From Cyclobacterium xiamenense (GTDB taxonomy: Bacteria; Bacteroidota; Bacteroidia; Cytophagales; Cyclobacteriaceae), in the NCBI RefSeq assembly GCF_009467825.1, contig NZ_WIOK01000016.1, positions 62,001 through 126,000 on the forward strand: 64,000 nt of DNA, given 5' to 3'. A program made the position numbers and the translations under genes. Positions 1 to 64,000 of this stretch are shown here, piece by piece. Under the pieces are notes generated by a model, which did no database searches, was not told the DNA's origin, and worked only from the letters and a program-made list of their open reading frames with translations. How positions within the stretch are numbered: position 1 is the first letter of the stretch; each line of letters starts with the position of its first letter.

Positions 1-2213
1 CGTATGCTGAGGTTTAAGATAGTTTTTCCCTTCATAATTTTCTTTCGAAGGCCGATATCGGCCAATGCATAGCCGCTAATGGTTCGCTGAAAGGTCTGAT
101 AGGCCGATTGGTAATTGCCGATCAGTTCCAGGGTAAAATCTGCCGGCAGGCTAAACTTGGAGGTTAGCCGGGCTGACCATTGGTCGGCCGTGAAATCAAA
201 CGGACTGGCTTCGAATGTTCCTTCCCGGTTGAAGTAGTTGTAATTAAAATCCGCATTGAGGGACAACCAATCATTGGGCGTGATTTTTCCGTTTATTTCC
301 AGGCCAGTGGCTTTGTTGGTGCCAATATTCATGGGCATGGTGATCGCTACGTTGTCTTCAAAAGTAGTTACGTTTTCCACCGTTTGCGTGATGTAGCGGT
401 GATAGATCGAACTGCTCAGCGACAGAAGCTCCAGGTCCAAAATACCCGTGATTTCGTAACTGTCGGTCAGTTCTGGCAGCAGCTCCGGATTTCCGGTCCG
501 GATACTGAAATTGTTTCGGATGTTGTAAAAGGGATTTAGGTCAAAAAGCCGGGGTCGGGAGATGCGTCGGGAATAGCCTCCCTGCAGGGAAAAGTTATCG
601 GCCAGTTTGTACGAACTGTGCAGGGTCGGGAATAGGTTGGTGAAATTCTTCCGGTTTTCTTCCTCGGTTTGCTCCAGCAGGGTATTCAGGTCGGTGTTTT
701 CTGCCCTAATTCCGAGTTTGAGGCCAAACTTGTCGCCCTCATAGGCACCGGTACTGTATACGCCCAGTACTTTTTGCATGAAGAAAAACGTATTGGTACG
801 CTCGGGTATTTCCTGCCAGCCGCCGTTTTCAAAGCCCAGAATCGCAAAATCATTGCGAACATCGGTGATCAGGTACTGACCACCCGATTCAAAGGTGATC
901 TTATCGGTCATTGGCCGGGTGTAATCGGCTTTAAATGTATACTCCCACTGCCCAAAATCGGTATCGGTCTGCTGCCGGTCCTGCAAGGCAGATTCGCCAA
1001 ACGAAGGCAGGTTATCGAAAGAAGATTGCTGCTCTTTGGCAAACGAACTACCCAACGCACTAATCAAGAGGTAGTGGTCGTCCTTGTCCGAAAAATCACT
1101 CTTGTACTGCAATTCGTACTGCCATTTGGGATTGGTGGCTTCCGTGGCTTCATCTCGCGTCCAGCCCGCATGCGGCGCCGCGGTCCCGGTTTTGGCCGTA
1201 AAGTTTCCATTGGAATACTCGGTCTCCAACTCGTATGCAAAATTGCCGGTAAGGGAGAGCACATTGCGCTCGTTGATGTGGTAATCGGTACCCAGGATCA
1301 GGTTGAAAAACGTTTCGTTTTTCTCCCCATCACCCCTATTTCGGATAAAGGTCTGTTCGCTAAGGTTGCTGTTTAGGGTCTCAAAGGTTTCGGGAAAGGT
1401 CCGGTGCCCCAGGCCCAGTTGGCTAAACAGGTTGAATTTGTCCGTGCGTTTGTTTAGGCTAAAGCCCAAACTGTGGTTGTTCGGTACGCCGGTATTGAGT
1501 GTGATGGAACCGTTTACGCCTCTCTTTTCTTCTTTTTTTAGCACGATATTGATGATGCCCGAGGTACCCTCGGCATCGTATTTGGCAGAGGGATTGGTAA
1601 TTACCTCCACGCGGTCAATCATATCTGCGGTGATGGTACCCAGGGCATTGCCACCATCACTGGCCAGGACCGAGGGCTTTCCGTTGATCAGAATCTGAAC
1701 ACCCCCAATGCCCCGGAGCTGGATCTGCCCTTCGATATTCACGGTGACCGAAGGTACATTATTCAACACTTCCAACGCACTGGCTCCGGTGCTGCTCAGG
1801 TCTTGGCCTACGTTAAAAACACGCTTATCCAACTGAAACTCGGTCGTAGATCGCTCACCTCGAATGACAACCTCATCCATTAGCTCGCTATCTTCGGAAA
1901 GGCGAATGGTGCCCAAATTCACCGTGCCGTCGATCACCGTGTACTCGGAGATGCGGGTGGTAATAAATCCGATAAAGCTGATTTCCAGAATAAAATCCGT
2001 TTGTTGGGTGGTTAACAGCAGGGTTCCGTCCGCTGTGGTAGTAGTACCCGCAAGTAGCTTTCCATCCTGCGTATCCAGAAGCTTGACGGTAGCAAATTCA
2101 ATGGGTGTCTGGCTGGTGGTTTCGACAACCTTGCCGGTGATTTCAATAGTTTGCGCCTGTAGACAGCCAATACTGATTCCCAAACTGATAATTGTGATTA
2201 GAATTCGTTTCAT
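1..2213 (-). CDS. TonB-dependent receptor, outer-membrane beta-barrel family (3' end outside window)
   Basis: Outer-membrane receptor that would take up a ligand using TonB energy; the substrate cannot be told. I translated it from the ATG at 2213; 737 residues are visible and the frame is still open at base 1. A signal peptide ends at about residue 21 (GCLQAQ). A carboxypeptidase-regulatory-like domain follows (about 24-105, with GKVVETTSQTPIEFATVKL), then the plug (about 120-220, with ALEVLNNVPSV, LINGKPS and the motif NPSAKYDAEGTSGIINIVLKK cut here as NPSAKYDAEGTSGIINI). This plug wording is typical of the OMP_b-brl_3 branch, not of SusC. The rest is beta-barrel with repeated aromatic strands. 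No SusD partner gene is seen on the visible side. A further reading of its downstream side is impossible here. Confidence 0.9.
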   Translation of the reverse strand, partial: MKRILITIISLGISIGCLQAQTIEITGKVVETTSQTPIEFATVKLLDTQDGKLLAGTTTTADGTLLLTTQQTDFILEISFIGFITTRISEYTVIDGTVNLGTIRLSEDSELMDEVVIRGERSTTEFQLDKRVFNVGQDLSSTGASALEVLNNVPSVTVNIEGQIQLRGIGGVQILINGKPSVLASDGGNALGTITADMIDRVEVITNPSAKYDAEGTSGIINIVLKKEEKRGVNGSITLNTGVPNNHSLGFSLNKRTDKFNLFSQLGLGHRTFPETFETLNSNLSEQTFIRNRGDGEKNETFFNLILGTDYHINERNVLSLTGNFAYELETEYSNGNFTAKTGTAAPHAGWTRDEATEATNPKWQYELQYKSDFSDKDDHYLLISALGSSFAKEQQSSFDNLPSFGESALQDRQQTDTDFGQWEYTFKADYTRPMTDKITFESGGQYLITDVRNDFAILGFENGGWQEIPERTNTFFFMQKVLGVYSTGAYEGDKFGLKLGIRAENTDLNTLLEQTEEENRKNFTNLFPTLHSSYKLADNFSLQGGYSRRISRPRLFDLNPFYNIRNNFSIRTGNPELLPELTDSYEITGILDLELLSLSSSIYHRYITQTVENVTTFEDNVAITMPMNIGTNKATGLEINGKITPNDWLSLNADFNYNYFNREGTFEASPFDFTADQWSARLTSKFSLPADFTLELIGNYQSAYQTFQRTISGYALADIGLRKKIMKGKTILNLSI

Positions 2214-2489
2214 GGGGGCTCTTGTAATTCCTATTGTTTGTAAATTTCAGCAGAAAATGCGCAGAAAAAAAATTGTATCGGTAAACGACTGGTATTTTCG
2301 GGCGAATGGGGTCTTGGATTGATGAGGTCATTTATCCGGTCAACCGCGTTGTTTGCCGAAAAAATTGACGAAAATAGCGGGTAGATCGGTACATTTTTAG
2401 CGCGTATTACCTGCAAAAACCGTTTTCTTTTCAGCGATTTGTCAAGGCCAAGGGGAAGGTTAATGGGAGACTATCGTTCTCAGGAACCC

Positions 2490-2819
2490 CGAATCTACGA
2501 TGCAAGAAAAGCGTGCGTTATCAAGGTGGGCGACGCTACGATCAGGCGCGGATGGCTTTCGAGGATATACGCTATATCCGGTCGGAGGGAGATTATAGCG
2601 CCATTGTGCTGGCAGCAAAGAAATACTATTGGCCGAACCGCTCAAACGATGGATGGAAATGTTGGACGAAACGATCTTTATTCGGGTCCATAAGTTTTTT
2701 GTTGTCAATAGCAGGCAGATAAAAAAGTACGTGGAAATCAGGTACGCCTGAGCCATGACGAGGTGATTCCTCTGGGTCGGGCCTGCAATGAGGCCTTAAT
2801 GGATCGATTGTTACGGTAG
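2490..2819 (+). pseudogene. Decayed LytTR-type DNA-binding response regulator (remnant)
   Basis: Remains of the C-terminal LytTR DNA-binding domain of a LytR/AlgR-family regulator, spread over three frames. In order: ACVIKVGDATIR (from about 2511), then MAFEDIRYIRSEGDYSAIV (about 2550-2607), then LAEPLKRWMEMLDETIFIRV followed by HKFFVVNSRQIKKY (about 2626-2730), then RLSHDEVIPLGRACNEAL and a stop at 2817-2819. These match the family pattern of a basic start, D-I-x-Y-I, G-D-Y-S, F-I-R-V-H-x-x-F-x-V-N and V-P-L-G-R. At least three frameshifts are needed to join them, and no receiver domain is present upstream. It is therefore a fossil gene and cannot be expressed as one protein. Confidence 0.7.
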
Positions 2820-2900
2820 CTAAAACCATTCGGTCGGATCCGATACGCCCAATTGTCCCATCGTTGCGACAGCCGTGGCACGCCTGTCGGATTGAATTTG

Positions 2901-3965
2901 CTAGGAGTCCTGGCTTTCTTCCTTTCCTTCTTCCACCTTCTCTTCCACTTCCTGCCTGTCCTCCGAATCGGAATCCGGTACCTCCTCGGCATTTGTCGGA
3001 TCGGGTTCGAAGGTCAAATCGATCCACATAGGAAAATGGTCCGAGCCAATTGCCTGCAATTTTTCAATCCGAACCAATCCAAAATCATTGGTATAGAACA
3101 CATGGTCCAACGGGTACCGCAATAAGGGAAGAAAAACGTTGTAGGTATTGAACAAGCCACGGCCCTCACGTGGATCTAGTAGTTGACTGTATTCTCGAAA
3201 CAGGGTGGATGTTTTGGACCAGCCTACGTCATTTAAATCGCCCGCTACCAGTACCGGCCGGGGATTTTTCTCGATGTCTTTGCCGATGATCAACAATTCG
3301 GTATCCCGTTCGTAGGTATCTGAGCCAGGTCGGGGCGGTTCGGGGTGTACCCCGAAAAAATCAAAGCGTTCTCCAGAGGGTAGCTGCACTTTGGTAAAAA
3401 TCGAGGGAATGTCGTTTTCAACCAGGTAGTTCACCTCGCTGTTTTCAAGTGGAAACCGGGATAGCAGGAGCATACCGTAGGTGTTGGGCAAGGGTTCCTT
3501 GATCGTATATGGGTAGTCTTCGTCCAGTGAAATGAGCGCTTCCGTCCAAAGTAGGATTGGCTCGGTCAATAAGATCAAATCGGGATTCCTCTCGGCGATG
3601 AGGTCCAATAGCTTTCCATACTCTTTATTTTCCATGCGAACATTACTGAGCAACAGAGAAAACTTTCGATCCGGATCCGTAGATACCGCCCTTTTTGCGG
3701 TGGTGTCGGCAAGTGGAGTAAAACCGATGATCTTGGAAATTTGGTGACCCAACGCGGCAATAAGTAAGGCGAAAAAAACGACCCTTCCGGGAAAGCTTCC
3801 TTTCCTTAGCAGAAAAGCACTCAAAACGAAGGTTACACCGCCAATGGCCGCAAGCTGCAAACGTGGAAAATCAAATACACGTATCCACCAGGTACCCGTT
3901 TCGATGAGCGGAAACGCGCTCGCAAGGATAAAAAATGATCCAATAAAGTAAAGGAAATAGTTCAT
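2901..3965 (-). CDS. Endonuclease/exonuclease/phosphatase family protein, membrane anchored
   Basis: Putative metal-dependent phosphoesterase of the EEP superfamily; the substrate is unknown. I chose the ATG at 3965 (protein begins MNYFLYFIGS) because it starts at a hydrophobic segment; an in-frame upstream start exists at 4004. The N-terminal ~90 residues hold three membrane helices, then the EEP domain faces outward. EEP landmarks are LLSNVRMENKEYGKLLDLI, PDLILLTEP (the metal-binding Glu), VAGDLNDVGWS (catalytic Asp/Asn) and IGSDHFPMWIDL (the final SDH motif). The C-terminal ~35 residues are very acidic and rich in Glu, Asp and Ser, as an unstructured tail. This layout is common in Bacteroidota. 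The gene stands alone. Confidence 0.88.
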   Translation of the reverse strand: MNYFLYFIGSFFILASAFPLIETGTWWIRVFDFPRLQLAAIGGVTFVLSAFLLRKGSFPGRVVFFALLIAALGHQISKIIGFTPLADTTAKRAVSTDPDRKFSLLLSNVRMENKEYGKLLDLIAERNPDLILLTEPILLWTEALISLDEDYPYTIKEPLPNTYGMLLLSRFPLENSEVNYLVENDIPSIFTKVQLPSGERFDFFGVHPEPPRPGSDTYERDTELLIIGKDIEKNPRPVLVAGDLNDVGWSKTSTLFREYSQLLDPREGRGLFNTYNVFLPLLRYPLDHVFYTNDFGLVRIEKLQAIGSDHFPMWIDLTFEPDPTNAEEVPDSDSEDRQEVEEKVEEGKEESQDS

Positions 3966-4057
3966 CTGTAGCAGCGCGGAATGGTTTATAACAAATACCA
4001 CCACACATCACGCAATTTTCCGACCAAAAATTGCGCTACCGCTATCGGGCGTACAAA

Positions 4058-4898
4058 TCAATCCAACGCCTTGATGACTATATTTTTAAATTCCACTCCC
4101 TGCCCCTCTGCCTGCAAGCCGATGTAGCCTTCTTTTAGTGCTTTCCCGTCTACTTTGATACCAGGGGCGTACCCGTTGGCTACGCCTCCACCAATCTGCG
4201 TTTGACTGTATTCCAGCACGGTTTCTCCGTTCACCTTATGAATAACCAGGGAATCTCCATAAACAATCAATTCTGCTGCCACCCATTCGTCCCAGGGAAA
4301 GGTAGGAGAGGTGGAATTGATGCAATGCCTGGGGTCCATCTGGCCCTGGAACACCACTTCTGTGCCCGGCGAGCACATGTTGCCTGTCGGCCGCGGGTTG
4401 CCGTCGCCGGCATCTGCAAGCATCTGGTATTCCACTGAAATCGGCCAATCCTGCTCCTTCAGAATGCTCTCCGGGGACTGGGAATGAAACATCACCCCAC
4501 TGTTGCGGTAGGTGTAATCCGGTGCATCCTCCATCCATTGATCGGTGAAGCGGTAGTCGAATTTCAGGTGAAACGAGCCAAAGTGCTTTTCGTAGAAAAG
4601 GTGACCGTAGCGTTCCTCGAAACGGGTGTAGTCGTCGTAATTTACCTGAATCCTGCCATCCACTACGCGGAAGGTATTGGCGTAATTCTCCCCTGTTTCG
4701 TGGTGATGAAATTTGGGGATCCACCCTTAGAGGTCTTTGCCGTTGAATAAAGACTTCCAGTCCGATTCCCGGACCTGGGCGTGTGCATCCGGTGAAAAAT
4801 CCGATACCCAAAAAGGCACTGATGGCGAGGGGGAGAATTCTTGCAAGTGCATTTGATGGAATTATTTTTGAAAAGCCTGCAATAGAGAATGTATTCAT
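4058..4898 (-). pseudogene. DUF1080 (3-keto-disaccharide hydrolase-like) lipoprotein, disrupted
   Basis: Family DUF1080 proteins are secreted, concanavalin-like sugar hydrolases. The reading starts at an ATG at 4898 with a lipoprotein signal (LGIGFFTGC). The domain begins with the usual DWKSLFNGKDL, but that lies in a different frame from the signal peptide, so one single-base shift sits at roughly 4760-4785. In the domain frame a TAA stop follows directly (4727-4729) where the family has a residue before GW. After it the frame is intact to 4058: GWIPKFHHHETGENYANTFR, FEERYGHLFYEKHFGSFHLK, NSGVMFHSQSPESI, then the typical C-terminus VEFKNIVIKALD. With a frameshift and a nonsense codon it is most likely inactive. 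A fragment from a GTG at 4663 could be annotated as a 201-residue gene. Confidence 0.8.
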
Positions 4899-4929
4899 TG
4901 TATTCGGGTGGTTTTCGTGGAACATCGGT

Positions 4930-7182
4930 TCAATTGGTTGGTTGGTAGAGGGGAAAGAAGTCGATTGTACCGTCTTTGCGATGGAAAAAAGCCGTACAAA
5001 GCCCCACTTTTCCCTGGTTAATGTGGGTACGAAGGTATGCGTTTGTATGAACGATCTTCGTTTGGGCCTGTGCTGCATTCCAACGTGCCAGGCGATCCGA
5101 CCAATGACTTAGGTCCTCGCTACGAAACCGTTCTGGAGAAAAATAGCCGGCTTCGATAGCCGGTACCAGTAGGGGGCTGAAGGGTGAAGTGGGTTCGGCC
5201 AATACACGTTTCAATGCATTTTTTAGCAAATGGTTGTCGGAGTTGGCCAATACAACGATCAAAACCGCCCCCTGCTCCCGGCAGGCGATTTCCAGGGTGT
5301 GAACGAGGTGATTGTCCAGCAGGGTTCCGGCTGCTTTTAATGGGATCAAATCTCCAATACCCGTATTCAATAACATGTTTAACGGCTCCCGCATATCGAT
5401 GCAGTTGACCACGACTGCCAACGGCACATCTTTGATAAAATCCTTTAACTTTTTGTTTTGAAATCTTCGGGAAACCAGGTTGCCGTCCGCATAGCGTTTG
5501 TTTCCTTCCTTTAGGTACTGAAGCACATTGGCCGGTTTTTTCAAATCGGCACGATTTATTACCGCCGGTTTGTCAATAACTACCTCGTTGCTTGGAGCGT
5601 AACTGTCTTTTAGTCCGACAATGGTGAAGTCAATGGCATTTTCTCGTGCAAAGGTGGTCTGATAATCGTTAAGAATTTCCAACACATCTGGCTCGATGTA
5701 GGAAGAAAAAGAAGCATCGATGGTTATCCGCGTACCTTTTGGAAGGTTCCACAGGATGCGTTTGATCGCTGGTTTGTTTAGAAAGGAGACCTCGTTGGAA
5801 AGCTCCAGCCGGATTGTTTTTCGCTTGCTGCCGGGATTCGTTTCTTCCATGTAGAAGGGGTTGTAGTAGTTTCCACGCAAAAGAAAAAACACACTGGACG
5901 CCGATCCGATCAGCACGCCAATCAGGACATCGGTAAGCAAGATAGCCGTTACGGTCACCGCAAATGGAATAAACTGAGACCAGCCTTTTCGATACATTTG
6001 GGTAATGATGGAATAGGAAGTTAGCTTGTATCCGACCAAAAGTAAAATTGCTGCCAGGGAGGCCAGGGGAATCAAATTGATGATAGTACTTAAAAACAAT
6101 ACACTGACGGTCAGGAGAAATCCGTGGATGATCGTGGATAGCTTGGTTTCCGCACCGGCTTCAATATTAACGGAGCTTCGGACAATGACCGAGGTAATGG
6201 GAATACCGCCTATAAGGCCCGCAATGCTGTTACCGATGCCCTGTGCCACCAATTCCTGATTGGGGGGACTCCTTCGCTTGTGTGGGTCCAGATTATCCGT
6301 TGCTTCGAGATTCAACAATGTGGCAATGGATCCGATAATGGCGATGGTAAAGGCATAGGTCCATACCTGAAAATTGTCTATGGCAGAAAAATCCGGAAAA
6401 GTAAACAACGCAGTGGGATCGTTTATTTCCGGAATGTGTACCAGGTGGATGCCATCGAGGTACAAAGCGGGCAGTAGAAATTTAAAGGTCTGATTCAGCA
6501 ACACTCCGAATAGCACGATAAATAGGGAAGGAGGAAGCCATTTGACGTTTTTTAATGCGGTTTTTTCCCAAAAAATCATGAGCAACAACGAACTTACCGC
6601 AAGTATCAGCGCACCTGGAGCGAACGAAGAAAGCACCAATGCACCCGTTTCAATGACGCCGGAAAAAAAGGATTGCGAGTAATCCAGCAGTCTGCTTTTG
6701 TCCAACTCCACACCCAATGCATAGGGAAGTTGGGAGATAATCAGAATAAGTCCGATGGCTGCCAACAACCCTTTTATGATGCTGGTGGGCATGTAATCGG
6801 CAATCATTCCCGATTTGAGAAATCCCAGAATCACTTGAATAAGCCCACCGATAAACAATGCCAGCAAGAATACGTCAAATGTCTCGAGCACCTCTAACGC
6901 CGTTAAAACTACAGCGGAAAGGCTGGCTGCCGGGCCGGAAACGCTGGTGTGCGATTTACTGGCTATTCCCGTAACTAGCCCGCCCACCATCCCGGCTATG
7001 AGCCCCGAAATTAAGGGAGCTCCACTGGCCAGGGCGATCCCCAAACACAGCGGGAGTGCGACAAGAAATACCACAATGCCAGCAGGTATGTCCCTTCCCG
7101 GACGTCTGAAGATCGATTGGCTGATATCCTTCACCTGCCGCTTTGCTTTCAATTGGTTAAAACGAGGGCGATTAGTCAACAT
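4930..7182 (-). CDS. SulP-family anion transporter fused to a carbonic-anhydrase-like domain
   Basis: Inner-membrane anion transporter, probably for bicarbonate or sulfate. The ATG at 7182 (MLTNRPRFNQL) is preferred; a TTG lies upstream at 7215. Residues about 25-440 form the SulP membrane domain (FLVALPLCLGIALASGAPL, the SulP signature near VSGPAASLSAVVL). About 455-540 is a STAS-like domain. About 550-750 resembles beta-carbonic anhydrase: CIDMREPLNMLL holds C594, D596 and R598, but the usual Ser of C-x-D-S-R is Met. The second zinc motif, normally G-H-T-x-C-G, reads ANSDNH (646-651), so both its His and Cys are missing. SulP-carbonic anhydrase fusions are known in bacteria; here the enzyme half is probably not a zinc catalyst. 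It is divergent from the hydrolase gene at 7384. Confidence 0.92.
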   Translation of the reverse strand: MLTNRPRFNQLKAKRQVKDISQSIFRRPGRDIPAGIVVFLVALPLCLGIALASGAPLISGLIAGMVGGLVTGIASKSHTSVSGPAASLSAVVLTALEVLETFDVFLLALFIGGLIQVILGFLKSGMIADYMPTSIIKGLLAAIGLILIISQLPYALGVELDKSRLLDYSQSFFSGVIETGALVLSSFAPGALILAVSSLLLMIFWEKTALKNVKWLPPSLFIVLFGVLLNQTFKFLLPALYLDGIHLVHIPEINDPTALFTFPDFSAIDNFQVWTYAFTIAIIGSIATLLNLEATDNLDPHKRRSPPNQELVAQGIGNSIAGLIGGIPITSVIVRSSVNIEAGAETKLSTIIHGFLLTVSVLFLSTIINLIPLASLAAILLLVGYKLTSYSIITQMYRKGWSQFIPFAVTVTAILLTDVLIGVLIGSASSVFFLLRGNYYNPFYMEETNPGSKRKTIRLELSNEVSFLNKPAIKRILWNLPKGTRITIDASFSSYIEPDVLEILNDYQTTFARENAIDFTIVGLKDSYAPSNEVVIDKPAVINRADLKKPANVLQYLKEGNKRYADGNLVSRRFQNKKLKDFIKDVPLAVVVNCIDMREPLNMLLNTGIGDLIPLKAAGTLLDNHLVHTLEIACREQGAVLIVVLANSDNHLLKNALKRVLAEPTSPFSPLLVPAIEAGYFSPERFRSEDLSHWSDRLARWNAAQAQTKIVHTNAYLRTHINQGKVGLCTAFFHRKDGTIDFFPLYQPTN

Positions 7183-7344
7183 TGAAAAATTGATGGCTCG
7201 ATATTTTGCGAACAAGCATACTTTTTATTTTCTGAATTTGCGGCAGCTTAAATAGAATGGGCCAAGATACGTGATTTTTTTTTGGTATTCATTCAGCGCG
7301 TATAATTCCCTATCCGTCCTGAGTGGAGGATCTCCGAAAATTCC

Positions 7345-7352
7345 TATCTTTG
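7345..7352 (+). promoter_or_regulatory. Bacteroidota-type -7 promoter box TATCTTTG
   Basis: TATCTTTG matches the Bacteroidota -7 consensus TAnnTTTG exactly and lies 31 bases before the ATG at 7384. A -33 TTG is not clear at the expected place. The same TATCTTT core recurs before other + strand genes in this window. Confidence 0.5.
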
Positions 7353-7383
7353 GAAAAATTTTCTATCAACGTACCTGCCAACC

Positions 7384-8667
7384 ATGAAGCGACCGCTGAT
7401 CAACTTTGCTTTTTACTTTTCTGCCTTTTGCGTTTTTATCTCCCAGTCGATTTATTCCCAGACCGATCCGTTTGTTTTCGGGGATCGATTGCCGGATGCG
7501 CCAGAACTTGCGGCAAGCGGTCCGTTCCCGGTAGGCGTACGCACCCTGGAATTAATCCATACTAACCAGCCAAATATTCAGGAATCCAACGGCACGGAAA
7601 TGCCCGTTTACGACCGGCCACTACGGGTAGAAGTATGGTACCCGGCACAGGAAAACCCCGATGCAAAAATGGCGGAATACACCGATTTTCTGGGTACGAC
7701 CACCGACCCGACCCGTCCCCTAAAGGCGTTTACCTTTCCGGGAAGGGCTGAAAGAAACGCAGTCCCCGATACCAGCCAGGGGCCTTATCCATTGGTGATC
7801 GTTTCGCACGGTTACCTGGGGTCGCGCGTTTTGATGACCTATCTCACCGAAAACCTGGCATCCAAAGGCTACCTGGTAGTTGCTATCGACCATACCGAGT
7901 CTACCCACGAAAATCCGGGCAAATTCGCCAGTACACTCTACCACCGCCCGCTGGATGATTTATTTGTTCTTGAGGAAATGGATCGATTCAATAAATCGGA
8001 AAGAGGAAATTTTTTATCCGGAATGGTAGATGCTTCCCGTACGGCCCTGCTGGGTTATTCCATGGGTGGCTATGGGGTATTGAATGCAGCCGGGGCGGGG
8101 TTTTCGCCAGGTTTTGTCGGCGCATTTTCTCAAATGACATCCGGAAGTCAGCTTCTCGCTACACGAAGCCTGTCCGATCCCAACTATCCCAAGACGGTAG
8201 ATCCAAGAGTGAAAGCCATTGTAGCGGTGGCACCCTGGGGCATGCAACGTGGAGTTTGGGATAGCGAAGGGCTTCAAAACTTACGAACACCGACGTTTTT
8301 CATCGCCGGTAGCGAAGACGATATATCGGGGTACGAAGATGGTGTCAAAGCCATTTACGAAGGCGCCTCCAAGGCGGAAAGATACCTACTGACCTACCTC
8401 AACGCCCGACACAATGTAGCGCCAAATCCACCGGTATCGCCGGACCTGGACCCGGCCGACTACATGCATTACAGCGAACCCGTTTGGGACGAAGAACGAA
8501 TAAACAATATCAACCAACACTTCGTAACGGCATTTCTTGGCATCTATCTGAAAGGACTGGATTACGGCAAATTTCTGGACCTGCCCGAAGACTCTTTGGA
8601 GGAAACCTGGACCGGTTTTCTGCCCAGAACTTCGATCGGACTGGAATTGAGACAGGCAAAACCCTGA
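7384..8667 (+). CDS. Exported alpha/beta hydrolase (PAF-acetylhydrolase / dienelactone hydrolase-like)
   Basis: Putative serine esterase outside the inner membrane; the substrate is unknown. 427 residues from the ATG at 7384, with a signal peptide ending near residue 26 (SQSIYSQ). The alpha/beta-hydrolase fold shows in PYPLVIVSHGYLGS (oxyanion strand-loop, about 135-147), the nucleophile elbow GYSMGGYG with Ser226, a possible acid in FIAGSEDDISG, and a possible His in ARHNVAPNP. The sequence around the elbow and the N-terminal VEVWYPA strand agree with the predicted dienelactone hydrolase / platelet-activating-factor acetylhydrolase group. The gene is alone on this strand; the next gene converges on it and ends 12 bases away. 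Confidence 0.85.
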   Translation: MKRPLINFAFYFSAFCVFISQSIYSQTDPFVFGDRLPDAPELAASGPFPVGVRTLELIHTNQPNIQESNGTEMPVYDRPLRVEVWYPAQENPDAKMAEYTDFLGTTTDPTRPLKAFTFPGRAERNAVPDTSQGPYPLVIVSHGYLGSRVLMTYLTENLASKGYLVVAIDHTESTHENPGKFASTLYHRPLDDLFVLEEMDRFNKSERGNFLSGMVDASRTALLGYSMGGYGVLNAAGAGFSPGFVGAFSQMTSGSQLLATRSLSDPNYPKTVDPRVKAIVAVAPWGMQRGVWDSEGLQNLRTPTFFIAGSEDDISGYEDGVKAIYEGASKAERYLLTYLNARHNVAPNPPVSPDLDPADYMHYSEPVWDEERINNINQHFVTAFLGIYLKGLDYGKFLDLPEDSLEETWTGFLPRTSIGLELRQAKP

Positions 8668-8679
8668 TTTTCGCGGGGG

Positions 8680-11600
8680 TCAATTTCCCATCACCAAGCG
8701 GTTTTGCGAGGGCTGGTCCCCCTCCTCATGCACCTGAATCCGAAGGAATTCCTGATCCGCATCGGTAAGGTCTACGACCACCTGTACCAGGTGTGTGCCC
8801 TGACTTACCCGTGTACTCACCTTGGTATCCGCCATTGATAGCTCCTCTGTTCCCACCCGTACGCGGACTGCCTTGCCAGAATTGACCTCAAATGTCAGGG
8901 TACCTTCCTGGAGGACCTCGACTTCAAACTGTACCAGTCCAACTTCCCTGCCCTCAGCATCCTTCAATACCGGTATGTCTTCCAGCGGAAGGCTGCCTCC
9001 GACCATGCTGTATAAAGCCATGCTTCCTTTTTCGAGTGGTGCTGCTGTTTCGCCGGCTGCGACGGTCCCAGATAGAAGGGATTGAACCGCTTCTGAATCC
9101 GTGACGGCGTGCCAGTTTCGAACAAATTTTTCATTGGTCACCCGAAAATCTCCCGAACTTCCCAATTTGGACAAATAGCCAACCAGGTGGATAAACTCTT
9201 CCTGTTCCAAACTTGCCGTCAGGCCTGGGGGCATGAGGGAGCCCGGTACATTTTCCCGATTGGCAACCTGATTTTTGGGGATGGTGGTTTCCTGCCCGGA
9301 CATGTCACGCATGCGTAATTCATCCGTACCATCACCCACCAGGTAGCCCATAAACAGACTGCCGTCTGTCTTGGTTACCTTTTGGAGTTCGTAGCCCTCT
9401 TTCACCGACTCGGAGGGATCCAACAGGGATTGAATGATGTTGTCTATGGGGGAACTGGTTCCCAGCGAACTCAAATCCGGACCCAACCGGCCTCCGGCTC
9501 CTCCGAGGGCATGGCAGTTCTGACACATCAGCGATTTTCTACGGTAGATACTCTCACCAATGACGGGGTCAGCTTTGGTTTTTACCTCCTGGGCCAATGC
9601 GTATACCTGATTTTCGTTCAACCGCTGAGGCATGCGCTCAGGTGGCAGGACGCCGCCCGATTTTTCCAGGGCCACCACCAGGCTTTTCACCTCAGCACTG
9701 TTTCTGCGGAACCAGGGAACGTAGCGTTGCATGACTTTTCTACCTTGCATGGCCATGGTCGCCGGAATGGTATTCGTAGATAGGTTTTCGGTGAGAACCC
9801 GTGTTCCCGCTTCGGTCCTCATAAAGGCCCCGAATAGTTCCCCGGCAGCTTCCTCCGGGATACCCTGGTTCCAGGCAGCCACGGCCATTGGGACGGCTTC
9901 AGCTGGCCGTTTAGATGCAAGTTGGGCAAGTGCAAGCAGCTGAATCTCCTGATTACCCGTATTGCCTGCAAATGTATTGAGTACTTGTTTGCTGGCATCG
10001 TCTTCCAGCTGGGCCAGCGCTTCCATACCGGCAGTTTTCACGGGTACGCTTCCCTGATAAATCAGCTCCACGAGTTTTTCCCGGTATTCGACACCTTTCC
10101 AGGATCCAACCAGGAGAAGGGCTTTGGTAACCAATGCTTCTTCCCTGGATTCCAACAGGGAAAGGAGCCCTTGCGTCCCACTTTCGGGAAGGAGGTTCCG
10201 TTCCCGGGCAGCCAAAATCAAGGCGTCCAGTTCCTGTCCACGTTGGCTGGTAGCGCGCTCCGGCTGTTGGCTTTTCTTGAACAAAATGGCCAATTCCTTC
10301 CCGGAACCGTACCTGGCCAGGGTCTGAATGACCTGAGGCCGAAACTTCTCCGGCAATTGGTCGTCTGCGTACAGGCGTCCAAGCAGTTCGATGGCCAGAG
10401 GATCGGTAACGGTCTGTAAGGCAAAAATGGTTTTGGCATCGTCCCCGAAATACCCCGGATCTGCCAGAATCTCCGGAAGCCAGGCCGAACGCAAGGCTTT
10501 GACCGTTGTGTATAGCGCAAATTCCAGGTTGGTATCTACTTCCTGTTCCAGCGCAGTCAAAGCCATGACGGCAGCGTTTGCATCTGTTTCGTTTTGTAAA
10601 CTTACCACGGCTGCCAGGCGTACGGTTGGGTCGGGATCACGCAGGGCCTCGTTCAGGTACTGTTGGTAGTCAGGCAATTCGTTTCTCCAATGGGTGGCTA
10701 CCCGTAGGGCGGCTGCCCGGGCGCCTGGATGGTTTGCTTGCAGTACTTTTTCCACGTGTGGGACCGACACCCTTCCCAGGGTCTGATACAGCCAAAGTGC
10801 TTCCAAAAGGTGGTGTTCGTAATCCGCTTCATTGGGGGAAAGTGTGAGCAGCCATTTTTCCAATGCCGGTATCACCTCTGCCTCAGGTTTTGACCGAAGC
10901 ACCAATTTTGACTGAAGCCGGGTCCAGTTTTCCGAGGCTTTCAGGTTTTCCAACAGTTCCGGAATTCCCATTTCGGGCAGTTTGGGTTTTGGCACCAGAG
11001 GACTGTCTTTTTTCGTGATTCTCCATATCCGGCCGTGCTGCTGGTCTCTTCGCGGATCGTGAAAGTCTACCTCTCCATGTTGAATGATGGGGTTGTACCA
11101 ATCTGCTACATAGATGGCCCCGTCGGGCCCCATGAGAATGTCCACGGGACGGAATCCGATGTGATCGGTCCATAAGATATCCTGCGCTTGCTTGGAAACA
11201 AATCCACTTCCTTGCGCTTCCAGTACAAAACGATTGATACGGTTTGCGCGGAAGTCGTTGGTAATGAGGCTTTCTTGCCAATCATCCGGAAGGTGGGATC
11301 CAGACACCACATCCAGGCCACTGTGCTTGGGTTGACCAGGATTCAAGCCTCTTAAAACGCGGTCAGCTCCGGGGGCGGTAACGAAGGTTGCTCCCTGGAA
11401 GGCATGGTTGATGCCTTCGGTTCCCGCCCCATCCGTCAACAGGGCATTACCCCAGCGGTCAAATTGCAGTCCCCAGGGATTGATCAATCCCCGGGCGAAG
11501 ACTTCCAGTTGTTTGGTTTTGGGATTGTACTGCCAGACCCCTCCGCCTTCCAGCCGCCGGACTCCCCAGGGAGTTTCCACGTGGCTGTAGATGTAAATGG

Positions 11601-12183
11601 ATTGGTTAAAATAGAGGAGTCCGTCCGGTCCCCAGCGAAAGGTGTGGATCAAATGGTGGGTATCTCCCGTACCAAAACCCGTTAGGATGGTTTGCCGTTC
11701 ATCGGCTTTTCCATCACCGTCCGTATCTTTTAAATGGAGGACTTCCGTGGAATTGGCTACATAGACCCCGCCGTCGCCGGGAAGGATTCCGGTTGGGGTA
11801 ATCAAGCCTTCCGCGAAGACGGTGGATTTGTCGGCTTTTCCGTCTCCATTGCTATCTTCCAACACGAGAATCTTGTCATTGGCTACTTCGCCGGGTTTCA
11901 GGTGGGGGTAAACCGTACTGCTGACCACCCACAATCTGCCGTCCTGATCCCAATTCATCTGGATGGGTTTTACCACCATTGGGTCAGAAGCAAAGAGGTT
12001 TACCTCAAAACCAGCTGCAATTTGAAACATGCGCAATTGCACCTCCGGGTCTGGGTCTGGAATGTCTCGCAAGGCATTTTGACCCCGCAGGCTTGTTGCA
12101 GAAAATAGGATAAAAATTGCCAACACAAGGCTGCGTATAGCGAATGTTCTGTATGGGGTCACTTGTTGATAGGTTATTTCCAC
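8680..12183 (-). CDS. Exported dehydrogenase-like beta-propeller / HEAT-repeat / cytochrome c protein (PVC-type)
   Basis: Large secreted redox protein, 1167 residues, starting at a GTG at 12183, with a signal peptide ending near residue 35 (ATSLRGQ). About 40-400 is a sugar-dehydrogenase-like beta-propeller with FASDPMVVKPIQMNWDQDGR, calcium-loop-like DSNGDGKAD and DTDGDGKAD repeats and GPDGAIYVADWYNP. About 430-830 is HEAT-like helical repeats. A single c-type heme motif CQNCH (about 886-890, followed by GRLGPDLSSLG) marks a cytochrome domain that needs periplasmic heme attachment. This order is that of 'membrane-bound dehydrogenase' proteins of Planctomycetes and Bacteroidota; the substrate is unproven but sugar or carbohydrate oxidation is usual to suggest. 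The SGNH hydrolase gene lies 37 bases upstream in the same direction, so an operon is likely. Confidence 0.85.
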   Translation of the reverse strand: MEITYQQVTPYRTFAIRSLVLAIFILFSATSLRGQNALRDIPDPDPEVQLRMFQIAAGFEVNLFASDPMVVKPIQMNWDQDGRLWVVSSTVYPHLKPGEVANDKILVLEDSNGDGKADKSTVFAEGLITPTGILPGDGGVYVANSTEVLHLKDTDGDGKADERQTILTGFGTGDTHHLIHTFRWGPDGLLYFNQSIYIYSHVETPWGVRRLEGGGVWQYNPKTKQLEVFARGLINPWGLQFDRWGNALLTDGAGTEGINHAFQGATFVTAPGADRVLRGLNPGQPKHSGLDVVSGSHLPDDWQESLITNDFRANRINRFVLEAQGSGFVSKQAQDILWTDHIGFRPVDILMGPDGAIYVADWYNPIIQHGEVDFHDPRRDQQHGRIWRITKKDSPLVPKPKLPEMGIPELLENLKASENWTRLQSKLVLRSKPEAEVIPALEKWLLTLSPNEADYEHHLLEALWLYQTLGRVSVPHVEKVLQANHPGARAAALRVATHWRNELPDYQQYLNEALRDPDPTVRLAAVVSLQNETDANAAVMALTALEQEVDTNLEFALYTTVKALRSAWLPEILADPGYFGDDAKTIFALQTVTDPLAIELLGRLYADDQLPEKFRPQVIQTLARYGSGKELAILFKKSQQPERATSQRGQELDALILAARERNLLPESGTQGLLSLLESREEALVTKALLLVGSWKGVEYREKLVELIYQGSVPVKTAGMEALAQLEDDASKQVLNTFAGNTGNQEIQLLALAQLASKRPAEAVPMAVAAWNQGIPEEAAGELFGAFMRTEAGTRVLTENLSTNTIPATMAMQGRKVMQRYVPWFRRNSAEVKSLVVALEKSGGVLPPERMPQRLNENQVYALAQEVKTKADPVIGESIYRRKSLMCQNCHALGGAGGRLGPDLSSLGTSSPIDNIIQSLLDPSESVKEGYELQKVTKTDGSLFMGYLVGDGTDELRMRDMSGQETTIPKNQVANRENVPGSLMPPGLTASLEQEEFIHLVGYLSKLGSSGDFRVTNEKFVRNWHAVTDSEAVQSLLSGTVAAGETAAPLEKGSMALYSMVGGSLPLEDIPVLKDAEGREVGLVQFEVEVLQEGTLTFEVNSGKAVRVRVGTEELSMADTKVSTRVSQGTHLVQVVVDLTDADQEFLRIQVHEEGDQPSQNRLVMGN

Positions 12184-12220
12184 AATCTGTGATACGATTT
12201 TGTTACTAAATAAATACGTC

Positions 12221-13399
12221 TTAGTCGCCGGAGACGGGTTGAATTCGGTACTGTTGACGGACCGGCTTCTTTCCCAGGTTTATTTTCTCCTCCAGCCAAT
12301 AGATCAATGTATCGAGGGCATCCAGACCTTCTTTGTGTCTTCCTTGCTCGTACTTCCGGAATCCAATGATATAGGTGCGGTTTTGCGGGCGGTATTTTTG
12401 GAAATAGATCCGGTCCTTTTCCCGGATTCGTTCCAATAGCTCGCGGCCTTGGGCAACTTCCGGACCCTGTTCCAGGGCCAGGCCAGCCGCGAACTGCTTG
12501 TGGCTGCCTACGGCAACCAATTCACCGTCAATGGTCAACGTATACATCCCCTTTGCCAGTCCCTTTACCTGGATTTGGTTTTTCTCCAGCGGCAGGCGGA
12601 GTTGGTTTGGAACTCGGGTAAACGAAACCGTTCCGGCTTTTCGATCCGATTCCAGGCCGATTAGAGAATCCCCGCCGAGGACCGAATTGCTGGAAATATC
12701 CAGTACGAGTTCTTGCTCCAAAACGGGAGAATGGATGGCAGAAACGATAAGCTGGGCGAGTTGGTGATACCCCTTTTCATTGAGGTGGATGCCGTTGGAT
12801 TCCCAGCAGTCGATTGATTCCGGAGAATTAAATGCATCAAAGACATTCACAAAAAACACCTTATCCTGGTCTTCCAGTTGAGCCATTTGCTCGTTGTATA
12901 GGCGCAGCGAGGCGTTCCTCTCGCCCAACAGGTTGTCGGTACCAGCTGCACGATGGGGCAGGGCAGAAAGTAGGATTACCCGGGTATTCAACTGATCCAG
13001 GGAGTCCAACAAGCGTTGTAGTCCTTCGGCAAAAGCGGGGAGTCCTTTTTCGCCGGATTGCGCTTCGATCCCCCCATAGGCCAGAATTACCCAATTGGGT
13101 TGCACGTCCCGGATTTGTTGGATGAGTAATTCAAAGGGTCCGGGAGGACTGGTATAATAGCTTCGGGCATCGCCAAAAACCGTATCCCCGGACCAGCCCA
13201 AATTTCGAAAGGAGAGCTGCTTTTCCGGATGATGGCTGGTAATCAGGTATTCCAGAAATCCATACTGTTGTTCGTTCTCCATCAGCGAATTGCCCAGATA
13301 AACAATCCGATCCCCGTCTTTGGGACTGAAGATTTGTTGGGAATATACGGACGAACAAGAGGATAGCAGAAGAAAAAGAAAAATGGGGATGCGGTACAT
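12221..13399 (-). CDS. SGNH/GDSL-family hydrolase, likely lipoprotein
   Basis: Putative exported esterase or deacetylase. 392 residues from an ATG at 13399; the N-terminus LFLLLSSCSS has a lipobox-like Cys15. SGNH blocks: IVYLGNSLMEN (Ser38, in the form G-N-S instead of G-D-S), NLGWSGDTVFGD (block II Gly), ILAYGGIEAQSG (block III) and NGIHLNEKGYHQLA (block V His). In this family block III usually reads GGNE, so the oxyanion Asn appears replaced by Ile; activity is therefore uncertain. The C-terminal ~150 residues hold a beta-rich region and a helical tail. It precedes the 1167-residue dehydrogenase by 37 bases; this pairing is frequent in Planctomycetes and Bacteroidota, so the two probably act on the same polymer. 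Confidence 0.83.
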   Translation of the reverse strand: MYRIPIFLFLLLSSCSSVYSQQIFSPKDGDRIVYLGNSLMENEQQYGFLEYLITSHHPEKQLSFRNLGWSGDTVFGDARSYYTSPPGPFELLIQQIRDVQPNWVILAYGGIEAQSGEKGLPAFAEGLQRLLDSLDQLNTRVILLSALPHRAAGTDNLLGERNASLRLYNEQMAQLEDQDKVFFVNVFDAFNSPESIDCWESNGIHLNEKGYHQLAQLIVSAIHSPVLEQELVLDISSNSVLGGDSLIGLESDRKAGTVSFTRVPNQLRLPLEKNQIQVKGLAKGMYTLTIDGELVAVGSHKQFAAGLALEQGPEVAQGRELLERIREKDRIYFQKYRPQNRTYIIGFRKYEQGRHKEGLDALDTLIYWLEEKINLGKKPVRQQYRIQPVSGD

Positions 13400-13703
13400 G
13401 GGTTTTAATAGGGTCTTGGGCGTATGCTATTGATTTTGATTTACAATATAAAAAGGAAGCGTGATTTTCACTTGGAAATTATCAATTTTTCCATTGTTGG
13501 TTCGTTCGCCTGGCGAATTGGTTTAAATCCGTAAACCTGTCCCGTTTTGGTTGGTATCCACCCAGTAGTAAACGTCGGTAGATGAAACCTGACAGGTGCA
13601 ACCTTTTAATTATCAGATGAATATTGAATTAGGTAGCGGATTGTATATTTTAAAAAAATAGTTGTCAGTATCCATTTAATTTAGTAGTTTTAAAAAAAAC
13701 GCG
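13400..13703. other. Divergent intergenic region, probable promoter for the gene at 13704
   Basis: AT-rich stretch between two divergent genes. On the + strand a TTG at 13662-13664 is followed after 20 bases by TAGTTTTA (13685-13692), close to the Bacteroidota -33/-7 pattern, but this leaves only about 12 bases to the ATG. I see no gene, repeat or hairpin of note in the remainder. Confidence 0.4.
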
Positions 13704-14852
13704 ATGATTTACCGGTTTCTTAGCTACACTATTTTAATTTTCCTAATCGTATGGTCCTGTAATTCCCCGCAAAACGGGAATAATGACTTACCAGAAATGG
13801 AGTTTGTCCTGGTGGATTCCCTGGTATTTGACGAATTACAAACGTTGCGAATTTTGGATTACCATCCCGGGGAAGAGATCTTTTTGATGGTAACCCAGGG
13901 GGTAGAAGGCAGGTATTTTAGTATGCATAAAAATGGGGAGGTCCTGGCAGAGGAAGTGTTGAGTGAAGGGCCCAATGCCTTTGGAATGGTGCTTCACCGT
14001 GCCGGTTTTGTAGGGAATGAACTCATGTTTGTCAGCGATCAGGAAATTTTTATCTATGATTTAGACCTGCAGCAGCTACGGAAATTTCCCTTTGAACAAG
14101 AAACCATGGTCCGGATGATTCATGGTCCGCTGGATAATTTCAATGCATTCAAAATCAATTCTATTCCCCATGGCATTGCCAATCTCAGTGACCGGTTATT
14201 GGATAAATATCCCATAGATTATTTCGATACCCTGAATTATTTTCATTTGGTAAATCCAGTAGACGGTTCCGTGGTGAAAGGGGGAAAAATAGACGATAGT
14301 AGCATTTTCAAACAGGGTTATTTTTATCCCCGAAAGGATAAACCCGTGTTTTTTTCTGATATGCTTTCGGAAGTAATGTCCCTAATCCTTCCTGCCGATT
14401 CCATCCTTTTTCAATTTGACGAAAATTTGTCGTTGGTCAACAAGATTACACTGGATAGGCAGCAACCGGACCAGCTTTCCCGCCTGCCCATGGAAGAAGC
14501 AGGAAGAAGTGCTTTTGGAAAAGACATTTCTCTGGGTGGAAGCTTTACCCATATGGCCGGTCAGGGCAATACATTTATTGTTGAATACAAAACGGGTATA
14601 GATCCTGAACAAAACAGGGCAGGACTTAGCCGGGAAGAGCTCGCAGCCGTTATGGCAAGCAGAAAAACCTACTATTACCCCATCATGGAAGGCAGGCAAA
14701 TGGGCCAACCAGTTCTATGGGATAAACCCGGGCTGCTTAAATTAGGACTTGGCGATAACCGGTACCTGCATTATGCAGACCAGGCCGAAATACATGAGGA
14801 GGAAAAGGATTACCAGTGTTATTACATTTATGAGTTACAGGTAAAAAAATAG
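13704..14852 (+). CDS. Lipoprotein of unknown function (DUF4221-like or propeller)
   Basis: Unrecognised 382-residue lipoprotein. The N-terminus LIFLIVWSC has a lipobox Cys about residue 19. The remainder is predicted soluble, with alternating short strands and repeated acidic turns such as FVSDQEIFIYDLDLQQL and DSILFQFDENLSLVNK, which suggests a beta-propeller. The lipoprotein at 33416 has the same length and a similar general plan (strand pattern, 'FDENL' segment near the C-terminus), so they may be distant relatives. Both recall Bacteroidota lipoproteins classed as DUF4221, but I cannot confirm this by eye. No operon partner. Confidence 0.75.
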   Translation: MIYRFLSYTILIFLIVWSCNSPQNGNNDLPEMEFVLVDSLVFDELQTLRILDYHPGEEIFLMVTQGVEGRYFSMHKNGEVLAEEVLSEGPNAFGMVLHRAGFVGNELMFVSDQEIFIYDLDLQQLRKFPFEQETMVRMIHGPLDNFNAFKINSIPHGIANLSDRLLDKYPIDYFDTLNYFHLVNPVDGSVVKGGKIDDSSIFKQGYFYPRKDKPVFFSDMLSEVMSLILPADSILFQFDENLSLVNKITLDRQQPDQLSRLPMEEAGRSAFGKDISLGGSFTHMAGQGNTFIVEYKTGIDPEQNRAGLSREELAAVMASRKTYYYPIMEGRQMGQPVLWDKPGLLKLGLGDNRYLHYADQAEIHEEEKDYQCYYIYELQVKK

Positions 14853-14866
14853 GGCCGGGAAAGACA

Positions 14867-15456
14867 TTAGTCCATGTCTTTAAAAAATGATTCAAGATTC
14901 AATTGAAACCCCTTAATTACGTTGGATTCTACCGCATCCCCTGAAGTAAAAAGCCGGGAGGGATGAAATTTCCCATTGATCAGGGAATAAATCAAAATCG
15001 TTTGTTCAATGGGGTGAATGATCCAGTATTCCTTTACACCAGATTCCTCGTAAACTTCGTATTTGTTGGCCAGTTCTTTTCGATTGTTTCCAGGAGAAAG
15101 TATTTCTATGATCAAATCCGGGGCGCCAACACATCCGGCATCGTCCATCTTAAACGGGTCGCAAATGACACAACTATCGGGTTGGACTACCGTATATATC
15201 TCCTCATTTTTTTTGAATGCCGGGGCAATCGCACATCAAACGGCGCAGCATAAGTTTCACAGGGCTTGTTTTTAAGGTGATTGAAAAAAGCATAAAAAAG
15301 GTATCCGGAGATTTTTTGATGCAGCCTGTTGGGTCCGGGTGATAGTTTAAAAATCCGGCCTTTGATCAGCTCGATCCTTTCATCCAGATCCCATTTCAGG
15401 TAATCTGCATAGGAATGGTTTTGATAGGCAAAATCCGGTTCTTCTGCTTTCGGCAT
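14867..15456 (-). pseudogene. Uma2-family endonuclease (DUF820), frameshifted in an A8 tract
   Basis: Uma2 proteins are small PD-(D/E)XK-like nucleases of unknown biological role. The N-terminal part starts at 15456 (MPKAEEPDF, LDERIELIKGRIFKLSPGP, ETYAAPFDVRLPRHSKK) and runs into a stop near 15187. The C-terminal part continues in another frame: EEIYTVVQPDSCVICDPFKM, then PDLIIEILSPGNNRKEL with the catalytic-type D, E and K, then GVKEYWIIHPIEQT. The break is at an eight-A run on the coding strand (T8 at 15207-15214); adding one base restores a ~196-residue protein of normal family length. This could be a true pseudogene, a phase-variable tract or a sequencing error. Confidence 0.82.
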
Positions 15457-15499
15457 GGGGATATGGGTTTCTTCCGTATAAATTTATAAAAATCTTACC

Positions 15500-15507
15500 T
15501 ATCTTTA
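15500..15507 (+). promoter_or_regulatory. -7 promoter box TATCTTTA before the thioesterase gene
   Basis: TATCTTTA, one base from the Bacteroidota -7 consensus TAnnTTTG, lies 12 bases before the ATG at 15520 and 42 before the ATG at 15550. This spacing favours the later start for the thioesterase. Confidence 0.4.
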
Positions 15508-15549
15508 ACGGCCTTTACGATGTATGTTGATGTATACCTATCCTTTTCA

Positions 15550-16119
15550 ATGACTGCACTCCTTCCTGCAAAGCCAGCTAATTTTTCCCGGGTCACCATG
15601 ACCGAGTTAATGATCCCCTCGTATGCAAATTTCGGAGGAAAAATACATGGAGGCATTTTGCTTTCGCTGATGGATAAAGTAGCCTATGCTGCCGCTAGTA
15701 AGCATTCCGGGGCCTATTGCGTCACGGTTTCGGTAGATACGGTAGACTTTCTCCAGCCGGTAGAAGTAGGGGAGTTGGTTTCTTTAAAGGCATCGGTAAA
15801 TCATGTGGGCACTAGTTCCATGATCATCGGCATCAAAGTGATTTCCGAAAATGTAAAAACCGGCGTGGTAAAACACACCAATACCTGTTACTTTACCATG
15901 GTCGCAAAAGGGGAGGATGATAAGCCTACTCCGGTGCCCCCCTTGCTACTCGAAACCCGGACGGACGTTCGGCGATTTGTCGAAGCGATCAAACGGAAAA
16001 GTTATAAAAAAGAGTATGGGACCATGTTGCAAAAAATCAAGCAAACCTGGGATCAGGAAGCAATATCATCCCTTTTACGTGATCAGCGGTGTGAACTGGC
16101 GCCGGAATTGAGAAGGTAG
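15550..16119 (+). CDS. Acyl-CoA thioesterase, hotdog fold (YciA/BACH-like)
   Basis: Hydrolyses acyl-CoA to free acid and CoA in the cytoplasm. The start at 15550 (MTALLPAKPANFSRV) fits homologues better than the upstream ATG at 15520. The hotdog domain shows MTELMIPSYANFGGKIHGGI with the conserved N-x-x-G-x-x-H-G-G-x-x-L-x-x-M-D pattern (LLSLMDKVAYAAA), then VTVSVDTVDFLQPVEVGE and GVVKHTNTCYFTMVA. The family Asp/Asn catalytic region is the NFGGKIHGG segment. The C-terminal ~60 residues are a charged helical extension, common in Bacteroidota members. The gene stands alone; the next gene converges on it with its stop 2 bases away. Confidence 0.92.
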   Translation: MTALLPAKPANFSRVTMTELMIPSYANFGGKIHGGILLSLMDKVAYAAASKHSGAYCVTVSVDTVDFLQPVEVGELVSLKASVNHVGTSSMIIGIKVISENVKTGVVKHTNTCYFTMVAKGEDDKPTPVPPLLLETRTDVRRFVEAIKRKSYKKEYGTMLQKIKQTWDQEAISSLLRDQRCELAPELRR

Positions 16120-16120
16120 C

Positions 16121-16840
16121 TCACCGTTCTTTTTCAAAAACCAGAAAATGCTGAATGTTTAAAAACTGACCATTCTTCTCCAGGGTAAACCCATTCGCAC
16201 CGAGCTCTTTCTTCACCTGCCTTACCGTCATCTTGTGTAGGGGCTTGATGGCAACAGCCGGATCTTCGCCCCGGTATTCGATCAATACCAACTTACCTGT
16301 GGGCTTGAGCGCTTTGCGCATGTTTTGCAGCATTTCTTGAGGAAATGCCAACTCGTGGTACACATCCACCATCAAGATAAGGTCCAGCGCTCCTTCGGGC
16401 AGATTTGGCGATTTATCCGACCCGACCACCGGGACAACCTGCTTCATGCCCAAATTGTCCGCTTTTTTTTGCAGAAAATCGATCGCTTCTTGCTGAATTT
16501 CTACCGCATAGACAGTTCCCTCTGTCACTTTTTTGGCGATCCGGAAGGTATAGAAACCCGAGCCCGCCCCGATGTCCGCGACCACGGAATTGGCAGTCAG
16601 TGGCAGGTTTTTTATGGCCAAATCGGTGTTTTCCTCCTCTGACCGTTCGGGTCTTTCCAACCAGGCCATGCCGTGAAATCCCATGATTTGTGAGATTTCC
16701 CGACCCATGTACCATTTCCCGGTCCCGTCCCGACTAGCGCTGGTGTAGCTGTAGGGACTCGCATCCTGACCGAATACGGGAATGCCGCAGGCGACTAATT
16801 GAAGTACGAAGAAAACGGTGACGCGGAGAAACTGAACCAT
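16121..16840 (-). CDS. Exported SAM-dependent methyltransferase
   Basis: Class I methyltransferase with a signal peptide. The ATG at 16840 (MVQFLRVTVFFVLQLVA) is chosen because it gives a clean export signal ending near GIPVFGQ; an earlier in-frame start at 16996 would add an unlikely 52 residues. The fold is visible: VVADIGAGSGFYTFRIA (motif I, SAM binding), VYAVEIQQEAIDFLQKKA (acidic end of strand 2), ALDLILMVDVYHEL (motif post-II) and LKPTGKLVLIEYRGEDP. Such exported methyltransferases of unknown substrate are frequent in Bacteroidota and Planctomycetes. Where it would find SAM outside the cytoplasm is unclear. Confidence 0.87.
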   Translation of the reverse strand: MVQFLRVTVFFVLQLVACGIPVFGQDASPYSYTSASRDGTGKWYMGREISQIMGFHGMAWLERPERSEEENTDLAIKNLPLTANSVVADIGAGSGFYTFRIAKKVTEGTVYAVEIQQEAIDFLQKKADNLGMKQVVPVVGSDKSPNLPEGALDLILMVDVYHELAFPQEMLQNMRKALKPTGKLVLIEYRGEDPAVAIKPLHKMTVRQVKKELGANGFTLEKNGQFLNIQHFLVFEKER

Positions 16841-17003
16841 GGTGTATAAACGAAATTTCCTGTGCTTTGTTTTATGCTGGAGTGGGTACCGATGGGGTAA
16901 AAAAATGATTGGGTTATAGCGTGGATTCATCCCTCTTTTTTTCACATAGCGCGCTAATTGACTAGCAGGGCGGGCGCTGCATTCCGGTTCCATCAAATTT
17001 TAG

Positions 17004-17011
17004 TATCTTTA
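17004..17011 (+). promoter_or_regulatory. -7 promoter box TATCTTTA before the gene at 17031
   Basis: TATCTTTA lies 19 bases before the ATG at 17031 and matches the box seen before other genes here. No clear -33 TTG at the proper distance. Confidence 0.4.
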
Positions 17012-17030
17012 GGAAAACCTACAGTGAATT

Positions 17031-17477
17031 ATGAACAGAATAGGAATCATGGGTGTCGTTTTGTTTGCGGGCTTTTTTTCCAACGGTCTTCGTGGACAAA
17101 CCATCGAAGATGGAAAGGCCATTATTGACCTGGTTGGTATGTATGCAGATGCCAGGGACCGGGTCGACACCGTGCTTCTGGCGAGCATATTGACGGATGA
17201 TGTGGATCAGTTGGTTTCCACTGGAGAGTGGCGGTACGGCAAAGCAGCCGCCATCAAAGGCATGGGCGGCAGCTCCCGGGCAAATCCCGGAGACCGGGTT
17301 TTAAAGGTAGAGCGGGTCAGGTATTTGGACGAAAAATGTGCGCTCGCAGACGCTCGCTACATTATCAACGGCGAAAACGGTACCGAACGAAAAATGTGGA
17401 GCACCTTTATTGCGGTAAAAGTGAAAGGAAATTGGAAGATCTCCGGAATCAGAAACATGTTACCGGCCGGGAATTAA
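17031..17477 (+). CDS. Exported SnoaL/NTF2-like protein (DUF4440-type)
   Basis: 148-residue secreted protein with a cone-shaped NTF2-like fold; function unknown. Signal peptide ends near residue 22 (NGLRGQ). The fold is suggested by the N-terminal helix IEDGKAIIDLVGMYADARD, the segment LTDDVDQLVSTGEWRYGKAA and the C-terminal strands VERVRYLDEKCALADARYI and WSTFIAVKVKGNWKISGIR, the last being the typical end of DUF4440/SnoaL proteins. A second exported member of the same length lies at 36698. No operon partner. Confidence 0.8.
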   Translation: MNRIGIMGVVLFAGFFSNGLRGQTIEDGKAIIDLVGMYADARDRVDTVLLASILTDDVDQLVSTGEWRYGKAAAIKGMGGSSRANPGDRVLKVERVRYLDEKCALADARYIINGENGTERKMWSTFIAVKVKGNWKISGIRNMLPAGN

Positions 17478-17480
17478 AAA

Positions 17481-17518
17481 AACCAGCCAGTCGCGCTGTT
17501 TGCTGCGGCTAGCTGGTT
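17481..17518 (-). terminator. Terminator of the kdgK-yhcH-eda operon
   Basis: Inverted repeat AACCAGC ... GCTGGTT, extending inward to a 14-pair stem with one mismatch and one G-U, loop of about 10. On the minus strand it is followed by seven T. It ends the operon whose last stop is at 17542; the + strand gene's stop at 17475-17477 is adjacent, so it may act both ways. Confidence 0.75.
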
Positions 17519-17541
17519 GATCAGGTATTCACTATCAGGCC

Positions 17542-18204
17542 TTAGCCCTTTATTTCGTGGACGATTTCCAGGGCCTTTTTGGTCATTTCCTGAATCTGGG
17601 CATAGTCCTTCGCTTGCAACAGAGGCTTACTTACCAACTTACTTCCCATGCCTACGGCACATACACCTGCGTCAAACCAGGACTTGATGTTTTCCCGGTC
17701 CAGGGAAACACCGCCGGTAGGCATGAACAGCAGGTTGGGAAAAAGCGATTTGATTGCGGACATGAAACCGGGGCCGAGCATGTCTCCGGGAAACAATTTG
17801 ATCATTTTGGCTCCCATGTTTTCGGCTTTTATGATTTCCGAGGGTGTCATGCATCCGGGTATCCAAAGCATGTCGTTCGCGTCTGCCACTTCCGCCACTT
17901 CTTCGACGAGACCCGGGCAGATGATAAAATCCGCACCTGCTTCGATATAGGTTTCCGCCATTTCCTTGTTTTTGATCGTGCCAATCCCCAGCAACAGGTC
18001 CTTCATGTCGCTGTCGCGCAAGGCCACCATTTTTTTGAAATTGGAAAGGGCTGCCTCGCCACGATTGGTGTATTCCACCATGCGAATACCGGCACCATAC
18101 AAGGCCTTAAGCACTTCCAGGCTGACGGTTTCGTCTTTGTCAAAATACAGGGGAAGTAGTGCTTGTTCGGGTATCTTATGTAAGATTGTGTCTTTTTTGC
18201 TCAT
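17542..18204 (-). CDS. eda: 2-keto-3-deoxy-6-phosphogluconate aldolase
   Basis: Cleaves KDPG to pyruvate and glyceraldehyde 3-phosphate, the last step of uronate or Entner-Doudoroff degradation. 220 residues, usual length. The TIM barrel shows GIRMVEYTNRGEAALSNF (with Glu45, general base position), LLGIGTIKNKEMAE, ADFIICPGLVEEV, WIPGCMTPSEI and GAKMIKLFPGD with the Schiff-base Lys136, then FMPTGGVSLDRENIKSWF for phosphate binding. It is the last gene of an operon after kdgK and yhcH; 79 bases separate it from yhcH. Together they convert 2-keto-3-deoxygluconate, as from alginate, pectin or hexuronates, to central metabolites. Confidence 0.96.
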   Translation of the reverse strand: MSKKDTILHKIPEQALLPLYFDKDETVSLEVLKALYGAGIRMVEYTNRGEAALSNFKKMVALRDSDMKDLLLGIGTIKNKEMAETYIEAGADFIICPGLVEEVAEVADANDMLWIPGCMTPSEIIKAENMGAKMIKLFPGDMLGPGFMSAIKSLFPNLLFMPTGGVSLDRENIKSWFDAGVCAVGMGSKLVSKPLLQAKDYAQIQEMTKKALEIVHEIKG

Positions 18205-18283
18205 CGTTTTAGAATTAACTCATCCCGGGTCAGCAACTGATCGGGAAGGAAATGAATGAAGGGTTGCTGTGACCAACCCGACT

Positions 18284-18736
18284 TTAAATCAATACTTTTA
18301 TCACCATTTTTTTCAGCGCACCTTCGCCTATCATGGGCGAATGTACGTCCTCCGGAAAAAGGATGACAAACTGCCCCGGTTCCATTCCGAAGTACATTTC
18401 CGGCGCATCCGCATAAAAGGACACGTCTTTTTCCGGATTGTAGGATCCTTTCGGTTGGGTACATTTTTCTCTGGGTTTCCAACCGATGGATTCCTTTCCG
18501 CTGATGCAAACCTGTATGTCGATATGCCGGTCGTGGCACTCGAATTTTTCGTTGGCTTCTTCCGCAGTTTTAGCCGGTTTGGTAAAAACCGCAGCTACCA
18601 GTTTATCTCCATCTATCGCATACTTCCCGTCTTCCAGGGAGGACAGGTCCTGTTTGGATAGGTAGTCGAATGCCGCTGCAAACAACGGATGCACGGAATG
18701 GTATTTTTTGCTATTGGCGAGGGTGTCAAGTATCAT
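18284..18736 (-). CDS. YhcH/YjgK/YiaL family protein (beta-galactosidase subunit beta-like)
   Basis: Small cupin-like protein of the DUF386 family, thought to help sugar-acid or sialic-acid catabolism; the exact reaction is not established. 150 residues, normal length. Motifs: MILDTLANSKKYHSVHP at the N-terminus, GKYAIDGDKLVAAVFTKPAK, FECHDRHIDIQVCISGKESI with the metal-binding H-x-H and later H/E residues, FYADAPEMYFGMEPGQFVI and FPEDVHSPMIGEG, where the final His completes the cupin metal site. It lies between kdgK (11-base gap) and eda, which links it to 2-keto-3-deoxygluconate use here. Confidence 0.92.
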   Translation of the reverse strand: MILDTLANSKKYHSVHPLFAAAFDYLSKQDLSSLEDGKYAIDGDKLVAAVFTKPAKTAEEANEKFECHDRHIDIQVCISGKESIGWKPREKCTQPKGSYNPEKDVSFYADAPEMYFGMEPGQFVILFPEDVHSPMIGEGALKKMVIKVLI

Positions 18737-18747
18737 GGTTTCCTGGA

Positions 18748-19773
18748 TTAACGCTGAACCCTTCCGCTGGCATCTCCGCCCATCAGGACCTTGACTTCAG
18801 CCAGGGTGGCGTGGTTCATGTCACCCGGGATGGTATGCTTCAGCGCCGAAGCCGCTACCGCAAACTCACAGGCGTCTTTCATGGACATTTTTTCTACCAG
18901 GCCATAGATAAAACCGCTGGCAAAAGAATCCCCGCCGCCGACGCGGTCTACGATGCGCACGTCGTACTTTTTGGAATGGTAAAATTCGGTCCCGTCGTAT
19001 ACCAAAGCGCTCCAGCCATTATCGGAGGCGCTGTAACTTTCGCGAAGGGTAGAAGCGATGTATTGAAATCCAAATTTCTCCTTCATCTGCTTGAACACGT
19101 CCTTGTATCCGTCCAGATTGAGTTCTCCTTTGGTCACATCGGTTTCCTTACTTTTGAAGCCAAGGGTGGTTTCGGCGTCTTCCTCATTGCCGATACAAAC
19201 ATCCACGTACTGGCAAAGACGTGTCATTACTTCCCGGGCTTTTTCCTTACTCCACAATTTCTTTCGGTAGTTTAGGTCGATGCTGGTCGTCACGCCTTTT
19301 GCTTTGGCTGCCTTGAGTGCAGCTTCAGTCAGGGCCGCTGCTTTATCGCTGAGAGCAGGCGTGATGCCGGTGGTATGAAACCAAACGGCATTTTCAAATA
19401 TTTTATCAAAATCAAAATCAGCGATTTCTGCCTCAGCGATGGACGCATCGGCCCGGTCGTACACCACTTGGGAAGCACGCATCGATGCACCGGTTTCCAA
19501 AAAGTATATACCCAGGCGTTTTCCACCTTTGGCAATAAACTGGGTATCCACCCCATACCTTCTCAAATGATTGATGGCAGACTGACCAATGGGGTTATCT
19601 GGCACCTTCGTAACAAAGGTCCCTTCCAGGCCATAATTGCAAAGTGCGCCCGCTACATTGGCTTCCCCTCCTCCATAAGTAATATCAAAGGTGTCTGACT
19701 GCACAAAACGTTTGAAGTCAGGTGTAGAAAGACGAAGCATTACTTCTCCAAGGGTTACAACTTTTTTTGACAT
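18748..19773 (-). CDS. kdgK: 2-keto-3-deoxygluconate kinase (PfkB family)
   Basis: Phosphorylates 2-keto-3-deoxygluconate to KDPG with ATP. 341 residues from the ATG at 19773. PfkB features: VTLGEVMLRLSTPDFKRF at the N-terminus, YGGGEANVAGALCNYGLE (substrate site), RASQVVYDRADASI, and the C-terminal signature DRVGGGDSFASGFIYGL with the anion hole and catalytic Asp. The R-V-G-G-G-D form of the signature is usual for KDG kinases. First gene of the kdgK-yhcH-eda operon; the product is the substrate of the aldolase at 17542. No transporter or regulator gene accompanies the operon in this window. Confidence 0.93.
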   Translation of the reverse strand: MSKKVVTLGEVMLRLSTPDFKRFVQSDTFDITYGGGEANVAGALCNYGLEGTFVTKVPDNPIGQSAINHLRRYGVDTQFIAKGGKRLGIYFLETGASMRASQVVYDRADASIAEAEIADFDFDKIFENAVWFHTTGITPALSDKAAALTEAALKAAKAKGVTTSIDLNYRKKLWSKEKAREVMTRLCQYVDVCIGNEEDAETTLGFKSKETDVTKGELNLDGYKDVFKQMKEKFGFQYIASTLRESYSASDNGWSALVYDGTEFYHSKKYDVRIVDRVGGGDSFASGFIYGLVEKMSMKDACEFAVAASALKHTIPGDMNHATLAEVKVLMGGDASGRVQR

Positions 19774-20124
19774 GATTGGTTTATGTGTTTAATGATGAAT
19801 TGAACAAGTACAGTAAAAATTGGAAAGGTGCCATTTCGGAAGCAATGATGCTACAAAAGGCCTTTTCAAGACAAGACTACTGCTTTATTTTCTAAAAACC
19901 AAATATATTGGGTGGGCGCGAAAGTATTTGATTCGCTATCAATGGGATACCGATGAGTCGTGTCAAGCCGTCAAAAGGAGGTAGAAAGAAGCCGTATTAT
20001 TTGTCCCGGTAAAATCGTTTTTTAATGGATCCTAGGGAGGTTCGAAGACCGCTGGAAAAACCCCGTCTATATCCCAAAAGCGCAACGGGATCCGCGAAGC
20101 CTCGTTAGGGAAAATCAACAGCGA
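19774..20124. other. Intergenic region without a recognised gene
   Basis: 351 bases upstream of kdgK and downstream of the DUF1456 gene. It should hold the promoter of the kdgK operon, but I see no clear box, palindrome or reading frame of coding quality. Confidence 0.4.
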
Positions 20125-20604
20125 TCAGGTATCCGATTCGTTGGTTCCTTCCCGGTAGTACTGCCGCATGCCCTGAAGAAAATTACGCAGGATTTGGTCT
20201 TTGCAAAGCCGGTATTGCTTTTGTTCCGGTTTCCTGTAAAATGCACTCAACTCGTGTTTGCTGATGATCCGTCCGGCCAATTCCAGGATTTTCAGCTGTT
20301 CCTCGTCGGTCAGTTCCAGAGCGATCTTTAGCTTTCGCAGGATTTGGTTATTGGTCAGCCGGTTTTCGGGAAGTGGAACGGCTCCTTCTTTTGCACCTCG
20401 TTTGTAGGTAATCAACCCATTTAAAAAAGCGGCTAACTTAAAATCTCCCAGAGGATTAAAGGCTTCGTCGTCGTCTTTTTTCAACCAGTTACTGACTTCT
20501 GCACGCGTGGTTTCCAGGCCGCCAAGTCCAAAAATCCGAATCATCTGGTCATCGCCAAAATCAAAGGTATACCGCAGGCTTCGTAAAATATCGTTGTTTT
20601 GCAT
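20125..20604 (-). CDS. DUF1456 family protein (YehS-like)
   Basis: Cytoplasmic protein of unknown function. 159 residues with two repeats of the family's ~70-residue unit: MQNNDILRSLRYTFDFGDDQM ... VSNWLKKDDDEAF and then LTNNQILRKLKIALELTDEEQL ... LSAFYRKPEQKQYR, ending CKDQILRNFLQGMRQYYR. The N-N-D/Q-I-L-R opening and the L-S-x-x-x-R-K-P segment are diagnostic for E. coli YehS relatives. It stands alone. Confidence 0.93.
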   Translation of the reverse strand: MQNNDILRSLRYTFDFGDDQMIRIFGLGGLETTRAEVSNWLKKDDDEAFNPLGDFKLAAFLNGLITYKRGAKEGAVPLPENRLTNNQILRKLKIALELTDEEQLKILELAGRIISKHELSAFYRKPEQKQYRLCKDQILRNFLQGMRQYYREGTNESDT

Positions 20605-20779
20605 GGGCCATAAAGGTAAGAAAAGCGATGAATTAGTTCCCCATGGAGCGGCAGCTAATTCCCCAGGGGCAGTGGTAATTCCAGGGGACCCCTACTAGGC
20701 AATGGATCTAACAGCTCCTCCCGCGTCCCTACATACCGTATTCTTTCATTTGGTTGGGATCAAAGGAGCCACTGGTTGA

Positions 20780-21033
20780 ATTTCGCCGGATTAGTTGCAA
20801 AAAGGTTGGGCCAATGACGACAGGGTTCCCCCAACTATTCGTATCTTTTGGAGATAAACACGGCAACGAAAATACTACCCGGCTGGCAGTTTTGCTGTGC
20901 GGTAAACACCTGGGAAGAAATCTGGGCTACGGATTTGGAACGTGCATACGGGGTCGATTTGGAGGCCTATGGGCCGGGGAGCAGCGATTGGAACGATGCG
21001 CTGGTCGATATATACTTGTCCACCCCACAATAA
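20780..21033 (+). pseudogene. Remnant of a GyrI-like / AraC effector-binding domain protein
   Basis: The last ~45 residues of this stretch read TWEEIWATDLERAYGVDLEA then YGPGSSDWNDALVDIYLS and a stop at 21031-21033. This matches the C-terminal end of GyrI-like small-molecule-binding proteins (W-x-x-I-W-x-T-D-L-x-R-x-Y, then D-F-E-x-Y-G and a final V-D-I-Y-I). Just upstream, in another frame, is YYPAGSFAVR, like the preceding family segment I-P-A-G-K-Y-A-V, followed by a stop, so a frameshift lies near 20900. No good N-terminal half is present. I treat it as a degraded gene; the left border is approximate. Confidence 0.45.
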
Positions 21034-21140
21034 GCTCAGGCTTTTCTGCCGGGATAGCGTTGAGCAGCTGACTCGATTTACAGCGGTCATGACTTATTTT
21101 TAGCGGTTTTCAGTGTACACAAGTCGAAGAACAAAACAGG

Positions 21141-21944
21141 ATGCAGGCGCAACAACATACTCCCTACACGTTAATCACCGGTGCCAGTATGGGCATTGGA
21201 AAGGCTTTTGCAGGTGCCTGTGCCCGAAAAGGCCGAAATCTGCTGTTGGTTGCCTTCCCGGATGGTCAGTTGGAAGAGGTGCAACGGGAATTGCTGGCGG
21301 TATTTTCCGTATCCGTGTTGATTTTTCCCGTCGATTTAACGCAAGCAGACGCCGCCCAACGGTTGGTTCGGTTTTGTGAGGAAAAGAAACTAGCCATCGA
21401 TATACTTATCAACAATGCCGGCATGGGAGCGGGAGGGTTGTTTGAAAACATTCCTTTGGAAAAATACCTGCAAATCATCGACCTGAACAACAAGGCCATG
21501 GTCTCCCTGTGTCACCGGTTCCTTCCACTTTTGCAAGCACAGGAGCGGGCCTATGTACTTAACATGAGCAGCATGGAGGCGACGTTACCTTTGCCCTACA
21601 AAGCGGTTTATACTGGTTCCAAGAATTTTGTCTACGCATTTTCGCTAGCCTTGCGGGAGGAACAGCAACCGGGACCGGTTTCGGTCACGGTTGTTTGCCC
21701 CGGACCGGTCCTAACCAATCCGGAAGCCCTAATGCGGGCAAATGCCCATGGAAAACGGGCCAGGTGGGTCATGTGCAGCCCGGAAGAAGTAGCGGATTTG
21801 GCACTCAAAGGATTGTTTCGCGGAAAAGCCGTGGTGGTTCCCGGCAGGGTCAACCAGGCACTGGTCCGGCTGATGAAGCTGGTGCCAACCTCCCTCAAGA
21901 TGCGGCTATTGGAGCGCCTGTTTCGGGTGTACCGCAATCATTAA
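21141..21944 (+). CDS. Short-chain dehydrogenase/reductase (SDR), DltE/YqjQ-like
   Basis: NAD(P)-dependent oxidoreductase, substrate unknown. 267 residues from the ATG at 21141. Rossmann motif TLITGASMGIGKAFAGAC (T-G-x-x-x-G-I-G), LAIDILINNAGMGAGG (N-N-A-G), catalytic Ser in YVLNMSSMEA and Y-x-x-x-K in AVYTGSKNFVYAFS. The proline-rich VTVVCPGPVLTN follows as usual. The C-terminus has a hydrophobic/basic stretch (PTSLKMRLLERLFRV), as in 'DltE-like' SDRs that associate with the membrane. Its stop is directly followed by the stop of the converging SDR gene, with no base between. Confidence 0.93.
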   Translation: MQAQQHTPYTLITGASMGIGKAFAGACARKGRNLLLVAFPDGQLEEVQRELLAVFSVSVLIFPVDLTQADAAQRLVRFCEEKKLAIDILINNAGMGAGGLFENIPLEKYLQIIDLNNKAMVSLCHRFLPLLQAQERAYVLNMSSMEATLPLPYKAVYTGSKNFVYAFSLALREEQQPGPVSVTVVCPGPVLTNPEALMRANAHGKRARWVMCSPEEVADLALKGLFRGKAVVVPGRVNQALVRLMKLVPTSLKMRLLERLFRVYRNH

Positions 21945-22796
21945 TTAAAAGTAGGAGGTGATGCCACACATTTCTTCGCTTAGTTCCCACAATCGGGATG
22001 CGTCCTGGGGGGATAGCGCTTTTTTACTCGGATTTTTTTGCCGGCAATTGTCCCAGTAGGCGCCGGAAATTCCCTTCACTTCAGGGGACTGCGCCAGGTA
22101 AATCGATGTTTCGGCCCCTTTCTCGGGTGATTTACCCGTAAGGCGCCGAATTTTCCAGGCAAAGCCGTGCCAGCTAAGGGTGTGTTTGAGCCCGATATCC
22201 GTTTTGACCAAACCCGGCTGCACTGCATAGCTGGAAAGCTTTGGATGGGTTTTTCTTCGGTCAAATTCCCGGGTAAACAATACATTGGCCAGCTTGGATT
22301 GAGCGTAGGCACGTAGCCCGTGGTAGTTTTGGCGGAGGTTTACGTCGTCAAAATGTAGTTTTCCATGAAAATGCGAATCCGAACTAACGGTAATTATCCG
22401 GGGATCGTCCGATTGTAGCAGCAGGGGTAGCAAGCAATGCGTCAGTAAAAAGGGAGCCAGGTGGTTGATTGCCCATTGCCGCTCAAAACCGTCCGGAGTC
22501 CGGGAAAAATTCGAAAACCAGGCCCCGGCGTTGTTGATCAACACATCCAATTTGGTGTATTTTTTTTTCAAGCGGGCCGCCATATTGCGAATCTCCTGCT
22601 GGGAGCTCAAATCGGCCAGGGCATAGTCCAGGTCTGCATGGGGAAACTCCCTGCGAATGGCGTCCAATGTTTCCCTGGCTTTTTCCTCGCTGCGGCAGGA
22701 GACAACGACCCGTGCACCCATTTCTCCAAGCGCTTTGGCTGTGGCCAATCCAATTCCCGTATTGGCGCCTGTTACCAGGCAGATTTTATTTTTCAC
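21945..22796 (-). CDS. SDR-family oxidoreductase, retinol-dehydrogenase-like
   Basis: NAD(P)-dependent oxidoreductase; the substrate is unknown. 283 residues from a GTG at 22796. Motifs: CLVTGANTGIGLATAKALGE (cofactor), VVVSCRSEEKA (basic residues that favour NADPH), LDVLINNAGAW, catalytic Ser in IITVSSDSHFHGK and Tyr-x-x-x-Lys in AYAQSKLANVLFT. The order DDVNL ... YAQSKLAN is typical of the retinol dehydrogenase/WW-oxidoreductase group. The start overlaps the end of the small exported protein gene upstream (22786) by 11 bases, so they are probably co-transcribed. Confidence 0.93.
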   Translation of the reverse strand: MKNKICLVTGANTGIGLATAKALGEMGARVVVSCRSEEKARETLDAIRREFPHADLDYALADLSSQQEIRNMAARLKKKYTKLDVLINNAGAWFSNFSRTPDGFERQWAINHLAPFLLTHCLLPLLLQSDDPRIITVSSDSHFHGKLHFDDVNLRQNYHGLRAYAQSKLANVLFTREFDRRKTHPKLSSYAVQPGLVKTDIGLKHTLSWHGFAWKIRRLTGKSPEKGAETSIYLAQSPEVKGISGAYWDNCRQKNPSKKALSPQDASRLWELSEEMCGITSYF

Positions 22797-23184
22797 GCGT
22801 TGGTTTCAGTTTCTTCTTTTCTTCCAGAATGTGCGGGTACAGATCGTAAGTGGGATAAAATTCGGTGGAAAAGGCACCCCATACACTTTTTTCCACGGAG
22901 ATATTCAGGTTTCGCAATTCGCTGGCGGGTATTTTGACGGTAACCACCTGTCCGATACCCATCATCACATACCAATTCACCACTTTGGCAGAAGGGGGAG
23001 GAAAGTTTTCCAGAAAGCCATTGTTGTTTCGAATTTCCCGTAATTCCTCGATGTTTTTGTCCTGGTGGTGTTTCATAAAGATGGTGACCATCAGGCTGTC
23101 GGATGCCGTTTCGGTTTCGGCTTGTTGCCCGATTGACAGGTGGGCGACACCCAGAAAAGTAAGGAGTAAAATTGCTGTTTTCAT
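22786..23184 (-). CDS. Small exported protein of unknown function
   Basis: 132-residue secreted protein, starting at the ATG at 23184 (MKTAILLLTFLGVAHLSIGQ gives the signal peptide); an upstream start at 23214 is possible. The mature part has SLMVTIFMKHHQDKNIEELR and VVNWYVMMGIGQVVTVKIPA then LRNLNISVEKSVWGAFSTEF, which has the strand-helix-strand pattern of a small ferredoxin-like (dimeric alpha-beta barrel) domain, as in GYD or DUF3303-type proteins. I cannot assign a function. It overlaps the following SDR gene by 11 bases. Confidence 0.8.
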   Translation of the reverse strand: MKTAILLLTFLGVAHLSIGQQAETETASDSLMVTIFMKHHQDKNIEELREIRNNNGFLENFPPPSAKVVNWYVMMGIGQVVTVKIPASELRNLNISVEKSVWGAFSTEFYPTYDLYPHILEEKKKLKPTREK

Positions 23185-23780
23185 GATTCGGTTTCCGTTT
23201 TGGTGGTTTTTCATTTCGGTTTGCCATAAAAAAGCGTTTTGCCGATCGCCAGCAAGAACCTCTTTCTATCGGAAAATATCACGTACAAAAACTGTTTTGG
23301 TTCGTTAAAACCGAAGCGTTCGCAACGGTTTATCTACCAATAGAAATACATCCGGACAGTAATACCCAACCGACAGTACTTAAAGTTAGTATTTTTTTTC
23401 GGATGCCCGACAGGGGTAATCCAAAGCAGGGAATATTTCGTCGAAAGAAAACAGCAGCGCCAAATGGAAGGGTTTTTGGTCGGACTGGTTTTTGGCGTTC
23501 TTGCGTTTTCAATCGATTATCCACCGGTTGATTGTTCTCAATTCATTGTATCTGGATCCAAATCGTTATTTTTGCTTCACTTTCGCTCAGAGCAGCTATT
23601 GACCTGGTATCGGCAGCATCCAAAAATGACTGCCTCAGATCAGGTGTAATGGAAATGAACGTGAGTATTTCCAGGAAAACGAACATCAAACAAACCAACG
23701 AAATCCTGCGTGTCGAATGCTCCCTTACGTTTGATTTTTGTATGCGCTGGTTTGATTTGTACTAAAAAATTGCTTGATCC
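23185..23780. other. Intergenic region without a recognised gene
   Basis: About 600 bases between divergent genes. Short open frames (for example 23464-23649 and 23532-23765) have no family features, no signal peptide and no plausible start context. I see no RNA gene or repeat. Confidence 0.4.
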
Positions 23781-24329
23781 ATGGGTAAAGAAACATTTAA
23801 ATACATAGCGAATTATTGCGAGGAAAATATCTGGCAGCTGTGCAGACATCCGGTGTTGGCAGAAACGGACAAGCGGGTAGTGATCGTTTCCAACCAAGCC
23901 GGAAACTGCTCCTTTTGGCAGCAGCAATCCATGCCTGACTCTGGTCCTGTTTGCTGGGATTACCACGTGGTGCTTTTGGCTTTTGTCAGCGGGGAATGGT
24001 GTGTCTATGATTTTGATTCCAAGCTCGAATTCCCGGTGGGTCTGGCGAGCTACCTGGAATGCACCTTCAGACCAACGCAAACCACAGCGGCGAATGCCCC
24101 ATTTTTCAAAGTGTTTCCGGGAGATGAATTTACCCGGACTTTTTCTTCCGACAGAAGCCATATGAAAGATGCCGTGGGAAACTGGATTTTTCAGCCCCCC
24201 GCATGGGATGCGATTGAAAGCGATCAGTCCCCAGGCTTGCACCTGAACGAAATTCGCGATTTCAGCCCAAAGAGTCCCCATCGGGTACTCAGTTTAGACG
24301 AATTAAAAGCCGCATTTGTGCAGGCTTAA
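23781..24329 (+). CDS. Protein N-terminal glutamine amidohydrolase (NTAQ1/WDYHV1-like)
   Basis: Predicted to deamidate N-terminal glutamine of proteins to glutamate, the job of eukaryotic NTAQ1 in the Arg/N-degron pathway. 182 residues, close to the ~205 of the human enzyme. The match is strong along the whole length: YCEENIWQLC (catalytic Cys13), VVIVSNQAGNCSFWQQQS, GPVCWDYHVVLLAF (catalytic His62 in the eponymous W-D-Y-H-V), CVYDFDSKLEFP (catalytic Asp77), FSSDRSHMKDAVGNW (diagnostic S-D-R-S-H-M-K-D), then the acidic-proline C-terminus HRVLSLDELKAAF. All three catalytic residues known for human NTAQ1 (Cys28, His81, Asp97) are kept. No signal peptide, so cytoplasmic. It overlaps the end of the converging deacetylase gene by 4 bases. 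Which bacterial proteins it acts on is unknown. Confidence 0.93.
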   Translation: MGKETFKYIANYCEENIWQLCRHPVLAETDKRVVIVSNQAGNCSFWQQQSMPDSGPVCWDYHVVLLAFVSGEWCVYDFDSKLEFPVGLASYLECTFRPTQTTAANAPFFKVFPGDEFTRTFSSDRSHMKDAVGNWIFQPPAWDAIESDQSPGLHLNEIRDFSPKSPHRVLSLDELKAAFVQA

Positions 24330-25198
24330 TTTCGCAAGGGCCGGCTCAAGTCGGGTTTCAGTAGCCTGTCTGCCTCCCCAAAATCTATGTAGGAACCCAA
24401 ATCCTGGAGGGACAAGACATGGTATCCTTCCTGGCTTAGGTAATCCAGGTACTTCCTAAAAAGCGCTGGTGACGTACTCACCCAGGGATGTTCCAGGTCA
24501 GGCACCCCATGGATGGTCAGAATAACCACTTTCCCATCCCTGGCTTTTTCCAGCGCATCGAAAATCTCTTGTTCGTTTGTATCGTCCGTTGCCCAGCTGG
24601 GTAGGAGGTACGGGTGATCGGAAAGGGGGTCGTAGACGCGGCCACCTCCGGCTCGCGCAATTCGATACTGTTTTTCCTGCAGGACCTCCAATACCGACTC
24701 GCTCATGCTGTAACCCGGATAGGCAAAACTACTGGGTTGTTGGATCCCGAGGGAATCCGCTTTTCGTTCGATATAATCGATTTCTTCCCGTATTTCCGCT
24801 TTCGAAAGCTTTCCGACCGGGGCGTGACTATGGGTGTGGTTGGCTACTTCAAAGCCCATCCGATCCAATTCCTGCATTTGGCGCCAGTTCATGTACTTGC
24901 TGCTATCCGCGTGATTGGGCGGAAATTCGCAGACGAAAAAGGTAGCGCCAAAGCCTTTTTCCTTCAATAAAGGAGCCACTTCGGAATAGTGGCTGGCCGG
25001 GGCATCGTCGAATGTCAGCACCACGATCTTGTCCGGTAGCGGTTTTCGAAGTACCTGGGAAGACAGTTCTCCATACGCGAGCATCAGGCAGGCCGCCAGG
25101 AAAAACCGACGAACCAAGCCGGTGCTACTGCCGTCTGCCTGTTGACCGATCCTACCCGTCGCCTCGTTTGGGCTGACGTTTGCACGGTTACCGTGCAT
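24326..25198 (-). CDS. Exported polysaccharide deacetylase (NodB family)
   Basis: Predicted to remove acetyl groups from a polysaccharide such as peptidoglycan, chitin or xylan. 290 residues; starts at 25198, overlapping the preceding gene's stop (25188) by 11 bases, and a signal-anchor (RRFFLAACLMLAYG) is near residue 40. NodB domain: KIVVLTFDDAPASHYSEVAP (T-F-D-D, catalytic base and metal Asp), FEVANHTHSHAPVGK (H-x-x-x-H metal motif), SFAYPGYSMSESVL (motif 3), and VVILTIHGVPDLEHP (motif 5 with His). All catalytic motifs are present. It sits last in an operon with the 899-residue dehydrogenase/cytochrome c lipoprotein. Confidence 0.92.
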   Translation of the reverse strand: MHGNRANVSPNEATGRIGQQADGSSTGLVRRFFLAACLMLAYGELSSQVLRKPLPDKIVVLTFDDAPASHYSEVAPLLKEKGFGATFFVCEFPPNHADSSKYMNWRQMQELDRMGFEVANHTHSHAPVGKLSKAEIREEIDYIERKADSLGIQQPSSFAYPGYSMSESVLEVLQEKQYRIARAGGGRVYDPLSDHPYLLPSWATDDTNEQEIFDALEKARDGKVVILTIHGVPDLEHPWVSTSPALFRKYLDYLSQEGYHVLSLQDLGSYIDFGEADRLLKPDLSRPLRN

Positions 25199-27887
25199 AG
25201 AGCTTCACGTTTTTCATGGCCCAAACCTGATTGCGGGGCTCTTTTACCAGCAAGCGTAGCTGGTTGACGGGCCTTGACTCTTCCCACCGAAGGCTGTTGC
25301 TACCTGCTTCTCCGGTACCCCGAGCCACTTCGGTCCAATCCGTTCCGTTCGTCGAGACTTCCACCGAATAGCTGCCTGGATACTGTTCCTTCCCCGCATC
25401 AAACTGGATCTCTGTCAGTTTTTGCGGTTGGGGTAGTACCAGTTGAAACCACATGCCTTCCTTTTGCTCCTCTTCGGTTTTCCAGCCCTTGAAGCCAAAG
25501 GCATAGCTGGGATCACGGGTGGAACCCACACCCTGCAAGGCCGTACTGCTTGCAGAAACCTCCCAGTTGTCCTTAGGAAACAGTTGCTTGGGTATTTCCG
25601 CCACCAGGGCATCGTAGGAGTAATTGCCATCCCGATCCCCGGTAGCTGCCCGAATTTGCGCGACGTATTCCGGGCTAACAAAGCTGGCCTGGTTTCCAAA
25701 GTCGTTGCGTATGTAGGACAGTACCGAGGCAATCCACTCGTCGGTATTTTCTCCCATGGCAATCATCACGCCTTCGTATTCTTTGCCCTCAATGGCTCCG
25801 GTAAGGCCATGAAGCAGTGTCTTAACGGCGTATTCCGGGTGTCCCTGTACGCGTGGAGATCCGGAAAAGCCAGGAGCAATCAATTCGCCTCCGTCTGCTC
25901 CGGTGGGCGTTCCCAGGCCTTTTACCCCGTGGCAGGTGGCGCAGTAGCTATCAAAAATGGATTTTCCCTGATCAAAAAGGGCTCCTTCCACTGCCGTGTA
26001 TTTGGTGGCGGCCCGTTCCCGTTCTTCTGCCCGCCTTTCCAGTACCTGTTGGGCTACGGTTTGGATACCTTTCGCCGGGTTGGTATTCACCGCGTTTTGC
26101 ATCAACTCTTCTACTCCTTCAAGATCCAGAATATGGGCACTTAGCAGCGCCTGTACGGCCACCTGAGGATCCGGATCGGAAATGCCTTTCTTGTAATCCG
26201 CCTCCAAACTTTTATCGCCGTACTTGTACAGGGTTTCTCCGGCGCGCATGCCATGAATCCGGAATGTGGGATTCGAATCGGCCATCCAAGCGCGTACGAG
26301 GCCGGCTTTTAGTGCGCCCAGGCCTTCCAGGGTCCAGAAGGCATGCAGGCGCGCCAACTCGCTTTCGTGGTTTTGGGCCATTTCGGCTAATTTCGGAACG
26401 ACCGAACGATCCTGACGCAAAATCAACAATTGCTGGGCTTTATCGCGCCACCAGCCATTGGGATGGGACAGGTGCTGCAAGAGCTCTTCGGTAGATTCTT
26501 CAAACATGCGGGGTTTTTCCGTACTGCGGGGGTGCTCCTCGTGGCTCAGTCGCCAAATACGGCCATTTCCGACGACATCGTCCATTTGGTATTGTTGGAT
26601 TTTTGTTCGCAGGTAACTGCCTTTCTGGGTCCAGTTGCCTTCCTGGATGATGCCCCGGTACATGTCCACGATGTATAGCGTTCCGTCCGGGGCGGTAGCC
26701 ATGTCGACGGGGCGAAACAGCGGATCGGTGGATTGGATGAATTCGGTTTCTTGATCCCGGTACGCATTTTGAATATACGTCAACCCTTCGGTCTTATCGG
26801 AACGCACCTGACGGACGATTCTTCCCACCGGTTCTCCGTAGAAATACTGGTTAACCAGTTCTTTGGGAAGCCGGTCACCCCGAAATACGTCATTTCCGGC
26901 TGCTCCGGTAACGTTATTCAAGGAACCATCCGGTTTGGTTTCCCGCATCCCGGGTTCAAAGTCGGCCAATTTTACCAGGCTGAAGGGTTCGCGAAATCCG
27001 TCTTGAAACTGTCCGGGAATCCTGAAATTCCCATATACGATTGGAAAATTGAAATTTTGGGGGACACCACCTGCGCCGTCCTGAAACCAAACCTGTCCGT
27101 AATTATCCTGGGTCACTCCCCATTGCCCGTAGGGATTTCCGGTGGGTTCCTGAATGACGCCCTCCGGCGTCCATCGGATACGGCGGGAATTGTAGGTACT
27201 GTACATCCAGTTATCCATGGTCCAGGTCAAAAAGCTGGTTTGGTGTTCTACGTTGCCGGAGCGCCCCAGCCCGGTTGCAAAAAGCTCTTTTTTGTCGGCC
27301 TTCCCGTCTCCATTGGTATCGGTAAACTTGTACACGTGATCCTCGTTGGATTCCATGGACAGGATGGTATTTGGTCCGAAGGGAACCACAAACCGGGGAA
27401 ATACCAGGCTATCCAGAAACACGACACCTGTTTCATAAATGCCATCGTCATCGGTATCCTCCCAACGGGAAATACGGCCTGCCGGCATCAATTCTCCGGT
27501 AGCGTCAATATCCTGCATGTAGGTTCGAAGCTCCAACACATACATTCTCCCGTTGCCATCAAATTGAATGGCGGCAGGTTCCTGAATGTGGGGTTCGGCA
27601 AGAATGGGATCCATTCGGTATCCCGGTTGCAGCCGAAAGGTCTTCTGTTCTTCCAATGCCGATAGGGGGATTACCGGCGCCGTTGGCGTCAGGTCGATGC
27701 CTTTCCATCGGGCTGATTCCATATCCACTCCATCTGGTATTTCAATTTGGGGATAGGGAGCTTCTTTTCGTTGGGGATCCAAATGCTCTTCCGGTGAACG
27801 GTCAAAAACCGGTTTTTGCACTTGTTGCTGCTGGCAGGCAGCTGCCAGAAAGAGTAAGGGTAAATAAACTAAATACGTTCGAATCAT
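25188..27887 (-). CDS. Dehydrogenase-like beta-propeller / HEAT / cytochrome c lipoprotein with C-terminal discoidin-like domain
   Basis: 899-residue lipoprotein (lipobox in LLFLAAACQQQ). About 75-440: sugar-dehydrogenase-like propeller with GRMYVLELRTYMQD, DTNGDGKADKKELF and DGTLYIVDMYRG. About 450-600: HEAT-like repeats (SDPDPQVAVQALLSAHI). About 635-740: class I cytochrome c with the heme motif CATCHG (Cys649-His653), and a Met-rich region (YEGVMIAMGENT) for the axial ligand. About 775-899: a coagulation-factor-5/8 (discoidin) type sugar-binding domain (SSTALQGVGSTRDPSYAFG, YSVEVSTNGTDWTEVARGTG). It resembles the 1167-residue protein at 8680 but has the added carbohydrate-binding domain. 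It precedes the deacetylase gene, with an overlap of 11 bases. Confidence 0.88.
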   Translation of the reverse strand: MIRTYLVYLPLLFLAAACQQQQVQKPVFDRSPEEHLDPQRKEAPYPQIEIPDGVDMESARWKGIDLTPTAPVIPLSALEEQKTFRLQPGYRMDPILAEPHIQEPAAIQFDGNGRMYVLELRTYMQDIDATGELMPAGRISRWEDTDDDGIYETGVVFLDSLVFPRFVVPFGPNTILSMESNEDHVYKFTDTNGDGKADKKELFATGLGRSGNVEHQTSFLTWTMDNWMYSTYNSRRIRWTPEGVIQEPTGNPYGQWGVTQDNYGQVWFQDGAGGVPQNFNFPIVYGNFRIPGQFQDGFREPFSLVKLADFEPGMRETKPDGSLNNVTGAAGNDVFRGDRLPKELVNQYFYGEPVGRIVRQVRSDKTEGLTYIQNAYRDQETEFIQSTDPLFRPVDMATAPDGTLYIVDMYRGIIQEGNWTQKGSYLRTKIQQYQMDDVVGNGRIWRLSHEEHPRSTEKPRMFEESTEELLQHLSHPNGWWRDKAQQLLILRQDRSVVPKLAEMAQNHESELARLHAFWTLEGLGALKAGLVRAWMADSNPTFRIHGMRAGETLYKYGDKSLEADYKKGISDPDPQVAVQALLSAHILDLEGVEELMQNAVNTNPAKGIQTVAQQVLERRAEERERAATKYTAVEGALFDQGKSIFDSYCATCHGVKGLGTPTGADGGELIAPGFSGSPRVQGHPEYAVKTLLHGLTGAIEGKEYEGVMIAMGENTDEWIASVLSYIRNDFGNQASFVSPEYVAQIRAATGDRDGNYSYDALVAEIPKQLFPKDNWEVSASSTALQGVGSTRDPSYAFGFKGWKTEEEQKEGMWFQLVLPQPQKLTEIQFDAGKEQYPGSYSVEVSTNGTDWTEVARGTGEAGSNSLRWEESRPVNQLRLLVKEPRNQVWAMKNVKLYAR

Positions 27888-28072
27888 GGATAAGGTACGG
27901 TATTACGTGTGATGGTAGGCGTTTTTGTAAACGCCAGACGCTTTTCCAGGAAAAGCACGTACCAAAGTAGGGTATTTTTACAAAAGTCCGGTAACCACAA
28001 AAATAAATTTTTCGGGTTTTTCTATCATCCTTGCAGATTATATACTACTTTGACTGGTTAACAAAAACGAAT

Positions 28073-29167
28073 ATGACGAAAAAATTGCTCCGAAGACGAA
28101 TTCTGTTTCCGGTTTGTTTCCTGGTCCTGGCATCCGCCTGCGGAACCGATGCCGACTTTTACACACTGGAAGACTACGCCTCCGTTCCGAAAATCGATGT
28201 GCACGTACATCTGGAAACGGATCGCTATTTATTTGCCGAAAAAGCAGCGGAGGACGGGTTTCGGCTGATCAATGTGGCGTTGGAGTACACGGATGGCTGG
28301 AACGACGTGCGCCGGAAATTTACCTACGGCCAGTTGCAAGAAGCGGCCTACCCGGACAGACTGGCAAATGTAACGGCTTTTGCCGTTTCCGATTGGGACC
28401 GTGCGGATTGGGAGGAAAGGGTGATTGCCTGGCTGGACAGTTGTTTTGAGCAGGGAGCCTTGGGGGTAAAAGTCTGGAAAAACATCGGCATGGTCTCGCG
28501 GGACAGCGCTGGCAATTTGATTCAAATTGATGACCCCCGTTTTGATCCAATCTTTGATCACCTACGCAAGCGGGGAAAGACGCTGATGGGTCATTTGGCC
28601 GAGCCGAAAAACTGTTGGTTACCCCTGGAAGAAATGACGACAAATAATGACCGAAATTATTACGGAAGGCATCCGGAATACCACATGCACCTGCAGCCTG
28701 AAATGCCGAGTCACGAAGAACTCATTCAACGCCGGGACAACATGCTGGAGAAACACCCGGACCTGAAATTTGTCGGTGCCCACATGGGCAGCCTGGAGTA
28801 CGACGTGGACCAACTGGCCCAAACGCTGGACCGCTTTCCCAACATGGCGGTAGATTTGGCGGCGCGGATGGGCCAGGTGTTTTACCAAACGGCTGCAGAC
28901 CGGGAGAAGGTGCGGAATTTCTTTATTCAATACCAGGACCGTTTGTTGTACGCCACCGACCTGTCGGATAACGGTAGCCGTACGAAGGAGGCCTTGCATG
29001 CAGCCATGGATGCGGCCTGGAAGCGGGATTGGGAGTTTTTTGCAACCGATAACGCGATGGAAAGCGACCTGATCAACGAACCGTTTCAGGGATTACAGTT
29101 ACCCAAAGCAGTGGTAGACAAGGTGTTTTATCAAAATGCTGTGGAGTGGTTTGGGATGGAAGAATAA
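28073..29167 (+). CDS. Amidohydrolase-2 family lipoprotein
   Basis: Metal-dependent hydrolase of the amidohydrolase superfamily, outside the cytoplasm. I place the start at 28073 (MTKKLLRRRILFPVCFLVLA), which gives a basic n-region and the lipobox LASAC; the upstream start at 28031 would extend it by 14 residues. The TIM-barrel landmarks are IDVHVHLETD (H-x-H metal site), GVKVWKN (possible carbamylated Lys or Lys near strand 4), TLMGHLAEP, FVGAHMGSLEYD and LLYATDLSDNG (Asp). These fit the PF04909 group. Substrate unknown. It is divergent from the 899-residue protein. Confidence 0.85.
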   Translation: MTKKLLRRRILFPVCFLVLASACGTDADFYTLEDYASVPKIDVHVHLETDRYLFAEKAAEDGFRLINVALEYTDGWNDVRRKFTYGQLQEAAYPDRLANVTAFAVSDWDRADWEERVIAWLDSCFEQGALGVKVWKNIGMVSRDSAGNLIQIDDPRFDPIFDHLRKRGKTLMGHLAEPKNCWLPLEEMTTNNDRNYYGRHPEYHMHLQPEMPSHEELIQRRDNMLEKHPDLKFVGAHMGSLEYDVDQLAQTLDRFPNMAVDLAARMGQVFYQTAADREKVRNFFIQYQDRLLYATDLSDNGSRTKEALHAAMDAAWKRDWEFFATDNAMESDLINEPFQGLQLPKAVVDKVFYQNAVEWFGMEE

Positions 29168-29249
29168 GTAATTTTCACGTATAGCATTGGCTAAAATCAT
29201 TCAGGTATTTTTTTTACGAAATAGCATAAATTAATAAAGCGTTAAAAAA

Positions 29250-29948
29250 ATGAAAGCGATCGTACTCACATTATTGACAACAGTGATAGGAACTGTTGCA
29301 TTGGCGCAGGGAATTCGAGGGGAGATTACCTCTCACCCCAAGAAAGCCATGGACATGGTTCTTATGCCGTTTGGGTTGGATCATTCGATTATAGCCGGGC
29401 AGGTGGATAAAAAAGGTGTTTTTTCCATTGAATTGGGGGGTAAAGACACCCAGAAAGTACCTCAAGACGTTAAATCCATGTTTATGAGTGAGTTGTTTTT
29501 TAACTATCACTTCAGGTGTGGCAATGGAGATGATTTTGGGGAATACCGGGATGTACCGGCAGCGCGGATAGATTACGTCAGGCTCCTCCAGAAAGGGCAG
29601 TGGGCCGGAACGGTATTTATGGTTTCCGATGAAAATCTCATTCCCTGGCTGGAAGATGAAGCCTATCAACCGGCGGTTAAGGGAACGTTTTGGGAAGTAC
29701 TCTACCTGGAGGATGAACTGACTGTTTCGGCCAGCTGTACTTCCTCCAAATTTGTTGACGCCGATACAAATGTGGATGTTACCTATGCGTATGAATTGGC
29801 ATTAAAACCGGGGTTTAACTGGGTGGAATACCAGATTGAGGAGGTTTATCAAACAGAAGATGACCAAATGGCCGCTTTTCCTTCAAAGGTAAAAATAACC
29901 AACCTGTCGGATCCTTCCAAAATAAAATGGATAGGAAAATATTATTAA
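29250..29948 (+). CDS. Secreted protein of unknown function
   Basis: 232-residue exported protein with a signal peptide ending near residue 20 (VIGTVALAQ). The mature part is beta-rich with aromatic residues: ELFFNYHFRCGNGDDFGEY, FWEVLYLEDELTVSASC, YAYELALKPGFNWVEYQI and a lysine-rich end VKITNLSDPSKIKWIGKYY. I know no family for it. The two Cys (RCGNG and SASC) could form a disulfide. It is followed 32 bases later by the pirin gene on the same strand, without a clear link. Confidence 0.7.
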   Translation: MKAIVLTLLTTVIGTVALAQGIRGEITSHPKKAMDMVLMPFGLDHSIIAGQVDKKGVFSIELGGKDTQKVPQDVKSMFMSELFFNYHFRCGNGDDFGEYRDVPAARIDYVRLLQKGQWAGTVFMVSDENLIPWLEDEAYQPAVKGTFWEVLYLEDELTVSASCTSSKFVDADTNVDVTYAYELALKPGFNWVEYQIEEVYQTEDDQMAAFPSKVKITNLSDPSKIKWIGKYY

Positions 29949-29980
29949 TAAGGTAAATCCCCGAGTGGTTTTAGCCAATT

Positions 29981-30892
29981 ATGCCCGAAATCGTCATTAA
30001 TGCCCGAAAAGCTGCTATCGGTCCCGGACTGATGGTGAACCGAATTTTACCCTTTCGCATGCGCCGCATGGTGGGACCCTTTATTTTTATGGACCATGCC
30101 GGCCCGGTCCGGCTCAGTACCGAAAAGGGTCCGGCCATGGACGTGCTTCCTCATCCGCATATTGGCTTATCCACGGTCAGCTACTTATTTAAAGGAAACG
30201 TGACGCACCGGGACAGCCTCGGCGTAAAGCAAGTCATCGAACCGGGGGAAGTCAACTGGATGACCGCTGGAAAGGGGATCGCTCATAGCGAGCGTTTTGA
30301 GGATCCGGCGGTATTGGCCGGCGGACAACTCGAAATGATTCAAACCTGGGTGGCCTTGCCCGAAAAAGACGAGGAATCAGACCCTACTTTTTTCAATTAC
30401 CAAAAAGATCGCCTGCCTGTATTCGAAGAAAAAGGCCTATGGATGCGGCAGATAGCAGGGGAGGCCTATGGTCTGAAAAGCAATGTGCCCACCCACTCTC
30501 CCTTGTTCTATTTACATGTGGAACTTCAAAGGGGATACCGGTTGAATGTGCCGGATGGATACGAAGAACGCGGCCTGTATATCGCCAAGGGCAGCCTGGA
30601 ATTGGGTAGTCAGGTGTATAAAGCGGGGCAGTTGCTGGTCTTTGGGAAATTCGAACAGGCAAGCGTGAGGGCTCTGGAGAATTGCACCATCATGTTACTT
30701 GGTGGGGAACCAGTGGGCCAGCGATTTATCTGGTGGAATTTTGTGAGCAGCCGAAAAGAGCGCATCGAGCAGGCCAAAGATGACTGGAAGCAGGGGAGAA
30801 TCGTTTTGCCTCCGGACGACAAGGAAGCGTTTATTCCGCTACCGGAGGACAAATTCCGCCGAAAGGATCCCCCACCGGAGGCGCTTTCTTAG
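29981..30892 (+). CDS. Pirin family protein
   Basis: Bicupin protein that binds a metal, usually iron; some pirins oxidise quercetin, others regulate metabolism. 303 residues. Diagnostic motifs: RRMVGPFIFMDHAGP, VLPHPHIGLSTVSYLFKG (first two His of the site), GEVNWMTAGKGIAHSERF (G-I-A-H-S-E with His and Glu), LEMIQTWVALPEKDEESDP, and the C-terminal cupin GLYIAKGSLELG. The pirin domain ends with GEPVGQRFIWWNFVSSRKER, typical. It is cytoplasmic. The gene lies after the 232-residue secreted-protein gene. Confidence 0.96.
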   Translation: MPEIVINARKAAIGPGLMVNRILPFRMRRMVGPFIFMDHAGPVRLSTEKGPAMDVLPHPHIGLSTVSYLFKGNVTHRDSLGVKQVIEPGEVNWMTAGKGIAHSERFEDPAVLAGGQLEMIQTWVALPEKDEESDPTFFNYQKDRLPVFEEKGLWMRQIAGEAYGLKSNVPTHSPLFYLHVELQRGYRLNVPDGYEERGLYIAKGSLELGSQVYKAGQLLVFGKFEQASVRALENCTIMLLGGEPVGQRFIWWNFVSSRKERIEQAKDDWKQGRIVLPPDDKEAFIPLPEDKFRRKDPPPEALS

Positions 30893-31097
30893 TGCCGAAG
30901 TAAATCGCATGCATCGTTTACCCGTATTGGGCATCATTTCTGATAAATGAACCGACCTAACCAGCGAAGGAGAACAAGTAGTAGATTAAAAAGGGGCATG
31001 ATTTCCCCACCCATCCCGCCATTTTTGGCTGTCCGAAGAATGATTGGATTGGGCAAATGGCTACTGATTGCCTGCCAACAATCCTTAAAGCGTCTTG

Positions 31098-31898
31098 CTA
31101 ATCCTCCATCAATTCCACCATGCGCAACACCAGGTTCGCCGAATTTGCTGCAGCAGGTCCCACAAACTCGCTGAAGTTGACATGCGCATCGGTGTTTGCA
31201 TTATCGCTGCAGCTACGTATGACCACAAAAGGCAGTCCGAGTACCCGGCAGATATGGGCCACGGCAGCTCCTTCCATTTCGGTGGCCAGGCTGTTGAATT
31301 TCGTGTACAGCCAGTTTGCTTTTACCGGATCGCTGACAAATAGGTCGGAGGTACTGATGACTCCCTGAAAAACGCGCGGTTGCCTTCGGGAGATCGATTG
31401 GTAGTCGGCCAATTTCGACGCCTCCAGGCTGAGCTGAACGAGTGAAGAATCCGCAGCTAGCAACAGTTCCGGATGGGGTTCACCCGACAAATCCCGAAAA
31501 TTCCAGGGCGTAAACCCCTCCGCATCTAACAGGCCAAAGTCCACCTGTACCAGCGCAGTTCCGATGACGATGTCTCCTGGCAACGCCTCCGGATGCAGGC
31601 CTCCGGCCACACCGGTAAAAATCAACCCATCCAGTTTAAAGTTTTGCGTGAGAACGGCCGTACTGTAAGCAACATTTACTTTGCCGATCCCGGCCTTTAC
31701 GATGACTACTTTTTTTCCATTGAGCTTGCCCGTATAAAAATCGATTCCCCCACGAGTAGTCACCTTAGGTTTGTTCAGGGCTTCCAGGAGAATGGAAATC
31801 TCCGGATCCATTGCCCCCATAATGGCCAGTCGCTGGGCAGTTGCCGGAACCCACAGAAGAAAGAACAGAAATCCGATAGAAAGCTTTTTCAAATCCAT
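31098..31898 (-). CDS. mtnN: Exported 5'-methylthioadenosine / S-adenosylhomocysteine nucleosidase-like protein
   Basis: Hydrolyses MTA or SAH to adenine plus methylthioribose or ribosylhomocysteine. 266 residues from the ATG at 31898, chosen because MDLKKLSIGFLFFLLWVPATAQ is a clear signal peptide, and homologues begin after it with RLAIMGAM. Catalytic residues are kept: Glu33 in AMDPEI, Glu209 in ATEMEGAAVAH and Asp232 in RSCSDNAN; the ribose pocket GVAGGLHPEALPGD is normal. The family is usually cytoplasmic, so an exported copy is odd. The start overlaps the stop of the upstream purine-permease gene (31889) by 10 bases, so they are an operon, and the freed adenine is a plausible substrate of that permease (inference). 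Confidence 0.9.
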   Translation of the reverse strand: MDLKKLSIGFLFFLLWVPATAQRLAIMGAMDPEISILLEALNKPKVTTRGGIDFYTGKLNGKKVVIVKAGIGKVNVAYSTAVLTQNFKLDGLIFTGVAGGLHPEALPGDIVIGTALVQVDFGLLDAEGFTPWNFRDLSGEPHPELLLAADSSLVQLSLEASKLADYQSISRRQPRVFQGVISTSDLFVSDPVKANWLYTKFNSLATEMEGAAVAHICRVLGLPFVVIRSCSDNANTDAHVNFSEFVGPAAANSANLVLRMVELMED

Positions 31899-33193
31899 AG
31901 AAAGAAGAGGGAACATGCCGTGATAATGGCTAGAATTGGACGAATCTCTCGCCGCTTGCCGCTTAGCACCTTTACCAGGGTCCAACTAATAAAGCCAAAA
32001 GAGATTCCGGTGGAAAGGCTATAGGTAAACGGGATCAATACCAGGGTAAGAAAGCAAGGAATGGCTTCATCGGCCTTGCGCCAGCGGATTTGCACGAGGG
32101 GAATCATCATAAACGACCCCACCAGCACCAGGGCAACGGAACTTGCCATGGGTGGGATGACCGACAGGAGCGGCGAGAAAAACATAAACGGGAGAAATAA
32201 TAGACCGGCAGTAATGGCCGTGATGCCAGTCCGGCCCCCGGCCTCGATTCCCACAGCCGATTCGATAAAAGCAGTACCCGAACTACTGCCGACCAATCCA
32301 GCAAACAGCGTTGCACAGGCATCGGTAAGCAGGGATTTGCGCATGTTTTGAGGCGTGCCATCCGGGTCTTTCAGGCCGGAAGCTTCGGCTAGCCCCACAA
32401 AGGTAGAGATGCCGTCAAAAAGAATGGTAAACGTAAAGACGAAAATGACTGGGATATAGGCATATTGCAGGGAACCGAGAATGGCAGCTTCTCCAAGTAG
32501 ACTGAAATCCGCCATGGAAAACAGCCCGGTATAGTTGACCAGGGTAGGGGAGCCAAAATTGATCAGCGAGGCATCCCCCCACCAACGGCCCACCGGCCAG
32601 GCCAGCACCGTGGTGAAAAGAATTCCGATAACAATCGCCCCGGTTACCTTCCTGGCGATCAATCCTCCGGTGAGCAGCAACCCGGCCACAAAGGTCAGGG
32701 TCACGGGATCCCTGAAATCGGTCATTGCTACCAAAGTGGCAGGACTGGAAACAATAAAATGGGCATTCTGAAACCCAATAAAGCAAATAAACAAGCCTAT
32801 TCCGGCAGATACGGCGTGCCTCAACGCTTCCGGTATGGATTGAATGATCTTTTCCCGGGTTTTGAAAAAAGAAAGAAGCAGGAAGATAACGCCCGACCAG
32901 AAAACCGTACCCAGGGCTTCCTGATAGGTCAATCCGTATTGGATGACCGCCGAATAGGTAAAAAAGGCGTTGATACCCATTCCCGGGGCGACCACAATGG
33001 GGTTTTTGGCATAGAGCCCCATCATCAGGCTGCCAAAACCGGCAACCAGCACCGTGGCCGTCACTACTGCCCCAAAGGGCATTCCCGCATCCGATAGGAT
33101 CGCAGGATTGACAATGACAATGTAAAATGCGGCCAGAAAGGTACTCAAGCCAGCCAGTAGTTCCGTGCGGAGGTTTGCGGTGTTGGTGGTCAT
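31889..33193 (-). CDS. NCS2-family purine permease (AzgA-like)
   Basis: Inner-membrane symporter, likely for adenine, guanine or hypoxanthine. 434 residues, ~12 helices. AzgA-type features: ELLAGLSTFLAAFYIVIVNP, VAPGMGINAFFTYSAV with G-M-G-I-N-A-F-F-T-Y, SIPEALRHAVSAGIGLF, LFDGISTFVGLAEASGLKD and SSSGTAFIESAVGIEAGGRT (the N-x-S-x-S/A-x-x-E-S-x-x-G-x-x-x-G-G-R-T loop of NCS2). The gene is upstream of, and overlaps, the exported nucleosidase gene; together they would salvage adenine from extracytoplasmic nucleosides (inference). Confidence 0.95.
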   Translation of the reverse strand: MTTNTANLRTELLAGLSTFLAAFYIVIVNPAILSDAGMPFGAVVTATVLVAGFGSLMMGLYAKNPIVVAPGMGINAFFTYSAVIQYGLTYQEALGTVFWSGVIFLLLSFFKTREKIIQSIPEALRHAVSAGIGLFICFIGFQNAHFIVSSPATLVAMTDFRDPVTLTFVAGLLLTGGLIARKVTGAIVIGILFTTVLAWPVGRWWGDASLINFGSPTLVNYTGLFSMADFSLLGEAAILGSLQYAYIPVIFVFTFTILFDGISTFVGLAEASGLKDPDGTPQNMRKSLLTDACATLFAGLVGSSSGTAFIESAVGIEAGGRTGITAITAGLLFLPFMFFSPLLSVIPPMASSVALVLVGSFMMIPLVQIRWRKADEAIPCFLTLVLIPFTYSLSTGISFGFISWTLVKVLSGKRREIRPILAIITACSLFFLWI

Positions 33194-33415
33194 GGATCAA
33201 AATAAAACACCGACAAGATACCCATCGCTTGCCAATAATCAAATCCAACTGCGCGATCGTAGGCAAAGAATCGGTCATGGAAAATGGGTTTGGCTGAGGT
33301 CCTTCGTTTGGATAGCTTTTTTTCTAACAGTTTCTTTTGCTGATCGCAAAAAATTTACTATTAAACGAATAGATTAAGGAATAATTTACTAAATTGACTA
33401 GATAAATAGTATCTT

Positions 33416-34564
33416 ATGCGCGTACTGATACTTGTAGCAGCCATGGTTGCAGGCCTGGTAGCCTGCAATAACCACCGAGGAAGGGAAAGTCCTTATTCGG
33501 CTACCCTTACTTTTTCCCTGGATACGGTCTATGTGGATCCAGGCGATGAAATTCTCTTTCTACGGGACAATCTGTTCGTTTCGGACCTTTCTCCGGACAA
33601 ACGTTACCTAATTAATTTCAATCGATCGGAGCTCGTAGCCGAACGCATCGACCTGGACGCGCTGAAATTGGAAAAAAAGATCCAATTTGAGAAGGAAGGT
33701 CCGGAGCGCATGCCGGTTTATTTTTCCGGTTTTCGCATCAACTCCGAAGAGCAATTTCTGGTATGGTCCAATCAATCGTACGGCATTTACGACCAAAACG
33801 CCAAAAAAGTAAAAGACCTGGAATTGGAAAAAATTGCGGCAGATCTGCTGGGCGGCGGGGAAACCCTCCCCATGGGATTGTTCGAGGATCCGGATCAGCC
33901 CGGCCGCCTATTGGCAGTGATCATGCAGTGGAAGGAGGAGGATTATTTTGTATTGGATGTTGATTTGTCCACCCGCAGTTTTCAAAAAATAGCCTTGCCC
34001 GAATTGGCCCCGCTCAAAGACTACAGCATGGAAATCCTATATGACGGTCAGTTTATGGGGAGTTTTGGCGTAGGCGTATACCCAGTCGCTGGCAAGGACA
34101 AAATCATCCTAGCAAATAATTCCATCAATGAATCACTGGTTTTTGATACAAACACTGGTGGCATAAGGGTAGTCCGTTGGAATACGCCGCTTTTAGGTGA
34201 GCGCCGGGGCTACCTGCCGCCAGCGCAAGTGGAAGAAACTTCGGGAGCGAAAGAAGAAATCATAAAAAGATCCCGGGAGGATATTTTCTACGGCAGGTTG
34301 ATATGGGACGATTCTCACGAACGGTTCTTTCGGTTTTCCATTAAGGAGCAATTCGGGCAGGAAAAAAACGAGTACGGTCAGTACACGCCTATGGGAGCAG
34401 AGGTGTGCCTCAGTATTTTTGACGAAAACCTGGACCTACTGGCAGAATCACTTGTGCCGGAACTAAAAGCGCCTCCAAAAAAACACTTTGTAAAGGACGG
34501 AAAGATTTGGATTTTTGAGAATATAGCGGACGAAATGGCATTTATTCGGTTAAACGTAGAGTAA
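33416..34564 (+). CDS. DUF4221-like lipoprotein
   Basis: 382-residue lipoprotein of unknown function. Signal MRVLILVAAMVAGLVACNN with lipobox LVAC (Cys17). The mature protein has ~7 strand-rich repeats (YSATLTFSLDTVYVDPGDE, NLFVSDLSPDKRYLINFN, RINSEEQFLVWSNQSYGIYD, EDYFVLDVDLSTRSFQKI, KDKIILANNSINESLVFD, HERFFRFSIKEQF, VCLSIFDENLDLLAES), consistent with a beta-propeller of the DUF4221 type found in Cytophagales. Its general plan is like the lipoprotein at 13704. No neighbours point to a function. Confidence 0.8.
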   Translation: MRVLILVAAMVAGLVACNNHRGRESPYSATLTFSLDTVYVDPGDEILFLRDNLFVSDLSPDKRYLINFNRSELVAERIDLDALKLEKKIQFEKEGPERMPVYFSGFRINSEEQFLVWSNQSYGIYDQNAKKVKDLELEKIAADLLGGGETLPMGLFEDPDQPGRLLAVIMQWKEEDYFVLDVDLSTRSFQKIALPELAPLKDYSMEILYDGQFMGSFGVGVYPVAGKDKIILANNSINESLVFDTNTGGIRVVRWNTPLLGERRGYLPPAQVEETSGAKEEIIKRSREDIFYGRLIWDDSHERFFRFSIKEQFGQEKNEYGQYTPMGAEVCLSIFDENLDLLAESLVPELKAPPKKHFVKDGKIWIFENIADEMAFIRLNVE

Positions 34565-34830
34565 TTGGTTTCCTTTGCTGGGCTTTATTTTTCTCAAACT
34601 ATTTTTTAAAATGCTTTTTAAATTATAATAAATGTATTTTTTTGCATAAAAATTGTTTTTTAAACTATTAAAAGAACAGCTATGAAAAGAAAATCCCCAT
34701 GGATCAATGGGATCTGGTGCTCGTGTAGGAGATGGGAAAAAACCATGACACACAACGGTCGAATCCCCTGTTTTTAAGCAATTATTTTACTTCCATTCTT
34801 TATCAAATTTTAGTGCTAAATCTTTAAACT

Positions 34831-36519
34831 ATGAAAAAGACAACACTTTTCCTTTGTCTAATGATGGCTCATTTACTTTTAGTTGGCCAACAACTTCCGG
34901 ATAACACACAGGTTAAATGGGGGAATGAAATGAAGTTTACCAAGAAAATGACCTTATCCGAGGTCGCCGCTTCTGACGAAACCGGCTATTACCTGATCAA
35001 ACGAAAATACGTTCAGGAGATCCGGGAATCGCAAAAGCTTCCGCACGTGGAAAAATACGATCAAAACCTGCAGTTCGTCAAAAGTGTGGACTTATCCAAA
35101 TTGGATTTACCTGGCAAGCCCAGGTTTGAGCAGCTGCTTCACTGGAACCAACAGCTTTGGCTTTTTTATTCAACGGATCCCGGAAAAGGAGCGCAGGAAG
35201 GGCTGTACAGGGTAGCCCTGGATCCCGGCAGCCTTCGCCCAATTGGCAAAAGTTCGTTTGTTTTGGAGACGGGTGCCACCGGGGTAAAACCAGGAATCGG
35301 AGGGTTGGGAATCAGCTTAAAGGCCACTAAACCCCTCTTTCACTTCGACCTGGTACCCGAGCAGAATCGACTCCTGATCGTTCTCGACAATGGAACCCTG
35401 CAAAAAAATGAAAAACAGGTTCGTTTTTTGGTTTTGGATCAGGAGTTTAGCCCCGTTTGGAAGCGGGAGGAAACGCTACATGCCAGTTCCGATGAATTGG
35501 AAATCGTCAATACGCGTATTGACAGTAATGGAAATGCGCATCTGCTGAGTAAAAGCATGCCAGCCAGTAGTGGAATTGCTGCCATGTTTAAGCGGGAAAA
35601 GTATTTTTTCACCCTGGTAAGCATTACCGACAATGGAAAGCAGGCACTACACAAACAAATCGACTTGCGGGAAAACCAGGTCAATGCGGCTGCCATTCAG
35701 GTAAATCCCGACGGGCACCTGTACTTTGGTGGTTTTTATACGCATGAGGCCACCGCTACCAAGGGAAGCGGGGGCACGTACTTTTTGAAAATGGATGGTA
35801 CTACCCAGACTGTCCTGGAACAACACATCGAACCCTTTGATGCGGCTTTTCTTACCCGTGGTCTTTCCGAAGGCAAGGCGAAACGAAAGTCCAGGAAAAT
35901 GGATAGCGGCAAAAGCTCGGAGGATGTCTATTTCTCGTTGGACGATATCCTCATAAAAAGGGATGGGTCGGTGATTTTTTTGGGAGAGGACAGGCGAGAA
36001 ACCAGGACAAGCACCACCAGTACTTCGCCGAATACGGGTGTTCAATCTACTGGGGTTAGGTTTCATTATACCTATGGTAGTATTGTAGTGGCTGAATTTG
36101 ATCCCAATGGGGAAAGGAAGTGGGCACAAAAGCTTGTGAAAAATCAGCAATCTACGGATGATTTTGCCTTCTATTTTTCCTACTCCGTGTCGATGGTAAA
36201 CGATAACCTGTATTTCGTTTTTAACGACAACGTGAATAATCTTGGCTACAGCGGACAGGGAAAAGTGGAGCGATTTTCGCCAAAAAGCTACAAAGAACAC
36301 ATGATGACCTTTGCAAAGCTGCACGGACAGGGAACCATCATCCGCAGCTCGCTTTCCATGAATAGGAACCGAAACCTCATGACCATCACCCCGGTAAACA
36401 CGCAGACCGATGAGCACGAAATGGTGATATACGGGCAACATAAGAAGACTTACCGCCTCGCAAGGCTCGAATTTCCGCCCCAATATGTTGGCAGCAGCGT
36501 AGGAACGCACGTGGAATAA
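34831..36519 (+). CDS. Large secreted protein of unknown function
   Basis: 562-residue exported protein; signal MKKTTLFLCLMMAHLLLVGQ. I do not recognise a family. The mature part is built from strand-turn repeats typical of WD-like or DUF-type propellers: YYLIKRKYVQEIRESQKLP, VEKYDQNLQFVKSVDLS, NRLLIVLDNGTLQKNEK, RVRFLVLDQEF-type strands, NPDGHLYFGGFYTHE, SVIFLGEDRRETRTSTTSTS. It may be a bacterial homologue of 'SBBP'-like repeat proteins, but the similarity is weak. A very AT-rich region lies upstream. It is followed by a perfect 20-bp hairpin. Confidence 0.8.
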   Translation: MKKTTLFLCLMMAHLLLVGQQLPDNTQVKWGNEMKFTKKMTLSEVAASDETGYYLIKRKYVQEIRESQKLPHVEKYDQNLQFVKSVDLSKLDLPGKPRFEQLLHWNQQLWLFYSTDPGKGAQEGLYRVALDPGSLRPIGKSSFVLETGATGVKPGIGGLGISLKATKPLFHFDLVPEQNRLLIVLDNGTLQKNEKQVRFLVLDQEFSPVWKREETLHASSDELEIVNTRIDSNGNAHLLSKSMPASSGIAAMFKREKYFFTLVSITDNGKQALHKQIDLRENQVNAAAIQVNPDGHLYFGGFYTHEATATKGSGGTYFLKMDGTTQTVLEQHIEPFDAAFLTRGLSEGKAKRKSRKMDSGKSSEDVYFSLDDILIKRDGSVIFLGEDRRETRTSTTSTSPNTGVQSTGVRFHYTYGSIVVAEFDPNGERKWAQKLVKNQQSTDDFAFYFSYSVSMVNDNLYFVFNDNVNNLGYSGQGKVERFSPKSYKEHMMTFAKLHGQGTIIRSSLSMNRNRNLMTITPVNTQTDEHEMVIYGQHKKTYRLARLEFPPQYVGSSVGTHVE

Positions 36520-36539
36520 AGTGCACGATTTGCAAAGCA

Positions 36540-36583
36540 GTGAATAGAGAAAGGAACCGGGATCGGTTCCTTTCTCTATTCAC
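36540..36583 (+). terminator. Perfect 20-bp hairpin after the 562-residue secreted protein gene
   Basis: The arms 36540-36559 and 36564-36583 are exact reverse complements (20 pairs) with a 4-base loop (GGAT), beginning 20 bases after the stop at 36519. It is the longest perfect hairpin I noticed in the window. There is no T tract on either side, so it is not a textbook intrinsic terminator; it may mark the 3' end of the mRNA or stall transcription. Confidence 0.6.
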
Positions 36584-36697
36584 TCCGAATCAAGATGAAT
36601 TTAAGTGATCCAAATGCTTCCTTGTTTGTGGGCAATCGACCTTTTTACGCTGGTTTTTACGATCCAACGAAACAGATACAATCGTTTTTAAAAACGA

Positions 36698-37144
36698 CTA
36701 ATTTTCCCCGTATGCACTTGAAATCATGGCTGCCAATTTCCATTGTCCTTTTACCTTTCGGAGATTCCGGACCTCATAGGTTTTGCTTTCCCGATCGTCA
36801 AATTTCATCGTCTGCACGTAAACGACAAAGGCCTGATTTCCGGACACGGAAATGTCAAAATCCGAGGTTTCCAAGGTTGCCGGGATAGGCGTGGAATTGG
36901 CTTCCATGTCGGTTTTCATGTTATCACTCACATACTCCCAGCTACTGGACCGCAGGCCCATGTTGGTTACCAGAAAGGATATTTCCTCACTACCGTCCCA
37001 ATGGGAGGCCCAGGCTGCGTAGTCACGGTTCATGTAGGCGGTGGTTTCAGCGGCGATTGCTTTCTTGATGGCAGCTTCCTCCCGTGCCTGGCCATAAAGA
37101 GTAAGAGCAAATAAAAGCAGAATAAGCGTAAATGAAATTTTCAT
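36698..37144 (-). CDS. Exported SnoaL/NTF2-like protein (DUF4440-type)
   Basis: 148-residue exported protein; signal MKISFTLILLLFALTLYGQ. NTF2-like features: the helix EEAAIKKAIAAETTAYMNRD, YAAWASHWDGSEEISFLVTN and the end RKVKGQWKLAAMISSAYG, where W-K-L after a K/R-rich strand is typical. Same length and same family as the protein at 17031, but low identity, so an old paralogue rather than a recent copy. Function unknown. It stands alone and is convergent with the 562-residue gene across the hairpin. Confidence 0.82.
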   Translation of the reverse strand: MKISFTLILLLFALTLYGQAREEAAIKKAIAAETTAYMNRDYAAWASHWDGSEEISFLVTNMGLRSSSWEYVSDNMKTDMEANSTPIPATLETSDFDISVSGNQAFVVYVQTMKFDDRESKTYEVRNLRKVKGQWKLAAMISSAYGEN

Positions 37145-37495
37145 CGGTATGTAGTTTTGATGGTTGAAATTGGATTTCGGTGTCTTTGATCAATGCTGCA
37201 TGCAACGCTCCTTCACCTGAGTACTTCCTACCGGTAAAAGGCCGCGCCACTACTTCGATAAACCCCGGTGGAGATGCCGTACTCAGGCTGAAACTATCTC
37301 AGCCATTTGTACTGTGGATATCCACTTTTTTAAAATTGTATTGTATAAATATAGAATTTCTTCCAAATGAATGGTGAAAAAATGGCCGAATAGCCGGAAA
37401 AAATTTCCCAATGGTAGCGATTTCTTTCCAAGTGAATTCGTATCGCTCCTTTGGGGGGTTCTAAAAACAAGCAGCAGGCGTTTTGGGTAGAAAAG
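37145..37495. other. Intergenic region without a recognised gene
   Basis: 351 bases between two minus-strand genes: downstream of the 306-residue membrane protein and upstream of the SnoaL-like gene. AT-rich patches, a few weak inverted repeats, no clear terminator or coding frame. Confidence 0.4.
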
Positions 37496-38416
37496 TTACT
37501 CCTCCATCTTTTCCAGGTTATCGATTTTTTCATAAAAGTTATGGATCAGCAGAATCAAGACCCCAAAGGAAATGGCTGCGACAACCAATATATTGTTTAA
37601 AATGCCTTCTGTGGAAAAGGAAAGCTTGATGAGAATGGTGGAAATAACAAAACCGGAATTTCGGATTACAGACCGGAAGCTCGAAGTATGGGTGTAGGAG
37701 ATCAGGAGCAGTAACACGTCGCTTAAAATCAAAATGGTGAAGAACTCGTCAAAAAAGATATTGTTAATATCCTTGATGGACTCTACCTTAAGGGAAACAT
37801 CAAAGAAGAGTTGGCTAAAGTAGTCGCCAAAACTGTATATTGCCAGAAAAAACAAGACTACGATTAAACCAATGGCTAGCTTCTTTTTGGTTTCGATGAA
37901 TCGCTGCGTTTGTTCCTGTTGTGGCAATTTCCCCTGTTTTACGGCATTCCGCTTGCCATTTAAGTAGTAGAAAACGAAAATCAGGGTGAAGATGATCAGA
38001 GTAGCCCCAATATCGTAGGTAAATTGCAGGTCGTCTTTGCTGCTAAACCAGCTATTTTCCAGATCGAGCTGCGCGAGATCTTTGAACAGGCGGCGAATCA
38101 AGACGAGCAAAATGATTTCGTATTGTTTTCCGATGTAGTAGGTAATGGATTTTGGCAAAAAATACACCAATAAATAGACCTCGTAGACAAGAATGAACGA
38201 GAAGGGTGTGTAAATCGATGCGATGGGGTTGTCGAGTAAACCCGGTACATCCTCCGTTTTAATAATCCCAAGAGTGGATAGAATTATTAACGACAAGTGA
38301 ACAATAAAGCCTGCCACGGCGATGCCAATAATGGCGTTTTCACTCCTTTCTTTCGTTTTCTCCGACAGTAGGGCACGGTAGGCATTGTTCCAGAAAATGG
38401 TTGTTTTTCCCGACAT
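37496..38416 (-). CDS. Multi-spanning membrane protein of unknown function
   Basis: 306 residues, about 7 predicted membrane helices: NAIIGIAVAGFIVHLSLIIL, ASIYTPFSFILVYEVYLLVY, GATLIIFTLIFVFYYL, IGLIVVLFFLAIYSFG, EFFTILILSDVLLLLIS, GFVISTILIKLSF, ILVVAAISFGVLILLI. The N-terminal cytoplasmic region includes SEKTKERSENAIIG, and a basic loop after helix 3 is followed by a Gln-rich helix (KLPQQEQTQRFIETKK). I know no family. It has no partner gene; the LruC gene upstream ends at a clear terminator. Confidence 0.8.
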   Translation of the reverse strand: MSGKTTIFWNNAYRALLSEKTKERSENAIIGIAVAGFIVHLSLIILSTLGIIKTEDVPGLLDNPIASIYTPFSFILVYEVYLLVYFLPKSITYYIGKQYEIILLVLIRRLFKDLAQLDLENSWFSSKDDLQFTYDIGATLIIFTLIFVFYYLNGKRNAVKQGKLPQQEQTQRFIETKKKLAIGLIVVLFFLAIYSFGDYFSQLFFDVSLKVESIKDINNIFFDEFFTILILSDVLLLLISYTHTSSFRSVIRNSGFVISTILIKLSFSTEGILNNILVVAAISFGVLILLIHNFYEKIDNLEKMEE

Positions 38417-38471
38417 TCCATGTGTTTAGACAGTAAACTCGCTGGAAACCATAACGTTTAAAATTGGCTAA

Positions 38472-38508
38472 AAAACAAAAAAAGGTCTCTCCCCGGAAGG
38501 AAGAGACC
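38472..38508 (-). terminator. Intrinsic terminator of the LruC-domain lipoprotein gene
   Basis: On the minus strand GGTCTCT and AGAGACC form a 7-pair stem (38484-38490 with 38502-38508) over an 11-base loop, followed by a T tract (TTTTTTTG). It lies about 30 bases after the stop of the gene at 38539. Confidence 0.8.
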
Positions 38509-38538
38509 ACAGCTTATTTCGTGAACTCCGACGAGCAG

Positions 38539-40581
38539 TTATTTCGTATACAGTGCTTCCGCATTTACCTGTCCATCGGTAGGCAGGTACCAGTCGGAAT
38601 AGTTTTGTCCACCGGATTTTGCCCAATCAGCAAACCGGCGATAGGCTTTGGTAAAATCCACTTTTTCCTGGGTGTAGGCAATGCTAGTTGGGACGTGTAA
38701 GGCCCAATTGAACCCTTTTTTGCTGACAAAATAGCGGCCTTCGTCGACTGAACTATTATCGTCTCCGGTACCCAGCCAATCTTTATTCATCAGATCTGTA
38801 GGTTGCTTGTTCATCAGGTGAACTTCCCTGTCCCTATCCTGGTCGATAATTAGGAAGGGGTTGTAGGGAGCAGCACCCAAATCCCCTTTGCGTACCGATT
38901 CTTTGAATACGATTTTTACCCGAATGGAATCTTCTGCATGGTGTGGGTTTTCCAGCGAAACATTTGCCATAAACGGCAGTACTTGATTCACATTGTCGGT
39001 TAGGATCACCGTTGCCAGGTCCTGACCCTGTTCCACGCCAGAGGACAAATTTTTGATTCCTCCCGTTGTCAATCTGTGTCCGTCTACCGACAGTACCTGA
39101 TCGGACGAGACCGGTAGTTGAATGCCAAACCCGTTTTGAAATCCAGCACCGGTAGCTCGGATTACTGTAGTGAATTGGATTTCTTTGATGCGGTTTTTGG
39201 CATCCGAAACCTCGTTGACGGTGTAGTCTACGACCAGGTCATTCATGTCGTAGTCACCAAAACCAGGCCATAAATCTTCGAATAAAAGCGTCCCATAGGC
39301 GTCTTTTCCGGGAGAATAGTTATTGAATGCTCTTTCGGGATCCTCTGGGTATTCGTCTTGTTCGTCGCCGACGCCATCGCCATCGTTATCCTTTTCCTGC
39401 GTTTCTACAGGTGCATAGTCCGATACGTCCACGCTGGTAAGGGGATTCCAGGAAGCATAAAATACCACATCGTTGAAGTCGTGATCGCATCCTTTCAAAT
39501 CTCGTCGGATATCTTCCCATCCCATCAATAAGACTTGTTGGGAGGCATCGTGCAGAAACACCATTTGTTCCCGGTTTGCTTCTTCGCTGTTTTCGGTATT
39601 CAGGTTTTTATCCGCGTAAAAAATACCGTTGCCGTTAGAAAGTCCATTTCGTTGCCAACCGTTTGAGATCAAAAACCAACCGATGTAGGTACCTTTACCA
39701 AAGGCTCCGTCGAGCGGTCCCCGCAACTTTACTTTGTCTCCAGATTTTATGACACCTGCCTGTACATTTGGAAAAATAATCGTTTGGTTTTTGATTTCGG
39801 AAGCAGTTTTCGGCGCTTCTCCTTCTTTGTACCAATAGTATCCAATCGCATTTCGAAAACCGCCGCCCACATGTACGTACGTCACCCATACTTCGGCATC
39901 TTCGTTCACGTACAACTCTTTCTTGAATTTATTGTCCAACAACTTGGAATTGTGATCCCGGACATCTTTTTGTTCGGGTAAACTTGCGTTGATGTTTTTC
40001 AACAATTCAACGGGTATCCGGTCCGGTTCCAGCAAATAGTCGGGTGTTCCTTTATCATCCCAGGAACCCAGGGTCATGAATTCTTCGTTTACGGTAGCCA
40101 CGCGTCCGTTGGCAGCGGTTTCATTGGTTACGAACGAATCGTAATACGCGTCGGGAAGAAGCCCTGGATTGGCAGCATCAAAGCTGTAGTTTAGCTGTGT
40201 TCCTGTCACGGGTACAATAGCCACCGGCGATACGCCGACAAAAGCAGAAGTTACCCATACTTCCTCCAGATAGGTAGGTAGATCGATTGTGCTCCTGGCA
40301 GTACCGGTCTCATCCAAGCGCACCGTTTGCAGGAGCTTCCCGTCTTGGTTAGGGTTTTCGTCGTAAATCCGATACACCACGTTTGGAATTGGACTATTGT
40401 CCCCGGCAACCGCGGAAAAGTTCAATTCCACCGATTGCGTTGTGCTAAAATCAAATCCGGCCGGAATTGTTAAACCTTCGATGCCTTCTTGATTTACTGG
40501 ATTCGGCATTTCGTTTTCGGGATCACAGGCGCCCAGTGCGGCCAGGGTCCCGAGGAGTAGTAATAAGCTGTTCTTTTTCAT
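38539..40581 (-). CDS. LruC-domain-containing lipoprotein
   Basis: 680-residue surface lipoprotein (signal MKKNSLLLLLGTLAALGAC, lipobox LGAC). The C-terminal ~280 residues are the LruC domain (DUF4842), with GTLLFEDLWPGFGDYDMNDL and VVDYTVN as its key start. Before it is a calcium-loop-like segment DNDGDGVGDEQDEYPEDPER and a DUF4114-type part (LHDASQQVLLMGWEDIRRD, CDHDFNDVVFYASW). The N-terminal third (TTQSVELNFSAVAGDNSP, VYRIYDENPNQDGKLL) is immunoglobulin-like. LruC proteins are widespread in Bacteroidota and named after a Leptospira surface antigen; the role is unknown, but calcium binding and adhesion are reasonable guesses. Confidence 0.9.
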   Translation of the reverse strand: MKKNSLLLLLGTLAALGACDPENEMPNPVNQEGIEGLTIPAGFDFSTTQSVELNFSAVAGDNSPIPNVVYRIYDENPNQDGKLLQTVRLDETGTARSTIDLPTYLEEVWVTSAFVGVSPVAIVPVTGTQLNYSFDAANPGLLPDAYYDSFVTNETAANGRVATVNEEFMTLGSWDDKGTPDYLLEPDRIPVELLKNINASLPEQKDVRDHNSKLLDNKFKKELYVNEDAEVWVTYVHVGGGFRNAIGYYWYKEGEAPKTASEIKNQTIIFPNVQAGVIKSGDKVKLRGPLDGAFGKGTYIGWFLISNGWQRNGLSNGNGIFYADKNLNTENSEEANREQMVFLHDASQQVLLMGWEDIRRDLKGCDHDFNDVVFYASWNPLTSVDVSDYAPVETQEKDNDGDGVGDEQDEYPEDPERAFNNYSPGKDAYGTLLFEDLWPGFGDYDMNDLVVDYTVNEVSDAKNRIKEIQFTTVIRATGAGFQNGFGIQLPVSSDQVLSVDGHRLTTGGIKNLSSGVEQGQDLATVILTDNVNQVLPFMANVSLENPHHAEDSIRVKIVFKESVRKGDLGAAPYNPFLIIDQDRDREVHLMNKQPTDLMNKDWLGTGDDNSSVDEGRYFVSKKGFNWALHVPTSIAYTQEKVDFTKAYRRFADWAKSGGQNYSDWYLPTDGQVNAEALYTK

Positions 40582-40803
40582 TTGTATACTGTTTAAAAAG
40601 GTTCTTCAAATTTTATAGGTCAAAGATACCCGTCAGGACATTTCACTTGTGAAATAATCGTTAAAAATGGTTTCTCCAGGGTTTAAACCGCTATTTGTGG
40701 GGGTAAACCGTTTTGCAATTTCTCTTTTTTTTGAAACCAGACCCGGATCTCTGCATGAGCTGTGCCTTGTTTTGGCGTACGAAGTGAATGTATTTGCCGT
40801 CAA

Positions 40804-41538
40804 TCAATGGACCATGGGCTGGGTTTGTACTTCTTCGGTCTCCGTATCGTAAACGAGAATTCCTTCTTCTTCTTCCGGCAATTGTCCGGCAAGCTTCCCT
40901 GTTTTAGTCCAGACAGCGCTCGCACCGGCACTTTCAAAGCCGCTACAGCTGCCCACACTATTGGCCATCAGTACTGCCATGGAATAGGTTCGGGCAACCC
41001 AGGAATAGTGATTCGCCGCAGTTGCTACGACCGCTTCCTTTTTGGCAACACTTGCCAGGTACAAGTCGGCACCCTGCGTAAATGCCTGCTTTGCATGGCT
41101 GGGAAGGAGACTTTCGTAACAGATAGCCGGACAAATACGTAGACCCCCTGCACGTAAAAAAACCTGTTTGGTACCCGGTTCGAAATAGGGGAATTCATCC
41201 GGGTGTAGTACCTGCTTGGAATAACAGCGTCGAGGTGCCTGAGGCTGGTAAAAAAAGGTACTGATGCCTACACCGGTAGCTGTTTTCTCCGGAACGCCAA
41301 TACCAATGACAAGTTGTTGCCGGTTACTGAGTTCTTGGAATCGGTCCAACCGTTTATCGTCTCTTTCCATGGCAAGTTTTTTTGCCTGTTTTGGGTCATA
41401 GCCCATCAACGATAACTCCGGAAATACCAGTAAGTCGGCATTCAATTTACAAGCCGTGTAAATAAACCGCTCGTGGTGCACCAGCGAGACGGGAAAATTA
41501 CCAGCAATGGTTTTGATTTGAGCTATGGCTATCTTCAT
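40804..41538 (-). CDS. Carbon-nitrogen hydrolase (nitrilase superfamily)
   Basis: Cytoplasmic amidase-type enzyme, substrate unknown. 244 residues, slightly short for the family. The triad is present: Glu41 in LLVFPELSLMGYD, Lys108 in CYSKQVLHPDE and Cys140 in CPAICYESLLPSHA. Further family segments are RICPAICYE and ARTYSMAVLMANSVGSCSG. The wording agrees with small predicted amidohydrolases of Bacteroidota. It follows a long non-coding stretch with a hairpin and stands alone. Confidence 0.9.
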   Translation of the reverse strand: MKIAIAQIKTIAGNFPVSLVHHERFIYTACKLNADLLVFPELSLMGYDPKQAKKLAMERDDKRLDRFQELSNRQQLVIGIGVPEKTATGVGISTFFYQPQAPRRCYSKQVLHPDEFPYFEPGTKQVFLRAGGLRICPAICYESLLPSHAKQAFTQGADLYLASVAKKEAVVATAANHYSWVARTYSMAVLMANSVGSCSGFESAGASAVWTKTGKLAGQLPEEEEGILVYDTETEEVQTQPMVH

Positions 41539-42002
41539 CTTCGAAAAAAATCCCTAACGTACACAATCCGAGTCCCTTTTGATAAAATAGTGGAGTCTCC
41601 AATAAAAAAGTAGACCCGATGCGAAAGTAGCAAAAATGTTGTAAAATAAAAAATATTTGCCCGACTGAAAAATACCCCCCTCCGCATGGGTCCGGAAGGG
41701 GGCGGGGTGAAAAAATATAATTCCGGAAAACAATTAAAACAATCGGGATACCCCCATGCCGATCCTGTCGACACAAGGTTGATTACCTAGGTTAACTTCG
41801 ACTCATACCTAAATTGACGTTTTCAAATATAGTAAAGTCTTGTGAAGTATGCACCGTATCACAGGCATCTCGGTAAGTAAAACGTACCAGTTCTCAGCTT
41901 AATTTCCGACCCGCAACGAATCAAACGAAAGGGGTGAAATCTTGCGGGATTAATCTCGTGCTGAAAGATAGCAATTGAGGCGTATCGCCGGGCGATAGAA
42001 AA
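41539..42002. other. Intergenic region upstream of the nitrilase gene
   Basis: About 460 bases with a strong hairpin at 41675-41702 (annotated separately) and a T/A-rich stretch at 41580-41660. I find no convincing gene; ORFs here lack family features. Confidence 0.4.
41675..41702 (-). terminator. GC-rich hairpin with T tract, terminator or attenuator
   Basis: Ten-pair stem (arms 41675-41684 and 41693-41702; one G-U wobble on the minus strand) with an 8-base loop. On the minus strand it is followed by TATTTTTC. It is 300 bases past the terminator of the heme operon and about 140 bases upstream of the nitrilase start, so it could be a leader attenuator of the nitrilase gene or a second terminator. 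Confidence 0.55.
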
Positions 42003-42034
42003 CCTCAAATCTGCTCTCAGGAGCAGACTTGAGG
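42003..42034 (-). terminator. Intrinsic terminator of the heme-uptake operon
   Basis: Arms 42003-42016 and 42021-42034 form 14 pairs with one wobble and a 4-base loop. On the minus strand it is followed by TTTTC, 14 bases after the hmuY stop at 42048. Confidence 0.85.
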
Positions 42035-42047
42035 TCGTACCGAAAAA

Positions 42048-42671
42048 TCAAAAATCAAGGGATCCGTTCGGCTGAAGCAAAAACCGAAAGGTGTAGTAAG
42101 GACTGGGTGTGGTCCGGGGATCCACTTCCGCCAGTGGGGGATTGTCCTGGTAGTAGGAAAGAATTTCCACCTTGGCGTAGTTGCCTTTGTTCGTGCGGAC
42201 CAGCACTATCCGGCCTGGAATAGGACTGATAATGTGGCTGCTGGGGTTGTAATTGTACCAACCATTACCGGATCCAGTGGGTATGGCCATGCCGTCTTCC
42301 CCATCACGCTTAAAATCTGCAGCCGATGGGACACTGGTAATTTCGTCAAAGGTGCCCGTAACTACCGATGCCTGTGCCGTACCGGGTCCACTGCTACCGC
42401 TGTTCACGATAATGGTCGTTCCTTTGAATCCAATGTCCCAGTCGCCTTGTTCGCTATCCACGACCCGGTTGTCTTCCAGACTGAAGTAGCGAAACGGGCG
42501 TACTTCTGTAATGACCCCGGTACTTCGGTCCATCAGGTCACCCGGAGCATGGAGGTTTTCGACCATTACCGCTTGAAGCGTAATTTCCGGCTCCTCTACT
42601 TCGGTTTCTCCACAACTCGTACTCAAAGCAAGCAAAAGGATGCCTGCATACAGTGTATTCCATTTGTTCAT
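42048..42671 (-). CDS. hmuY: HmuY-family heme-binding lipoprotein
   Basis: Captures heme at the cell surface and passes it to HmuR; the family is known from Porphyromonas gingivalis. 207 residues, lipoprotein signal LLLALSTSCG. HmuY segments: EVRPFRYFSLEDNRVV, DWDIGFKGTTIIVNSGSSG, ASVVTGTFDEITSVPSAAD, GWYNYNPSSHIISPIPGR, LVRTNKGNYAKVEILSYY. The iron-binding ligands of P. gingivalis HmuY (two His) are not obvious here; the only His residues visible after the signal are in NLHAPGD and SSHIISP, which may be the ligands. Last gene of the hmu operon, 12 bases after hmuR. Confidence 0.9.
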   Translation of the reverse strand: MNKWNTLYAGILLLALSTSCGETEVEEPEITLQAVMVENLHAPGDLMDRSTGVITEVRPFRYFSLEDNRVVDSEQGDWDIGFKGTTIIVNSGSSGPGTAQASVVTGTFDEITSVPSAADFKRDGEDGMAIPTGSGNGWYNYNPSSHIISPIPGRIVLVRTNKGNYAKVEILSYYQDNPPLAEVDPRTTPSPYYTFRFLLQPNGSLDF

Positions 42672-42683
42672 TGTAATAGGTAT

Positions 42684-44999
42684 TTATTTTGTTTTTACTA
42701 GTTGATGAAAAGGTACTTTTGCTCCCACAAACAGCGTTCTCCCGGGATTGGTGGGATCGTATCGGTTGAGTTGATTCAATAGATTAAATCCTCCCGTCTC
42801 CAGCAATAGGCCATTGCGGAAGGCTTTGCTGAGGCTAAGGTTCCAACTCGTTAATGCCCGCGCGTATTCCGCAGGATCGTCGAGAATAAGGTTGCCATTC
42901 ACATCGCCAAACCCAAACGCCCCCCGGTGAATGGCACGAAGGGCCAGGTTGATGCCGGAAAGGGGCTCCTGGTAGCTGATTTTCAGGTTACCGCTGTGGC
43001 GACTTCGGTTGAATAAGCCTCCGTAATCACTGCGACCCACCCGTCGGGTTCGGTTATCTGCGTCCCGACGAAATAACTCTCCGGAGTCGATTTGTTCCAA
43101 AACATCCAAATCGTTGGCATCCAAATACATATATCCTGCGGATACCTGTAGATTTTTTGTTAGGCGCCAAGTCCAATCCAGCTCGATTCCCCGCGTACGA
43201 ACGCGAGAAACGTTGAAATAGGAGAAGGCATTTTGACCGGACGTCAGTCTGGCGAAAGGAGCCGTCTCAATCAGGTTGGAAATGTTGTTTTGGAAGAAAT
43301 TTCCCTGAAAGAGCAGGTCGTTGGAAAGTTTCCAGCGAAAACCGGTGTTGATTGCCAGGGAGCTTTCTGCTTGCAACGCGCCAAATTGAGAGGGGTCCAG
43401 CAGTACCTGCTGTACCAGTCCTTGCGATTGAAGCCGTTCGATGCCTTCTTGCACCAGATTCGCCCCAAAAACGTAATATCCTGCGGAAGCGTTGTTGAAA
43501 TTAAGCAATAGCTGCCGGAAATCGGGGGCTTTAAATCCAGCCCCAAGTGACGCTTGCCAGCTAAATTTTTCGCTGAATTTGTACATCCCCGAGATTTTCG
43601 GACTGATTCTTTCTCCGTATTGACTGTGCAAGTCACCTCGTACACCGGTAACAATGTTCCATCTGTCCGTTGGATCCCATTGATGCTGAAGAAACAAATA
43701 GCCGGCATCAAAGCGGTTTAGGTCCTCGTAGCGCGTTGCGTCAACCGTCTCTAGGAGCTGTCCCATCCCCAACGTTAGCAAGTGATTGTTTCCCAATTGA
43801 CGGTCCAATTGAAACTCCGTACGGTGGTATCGCTGTTGAAAATCCTGTGCATCCACCACGAAACCGTCTTCTTGCATCTCCGTCAGCGAATGCGTTTCGA
43901 ACAAGGACGTCATGCTCCGAAGCGTCAATTGCCAGTGCTCGTTGGGCCGGTAGATTACCGTGGGATTGAGGTTGACATCCCGTCGTTCGGAGCTCATGTC
44001 GGCCAGTCGACCCGCCCCGTTTTCAATGAGTTGCAGGACATTATCCGAATCTTCCCGATACATTCGGGAATAGAGTCTGAACTCCCATCTACCGGACTTC
44101 TTCCCTAGCTTAACCTGCCCGGTCGTGGCCTGAAAGGGTGCCTGTGTATTTCCCGGAACATCGGGGTTCAGGTCAAATCCATCCGTACGGAAACGGTTGA
44201 GGTAGGCCTGAACCGACCAGTCGTTTTGATTAAAGCTCGTCTCCGCACTCAGATCCATGGTGGAAAAAGAGCGGTACCTGGATTCCAGGGATGCAGCAAA
44301 CCGCTCGCCGTTAGTTTTGGTAATGATATTGATCACGCCGGCCATGGCTTCGCTTCCATAGATGGCACTGGACGGGCCACGGAGAACCTCGATCCGCTCG
44401 ATGTTTGTCACCGAAATTCGATCCAAATCAAAGGTTCCGGCGGTTCTACCGATCAGGGGTTCACCATCCAGAAGTATCAGGATGTATTCGGAAGATAGCC
44501 CCTGCATCTGTAGCCCGGCACCGTGGTCGCTGACTACCTGAAGGCCCGTTTGCTCCCGCAACACTTCCGATAGGCGCATGCCACCGGTTTCTTGAATTTG
44601 TTCCCGGGAAATGACCGTTACCGGCATGGGTAAATCTTCCACGCTGCGGTCGGTACGCGTGGCGGCGACGACGACTTCACCCATTTGCCCAATCTTTTCT
44701 GTCAAGCGCAAACTACTCAATTCGCTTATTTCCCTGACCCGAATCTGCCGTGCATCAAATCCCATCGCAAAGACCTCGATCAACTGGTCGGCTTCCAGGT
44801 TATCCGGCAGTTCAAAAGATCCCGTACTATCTACGGGAACGACCTTGTCCGGCCCGATTTTTACATAGGCATGCGGAATGGGATTACCTGCCTGATCGCG
44901 GATGCAAATCGGATCGGAAGCAAGGGTGAGGAACGGAAAGAGAAAGCAGCCCAAAAGCCAGCGGGTAAAGCTATTTTTATTAAGATTGATTCTACACAT
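42684..44999 (-). CDS. hmuR: TonB-dependent heme receptor
   Basis: Outer-membrane receptor that imports heme. 771 residues. Signal peptide MCRINLNKNSFTRWLL ... TLAS; N-terminal carboxypeptidase-like region (IRDQAGNPIPHAYVKIGPD); TonB-box-like EVVVAATRTDRS; plug with MPVTVISREQIQETGG, RLSEVLREQTGLQVV, LLDGEPLIGRTAG, IERIEVLRGPSSAIYGSEAMAG and VINIITK. The barrel ends with a strand ending in VPFHQLVKTK. Its position after hmuTUVS and before hmuY identifies it as the heme receptor. The 45-base gap after hmuS is the largest in the operon. Confidence 0.93.
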   Translation of the reverse strand: MCRINLNKNSFTRWLLGCFLFPFLTLASDPICIRDQAGNPIPHAYVKIGPDKVVPVDSTGSFELPDNLEADQLIEVFAMGFDARQIRVREISELSSLRLTEKIGQMGEVVVAATRTDRSVEDLPMPVTVISREQIQETGGMRLSEVLREQTGLQVVSDHGAGLQMQGLSSEYILILLDGEPLIGRTAGTFDLDRISVTNIERIEVLRGPSSAIYGSEAMAGVINIITKTNGERFAASLESRYRSFSTMDLSAETSFNQNDWSVQAYLNRFRTDGFDLNPDVPGNTQAPFQATTGQVKLGKKSGRWEFRLYSRMYREDSDNVLQLIENGAGRLADMSSERRDVNLNPTVIYRPNEHWQLTLRSMTSLFETHSLTEMQEDGFVVDAQDFQQRYHRTEFQLDRQLGNNHLLTLGMGQLLETVDATRYEDLNRFDAGYLFLQHQWDPTDRWNIVTGVRGDLHSQYGERISPKISGMYKFSEKFSWQASLGAGFKAPDFRQLLLNFNNASAGYYVFGANLVQEGIERLQSQGLVQQVLLDPSQFGALQAESSLAINTGFRWKLSNDLLFQGNFFQNNISNLIETAPFARLTSGQNAFSYFNVSRVRTRGIELDWTWRLTKNLQVSAGYMYLDANDLDVLEQIDSGELFRRDADNRTRRVGRSDYGGLFNRSRHSGNLKISYQEPLSGINLALRAIHRGAFGFGDVNGNLILDDPAEYARALTSWNLSLSKAFRNGLLLETGGFNLLNQLNRYDPTNPGRTLFVGAKVPFHQLVKTK

Positions 45000-45044
45000 A
45001 GAGGCAAAATTTTTCCCGATGGCCGGCGGACCACCGGGAAAGTA

Positions 45045-46091
45045 TTAAAGTTGGTCGATCAACTGTTTCCATTGTTCTTTCTGCGGAAGGCCTGGCTTCC
45101 GGAGCCCAAAAAACTGGGCAATCATCTCCCCGTCTGCATCAAATAGCTCCAGGGAAGATACCAACCCATCGTCGGTATTTTTATGCACCACCCAGGCCGA
45201 GTCGATGCAGGACTCGTCCAGGTGCATGTTGAAGTCCGGATCCATCACATTCAGCCAGTTTCCCATTTGCCGGATGGTACGTACTTTTCCCTGATGGATT
45301 TGAATGTTCCCTTTGTTTCCCACAAAGATCATGATGGGCAATTTTTCTGCGGAAGCCACGTCCAAAATTTTCCTAACCGATAGACGATCCACTGGGTAGG
45401 CCCATTTTTTACCGATCCATTTGATAGCGTCTAGCCGGTGGATATTGTATTTGCGGAGCATACCGAAGAAATCATGGGTATCTTTCATGTTTTCCCAGTC
45501 CCGCACAAAAGCTTCCTGATCCACGGAAGTAGCGTGGGTTTCTTTCTCGAAAGCCTGCACCTGAATCCCCTCTAGCGTCTCCTCGCTCCGGTAAGCGCGA
45601 ATCAAATTATCGTAGGCATCCTGGTTACTTTTTTCCTGAAGGTATATTTTTAGCACAGCCTCGCCGGACTGGTCAAAAAACTGAAGGCTACGCATGACTC
45701 CCCTCGGCGTGTCGGTGGCCACGGCAAAGCCGTATTTCCACTTACCAAAAAACACCCGCTGCTCGATGGGTCCGATTACCGTAGCGATTTGATGGGGAGC
45801 GGTGCCGTGGATGGAGATTTTTTGAAAATTACCTTTGTGTTCCAGAACACAGCCGTCGTTTCTGGTCAAGGCCATCACTTTTCCCAACTCCCTGCAGGAA
45901 AGGAGGATATTCGCCCAATCGGCTTTCAATCGGATGGGGGCCGGGTTATTCGTAGTCAGCAATAGTTCAAGTTCGGACACCTGAAGGATGCGTGCGGCGT
46001 CTCGTATTCTCGTTTTCGGCTGCGTTGATCGTAGTTCCTCCCAGGCCTTTTTTAATGCAGTCCCGGCGGAATGTTTCAGAGTAGTTTCCAT
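45045..46091 (-). CDS. hmuS: Hemin-degrading factor / heme chaperone HmuS (HemS family)
   Basis: Cytoplasmic protein that binds incoming heme and helps break it down or store it. 348 residues, the usual length for two tandem HemS domains. Each domain: first half DAARILQVSELELLL, GKVMALTRNDGCVLEHKGNF and VIGPIEQRVFFGKWKYGFAV; second half YNIHRLDAIKWIGKKWAYPV, IMIFVGNKGNIQIHQGKV and GNWLNVMDPDFNMHLDESC. The region WENMKDTHDFFGMLRKY is the link. The typical heme-ligand His of the second domain may be the His in NIQIHQG. Gaps of 2 bases after hmuV and 45 before hmuR. Confidence 0.93.
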   Translation of the reverse strand: METTLKHSAGTALKKAWEELRSTQPKTRIRDAARILQVSELELLLTTNNPAPIRLKADWANILLSCRELGKVMALTRNDGCVLEHKGNFQKISIHGTAPHQIATVIGPIEQRVFFGKWKYGFAVATDTPRGVMRSLQFFDQSGEAVLKIYLQEKSNQDAYDNLIRAYRSEETLEGIQVQAFEKETHATSVDQEAFVRDWENMKDTHDFFGMLRKYNIHRLDAIKWIGKKWAYPVDRLSVRKILDVASAEKLPIMIFVGNKGNIQIHQGKVRTIRQMGNWLNVMDPDFNMHLDESCIDSAWVVHKNTDDGLVSSLELFDADGEMIAQFFGLRKPGLPQKEQWKQLIDQL

Positions 46092-46093
46092 AA

Positions 46094-46903
46094 TTAAGCG
46101 AGTTTATACGTATAATTCGTAGGGGAAGTAGCAGCTGATGGCAGGCTGCTGATATAAATCGGTGCGCCGGGGCCGTTCGTCTGAACAGACAAGGGGTAGT
46201 CAAACACTCCTTGCAGGTTTTCCGGAGTCATTACCTTTCGTACCGTACCCTGCTGTAGTACCCGGCCTTGTTTGAGGAGCAGGGCCTTATCGGCATAATT
46301 TGCCGCAAGGTTCAAATCGTGGAGTATGGCCAAAATGCCAATATTCCGCTCTTTGAGTTGCCCGATGATTTGCATGATGTGGTGCTGTTGGGCGATATCC
46401 ATACTGGAAGTCGGTTCATCCAGAAGCAAGTACCGGGGAATGGCCTTGATTTCCCATATCTGTGCCAATACCCGTGCCAGCTGCACCCGCTGCTTTTCAC
46501 CTCCGGATAAGTTGCCATACAACTGATCTTTCAGGTGCCAGGTTTGGGTAGCCGACATGACCTCTTTTTCGATGGTTTTTGGGTTATTGGGCCGGCTGTA
46601 CATCAGGCCAAGCGATACGACTTCCTTAGCCTGAAAGGGAAAGGTAAGCGTACTGTGCTGTGGCATGACCGCCCGCAAGGAGGCCAGCTGCCTGGTTTTC
46701 ATTCCTTTTATTGGCTGCCCATTGTAGGTAATCCGACCCTGATTGCAGGATAGTTCGCCGGATAGCAGCCGGAAAAGCGTCGATTTTCCTGCACCATTTG
46801 GGCCGAGAATGGCTGTCAGTTCTCCGGGAAGCACCTGAATGCTTGCCCGGTTCACGATGGGCCGGCTTCCGATATGGTACTGAATGTGTTGCGCGTCTAA
46901 CAT
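46094..46903 (-). CDS. hmuV: Heme ABC transporter ATP-binding protein
   Basis: Cytoplasmic ATPase of the heme importer. 269 residues. Walker A GPNGAGKST, Q-loop in RAVMPQHSTLTFPF, signature LSGGEKQRVQLARVLAQ, Walker B RYLLLDEPTSSMD, switch His in ILHDLNLAANYAD. It follows hmuU after 1 base. The C-terminus (TNYTYKLA) adds ~15 residues. Confidence 0.96.
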   Translation of the reverse strand: MLDAQHIQYHIGSRPIVNRASIQVLPGELTAILGPNGAGKSTLFRLLSGELSCNQGRITYNGQPIKGMKTRQLASLRAVMPQHSTLTFPFQAKEVVSLGLMYSRPNNPKTIEKEVMSATQTWHLKDQLYGNLSGGEKQRVQLARVLAQIWEIKAIPRYLLLDEPTSSMDIAQQHHIMQIIGQLKERNIGILAILHDLNLAANYADKALLLKQGRVLQQGTVRKVMTPENLQGVFDYPLSVQTNGPGAPIYISSLPSAATSPTNYTYKLA

Positions 46904-46904
46904 A

Positions 46905-47966
46905 TCAACTGTTGAGTTTTTTTACATGTAGGATGAGCCAGATAAAGAACGGAGAGCCAAGGATTGCGGTAATGATCCCGATGGGCAATTCTGCGGGCAT
47001 GACCACTGTCCGGGCAAGCAAATCCGCTCCATTGAGCAGGAATGCGCCCAGAAGAAATGCTCCGGGAAGGACCAGGCGGTGGTCGGCGCCAAAAGACAGC
47101 CGCAAAAGGTGGGGCACAATTAGCCCCACAAACCCAATGGTACCCGTCATCGACACCCCTACACCCACCACCAGCGCACTCATAAATAGCACGATGTATT
47201 TTACGCGCTGTACGTCCACTCCCATGTGAAAGGCTTCGTTTTCTCCGATTGCCAGGGCATTGAGGTTTCGGAACTGATTGATAATTAGCAGGGCGGGAAA
47301 CAAGATCAGGATAAAGGCTATTTTTACCTTGTCCCAATTCGCTCCGCCCACATCTCCCAGGCTCCAGAAGGTGAAATTTCGCAGGGAGGCCTCGTCTGCA
47401 TAGAAAATGGCCAAACCAATTAGTGCGCCCGACAGTGCAGTCAAGGCGACGCCCGCCAATATGAGCAGGGAAATATCCGTTTTTCCTCCCTGATTGGCCA
47501 TTTTGTAGACCAGCATTACGTTGATCAAGCCGCCAATAAAGGCAACCAAAGGCAGGCTGAAGCTTCCAAATATCCGTCCAAGCCAGGGGAAAGAGGAGCC
47601 GAAAACGATAAAAATGACCGCAAACAAGGCACCCCCGCTGCTTACGCCGATGAGTCCGGGCTCTACCAGGGGGTTTCTGAAAAGGCCTTGCAACGCCGCT
47701 CCGGATACCCCCAAACCACCACCGACCAGAATGGCCAGCAAGATTCTGGGTAAGCGGATTTGCCACAGCACGTTGGCCTCTTGTTCGGTGAAGGTTCCCG
47801 AATCAATGCCCAACTGGCTCAACAAAATGGAAACGGCATGGCCAAAAGGGATGGGAAACGCACCAATGGTGATCGAAAGCAGCCCAAGCAATACAAGTCC
47901 GATTCCCAGAACAGCCAGTACGAGGGACTGCTGAGCGGTTTTTGAATAACTCAGGTTTTGAATCAT
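46905..47966 (-). CDS. hmuU: Heme ABC transporter permease (FecCD family)
   Basis: Inner-membrane permease for heme, 353 residues with ~10 helices. FecCD features: RLPRILLAILVGGGLGVSGA (the R-L-P-R motif), LQGLFRNPLVEPGLIGVSSG, MTGTIGFVGLIVPHLLRLSF, DHRLVLPGAFLLGAFLLNGAD, and ELPIGIITAILGSPFFIWLI (C-terminal G-x-P-x-F). Translated at 2 bases from hmuT and 1 base from hmuV. Confidence 0.96.
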   Translation of the reverse strand: MIQNLSYSKTAQQSLVLAVLGIGLVLLGLLSITIGAFPIPFGHAVSILLSQLGIDSGTFTEQEANVLWQIRLPRILLAILVGGGLGVSGAALQGLFRNPLVEPGLIGVSSGGALFAVIFIVFGSSFPWLGRIFGSFSLPLVAFIGGLINVMLVYKMANQGGKTDISLLILAGVALTALSGALIGLAIFYADEASLRNFTFWSLGDVGGANWDKVKIAFILILFPALLIINQFRNLNALAIGENEAFHMGVDVQRVKYIVLFMSALVVGVGVSMTGTIGFVGLIVPHLLRLSFGADHRLVLPGAFLLGAFLLNGADLLARTVVMPAELPIGIITAILGSPFFIWLILHVKKLNS

Positions 47967-47968
47967 GG

Positions 47969-48820
47969 TTAGTTGCGGTTTACACTTTTGGCCAGTTCCA
48001 ATGCTGCTTTGGCTACCCGCGGACCAAATCCGGACAGGTAGAGCCCGTCAAAGGCAAGGATTCCATTTTGGTTGTAGGCGATGGTTTGTTCGACGCCACG
48101 GATGTTTTTTACGGCTTCCTTTCCACCAAGCGAGCGCAGGCTTGATTCGAAGAACAGCAGGTATTCCGGATTCATGGACACCAGTGCTTCCGGGGTAAGC
48201 GGGATGAAATCGCTAAAGCCCTTACCAACCGATTCGATGGCCGCCATTTGCAGCAAGGACTCGGCGAAGGTGTCCTCTCCGGCTACAAAGACGTTTTCCA
48301 GGCCACGGGCCATGACAAAAGCCATTTTCGGTTTTTTTGAAAGACCGGCTGTATAAGCATCCAAGGCTTCTATGTCTTTATCCAGCTGTATGGTAAGTGC
48401 CTTTCCTTTTTCAGGAACTTTCAGAAAATTTGCCAATTCCCGAATGATTCGGTAGGTGCCGGAAACGTCGGTGGGTTTGTCAAACTGGTGTATTTCCAAT
48501 CCAGCCGATTTGAGCTGGGCGACCACGTCTGGATTGAGGTAGCCAGTTTCTATTAAAAGCAGGTCCGGTCCCAGTGCCAAAATACCTTCGGCTTTGATTT
48601 GATTGCGGTAGCCGATGGAGGGCAATTGCTGCATGGAGGCGGGGTAGGTGGATGTAATATCCGTGGCGATAATCGTGGATCCAAAACCAAGTTCGTACAC
48701 GATTTCTGTGATGGTACCTCCCGCAGTGATAATGGATGTTTTGTCGGATTGAAATGCCTGTACATGCGCTGAAAGAAGCAGCGCAATCAGCAGCATGGGT
48801 AGCAACAGCGGTTTCTTCAT
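47969..48820 (-). CDS. hmuT: Periplasmic heme-binding protein
   Basis: Substrate-binding protein of the heme importer, 283 residues; signal MKKPLLLPMLLIALLLSAHVQA. Family landmarks: IITAGGTITEIVYELGFGST, SIGYRNQIKAEGILALGPDL (Tyr in G-Y-R-N is the expected heme-ligand position by comparison with ShuT), MARGLENVFVAGEDTFAESL and LDGLYLSGFGPRV-like C-terminus (AFDGLYLSGFGPRVAKAAL). First gene of the operon hmuT-U-V-S-R-Y, transcribed from the promoter with the palindrome at 48862-48880. Confidence 0.95.
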   Translation of the reverse strand: MKKPLLLPMLLIALLLSAHVQAFQSDKTSIITAGGTITEIVYELGFGSTIIATDITSTYPASMQQLPSIGYRNQIKAEGILALGPDLLLIETGYLNPDVVAQLKSAGLEIHQFDKPTDVSGTYRIIRELANFLKVPEKGKALTIQLDKDIEALDAYTAGLSKKPKMAFVMARGLENVFVAGEDTFAESLLQMAAIESVGKGFSDFIPLTPEALVSMNPEYLLFFESSLRSLGGKEAVKNIRGVEQTIAYNQNGILAFDGLYLSGFGPRVAKAALELAKSVNRN

Positions 48821-48848
48821 TTATTTAGATCAATTTTAAATACAGGTA

Positions 48849-48880
48849 CAAATATTAATCTATTTGGATTAAATCCAAAT
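48849..48880 (-). promoter_or_regulatory. Promoter and candidate repressor operator of the heme operon
   Basis: A perfect 9-9 palindrome ATTTGGATT-a-AATCCAAAT spans 48862-48880. On the minus strand the TTG of the -33 position (48876-48878) lies inside it, and TAATATTTG (48849-48857), close to the Bacteroidota -7 box, follows after 18 bases. The start codon is at 48820, so the leader is ~20 bases. A metal-sensing repressor (Fur or DtxR type) binding here would block the promoter, but the exact regulator is not known. Confidence 0.6.
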
Positions 48881-49489
48881 TAATTTTAATTGAAAATTTC
48901 TATCGGGTAACAGATTTGATTGACAATCAATTAACTCTGAATCCGATAGATTTTAGCAATTGTGAGCGGGAAGGAAAGTAGGGCTGCGTTTGCTTTTGCG
49001 GGTGCAGTTTTGAAGTTCTGAAAAGTTTATAGGATTGCATTCACTGGTCCAGATGGCGAGGCTGGCATACGAGCTACGCCCGAAACAGGGGGATTAATAG
49101 CATACCTGGTTGCGCGATTGCTAAAGAAAAAAGGTTTTAGAGCACCTACCAATTAGGTCGCTAATCAGACTGGAACCTGTTTGCAGTTGCCTCACTGGAG
49201 ATAGGATAATTTGAAAAAGCCTTTATGAAAGGTTCGGAACACTACCTGGAGTACTTTCGAAAGATAGCTTGTACAGAAGCATTGAGTAAGGGAGGGTTTT
49301 ACTGTGACTATTCCGTCAAAAGATCTATTCGGGGAGGCGTGACGGGGGACAGGCTTGAATCCATGATGCGCCAATTTGGAACAGGCATCTCAACCCTCGA
49401 AAATGGAAGGTTCGCGAAAAGCGAGGGCTTTTGGATGTTGGTGGAGATTAAGGATTAATCAGGGGAGGACCAAAAAAAAATCCGGTCGC
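48881..49489. other. Intergenic region upstream of the heme operon
   Basis: About 600 bases. A small open frame at 49225-49458 (77 residues, ending SEGFWMLVEIKD) has no family features, so I do not annotate it. A weak inverted repeat TTGATT/AATCAA is at 48916-48930. Nothing else is recognised. Confidence 0.4.
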
Positions 49490-49503
49490 TTAGCCACCGG
49501 ATT
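49472..49503 (-). terminator. Intrinsic terminator overlapping the SUI1 stop codon
   Basis: On the minus strand ATCCGGT ... ACCGGAT forms a 7-pair stem (49480-49486 with 49496-49502), followed by nine T. The stop codon TAA (49490-49492) of the upstream gene lies in the loop, so the hairpin can form only after the ribosome has passed. Confidence 0.75.
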
Positions 49504-49846
49504 TCTTTGCCTTATAGCCTTCCTGCTTCAGGTACTCCAGGATTTTGTCCCGGTGATCCCCCTGAATCAGGATCTCACCCTCTTTGGTATTTCCGCCTAC
49601 GCCGCATTTGGTCTTTAACGTCTTTCCCAGCGCTTTCAAATCTTCCTCTTGCCCCACAAAGCCTGTTACCAAGGTTACCTGCTTGCCTCCCCTGGATTTT
49701 TTATCCAGTTGGATGCGCAGGTTTTGCTGTTGGGGCGGTAGGGTTTCCTCGGACGACCCCTCTCCGTCCTCGTAAGCAAATGAATCAGAGGTAGAATACA
49801 CTACCCCATCTCGCTTTTTCCAGTCGTTCTCTTTTTTCCTACCCAT
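49490..49846 (-). CDS. SUI1/YciH-family translation factor
   Basis: Bacterial eIF1-like protein that may help start-codon choice. 118 residues. The C-terminal ~65 residues are the SUI1 domain: [20 protein letters not shown] with the R-G-G-K motif, [20 protein letters not shown] (G-V-G-G-T-like loop) and [20 protein letters not shown]. The N-terminal half is short and polar ([15 protein letters not shown]). It follows the UspA gene with a 9-base gap, so both are likely in one transcript. Confidence 0.95.
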
Positions 49847-49855
49847 AGGTATCCT

Positions 49856-50707
49856 TTATTTCTTAAACCGCATGGTCCAAACGGGCCGCTTGGCGCTGTT
49901 GACCACGTCTTCTGCGATGCTACCGCTTAGCAGATGCATGAAGCCAGTACGCCCATGGGTGGCCATGGCGATGATGTCCGCATCCACCTCATCCGCAAAC
50001 TCGATGATTCCTTCCTCTTCCGTATCTCCGTTGTAGATGTCAATCTGCACGTTTTCCAGGTCATTTTCTTTAATAAATGCCTTGATTTTTTCCAGCGAGG
50101 TTTTTGATTTTTCGAATGAATTGGGTGTATTCACTTTAACAAGTCGGATTTTGGCTCTCAGGAGTTCCTGAAGGTCTTTCAATTCCTTGATTACTTTTTT
50201 GCTATCCTCGCCAAAGTCACTCGCAAAAACGATGGTCTTCAATTGATCTGCTTTTACCGGTGCCTTTACGGTGATTACCGGACACTTGGAAAGCCGAACC
50301 ACCTTTTCTGTATTGGAGCCGATCAGCAACTCTTCCAATCCGCTGGAACCTTTGGAGCCCATGATGACAAGGTCTGCCTTGATTTCGGTGATTTCACTGG
50401 ATATCCCGGCATAGGGATTGCCATACGATATCGTGGTGCTGAAATCGTAGGATTTTACGGCATGGGCCTCTTCCAGTTCTTTAAATTGCTTCTTACGCTT
50501 TTCGACTAAATCTACCATGTAGATCTTGTCGATGAAATTCTCTTCCATATTCACCTCTCCCATGGTATTGAAATGCTGGGTTGTCGGTATTTCGATCACG
50601 TGAACCAATTTCAGTTTGCAGGAGGCTTTGGCTGCGATATCTTGTGCCAACTGGAAGGCATTTTCTGCTTCTTCAGAAAAATCAAACGGTACTAGGATGC
50701 TTTTCAT
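49856..50707 (-). CDS. Universal stress protein, two tandem Usp domains
   Basis: Cytoplasmic stress-response protein. 283 residues with two UspA domains. Domain 1 has MKSILVPFDFSEEAENAFQL and IKADLVIMGSKGSSGLEELL with the G-x-x-G-x-x-x-x-x-x-G-S ATP loop (GSNTEKVVRLSKCPVITV). Domain 2 has TIVFASDFGEDSKKV and DIIAMATHGRTGFMHLLSGS then IAEDVVNSAKRPVWTM with a full G-R-T-G loop. ATP binding is likely in domain 2. Typical of Bacteroidota. It is upstream of the SUI1 gene. Confidence 0.95.
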   Translation of the reverse strand: MKSILVPFDFSEEAENAFQLAQDIAAKASCKLKLVHVIEIPTTQHFNTMGEVNMEENFIDKIYMVDLVEKRKKQFKELEEAHAVKSYDFSTTISYGNPYAGISSEITEIKADLVIMGSKGSSGLEELLIGSNTEKVVRLSKCPVITVKAPVKADQLKTIVFASDFGEDSKKVIKELKDLQELLRAKIRLVKVNTPNSFEKSKTSLEKIKAFIKENDLENVQIDIYNGDTEEEGIIEFADEVDADIIAMATHGRTGFMHLLSGSIAEDVVNSAKRPVWTMRFKK

Positions 50708-50788
50708 AGGTGTTTTGCCGAATTAATAGTTTACATGCAGTTAAACTACAAAAATCTACAGAAATTAAATAAGGAATTGGCCAATTGT

Positions 50789-51694
50789 TTAAAAAATCAT
50801 CCAGCCCAGGCCAAAAAGCAGCACGCAAAGAAAGGTACCCAATGCCATGACCTTTAAGTAGGGGTCGAGCTTTTCCGGCGTCTCTACCTTGCTTACCGCC
50901 CAGCCGGTACGCAGTACCACAGGTGCCGCAAGGATGTATAAAAAAGCCCCATAAGCTTGTTCTACCAATACGTAGGCCAACAGTAAACCCAGGGCGAGGA
51001 GTAAAAGCAACCAATGATACCGGGCCGCATCCTGCTTGCCGATCCGTACCGGAATGGACCTTTTACCAGCTTTCTTGTCAGATTCAATATCCCGTATGTT
51101 GTTTATATTCAATACGCCGGTACTTAACAGGCCCACCGCGGAAGCAGGTAGCCAAAGGGATGCGTCAAAAGAAAGGGTGTGCAGGTAATAGGTGCCCATG
51201 ACGCCAACCCATCCAAAGAAGAGGAATACCGCCAGGTCCCCCAGGCCGGCATAGCCATAGGGTCTGCTACCGGAAGTATAGGTAATGGCAGCAAAAATTG
51301 CCAGCAATCCCAGGGCAAGGAATAGAAAAAACAAATAGGCAGTTTCCAGCGCCACTGCGAGAAGCGCAAGCCCACTGACCAGTGAGAGCAAGGAAAACAA
51401 CACCATGGCTTTTTTCATGGAAGACGCACTGATGGCACCGGATTGTACTGCACGCTGCGGACCCTTTCGTTCATCGTGGTCTGCGCCATGTATGCTGTCA
51501 CCGTAATCATTGGCCAGGTTAGACAGAACCTGGAGGAGTGTCGTGGTGAGCGCAGCCAAGGCAAAAACTGACCACCGAAACGCCCCATCCTGAAAGGCGA
51601 TGACGGTGCCCATTACGATGCTGGAAAGGGCTAGCGGGAGAGTTCTTAGCCGGAATGCATGAATCCAGGCCTTTCTGGTAGATGTTAGCGACAA
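50789..51694 (-). CDS. menA: 1,4-dihydroxy-2-naphthoate polyprenyltransferase
   Basis: Adds a prenyl chain to DHNA in menaquinone synthesis; inner membrane. 301 residues, ~8 helices, from a TTG at 51694. UbiA features: AWIHAFRLRTLPLALSSIVM (N-terminal), LSNLANDYGDSIHGADHDER (first D-rich motif N-D-x-x-D-x-x-x-D), RPYGYAGLGDLAVFLFFGWV, and LSTGVLNINNIRDIESDKKAG with the second D-rich motif. K-R-S-I-P-V-R follows. Neighbouring men genes are not in this window. Confidence 0.96.
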   Translation of the reverse strand: MSLTSTRKAWIHAFRLRTLPLALSSIVMGTVIAFQDGAFRWSVFALAALTTTLLQVLSNLANDYGDSIHGADHDERKGPQRAVQSGAISASSMKKAMVLFSLLSLVSGLALLAVALETAYLFFLFLALGLLAIFAAITYTSGSRPYGYAGLGDLAVFLFFGWVGVMGTYYLHTLSFDASLWLPASAVGLLSTGVLNINNIRDIESDKKAGKRSIPVRIGKQDAARYHWLLLLLALGLLLAYVLVEQAYGAFLYILAAPVVLRTGWAVSKVETPEKLDPYLKVMALGTFLCVLLFGLGWMIF

Positions 51695-51736
51695 AGCAAA
51701 AAGTCAAATTTAATGGAACAGGATAGGTACAAAGAA

Positions 51737-51758
51737 GCCTTTCGCATGGGCGAAAGGC
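51737..51758 (-). terminator. Terminator of the argS-gpx operon
   Basis: On the minus strand GCCTTTCG and CGAAAGGC form an 8-pair stem with a 6-base loop, followed by TTCTTTG. It lies about 40 bases after the stop at 51797. Confidence 0.65.
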
Positions 51759-51796
51759 ATTCTCTTGTACAAGCACTTATTCGCGTCAAAGCGCGG

Positions 51797-52402
51797 TTAG
51801 GATTTGATCAACTTAATAATCTCCTCGTCCATGGGCTTTACAGAAGAGGGGAAAAATTTAACCAAATCGCCTTTTTCATTAACGAAATACTTACAGAAGT
51901 TCCACGATGGCTCGGTGCTGTTCCAACCGTTTAAGTTTTTGTCGGAAAGCCACCGGTACAACGGATGCTTGTCTACGCCTTTCACAGATATCTTTTCAAA
52001 GATGGGAAAGGACACCCCGTAATTTTCGGTACAAAATGTTTTGATGTCTTCATTCGTACCCGGCTCCTGACCGCCAAAATTATTTGCCGGAAAGGCCAGG
52101 ATGGTTAAATCGTCCTTATAGGCCTCGTACAGTTCCTGCAATTCGGCATACTGTGGGGTGTAGCCACACTTGGAGGCAACGTTTACGATCAATAGTTTTT
52201 TTCCTTTGTATTGGGAAAAATCCACCGGGTTTCCATCAATGTCATTCAGGATAAATTCATAGAAATCGGCGGGTGCTTTCATAGGGCTGTGCGTTAAGGT
52301 TGATTCTAACCGGTTGTCGTCGGTAGAACTACTGGTTTGACTTACGTGGGATACTTGAGCGGCAAGCATCCCAATAACGAGAAGGTAAGTAAAGGTGTTC
52401 AT
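51797..52402 (-). CDS. Glutathione peroxidase (Cys type), exported
   Basis: Thiol peroxidase of the GPx family; in bacteria it uses thioredoxin. 201 residues; the N-terminus MNTFTYLLVIGMLAAQVSHV is a probable signal peptide. Catalytic Cys in NVASKCGYTPQYAELQEL; the Gln in FPANNFGGQEPGTNEDI; Trp/Asn in PSWNFCKYFVNEKGD. The tetrad Cys-Gln-Trp-Asn is thus complete; Cys in the W-N-F-C-K position is a variant of the usual Thr/Ser. It starts 2 bases after the argS stop and is probably cotranscribed with it. Confidence 0.93.
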   Translation of the reverse strand: MNTFTYLLVIGMLAAQVSHVSQTSSSTDDNRLESTLTHSPMKAPADFYEFILNDIDGNPVDFSQYKGKKLLIVNVASKCGYTPQYAELQELYEAYKDDLTILAFPANNFGGQEPGTNEDIKTFCTENYGVSFPIFEKISVKGVDKHPLYRWLSDKNLNGWNSTEPSWNFCKYFVNEKGDLVKFFPSSVKPMDEEIIKLIKS

Positions 52403-52404
52403 AG

Positions 52405-54195
52405 TTACATTTTTTGGGGTACATCTATTCTCAATAACTTCATGCCGGAGCCAATTGTTTTGGCAACCTCAGCGGATAAGGCCACCCGAAATGCCTGCAC
52501 TTCAGCTTTGGTCTCGCTAAATATAGGAAGTTCTGCATAAAAGCGGTTGTATTCTTTTGCCAAATCAAATAAATATTGTGCAATTACAGCCGGAGACAGT
52601 TCCTCCGCCGCCATTGCTACCTTTTTTTCATAATCAGCCAGCTGTACAATCACTACCCGTTCCGTCGCCTCCAACCCGGTATAGGACCGATACCGATCAC
52701 AGGAATAGTCCAACTCAATTTGCGCAGCTTTTCGCAGGATCGCTGCAATGCGTGCATGGGTATATTGAATAAACGGACCGGTATTTCCTTGAAATTCAAT
52801 GGATTCCTGTGGATTAAACAGCATCCGCTTTTTGGGGTCTACTTTTAGCAGAAAATATTTCAAGGCTCCCATACCCAGCATGCGGTACAATTCCTCCGCT
52901 TCTTCCTCACTAAACCCTTCAATTTTTCCCAGTTCCTGCGTGTGTTGCCGTGCCGTTTGCACCATTTCCTGAATCAAATCGTCCGCATCCACCACGGTAC
53001 CCTCCCGGGATTTCATTTTTCCAGAGGGCAGGTCTACCATGCCGTAAGAGAGGTGATAGAGACCCGAACCGTAGGGCCGGCCCAGTTTACGTAAGATGGA
53101 AAACAGCACCTCGAAATGGTAATCCTGCTCGTTTCCTACCACATAGACGGATTTTTCGATGCCGTGGTCTTTGTATTTGAGGTCTGCCGTACCCATGTCC
53201 TGCGTCATGTAGACGGAAGTTCCATCCGCCCGAAGAACCAGTTTTTCATCCAATCCTTCGCTGCTCAAATCGGCCCATACCGAGCCGTTTTCCTTTTTGA
53301 AAAACACGCCTTTTTCAAGTCCCTCCCGCACAATATCCTTTCCGAGCAAGTAGGTGTCGGATTCGTAATAGTATTGATCAAAAGTAACGCCCAGGCTGCG
53401 GTACGTTTCTTCAAAACCTTGATACACCCAATTGTTGAGCTTTTTCCATAATTCCACGGTGTGGGGCTCGTTTGCTTCCCACTTTACCAGCATTTCCTGG
53501 GCTTCCTTCATCCAGGCGGCTTCCTTTTTGGCCTGCTCTACCGGCATTCCTCCCGCCTGCAACGCTTGCATTTGTTTTTTGTATTCCTTATCGAAAAGCA
53601 CGTAGTAGTGCCCAACCAGGTGATCTCCCTTCATACCGGAACTTTCCGGACTGGCTCCATTTCCCAATTTTTCGTACGCCACCATGGACTTGCAAATATG
53701 AATGCCCCGGTCATTGACCAAATTGGCTTTCACCACCTCGTACCCGTAGGCTTCCAATATAGCCGCAATAGAAAACCCCAGGAAATTGTTCCGCAAATGC
53801 CCCAGGTGAAGGGGTTTGTTGGTATTTGGAGAACTAAACTCCACCATGACCTTTTTCCCATTTGGCGGAAAGGTACCGTGGTCCGGAAGCAGGGAAAGCT
53901 CTCGGAATCGCTCAAGCCAGTAGGGAGGGGAGAGGCTCAGGTTCAGAAATCCTTTTACCACATTAAAATCCGCCAAGTCGGGCAGGTTTTTCAGCAAATA
54001 CGTACCAATTTTTTCCCCGCTTGCCTCCGGGGACGCTTTGGTGACTTTCAAATACGGAAACAACACAAAGGTATATTCTCCACTAAACTCTTTTCGGGTA
54101 GCTTGCAAGGAAAGGGTTTTTGCATCCAGGTGGTGGTCAAATAGCTCCTGAAAAGCTTGAGCAATGGTTTCTGTGAGTTGCTGTTGTATATCCAT
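52405..54195 (-). CDS. argS: Arginyl-tRNA synthetase
   Basis: Charges tRNA-Arg. 596 residues, usual length, from an ATG at 54195. The N-terminal Add1 domain opens with QLTETIAQAFQELFDHHLD. Class I signatures: EFSSPNTNKPLHLGHLRNNF (HIGH as HLGH) and MVDLPSGKMKSREGTVVDAD (KMSKS as KMKSR). The C-terminal helical anticodon-binding domain includes FIQYTHARIAAILRKA. A leader gene and an RNA element are not seen. The gpx gene follows. Confidence 0.98.
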   Translation of the reverse strand: MDIQQQLTETIAQAFQELFDHHLDAKTLSLQATRKEFSGEYTFVLFPYLKVTKASPEASGEKIGTYLLKNLPDLADFNVVKGFLNLSLSPPYWLERFRELSLLPDHGTFPPNGKKVMVEFSSPNTNKPLHLGHLRNNFLGFSIAAILEAYGYEVVKANLVNDRGIHICKSMVAYEKLGNGASPESSGMKGDHLVGHYYVLFDKEYKKQMQALQAGGMPVEQAKKEAAWMKEAQEMLVKWEANEPHTVELWKKLNNWVYQGFEETYRSLGVTFDQYYYESDTYLLGKDIVREGLEKGVFFKKENGSVWADLSSEGLDEKLVLRADGTSVYMTQDMGTADLKYKDHGIEKSVYVVGNEQDYHFEVLFSILRKLGRPYGSGLYHLSYGMVDLPSGKMKSREGTVVDADDLIQEMVQTARQHTQELGKIEGFSEEEAEELYRMLGMGALKYFLLKVDPKKRMLFNPQESIEFQGNTGPFIQYTHARIAAILRKAAQIELDYSCDRYRSYTGLEATERVVIVQLADYEKKVAMAAEELSPAVIAQYLFDLAKEYNRFYAELPIFSETKAEVQAFRVALSAEVAKTIGSGMKLLRIDVPQKM

Positions 54196-54272
54196 AGTGT
54201 TCGGTACGCCTTCAATATCATGAGGCGCAAATATAAGGCTTTCCCCTCAAACGGAGTAAGGCCGCCTGGGTT

Positions 54273-54280
54273 TATCTTTC
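54273..54280 (+). promoter_or_regulatory. -7 promoter box TATCTTTC before alkB
   Basis: TATCTTTC lies 23 bases before the GTG at 54303 and 53 before the ATG at 54333, and resembles the box seen before several other genes here. Confidence 0.35.
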
Positions 54281-54332
54281 CGTTTCGCACTACCTATTCA
54301 AGGTGAAAAATCCCAAACGTTTTTGTTCCAGA

Positions 54333-54944
54333 ATGAGTTATCTACCAAAATTATCCGTACCGATGCACCGAAATTTATTGCCCCAGGATGGGGAAATGTA
54401 CGTGTTTGATCATTTTTTTGCGCCAGAGATAGCCGATCGGTACCTCAGGCAGCTAAAGAAAATGCCCGGTTGGAAGCAGGAGCCTATACGGATTTTTGGT
54501 AAAGAGGTATTGCAGCCTCGGTTGACTGCTTTTTGTGGCATCAATGACACCGCCTACGCCTATTCCGGCATTCGGATGCATCCCCAACCGATGACCGACG
54601 AATTGCTAGCCATATTGGATGAAATAGAGCAGTTTTCGCAACTATCGTTTACACATGTATTGCTCAATTGGTATCGAAACGGATCCGACAGCATGGGCTG
54701 GCACCGTGACAACGAGGCTTCACTCGGTAAGGATCCGGCGATCGCTTCGGTAAGTTTTGGTGAACCCAGGAAATTTCAGGTCCGACGCAAAAAAAATCCA
54801 AAGGAAAAGTTTTCCCTGATCCTTCCGCACGGCAGTCTGCTACTGATGAAAGGTTCCATGCAGACGCACTGGGAGCATTCCCTTCCGAAAACCAAGGTTT
54901 CGACCGGTGATCGGATTAATTTAACGTTTCGAAAGATTTTTTAA
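54333..54944 (+). CDS. alkB: Alpha-ketoglutarate-dependent dioxygenase, AlkB family
   Basis: Fe(II)/2-oxoglutarate enzyme that removes alkyl groups from DNA or RNA. Start uncertain: ATG 54333 (MSYLPKLSVPMHRNLL) is preferred over a GTG at 54303; an ATG at 54363 is also possible. Motifs: MGWHRDNEASLG (H-x-D of the metal site), VSFGEPRKFQVRRK, GSLLLMKGSMQTHWEHSLPK (distal His), and RINLTFRKIF (the R-x-x-x-x-x-R 2-oxoglutarate motif). Substrate-lid and nucleotide recognition region PRLTAFCGINDTAYAYSG and MHPQPMTDELL fit AlkB. No DNA-repair neighbours. Confidence 0.94.
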   Translation: MSYLPKLSVPMHRNLLPQDGEMYVFDHFFAPEIADRYLRQLKKMPGWKQEPIRIFGKEVLQPRLTAFCGINDTAYAYSGIRMHPQPMTDELLAILDEIEQFSQLSFTHVLLNWYRNGSDSMGWHRDNEASLGKDPAIASVSFGEPRKFQVRRKKNPKEKFSLILPHGSLLLMKGSMQTHWEHSLPKTKVSTGDRINLTFRKIF

Positions 54945-55217
54945 CCGCTGATCAAAAACATCTCATTTAGGTATATTTGTTTACAGTTTGGGGCGATTGG
55001 TTCACACGTTTTTTCCAAGCCACCGGAAATCGCCGGAATATCGGTGGCGCCTGTTTTCAACAAATTCCTCTTTTCCATCGAGATAGACGACTTTTATGTC
55101 GTATTAATTACCTGTATAGTTATTTGGCATAACAGTTGAATAAAGATAATTGAAAATAATATATAAAAAGTATTGTTTTCGACCAACTATTAGTTAACAC
55201 CATAAACCAATGTACGT

Positions 55218-55550
55218 ATGAAAAAGGTCATGTTATCCCTTGCGGCCCTGAGCGTATTCGCCATTGCCGGGATCAATGCCACAACGCTTCCTGGAGAAGC
55301 AACTGTCTTGGTACAGGAAACTACGAAAATTGATCCGGAAAGTCTTCCAGAAAAAGTGAAAGAAGCCATCGAAACGGACGATGCTGTCAGTTTACTGACC
55401 ATTAAAGAGGCGCACCAGAAGATGGAGGAGGGGCAGGTAGTGTACCAGGTTATCTTTGAAAGCAGCAACCCAGGCGAAGAAGTAAAGAAAATGTACGATG
55501 CCGCTGGTAAAGAAGTAGCGCAACAGAAGGCGGTAGAACCCATCCGCTAA
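55218..55550 (+). CDS. Small exported protein, PepSY-like
   Basis: 110-residue secreted protein; signal MKKVMLSLAALSVFAIAGINA. The mature part, with SLPEKVKEAIETDDAVSLLT, IKEAHQKMEEGQVVYQVIFE and SSNPGEEVKKMYDAAGKEV, has the strand-helix layout of a PepSY-type domain as found in many small Bacteroidota exported proteins. Function unknown, possibly protease inhibition. A good terminator follows. A plausible promoter (TTG at 55150-55152, TATTGTTTT from 55171) lies upstream. Confidence 0.8.
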   Translation: MKKVMLSLAALSVFAIAGINATTLPGEATVLVQETTKIDPESLPEKVKEAIETDDAVSLLTIKEAHQKMEEGQVVYQVIFESSNPGEEVKKMYDAAGKEVAQQKAVEPIR

Positions 55551-55581
55551 ACCCATTTTTTCATTGACTTAACCAACGTAA

Positions 55582-55611
55582 AAGCAATGGTCGCTGACCA
55601 TTGCTTTTTTG
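55582..55611 (+). terminator. Intrinsic terminator after the PepSY-like gene
   Basis: Arms 55583-55592 and 55596-55605 (AGCAATGGTC / GACCATTGCT) are exact complements with a 3-base loop, followed by TTTTT. Ten-pair stem, textbook form. Confidence 0.9.
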
Positions 55612-56343
55612 TTAGGCAGGTGAGAATCCGGAAATCGCTACGACGCTGCCATTTTCCATCCGATGGGTTCCAGTGGCAAGTTGCAGGAAAGGGCATTCGG
55701 ATTCCGTAAAAGCCTCCGGTAAGCTACCCCAGGCATTGTCGCCAGGGTTTTGCTTGCCTGCGTCGTTTTGGCGAAAAAGCACACCGTGCGCAAGAATCCC
55801 TTTATCACGGTACCTGTTTGCAAAAAAAGCTGTGAGAATCCGAACGGATTGGAGGTGCTTCTTATGAATTTCTTTTTCAGGCAAGTAGCCCGGCCCTGCA
55901 ATAAAATGTTGGTTATTAATTATTTTGCCGCCGGTTTTAAAGAAAGGTATTAGCGACTCTGTCAACTCCTGAAAGGAATACATTTTTAGGGAAGATACTT
56001 CCTGAAGTTTCTTCCACAACGCAACCGGGACGCCTTCCGCTGGAATGGTAGGGGCCAGGGAGTTGTTGATAAGGAAATCAATTTTTCCAAACTTGCTGTG
56101 GACCCGGGAAGCCACCTCCTGACAAAAACCCGGTTGAAGCAGATCACCTGTTACCAGTTCACAGTGTCGATTTTCCTGCTCAACCGCCCGTTTGTTTTTT
56201 AAACAATCGGCATTCTTTTCCGACGCACATAGCAATACATCCGCTCCATTTTGGGCGAATTTCCTTGAAAGGACGCCGGCGAATTGGGATTCTCCCCGTG
56301 TGATAAGGACTACCCGGTTCTTTAGCCGTTGCTGTGTTTTCAT
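55612..56343 (-). CDS. SDR-family protein with degenerate active-site motifs
   Basis: Short-chain dehydrogenase homologue of unknown and maybe non-catalytic function. 243 residues from the ATG at 56343 (MKTQQRLKNRVVLITRG). The fold looks intact (NGADVLLCASEKNADC, CELVTGDLLQPGFC, HSKFGKIDFLINNSLAPT, AHGVLFRQNDAG), but key motifs are altered: the cofactor loop T-G-x-x-x-G-I-G reads TRGESQFAG, N-N-A-G reads NNSLAP, the catalytic Ser site reads IINNQHFIAG and the Tyr-x-x-x-Lys site is not clear (YLPEKEIHKKH). An earlier start at 56391 is possible. It is convergent with the PepSY-like gene over the terminator. Confidence 0.75.
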   Translation of the reverse strand: MKTQQRLKNRVVLITRGESQFAGVLSRKFAQNGADVLLCASEKNADCLKNKRAVEQENRHCELVTGDLLQPGFCQEVASRVHSKFGKIDFLINNSLAPTIPAEGVPVALWKKLQEVSSLKMYSFQELTESLIPFFKTGGKIINNQHFIAGPGYLPEKEIHKKHLQSVRILTAFFANRYRDKGILAHGVLFRQNDAGKQNPGDNAWGSLPEAFTESECPFLQLATGTHRMENGSVVAISGFSPA

Positions 56344-56504
56344 CGGTCGGTTAGGTTGGAGACAAACAAACGTATGCGAATTGTGTACCAAGTTTTAATT
56401 TTGGTCCAGCGATCTTGCATGGAAGGGGCAGTGGGAGGAAAACCATGGGTCCCGAATGGAGGGATTGTATCATTAGCAAGGCAACGCGAAAGCAGCAGAA
56501 GTAT

Positions 56505-57437
56505 TTATTGATTTCTAAAAATACGGTACTGATCAATAATCTCTTGTCGTCCGATTCCCCGGTGCACCAGCAGCTGGTTCCGGAACCGTAGGGGGTTTTT
56601 CGCGTCGAGAAGTATGGGCTCTTTTCCAGGAAAGGCCAGGTTTTGCATGCTGTTTTTGGCCCGTAAAATCCACCCCTGGTAAGCGGGAAGTTCATCCGGT
56701 TCGCCCATAATTACGGTACCGGGATCGTTCGGTCCCGCGGCGGTCAGGTTGATCCAAGGCCCGGCGGCTATGGGAAGTTCCTGAGACATTACTTTCCCGT
56801 CTTCGTCATAAAAACCGGGAGTATCTCCAAGCCGTATGCGCGGGGAAAAGCCTCCATAGCCCTTTGGATCTTCCGATCCACCCAGTCGAATGCCTTTCAT
56901 CAAGTGCTTTAATTCAATATCAAAGGCGAGTTTGTAGGCCGATGAAGAAACGCGCTGGTAGGTAACGCTCAACTATTCTTCGATCAGGTTTTTCTTAATG
57001 GCTCCGGTCCCCTTCCAAATAATCGTTGCTTCCAGACTGGCGGAACCATTGGGGTTTACCGCTGTTTTTACTTTTTTCACCTCCCAGACAATGTTTTCAC
57101 AAATCCAGGGGTCTGCCGCCCGCTGCTCGTTTACCCAGAGCTGATGCCAGGTCCAAAATATTCCGCGGTGATGGGGATGGTCTGCCGGAAAATCCTCCGT
57201 GATGACCTCTCCATCGGTGTTGTACAGGGGGTGGATGTAGTTGGCGCGTGGATACATGCCATCTTTACTTTTCGTAGCCGTTTGGTAAAAATACCGGGGC
57301 TGGCCATCCTCCAACAGCATCCAGCCGTCTGCCTGTTCCTCGAACATCAATTGTTGTCCGATCGACTGAAACGGATTTTGCAGCAAAAAGACAACAAAAC
57401 AAGCAAATTTGATACGAAGTAAGAGCGGTGTAGGCAT
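56505..57437 (-). pseudogene. PmoA-like (DUF6807) exported protein, interrupted by an in-frame TAG
   Basis: Exported protein of the methane-oxygenase-PmoA-like family, found near sugar-degradation genes in Bacteroidota and Planctomycetes. Signal peptide in MPTPLLLRIKFACFVVFLL; then LLEDGQPRYFYQTATKSKDG, RANYIHPLYNTDGEVITED, DFPADHPHHRGIFWTWHQLW with the family's H-P-H-H-R-G-I, ending the first part IKKNLIEE. A TAG codon (56973-56975) follows, and the same frame continues as LSVTYQRVSSSAYKLAFDIE, IRLGGSEDPKGYGGFSPR, SQELPIAAGPWINLTAAGP, GKEPILLDAKNPLRF and a TAA at 56505. Only one codon is wrong, so it is a nonsense mutation, a sequencing error, or readthrough. An annotation might give two genes, 154 and 155 residues. 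Confidence 0.82.
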
Positions 57438-57499
57438 TTGTATGGCTTAGGCGTTAAAAATACGGGATTGCCGGGAATTAACCTAGTGGATCTTTAACC

Positions 57500-57535
57500 A
57501 CAAAAGCCGAAAAAATGTCTTTTTTCGGCTTTTGT
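57500..57535 (-). terminator. Intrinsic terminator of the peroxiredoxin-transketolase operon
   Basis: Perfect 16-pair hairpin (57500-57515 with 57520-57535) with a 4-base loop. On the minus strand it has a run of T inside the 3' arm. It lies about 20 bases after the stop at 57553. Confidence 0.85.
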
Positions 57536-57552
57536 AGTAATAATTCTATGTC

Positions 57553-58521
57553 CTATTTCCTTGAAATGGCCTTTTTCGCTGCTTTCACGATATTTTCCGC
57601 ATTCAATCCGTATTTTTCCAACAGGTCCACGGGCTTTCCGGATTCACCGAAGGAATCGTCTACGCCAATGAATTCCTGTGGAACGGGGTGGTTTCGAACC
57701 AGCGTCTGAGCGATGCTGTCTCCCAATCCACCGTTAAATTGGTGTTCCTCGGCAGTAACCACACAGCCGGTCTTGGCAACGGATGCCAGGACAGCTTCTG
57801 TGTCCAGGGGCTTGATGGTGTGGATATTGATGAGCTCCACGGAGATGCCTTCCTCGCGTAGCATCGCTTCCGCCACTACGGCTTCCCAAACCAGGTGTCC
57901 GGTAGCAAATAGGGTGACATCCGATCCTTCGATCATCTTCCAGGCTTTTCCGATTTCGAAGGGCTGGTCTGCAGGCGTAAAGATGGGCCAGCTAGGCCTG
58001 CCAAAACGCAGATAAACCGGTCCCTCGTGGTCGGCAATGGCGATAGTCGCTGCCTTGGTCTGGTTGTAATCGCAGGGATTGATCACCGTCATGTTGGGCA
58101 ACATCTTCATCATGCCCAGGTCTTCCAGGATTTGGTGCGTGGCACCGTCCTCGCCCAGGGTAAGGCCGGCGTGGGAGGCGCATATTTTTACGTTTTTCTC
58201 CGAATAGGCGATGGATTGGCGAATCTGATCGTAGACCCGACCGGTGGAGAAATTGGCGAAGGTTCCGGTGTAGGGGATTTTACCCCCGATGGTCAGTCCC
58301 GCTGCCATGCCCATCATATTGGCCTCGGAGATGCCCACCTGAAAAAAGCGATCGGGAAATTCCTTCTGAAAGGCGCCCATCTTCAGGGAGCCGATAAGGT
58401 CGGCGCAAAGGCCAACCACGTTTTTGTTTTTCTTGCCTACCTCTAGAAAGCCGTCTCCGAAACCGGAGCGGGTATCTTTTTTTTCCGTGTAGGTATATTT
58501 GGTATCGAGTGTCTTTTCCAT
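57553..58521 (-). CDS. Transketolase, C-terminal subunit
   Basis: Pyrimidine-binding half of the split transketolase, part of the pentose phosphate pathway. 322 residues. Features: VGLCADLIGSLKMGAFQKEF, RFFQVGISEANMMGMAAGLT (Glu that activates TPP), GRVYDQIRQSIAYSEKNV, KICASHAGLTLGEDGATHQI (G-x-x-x-G-x-D-G-x-T-H), MTVINPCDYNQTKAA, and the C-terminal VVTAEEHQFNGGLGDSIAQT. Together with the 283-residue subunit it makes the full enzyme. The two genes are 33 bases apart. Confidence 0.96.
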   Translation of the reverse strand: MEKTLDTKYTYTEKKDTRSGFGDGFLEVGKKNKNVVGLCADLIGSLKMGAFQKEFPDRFFQVGISEANMMGMAAGLTIGGKIPYTGTFANFSTGRVYDQIRQSIAYSEKNVKICASHAGLTLGEDGATHQILEDLGMMKMLPNMTVINPCDYNQTKAATIAIADHEGPVYLRFGRPSWPIFTPADQPFEIGKAWKMIEGSDVTLFATGHLVWEAVVAEAMLREEGISVELINIHTIKPLDTEAVLASVAKTGCVVTAEEHQFNGGLGDSIAQTLVRNHPVPQEFIGVDDSFGESGKPVDLLEKYGLNAENIVKAAKKAISRK

Positions 58522-58554
58522 TCTTTTACTGAAATTTATCGTAGCTGTCCGGGA

Positions 58555-59406
58555 TCAATAATCGCCCAGTGTTTCTTCCAATTGTCCCAGGGCATTTTCC
58601 AGTTGCTCGTCGTTGGGAGCGACGCCGTGCCATTTGTGGGTTCCCACCATAAAATCCACGCCGTAACCCATGTCGGTATGCAACAGGTTGAGTACCGGTT
58701 TTCCACGGCCCAGTAGACCTTTTGCTTTTTCCAGCGAAGCGATGACCTCGGTGATGTCGTTGCCGTTTTCGGTCACGATCACTTCCCAGCCAAAAGCTTC
58801 CCACTTGGCTTTCAGGTCGAGTAAGTTCATGACTTCCCGGGTAGGGCCGTCGATTTGCTGTCCGTTTACATCAATGGATGCGATAAGGTTGTCCACGCCG
58901 TGGTGGGGAGCACACATGGCGGCTTCCCATATTTGGCCCTCTTGCTGCTCGCCATCCCCCATTAATGCATACACCAATCGCTCATCGCCGTTTAGTTTCT
59001 TGGCGAGCGCTGCACCAATGGCTACGGATAGTCCCTGCCCCAATGAGCCGGAGGCCACCCGGATGCCCGGAAGTCCCTCTTCGGTGGCGGGATGCCCCTG
59101 CAGACGGCTATTGATTTTTCGAAAGGTTTTTAGCTCCTCCGTGTCAAAATACCCACTTCTGGAAAGCACACTGTACCATACGGGAGAGATATGTCCGTTT
59201 GAGAGGAAAAATAAGTCTTCGCCGATCCCGTCGGGATTAAAGGAGTTGGAATGCTTCATTTGGTCAAAATACAGGGCAACAAAAAATTCGGTACAGCCCA
59301 GAGAAGCGCCCGGGTGACCCGATTGACAGGCATGCACCATGCGCAAAATGTCTCTTCGTACCTGAGAGCATACGGCTTGCAATTGTTCGGTTGTGTGTTT
59401 TTCCAT
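58555..59406 (-). CDS. Transketolase, N-terminal subunit
   Basis: TPP-diphosphate-binding half of the split transketolase. 283 residues. Features: VRRDILRMVHACQSGHPGASLG (start of transketolase, S-G-H-P-G), LFFLSNGHISPVWYSVLSRS, RLQGHPATEEGLPGIRVASGSL-type segment, ALMGDGEQQEGQIWEAAM (TPP motif G-D-G-x-x-x-E-G-x-x-W-E-A), and TDMGYGVDFMVGTHKWHGVA. Split transketolases are widespread. It starts 10 bases after the peroxiredoxin gene, so prx, tktN and tktC are one operon, linking oxidative stress defence to pentose phosphate flow. Confidence 0.96.
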   Translation of the reverse strand: MEKHTTEQLQAVCSQVRRDILRMVHACQSGHPGASLGCTEFFVALYFDQMKHSNSFNPDGIGEDLFFLSNGHISPVWYSVLSRSGYFDTEELKTFRKINSRLQGHPATEEGLPGIRVASGSLGQGLSVAIGAALAKKLNGDERLVYALMGDGEQQEGQIWEAAMCAPHHGVDNLIASIDVNGQQIDGPTREVMNLLDLKAKWEAFGWEVIVTENGNDITEVIASLEKAKGLLGRGKPVLNLLHTDMGYGVDFMVGTHKWHGVAPNDEQLENALGQLEETLGDY

Positions 59407-59416
59407 TGATTTGGAA

Positions 59417-59866
59417 TTAGTTAAGTATTTGATTGGTGTGTTCTTTGGTTTTTACTTTTTCGATGACTTCTTCGATAAGGCCTTCTTCGTTGATGACAAA
59501 GGTAGTCCGGGCCGTGCCCATGTACTTTCTGCCGTACATGCTTTTTTCTACCCAGGTTCCGTATTTTTCGTGAACGCTTTTGTCTTCGTCAGCAATCAGC
59601 GGAAAAGGTAAGCTGTGTTTTTCAATAAATTTTTGATGCGATTTTGCTGAATCCGAACTGATACCCAGTACCACGTAGCCGGCTTTTTGAAGTGCCTCGT
59701 AGTTGTCCCGCAAATTGCAGGCCTGGGTGGTGCAGCCGGGTGTATTGTCTTTGGGATAAAAATACAAGACCACCTTTTTGCCTTTAAAATCGGAAAGCTT
59801 TATGGGGTTTCCATCCTGGTCTACGGATTCAAAATCCGGAGCTTTTTGGCCTTTTTCTACTGACAT
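59417..59866 (-). CDS. bcp: Thioredoxin-dependent thiol peroxidase (BCP/PrxQ family)
   Basis: Reduces hydrogen peroxide and organic peroxides with thioredoxin. 149 residues, cytoplasmic. Active site YPKDNTPGCTTQACNLRDNY holds the peroxidatic Cys45 and the resolving Cys50, the T-x-x-C arrangement of PrxQ; FVINEEGLIEEVIEKVKTKE is the C-terminal part. ISSDSAKSHQKFIEKHSLPF is also typical. First gene of the prx-tktN-tktC operon. Confidence 0.97.
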   Translation of the reverse strand: MSVEKGQKAPDFESVDQDGNPIKLSDFKGKKVVLYFYPKDNTPGCTTQACNLRDNYEALQKAGYVVLGISSDSAKSHQKFIEKHSLPFPLIADEDKSVHEKYGTWVEKSMYGRKYMGTARTTFVINEEGLIEEVIEKVKTKEHTNQILN

Positions 59867-59922
59867 GATACCTGTTTTTTTCGGTTGGTTAATTGATTTG
59901 ACGCCCCAAATATCGGAATAAA

Positions 59923-61818
59923 TTAAATTTTTCCCCTATAAATGGCCTCGTTATTTGCCCGGTCCCGCACTTTTAAAAGCACGTCGCCTTGGAGCACTTT
60001 GCCCGCAGGAGGGTCCGATTGTATCAGGGATTGTTTGTGTTCGTACCTCAGTTGAATCCATTCTCCGTCTACCCAGGCATTGAAATCGGCTATTCCCGAC
60101 AAGTCATCCCGGATGACAAAGCGCAAGCCCCGGCTGTTGACCCGGATGGCCCGGATGCTGGGAGGGAGGGAGTCTCTGGCCAGCACAAAGGTACCAAAAT
60201 TCCGGGTGGAAAACCGTATTTGATTGCCCTCCCAGTCGCCTCCCTGAAAACTCTTGTAGCCGTTGTCGTGGAGCAGGTACACCTGCGTTTGGGCTTTGTT
60301 TCCCCTAAATTCGGGCAAATACAGCTGTACCTGCATGGAATTCCACAGGTACGTATAGGGATCGTTGATGGCCAGGCCGGGAAAGCCATCCTCCTGAAAC
60401 GGCTGCAGCCTCAGGTAGAGGTCGTCGAAGAGCGTTTCTTTCCCAAACTGCATGCTCACCTGACCGTCGTTGAAGTGAATTTCTTTGCCAGCCGGAATGC
60501 GGGCGTTTACCTCCGGAATCAGGGTTTCTGAACACAGGTCCACAGAATCGGGAACTCCCAGCCGCATGTCCCACAGGTAGGTTCGCTTGTTGCTGCCCTC
60601 ATAGGCATAGGGAATTTCCATGCTGTAGCCGTGTACGTAAAATCTGGCCAGGCTTCCCTGATCGTGCACCGGCGTGTGGATGATCAACTGGTTTTCGCGG
60701 TATTCCACGGATTGCCGACCGGAAGTGCGGTTGTACCTGCGAAGCTGGGTGGGGGCTTCCTCACCCAGGAAATTGAGTTCCAATCGGGATTCATTCCGGT
60801 AGGCATCCTCCAGGCGGACGGTAATGGATTTGACCTCTCCGGCAAGGGCCGAAATGGCTCCGCTGAAAGCAGAATCCGGTTCGTAAAAGGTAAATTTATT
60901 GGCCGGCAACTTGTACAGGCGGGTGTAGCGGTTGCGGTAGGTATGCAACAGGATGTGGCGTCCCAGACGAAAATCGACTTTATTGACTTCGGATCGAAAA
61001 ATTGGCTGCGCACCGTCGAGAATTTCGTATATGGGAAAGCCGTTTCGGTTGTACATTTCATCCAGCTGGTCGTAGGCCCAGAGTTCGATGCCGACCTTCC
61101 CTGAAATGCGGATGGTTTCTGCCACACGGAAGGCGCCATTGCGGTAGGTGAGGTAGAACTCTTGCCGCTCAAATAGGCCATTTACCCGGCTATCGGCATC
61201 CAGGGGGCTGATGGCCACCCGCCGTACGATGGGGGAGGTGCTGTCTTTGATTTCAGAAAAACCGACGTGCAAGGGGTCAATGGCCCGGTCCAGGGAGTCC
61301 CGGATTTCAAAATGTAGGTGGGGACCGCCCGAACTCCCCGTGTTTCCGGAATAGGCGATCACGTCGCCCCGCCTGACCGAAAGTTCGCCGGGTTCCGGAA
61401 AATACTCCCACTCGTTTTGTTGGGCCTCGTAGATTTTGGCTTTCATGGCACTTGCCAGCGGTTCCTCCAGATCCCGCAAGTGGGCGTACACGGTCGAGGT
61501 ACCGTTGGGGTGTTTGAGGTAGACCACGTTGCCGTAGCCAAAGGAGGAAATCTTCATGCGGGATACGTAGCCGTCCGCGGCCGCATATACTGGGAGGCCC
61601 TGCCTTCCCTCGGTTTTGATATCCAGTCCGGTATGGAAGTGATTGGGGCGGATTTCACTCATGTTTCCCGCCAGGAAATTTCGCTGCCCCGGCTTGATCG
61701 GGAAGAGGTAGTCATTCGTTGCCGTCTGCGAAAGGAGGGCAAATGCGGTAAGAAGGAGTACGGGTAGGGTGCGGGATTTATTTAACTTCAACTTCCAGTA
61801 ATTTTTCTTGCTCCACAT
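59923..61818 (-). CDS. Exported M23-family peptidase
   Basis: Peptidoglycan endopeptidase-type metalloprotease. 631 residues from the ATG at 61818 (MWSKKNYWKLKLNKSRTLPV); a longer form from 61839 and a TTG at 61791 (starting LKLNKSRTLPVLLL) are also possible, the TTG giving a shorter signal peptide and only a 14-base overlap with the FAH gene. Signal peptide ends near ALLSQTATN. The M23 domain is N-terminal: RPNHFHTGLDIKTEGRQGLP (H-x-x-x-D), GTSTVYAHLRDL, and GPHLHFEIRDSLDRAIDPL (H-x-H). The remaining ~400 residues are beta-rich with unknown role. The gene overlaps the FAH gene. Confidence 0.93.
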   Translation of the reverse strand: MWSKKNYWKLKLNKSRTLPVLLLTAFALLSQTATNDYLFPIKPGQRNFLAGNMSEIRPNHFHTGLDIKTEGRQGLPVYAAADGYVSRMKISSFGYGNVVYLKHPNGTSTVYAHLRDLEEPLASAMKAKIYEAQQNEWEYFPEPGELSVRRGDVIAYSGNTGSSGGPHLHFEIRDSLDRAIDPLHVGFSEIKDSTSPIVRRVAISPLDADSRVNGLFERQEFYLTYRNGAFRVAETIRISGKVGIELWAYDQLDEMYNRNGFPIYEILDGAQPIFRSEVNKVDFRLGRHILLHTYRNRYTRLYKLPANKFTFYEPDSAFSGAISALAGEVKSITVRLEDAYRNESRLELNFLGEEAPTQLRRYNRTSGRQSVEYRENQLIIHTPVHDQGSLARFYVHGYSMEIPYAYEGSNKRTYLWDMRLGVPDSVDLCSETLIPEVNARIPAGKEIHFNDGQVSMQFGKETLFDDLYLRLQPFQEDGFPGLAINDPYTYLWNSMQVQLYLPEFRGNKAQTQVYLLHDNGYKSFQGGDWEGNQIRFSTRNFGTFVLARDSLPPSIRAIRVNSRGLRFVIRDDLSGIADFNAWVDGEWIQLRYEHKQSLIQSDPPAGKVLQGDVLLKVRDRANNEAIYRGKI

Positions 61819-62389
61819 AGGCCTCCAACCGATCCCCAACTGCTACTTTTCCTACACCGGCCGGGGTACCGGTGAAGATGAGGTCTCCCGTTTTTAGGGT
61901 AAAAAACTGCGATACGTAGGATAAAATCACATCAAAGGGAAAAATCAGCAGGGAGGTATTCCCCGTTTGGCGGCGTTCTCCATTTATATCCAGGTGAAAA
62001 TTGATATTGGTTACATCCGGAAAGTCCGAGGCCGGGCGGAAGGCCCCAACGGGCGCGGAGCCATTGAAGGCCTTGGCGATTTCCCAGGGAAGTCCTTTTT
62101 CCTTGCATTTCTGCTGCAAGTCCCGGGCGGTAAAATCGATGCCTATGCCGATTTCGTCATAATAGGTATGGGCAAATTTTCGGTCGATGTACTTGCCTTC
62201 CTTTTTTATTTTCAGCACCAATTCCACTTCGTGGTGGATGTCCTGGGAAAAGTCCGGATGGTAGAACGGGGCGTTGTTTTTAAGCAAGGCGGTATCCGGT
62301 TTCATAAAAACTACCGGTTCGGACGGTTTTTCGTTCTGCAATTCTTCGATATGGGCGGCATAATTGCGGCCGATGGCGATTATTTTCAT
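61778..62389 (-). CDS. Fumarylacetoacetate hydrolase family protein
   Basis: Metal-dependent hydrolase or isomerase/decarboxylase of the FAH superfamily; small members often act on acylpyruvates or oxaloacetate. 203 residues from the ATG at 62389 (MKIIAIGRNYAAHIEEL); an in-frame upstream start at 62473 lacks support. Motifs: VVFMKPDTALLKNN, DIHHEVELVLKIKKEG (H-H-E-x-E-L metal ligands), GIDFTARDLQQKCKEKGLPW, and ASDFPDVTNIN and LTLKTGDLIFTGTPAGVG-type end (FTLKTGDLIFTGTPAGVGKV). It is close to and overlaps the M23 gene, but a functional link is not obvious. Confidence 0.95.
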   Translation of the reverse strand: MKIIAIGRNYAAHIEELQNEKPSEPVVFMKPDTALLKNNAPFYHPDFSQDIHHEVELVLKIKKEGKYIDRKFAHTYYDEIGIGIDFTARDLQQKCKEKGLPWEIAKAFNGSAPVGAFRPASDFPDVTNINFHLDINGERRQTGNTSLLIFPFDVILSYVSQFFTLKTGDLIFTGTPAGVGKVAVGDRLEAYVEQEKLLEVEVK

Positions 62390-62555
62390 AGGTAACGGCG
62401 TGTACGAGTTGCAAATAAACGCATATTCGGAGGATTTCAAAAGCCAGATTACGTGATTGGTTCCTTTTGCCAAAAAAGGCAGGGGGATAGGCTGCTGGCT
62501 TAAAATTGGTTAGCCGGAAGGGCCCAAAAAAATGCGGATTTTTCGAGAATTGATT

Positions 62556-62587
62556 TTGTTAAATTGGGGAATATTGGTTTATATTTG
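62556..62587 (+). promoter_or_regulatory. Promoter of tRNA-Ser
   Basis: TTG (62556-62558) and TATATTTG (62580-62587), an exact match to TAnnTTTG, are 21 bases apart. The tRNA begins at 62639, about 45 bases after the likely start of transcription. Confidence 0.65.
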
Positions 62588-62638
62588 CGTCACTATTCAC
62601 TGAAAGGTTGAATGGTTCACGTAAGTTCCAAGCCAAAT

Positions 62639-62727
62639 AGAGAGTTGGGTGAGTGGCTTAAACCAGCAGTTTGCTAAACTGTCGTACGTCTAATAGCGTA
62701 CCGGGGGTTCGAATCCCCCACTCTCTA
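62639..62727 (+). tRNA. tRNA-Ser (anticodon GCT)
   Basis: Long-variable-arm tRNA of 89 bases with discriminator. The acceptor stem AGAGAGT pairs with ACTCTCT; the anticodon stem-loop has the loop TTGCTAA with GCT in the middle; the variable arm CGTACGTCTAATAGCGTACC forms its own stem; the T arm is GGGGGTTCGAATCCCCC. The anticodon reads AGC/AGU codons. The first pair is A-U and the discriminator is A, where a G-C and G are usual for tRNA-Ser. CCA is not encoded. Confidence 0.95.
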
Positions 62728-62735
62728 CGAAAGAC

Positions 62736-62777
62736 CCTGTACAAAGCAAAGACGATGCGTTGTACAGGTTTTTTTTT
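62736..62777 (+). terminator. Terminator of tRNA-Ser
   Basis: CCTGTACAA and TTGTACAGG (62736-62744 with 62760-62768) form a 9-pair stem with a 15-base loop, followed by nine T, starting about 9 bases after the tRNA. Confidence 0.88.
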
Positions 62778-63166
62778 GTGAAAGGGGCCGTTTTGATGAA
62801 TTCGATGAGCTGTGATCAGCTTTTAATGCGATAACTTGCGAAGGCTGAGTGGCTGAAACCATTTATTTGACCCACCAAAACACGATCTTGTTGGAGAAAC
62901 TGCTAACAACCTAATTTTGACCTTTTTTTGCGTACCTGGAACATGCCGTTCAACATACATCCCATAAACGGGTCGGTTAGTTTTCGGCAAACGGTCGTAG
63001 CGTACACCAGTAATACGGATGTTCTCCAATACCGATGGACGCTGCCAGAAAGATGTGGACGATTATGGGACTGCATGCAAGCTAATTTCCGGAACATTCT
63101 GTTCGGTCAACGGCGCAATTCCGGAGTATTTGGTTTAAATTTACAATCTTTCTGATATCCGGTCCC
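62778..63166. other. Intergenic region without a recognised gene
   Basis: About 390 bases between the tRNA terminator and the exported amidase gene. Possible promoter for the latter near 63141-63150 (TTACAATCTT, weak). No gene, repeat or RNA element seen. Confidence 0.4.
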
Positions 63167-63832
63167 ATGATAAAATTTATTCAAACGACTGCTTTACTAC
63201 TGTTTCTGGCCCTGACTTCCTACGCAGAAGCCCAAACCTTTCGTATTTTCGAGAAACCAATCCTTTTTAACGAGGAACGACAACAACTATCGTTGGAATA
63301 CCTGGAGAAAAGGCACGGTATCCTTCAGGAAACCGCCACGATCGAGCCCAAAATGGTGGTTGTCCATTGGACAGCCGTCTATTCGTTGGAGGCAACCTTT
63401 GATGTTTTTAATCCGGTGCAACTCGCTGGCAGGCCGGAGCTTACCTCCGCAAGCCGGCTGAATGTTTCTGCGCATTTCCTGGTAGATCGGGACGGGACAA
63501 TTTTTAGACTGCTTCCGGATACTACCTTTGCCAGGCATACCATTGGACTGAATTACATGGCCATTGGTATCGAAAACATCGGCGGTCCGGCTGCACCTTT
63601 GACGAGGGCCCAGGTCAAGGCAAACGCTGAATTAATCCGTTACCTGCGTAAAAAACACGATATCGAATTCCTCATCGGCCATCATGAGTACGATGCGTTC
63701 CAGGGAAGCCCTCTTTGGAAAGAATCTGACCCAAACTACATCACCCAAAAACAAGATCCCGGTGACAGGTTCATGAAACGCCTACGGAAAGAACTGTCCG
63801 ATCTTTCCTTTAAGAGCAGGCCTGAACGGTAA
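63167..63832 (+). CDS. Exported N-acetylmuramoyl-L-alanine amidase-like protein (amidase-2/PGRP)
   Basis: Predicted to cut the amide between muramic acid and the peptide stem of peptidoglycan. 221 residues; signal MIKFIQTTALLLFLALTSYA. Amidase-2 motifs: KMVVVHWTAVYSLEATFDV (first zinc His), NVSAHFLVDRDGTIFRLLP, FARHTIGLNYMAIGIENIGG (second His and Glu), LIGHHEYDAFQGS and KQDPGDRFMKRL (Asp/Cys-type third ligand position with D-P-G). Active-site residues look complete. No neighbours give a more precise role. Confidence 0.92.
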   Translation: MIKFIQTTALLLFLALTSYAEAQTFRIFEKPILFNEERQQLSLEYLEKRHGILQETATIEPKMVVVHWTAVYSLEATFDVFNPVQLAGRPELTSASRLNVSAHFLVDRDGTIFRLLPDTTFARHTIGLNYMAIGIENIGGPAAPLTRAQVKANAELIRYLRKKHDIEFLIGHHEYDAFQGSPLWKESDPNYITQKQDPGDRFMKRLRKELSDLSFKSRPER

Positions 63833-64000
63833 TTTTCCAATTGGTACACAAAAAGGTGGATAGTAGAAGAGTCACTTTTTTATAAATTCTGATTGGAAAT
63901 GGCTTTTCGTTTCGTATATTCAATTGCTAATTTATCATTCATTCGCTGGTCCTTAGGTTTACACCTCAGGTTCTTATGAAACAGAATCGGTTATTTCACC

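Follow-up and report, generated by a model that had tools for sequence, protein, structure and literature searches.

In eukaryotes, NTAQ1 takes an early step of the Arg/N-degron path; animals and plants employ it to convert N-terminal Gln to Glu. The catalytic triad of the human enzyme is described as Cys28, His81 and Asp97, and the strand Val76-Ile77-Trp78-Asp79-Tyr80 as gripping the backbone and the amino group of a bound substrate-like peptide, where the contact of Ile77 is made through the backbone and Asp79 bonds to the bound N-terminus (PMC4214742). NTAN1 deamidates N-terminal Asn, and yeast Nta1 both N-terminal Asn and N-terminal Gln, with folds that differ from that of NTAQ1 (PMC7022378). 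Bacteria are described as being without ubiquitin-proteasome N-recognins (PMC6274719). N-terminal Asp and Glu are stabilizing in E. coli but secondary destabilizing in V. vulnificus, where Bpt adds Leu and thereby makes them destabilizing; the main text of the same account of the bacterial N-degron pathway presents no amidase tier, and the word "amidase" appears in it zero times (PMC3692480). A bacterial NTAQ1 was the subject of none of the papers among the matches listed in our literature search, which covered open-licence papers.

The 64,000-nucleotide stretch of Cyclobacterium xiamenense DNA analysed here, referred to as the window, contains an NTAQ1-family gene (Table 1). Its product resembles human NTAQ1 (C8orf32, PDB codes 4w79 and 3c9q) in the triad, the substrate strand, and the SDRSHMKD and PPxW-type blocks, with 38% identity over 163 aligned columns and a predicted fold that superimposes with TM 0.86 by query length. 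It differs in length, being shorter by about 20 residues, of which 15 fall ahead of the catalytic Cys, and in its genome the ATE family is unmatched. As for the bacterial N-degron pathway (Aat/Bpt, ClpS, ClpAP), ClpS is common to the window genome, whereas Aat and Bpt were not found there. Protein glutaminase acts on Gln within proteins. The Flavobacterium enzyme (PDB code 8z3i) is also a Gln side-chain deamidase, and has the same broad fold, but is a weak structural match only.

Family assignment, active site and predicted fold

The preliminary description of this DNA had called the protein a homologue of NTAQ1, and profile, active site, fold and tree all agree with that call. The PF09764 (Nt_Gln_amidase) profile is matched at 144 bits (E 5e-42), against a curated cut-off of 27, and the human chains 3c9q and 4w79 match the protein at E about 1e-30, far beyond chance; a search of NCBIfam at E up to 0.01 returned zero families. 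The gene is present in a single copy in the 5.78-Mb genome (97 contigs, 99.99% complete). A 213-residue antisense ORF opposite to it (23640-24281, minus strand) is taken for spurious.

The three sequence blocks noted previously, CEENIW (residues 13-18), WDYHVVLL (residues 59-66) and SDRSHMKD (residues 123-130), are all in place, as are the catalytic residues Cys13, His62 and Asp77, which align with human Cys28, His81 and Asp97. Their spacing, which had been described as that of the human enzyme, is near to it but not equal, with 49 versus 53 residues from Cys to His, and 15 versus 16 from His to Asp. The substrate strand preceding the catalytic His reads V-C-W-D-Y in the window protein and V-I-W-D-Y in human NTAQ1, so that the sole change is Ile77 to Cys, and human Tyr111, which is bonded to Asp97, aligns with Tyr91. 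Across the 68 bacterial rows of the alignment, the triad His and Asp are invariant, and the Cys is found in all 67 rows that reach its position, the remaining row (L066) being without its N-terminus at a contig end. Trp78 and Tyr80 of the substrate strand (human numbering) occur in 68 of 68 rows, as do the Arg, His and Met of the SDRSHMKD block, whose first Ser is present in 66. Asp79 is replaced by Asn (WDYHV to WNYHV) in 9 of the 28 Cyclobacteriaceae rows, all from a single genus, so that some members of the family may differ in specificity; the window protein keeps the Asp. Tyr111 is replaced by Trp in 18 of 40 rows from a second bacterial phylum.

One structure model, built from ten natural sequences, was obtained for the window protein (pLDDT 88.6, pTM 0.87). 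In a Foldseek comparison with the PDB, the top 17 matches are all human NTAQ1 entries (E 6.7e-17 to 2e-15; TM 0.83-0.86 by query length). Protein glutaminase was considered as the closest fold and rejected, as it takes rank 18 behind the 17 NTAQ1 chains (E 1.8e-3, TM 0.39).

Table 1. Positions of the features discussed. Plain numbers refer to the window; numbers after an L label refer to the locus of that label.
Feature	Position	Strand	Basis or remark
Short-chain dehydrogenase gene 1	21141-21944	+	Kept in Cyclobacterium with or without NTAQ1
Short-chain dehydrogenase gene 2	21945-22796	-	Kept in Cyclobacterium with or without NTAQ1
Small gene without Pfam family, upstream side of NTAQ1 site	22786..23214	-	Pfam, locus comparison
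NTAQ1-family N-terminal glutamine amidohydrolase gene, 182 aa	23781 (ATG)..24329 (stop included)	+	ORF list, Pfam, human NTAQ1 match, predicted fold
Cys13 codon, nucleophile (human Cys28), within NYCEENIW	23817..23819	+	Alignment; triad PMC4214742
Val57-Cys58-Trp59-Asp60-Tyr61, equivalent of human strand 76-80	23949..23963	+	Alignment; role PMC4214742
His62 codon (human His81)	23964..23966	+	Alignment
Asp77 codon (human Asp97)	24009..24011	+	Alignment
SDRSHMKD block, residues 123-130	24147..24170	+	Alignment
Polysaccharide deacetylase gene, convergent, 4-base overlap with NTAQ1 gene	24326..25198	-	Pfam, locus comparison
WNYHV rows	L052, L053, L054, L057, L058, L059, L062, L064, L066		Residues before catalytic His
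GNAT-type gene near NTAQ1	L103:6597-7547		
GNAT-type gene near NTAQ1	L112:4946-5896		
GNAT-type gene near NTAQ1	L093:755-1771		
GNAT-type gene near NTAQ1	L105:3824-4792		
GNAT-type gene near NTAQ1	L110:1412-2392		
GNAT-type gene near NTAQ1	L113:4947-5903		

Distribution and gene history

PF09764 is patchy in its distribution. In the phylum sample 2 of 247 genomes carry it, the window's own and one other from the same family. Within Cyclobacteriaceae it is again patchy, with matches in 30 of 390 genomes at E up to 1e-3 and 28 over the cut-off; the two below it (G282 and G353) were excluded from the co-occurrence sets. In the second phylum, that of a metagenome genome labelled uncultured proteobacterium (locus L011), 42 of 329 sampled genomes carry it, and fourteen control genomes gave zero matches. 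Among ten loci in named genomes, the close relatives are from Cyclobacterium (C. salsum, C. jeungdonense and C. roseum) and the next from Litoribacter, Rhodonellum, Anditalea and Aquiflexum, while metagenomes contribute a Flammeovirgaceae genome, a fragment in an Algoriphagus genome, and L011. A mobile-element origin was rejected, with no relative among the plasmids, phages and viral contigs searched: tblastn at E up to 1e-3 found none in 72,556 plasmid and 50,697 phage records, and a pattern search of viral contigs, which reaches close relatives only, gave two candidate stretches, none confirmed.

The gene is absent by profile from 5 of 12 Cyclobacterium genomes, and is therefore dispensable. 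Where present in the genus, it occupies two sites in one locus. The A site, flanked by the small gene and the deacetylase, carries it in C. salsum and C. jeungdonense as well as in the window. C. roseum and three further Cyclobacterium genomes have it at the B site, which is bounded by the second dehydrogenase and the small gene. C. roseum has an intact B copy together with a decayed A-site piece of 77 codons (L005:7163-7393), which is 78% identical to the A copy of C. salsum and 48% identical to its own B copy. Because this second, decayed NTAQ1 is closer to the C. salsum copy than to its own, an old duplication followed by loss is indicated, and the simplest account is that an ancestor had both copies and that species later lost one or both.

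In the stretches fetched from the five NTAQ1-free Cyclobacterium genomes, the small gene is present together with the dehydrogenases and the deacetylase, the last of these being found in the genus with or without NTAQ1, and no believable NTAQ1 remnant was detected there (tblastn best E 0.59). The gene order of the window recurs in a single one of the five (L142). The remaining four have the deacetylase at a different point of the cluster, beside the DUF1456 gene, and the A site is thus absent as such. A DUF1456 protein is also encoded in the window (20125-20604, minus strand; two matched stretches), with a homologue in 9 of 10 Cyclobacterium clusters compared, and an 899-residue DUF7133 protein, which also has cytochrome c and F5/8 type C domain matches, is encoded at 25188-27887 on the minus strand. 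The neighbours of NTAQ1 are conserved inside the genus and mostly different between genera.

NTAQ1 changes faster than its surroundings, with 58% identity between the window and C. salsum proteins against 74-84% for seven neighbour proteins. The relatives are under purifying selection, as nine of ten pairs give dN/dS values of 0.05-0.32 (Nei-Gojobori counts), the tenth pair (window/L003) lying outside this range with a saturated dS.

The tree comprises 69 rows, namely 28 Cyclobacteriaceae sequences, 40 of the 42 second-phylum ones (G870 and G894 were left out), and residues 22-185 of human NTAQ1 as the one eukaryotic sequence. In this tree, in which the bootstrap was unsettled, one row is long and ten are of unusual composition, the Cyclobacteriaceae proteins form a single clade (100/97), to which two second-phylum rows are nearest, by a join with lower support (96/74). 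We regard it as unlikely that the Cyclobacteriaceae gene was acquired by transfer from a eukaryote. Its patchy occurrence in the phylum and the family, the single clade, and an AU test in which the grouping of human with Cyclobacteriaceae is unrejected (p 0.28) would all be in keeping with such an event. However, since the second phylum also has the family, bacteria could be the source just as well, whichever the direction, and the GC3 of the NTAQ1 gene is 0.54 against 0.53-0.62 in eight neighbour genes. A foreign base composition was thereby rejected, and with a composition like that of its neighbours the gene bears no mark of recent arrival. Given the 96/74 join, the AU result and the single eukaryotic sequence, no direction of transfer is claimed.

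N-degron partners in two phyla

It had been proposed that conversion of N-terminal Gln to Glu feeds a Bpt step, and a search of the genome for bpt, aat and clpS had been suggested. In the window genome, ClpS (PF02617) is present (G000:C26:56957-57151, E 3.8e-17), and there is no match to either Bpt/ATE (ATE_C, PF04377) or Aat (PF03588), although with 97 contigs a gap is possible. Since ClpS is there and neither transferase was matched, the Bpt step is unsupported for this bacterium, and PF04377 is likewise absent from its 27 NTAQ1-bearing relatives. The search covered 70 Cyclobacteriaceae genomes, 28 with and 42 without NTAQ1, using profiles that a very divergent transferase could escape; positive controls were matched for both PF04377 (Caulobacter) and PF03588 (E. 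coli and three others). Neither transferase is found in any of the 28 NTAQ1-bearing genomes, whereas PF04377 occurs in 4 and PF03588 in 1 of the 42 NTAQ1-free genomes, so that all four PF04377 positives among the 70 are without NTAQ1. Mutual avoidance of NTAQ1 and Bpt is not shown by these counts (Fisher p 0.14). As both transferases are rare with or without NTAQ1, their absence is the background of the family and no sign of a special arrangement. ClpS is present in 28 of 28 NTAQ1-bearing and 40 of 42 NTAQ1-free genomes. The NTAQ1-free genomes used for comparison (42 from the family and 38 from the second phylum) are a non-random choice, and none of the counts includes a correction for kinship.

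In the second phylum, ClpS is found in 41 of 42 genomes with NTAQ1 versus 31 of 38 without (Fisher p 0.024), Aat in 40 versus 31 (p 0.078), and PF04377 in 15 versus 6 (p 0.074), all values being uncorrected for kinship and for the three tests. Of the NTAQ1-free genomes, seven lack ClpS, and the same seven lack Aat. In this sample NTAQ1 thus tends to sit in genomes that have the N-degron path, yet 27 of 42 are without Bpt. Because the other 15 carry PF04377, the Bpt-step idea may hold in the second phylum.

An operon or functional neighbour of NTAQ1 was rejected, given the mostly varying neighbours between genera, and the sole second-phylum lead is a PF13480 gene. Neither bpt nor clpS was detected near NTAQ1 in 68 loci (tblastn with few reference proteins, E up to 1e-4; window flanks excluded). 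One locus among the 68 (L011:2303-2836, repeated as L088) has aat in the vicinity of NTAQ1, at a distance of about 3 kb, and the same metagenome genome also carries an ATE_C gene. In 6 of 40 second-phylum loci, NTAQ1 has a GNAT-type gene no more than about 1.3 kb away, and in three of the six this gene is at most 100 bases from the matched stretch; PF13480 was tested in three of the six. Five of the six share further neighbours, the sixth (L093) being a 3.8-kb contig, and the linkage is for that reason perhaps one of kinship. The GNAT-type gene is possibly a transferase, or possibly a case of mere shared synteny.

Proposed function and alternative explanations

Homology to the human enzyme makes activity on N-terminal Gln likely. 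We infer a cytosolic location, as no hydrophobic N-terminus is apparent by eye. A soluble cysteine amidohydrolase of this kind would most likely hold a peptide or protein by its free N-terminus along the V-C-W-D-Y strand, and Cys13, activated by His62 and Asp77, would attack the side-chain amide of the N-terminal Gln, whereby ammonia would be released and N-terminal Glu left. N-terminal Gln can close to pyroglutamate, which ordinary aminopeptidases are not known to remove. Most simply, the enzyme would edit peptides from proteolysis and so prevent this closure. Such a peptide-recycling role is a proposal for Cyclobacteriaceae. Against it, the co-occurrence with ClpS and Aat in the second phylum hints at a tie to the N-degron path rather than to peptide recycling, and the reading is also weakened by the Asp79 replacement in part of the family and by the dispensability of the gene in Cyclobacterium.

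No known downstream partner was found that would account for what the enzyme does in Cyclobacteriaceae. On balance we consider it probable that it is a true N-terminal Gln amidase that works in this family without the known aminoacyl-transferases, as a stand-alone N-terminal editing step, a reading favoured because no known transferase was found that would make N-terminal Glu a ClpS degron. A pathway in which deamidation is the tertiary step, with Bpt adding Leu to the resulting Glu and ClpS/ClpAP degrading the product, could draw on the ClpS of every NTAQ1-bearing Cyclobacteriaceae genome and on the PF04377 counts of the second phylum, but is highly improbable in view of the lack of any PF04377 match in those same Cyclobacteriaceae, its restriction in the family to NTAQ1-free genomes, the majority of NTAQ1-bearing second-phylum genomes that are also without it, and the 68 loci with no bpt or clpS close by. 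GNAT is the fold of Bpt and Aat too. An unrecognised transferase, e.g., a GNAT- or FemAB-like protein, could act on N-terminal Glu and hand the product to ClpS, which is present in 69 of 70 NTAQ1-bearing genomes of both groups; the GNAT-type neighbours in the second phylum would be candidates. We nonetheless think this improbable, since ClpS is nearly universal in NTAQ1-free Cyclobacteriaceae also, and the GNAT linkage may be explained by kinship.

It is also doubtful that the bacterial protein, with its catalytic core retained, now acts on a different amide, such as an internal Gln in a partner protein or a small molecule. The rank of protein glutaminase as the next fold match after NTAQ1, the Asp79 to Asn replacement in part of the family, and the low identity to C. 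salsum relative to the neighbour proteins all point in that direction, but the glutaminase match is weak, the substrate strand of the window protein is as in human NTAQ1 except for the Cys in place of Ile77, and Trp78 and Tyr80 are invariant.

A conserved bacterial NTAQ1 that occurs with ClpS and without a match to a known transferase separates deamidation from the steps on which its significance in eukaryotes depends. It is conceivable, albeit rather unlikely, that at least two phyla run an N-terminal Gln deamidation tier, which in Cyclobacteriaceae would lead through an unrecognised transferase to ClpS or would involve no transferase, and that the chemistry of NTAQ1 exists independently of arginylation and of the ubiquitin N-degron path, and is perhaps older than both. 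The enzyme is small and testable, and a genus whose members are with and without the gene permits the fate of proteins with N-terminal Gln to be compared.
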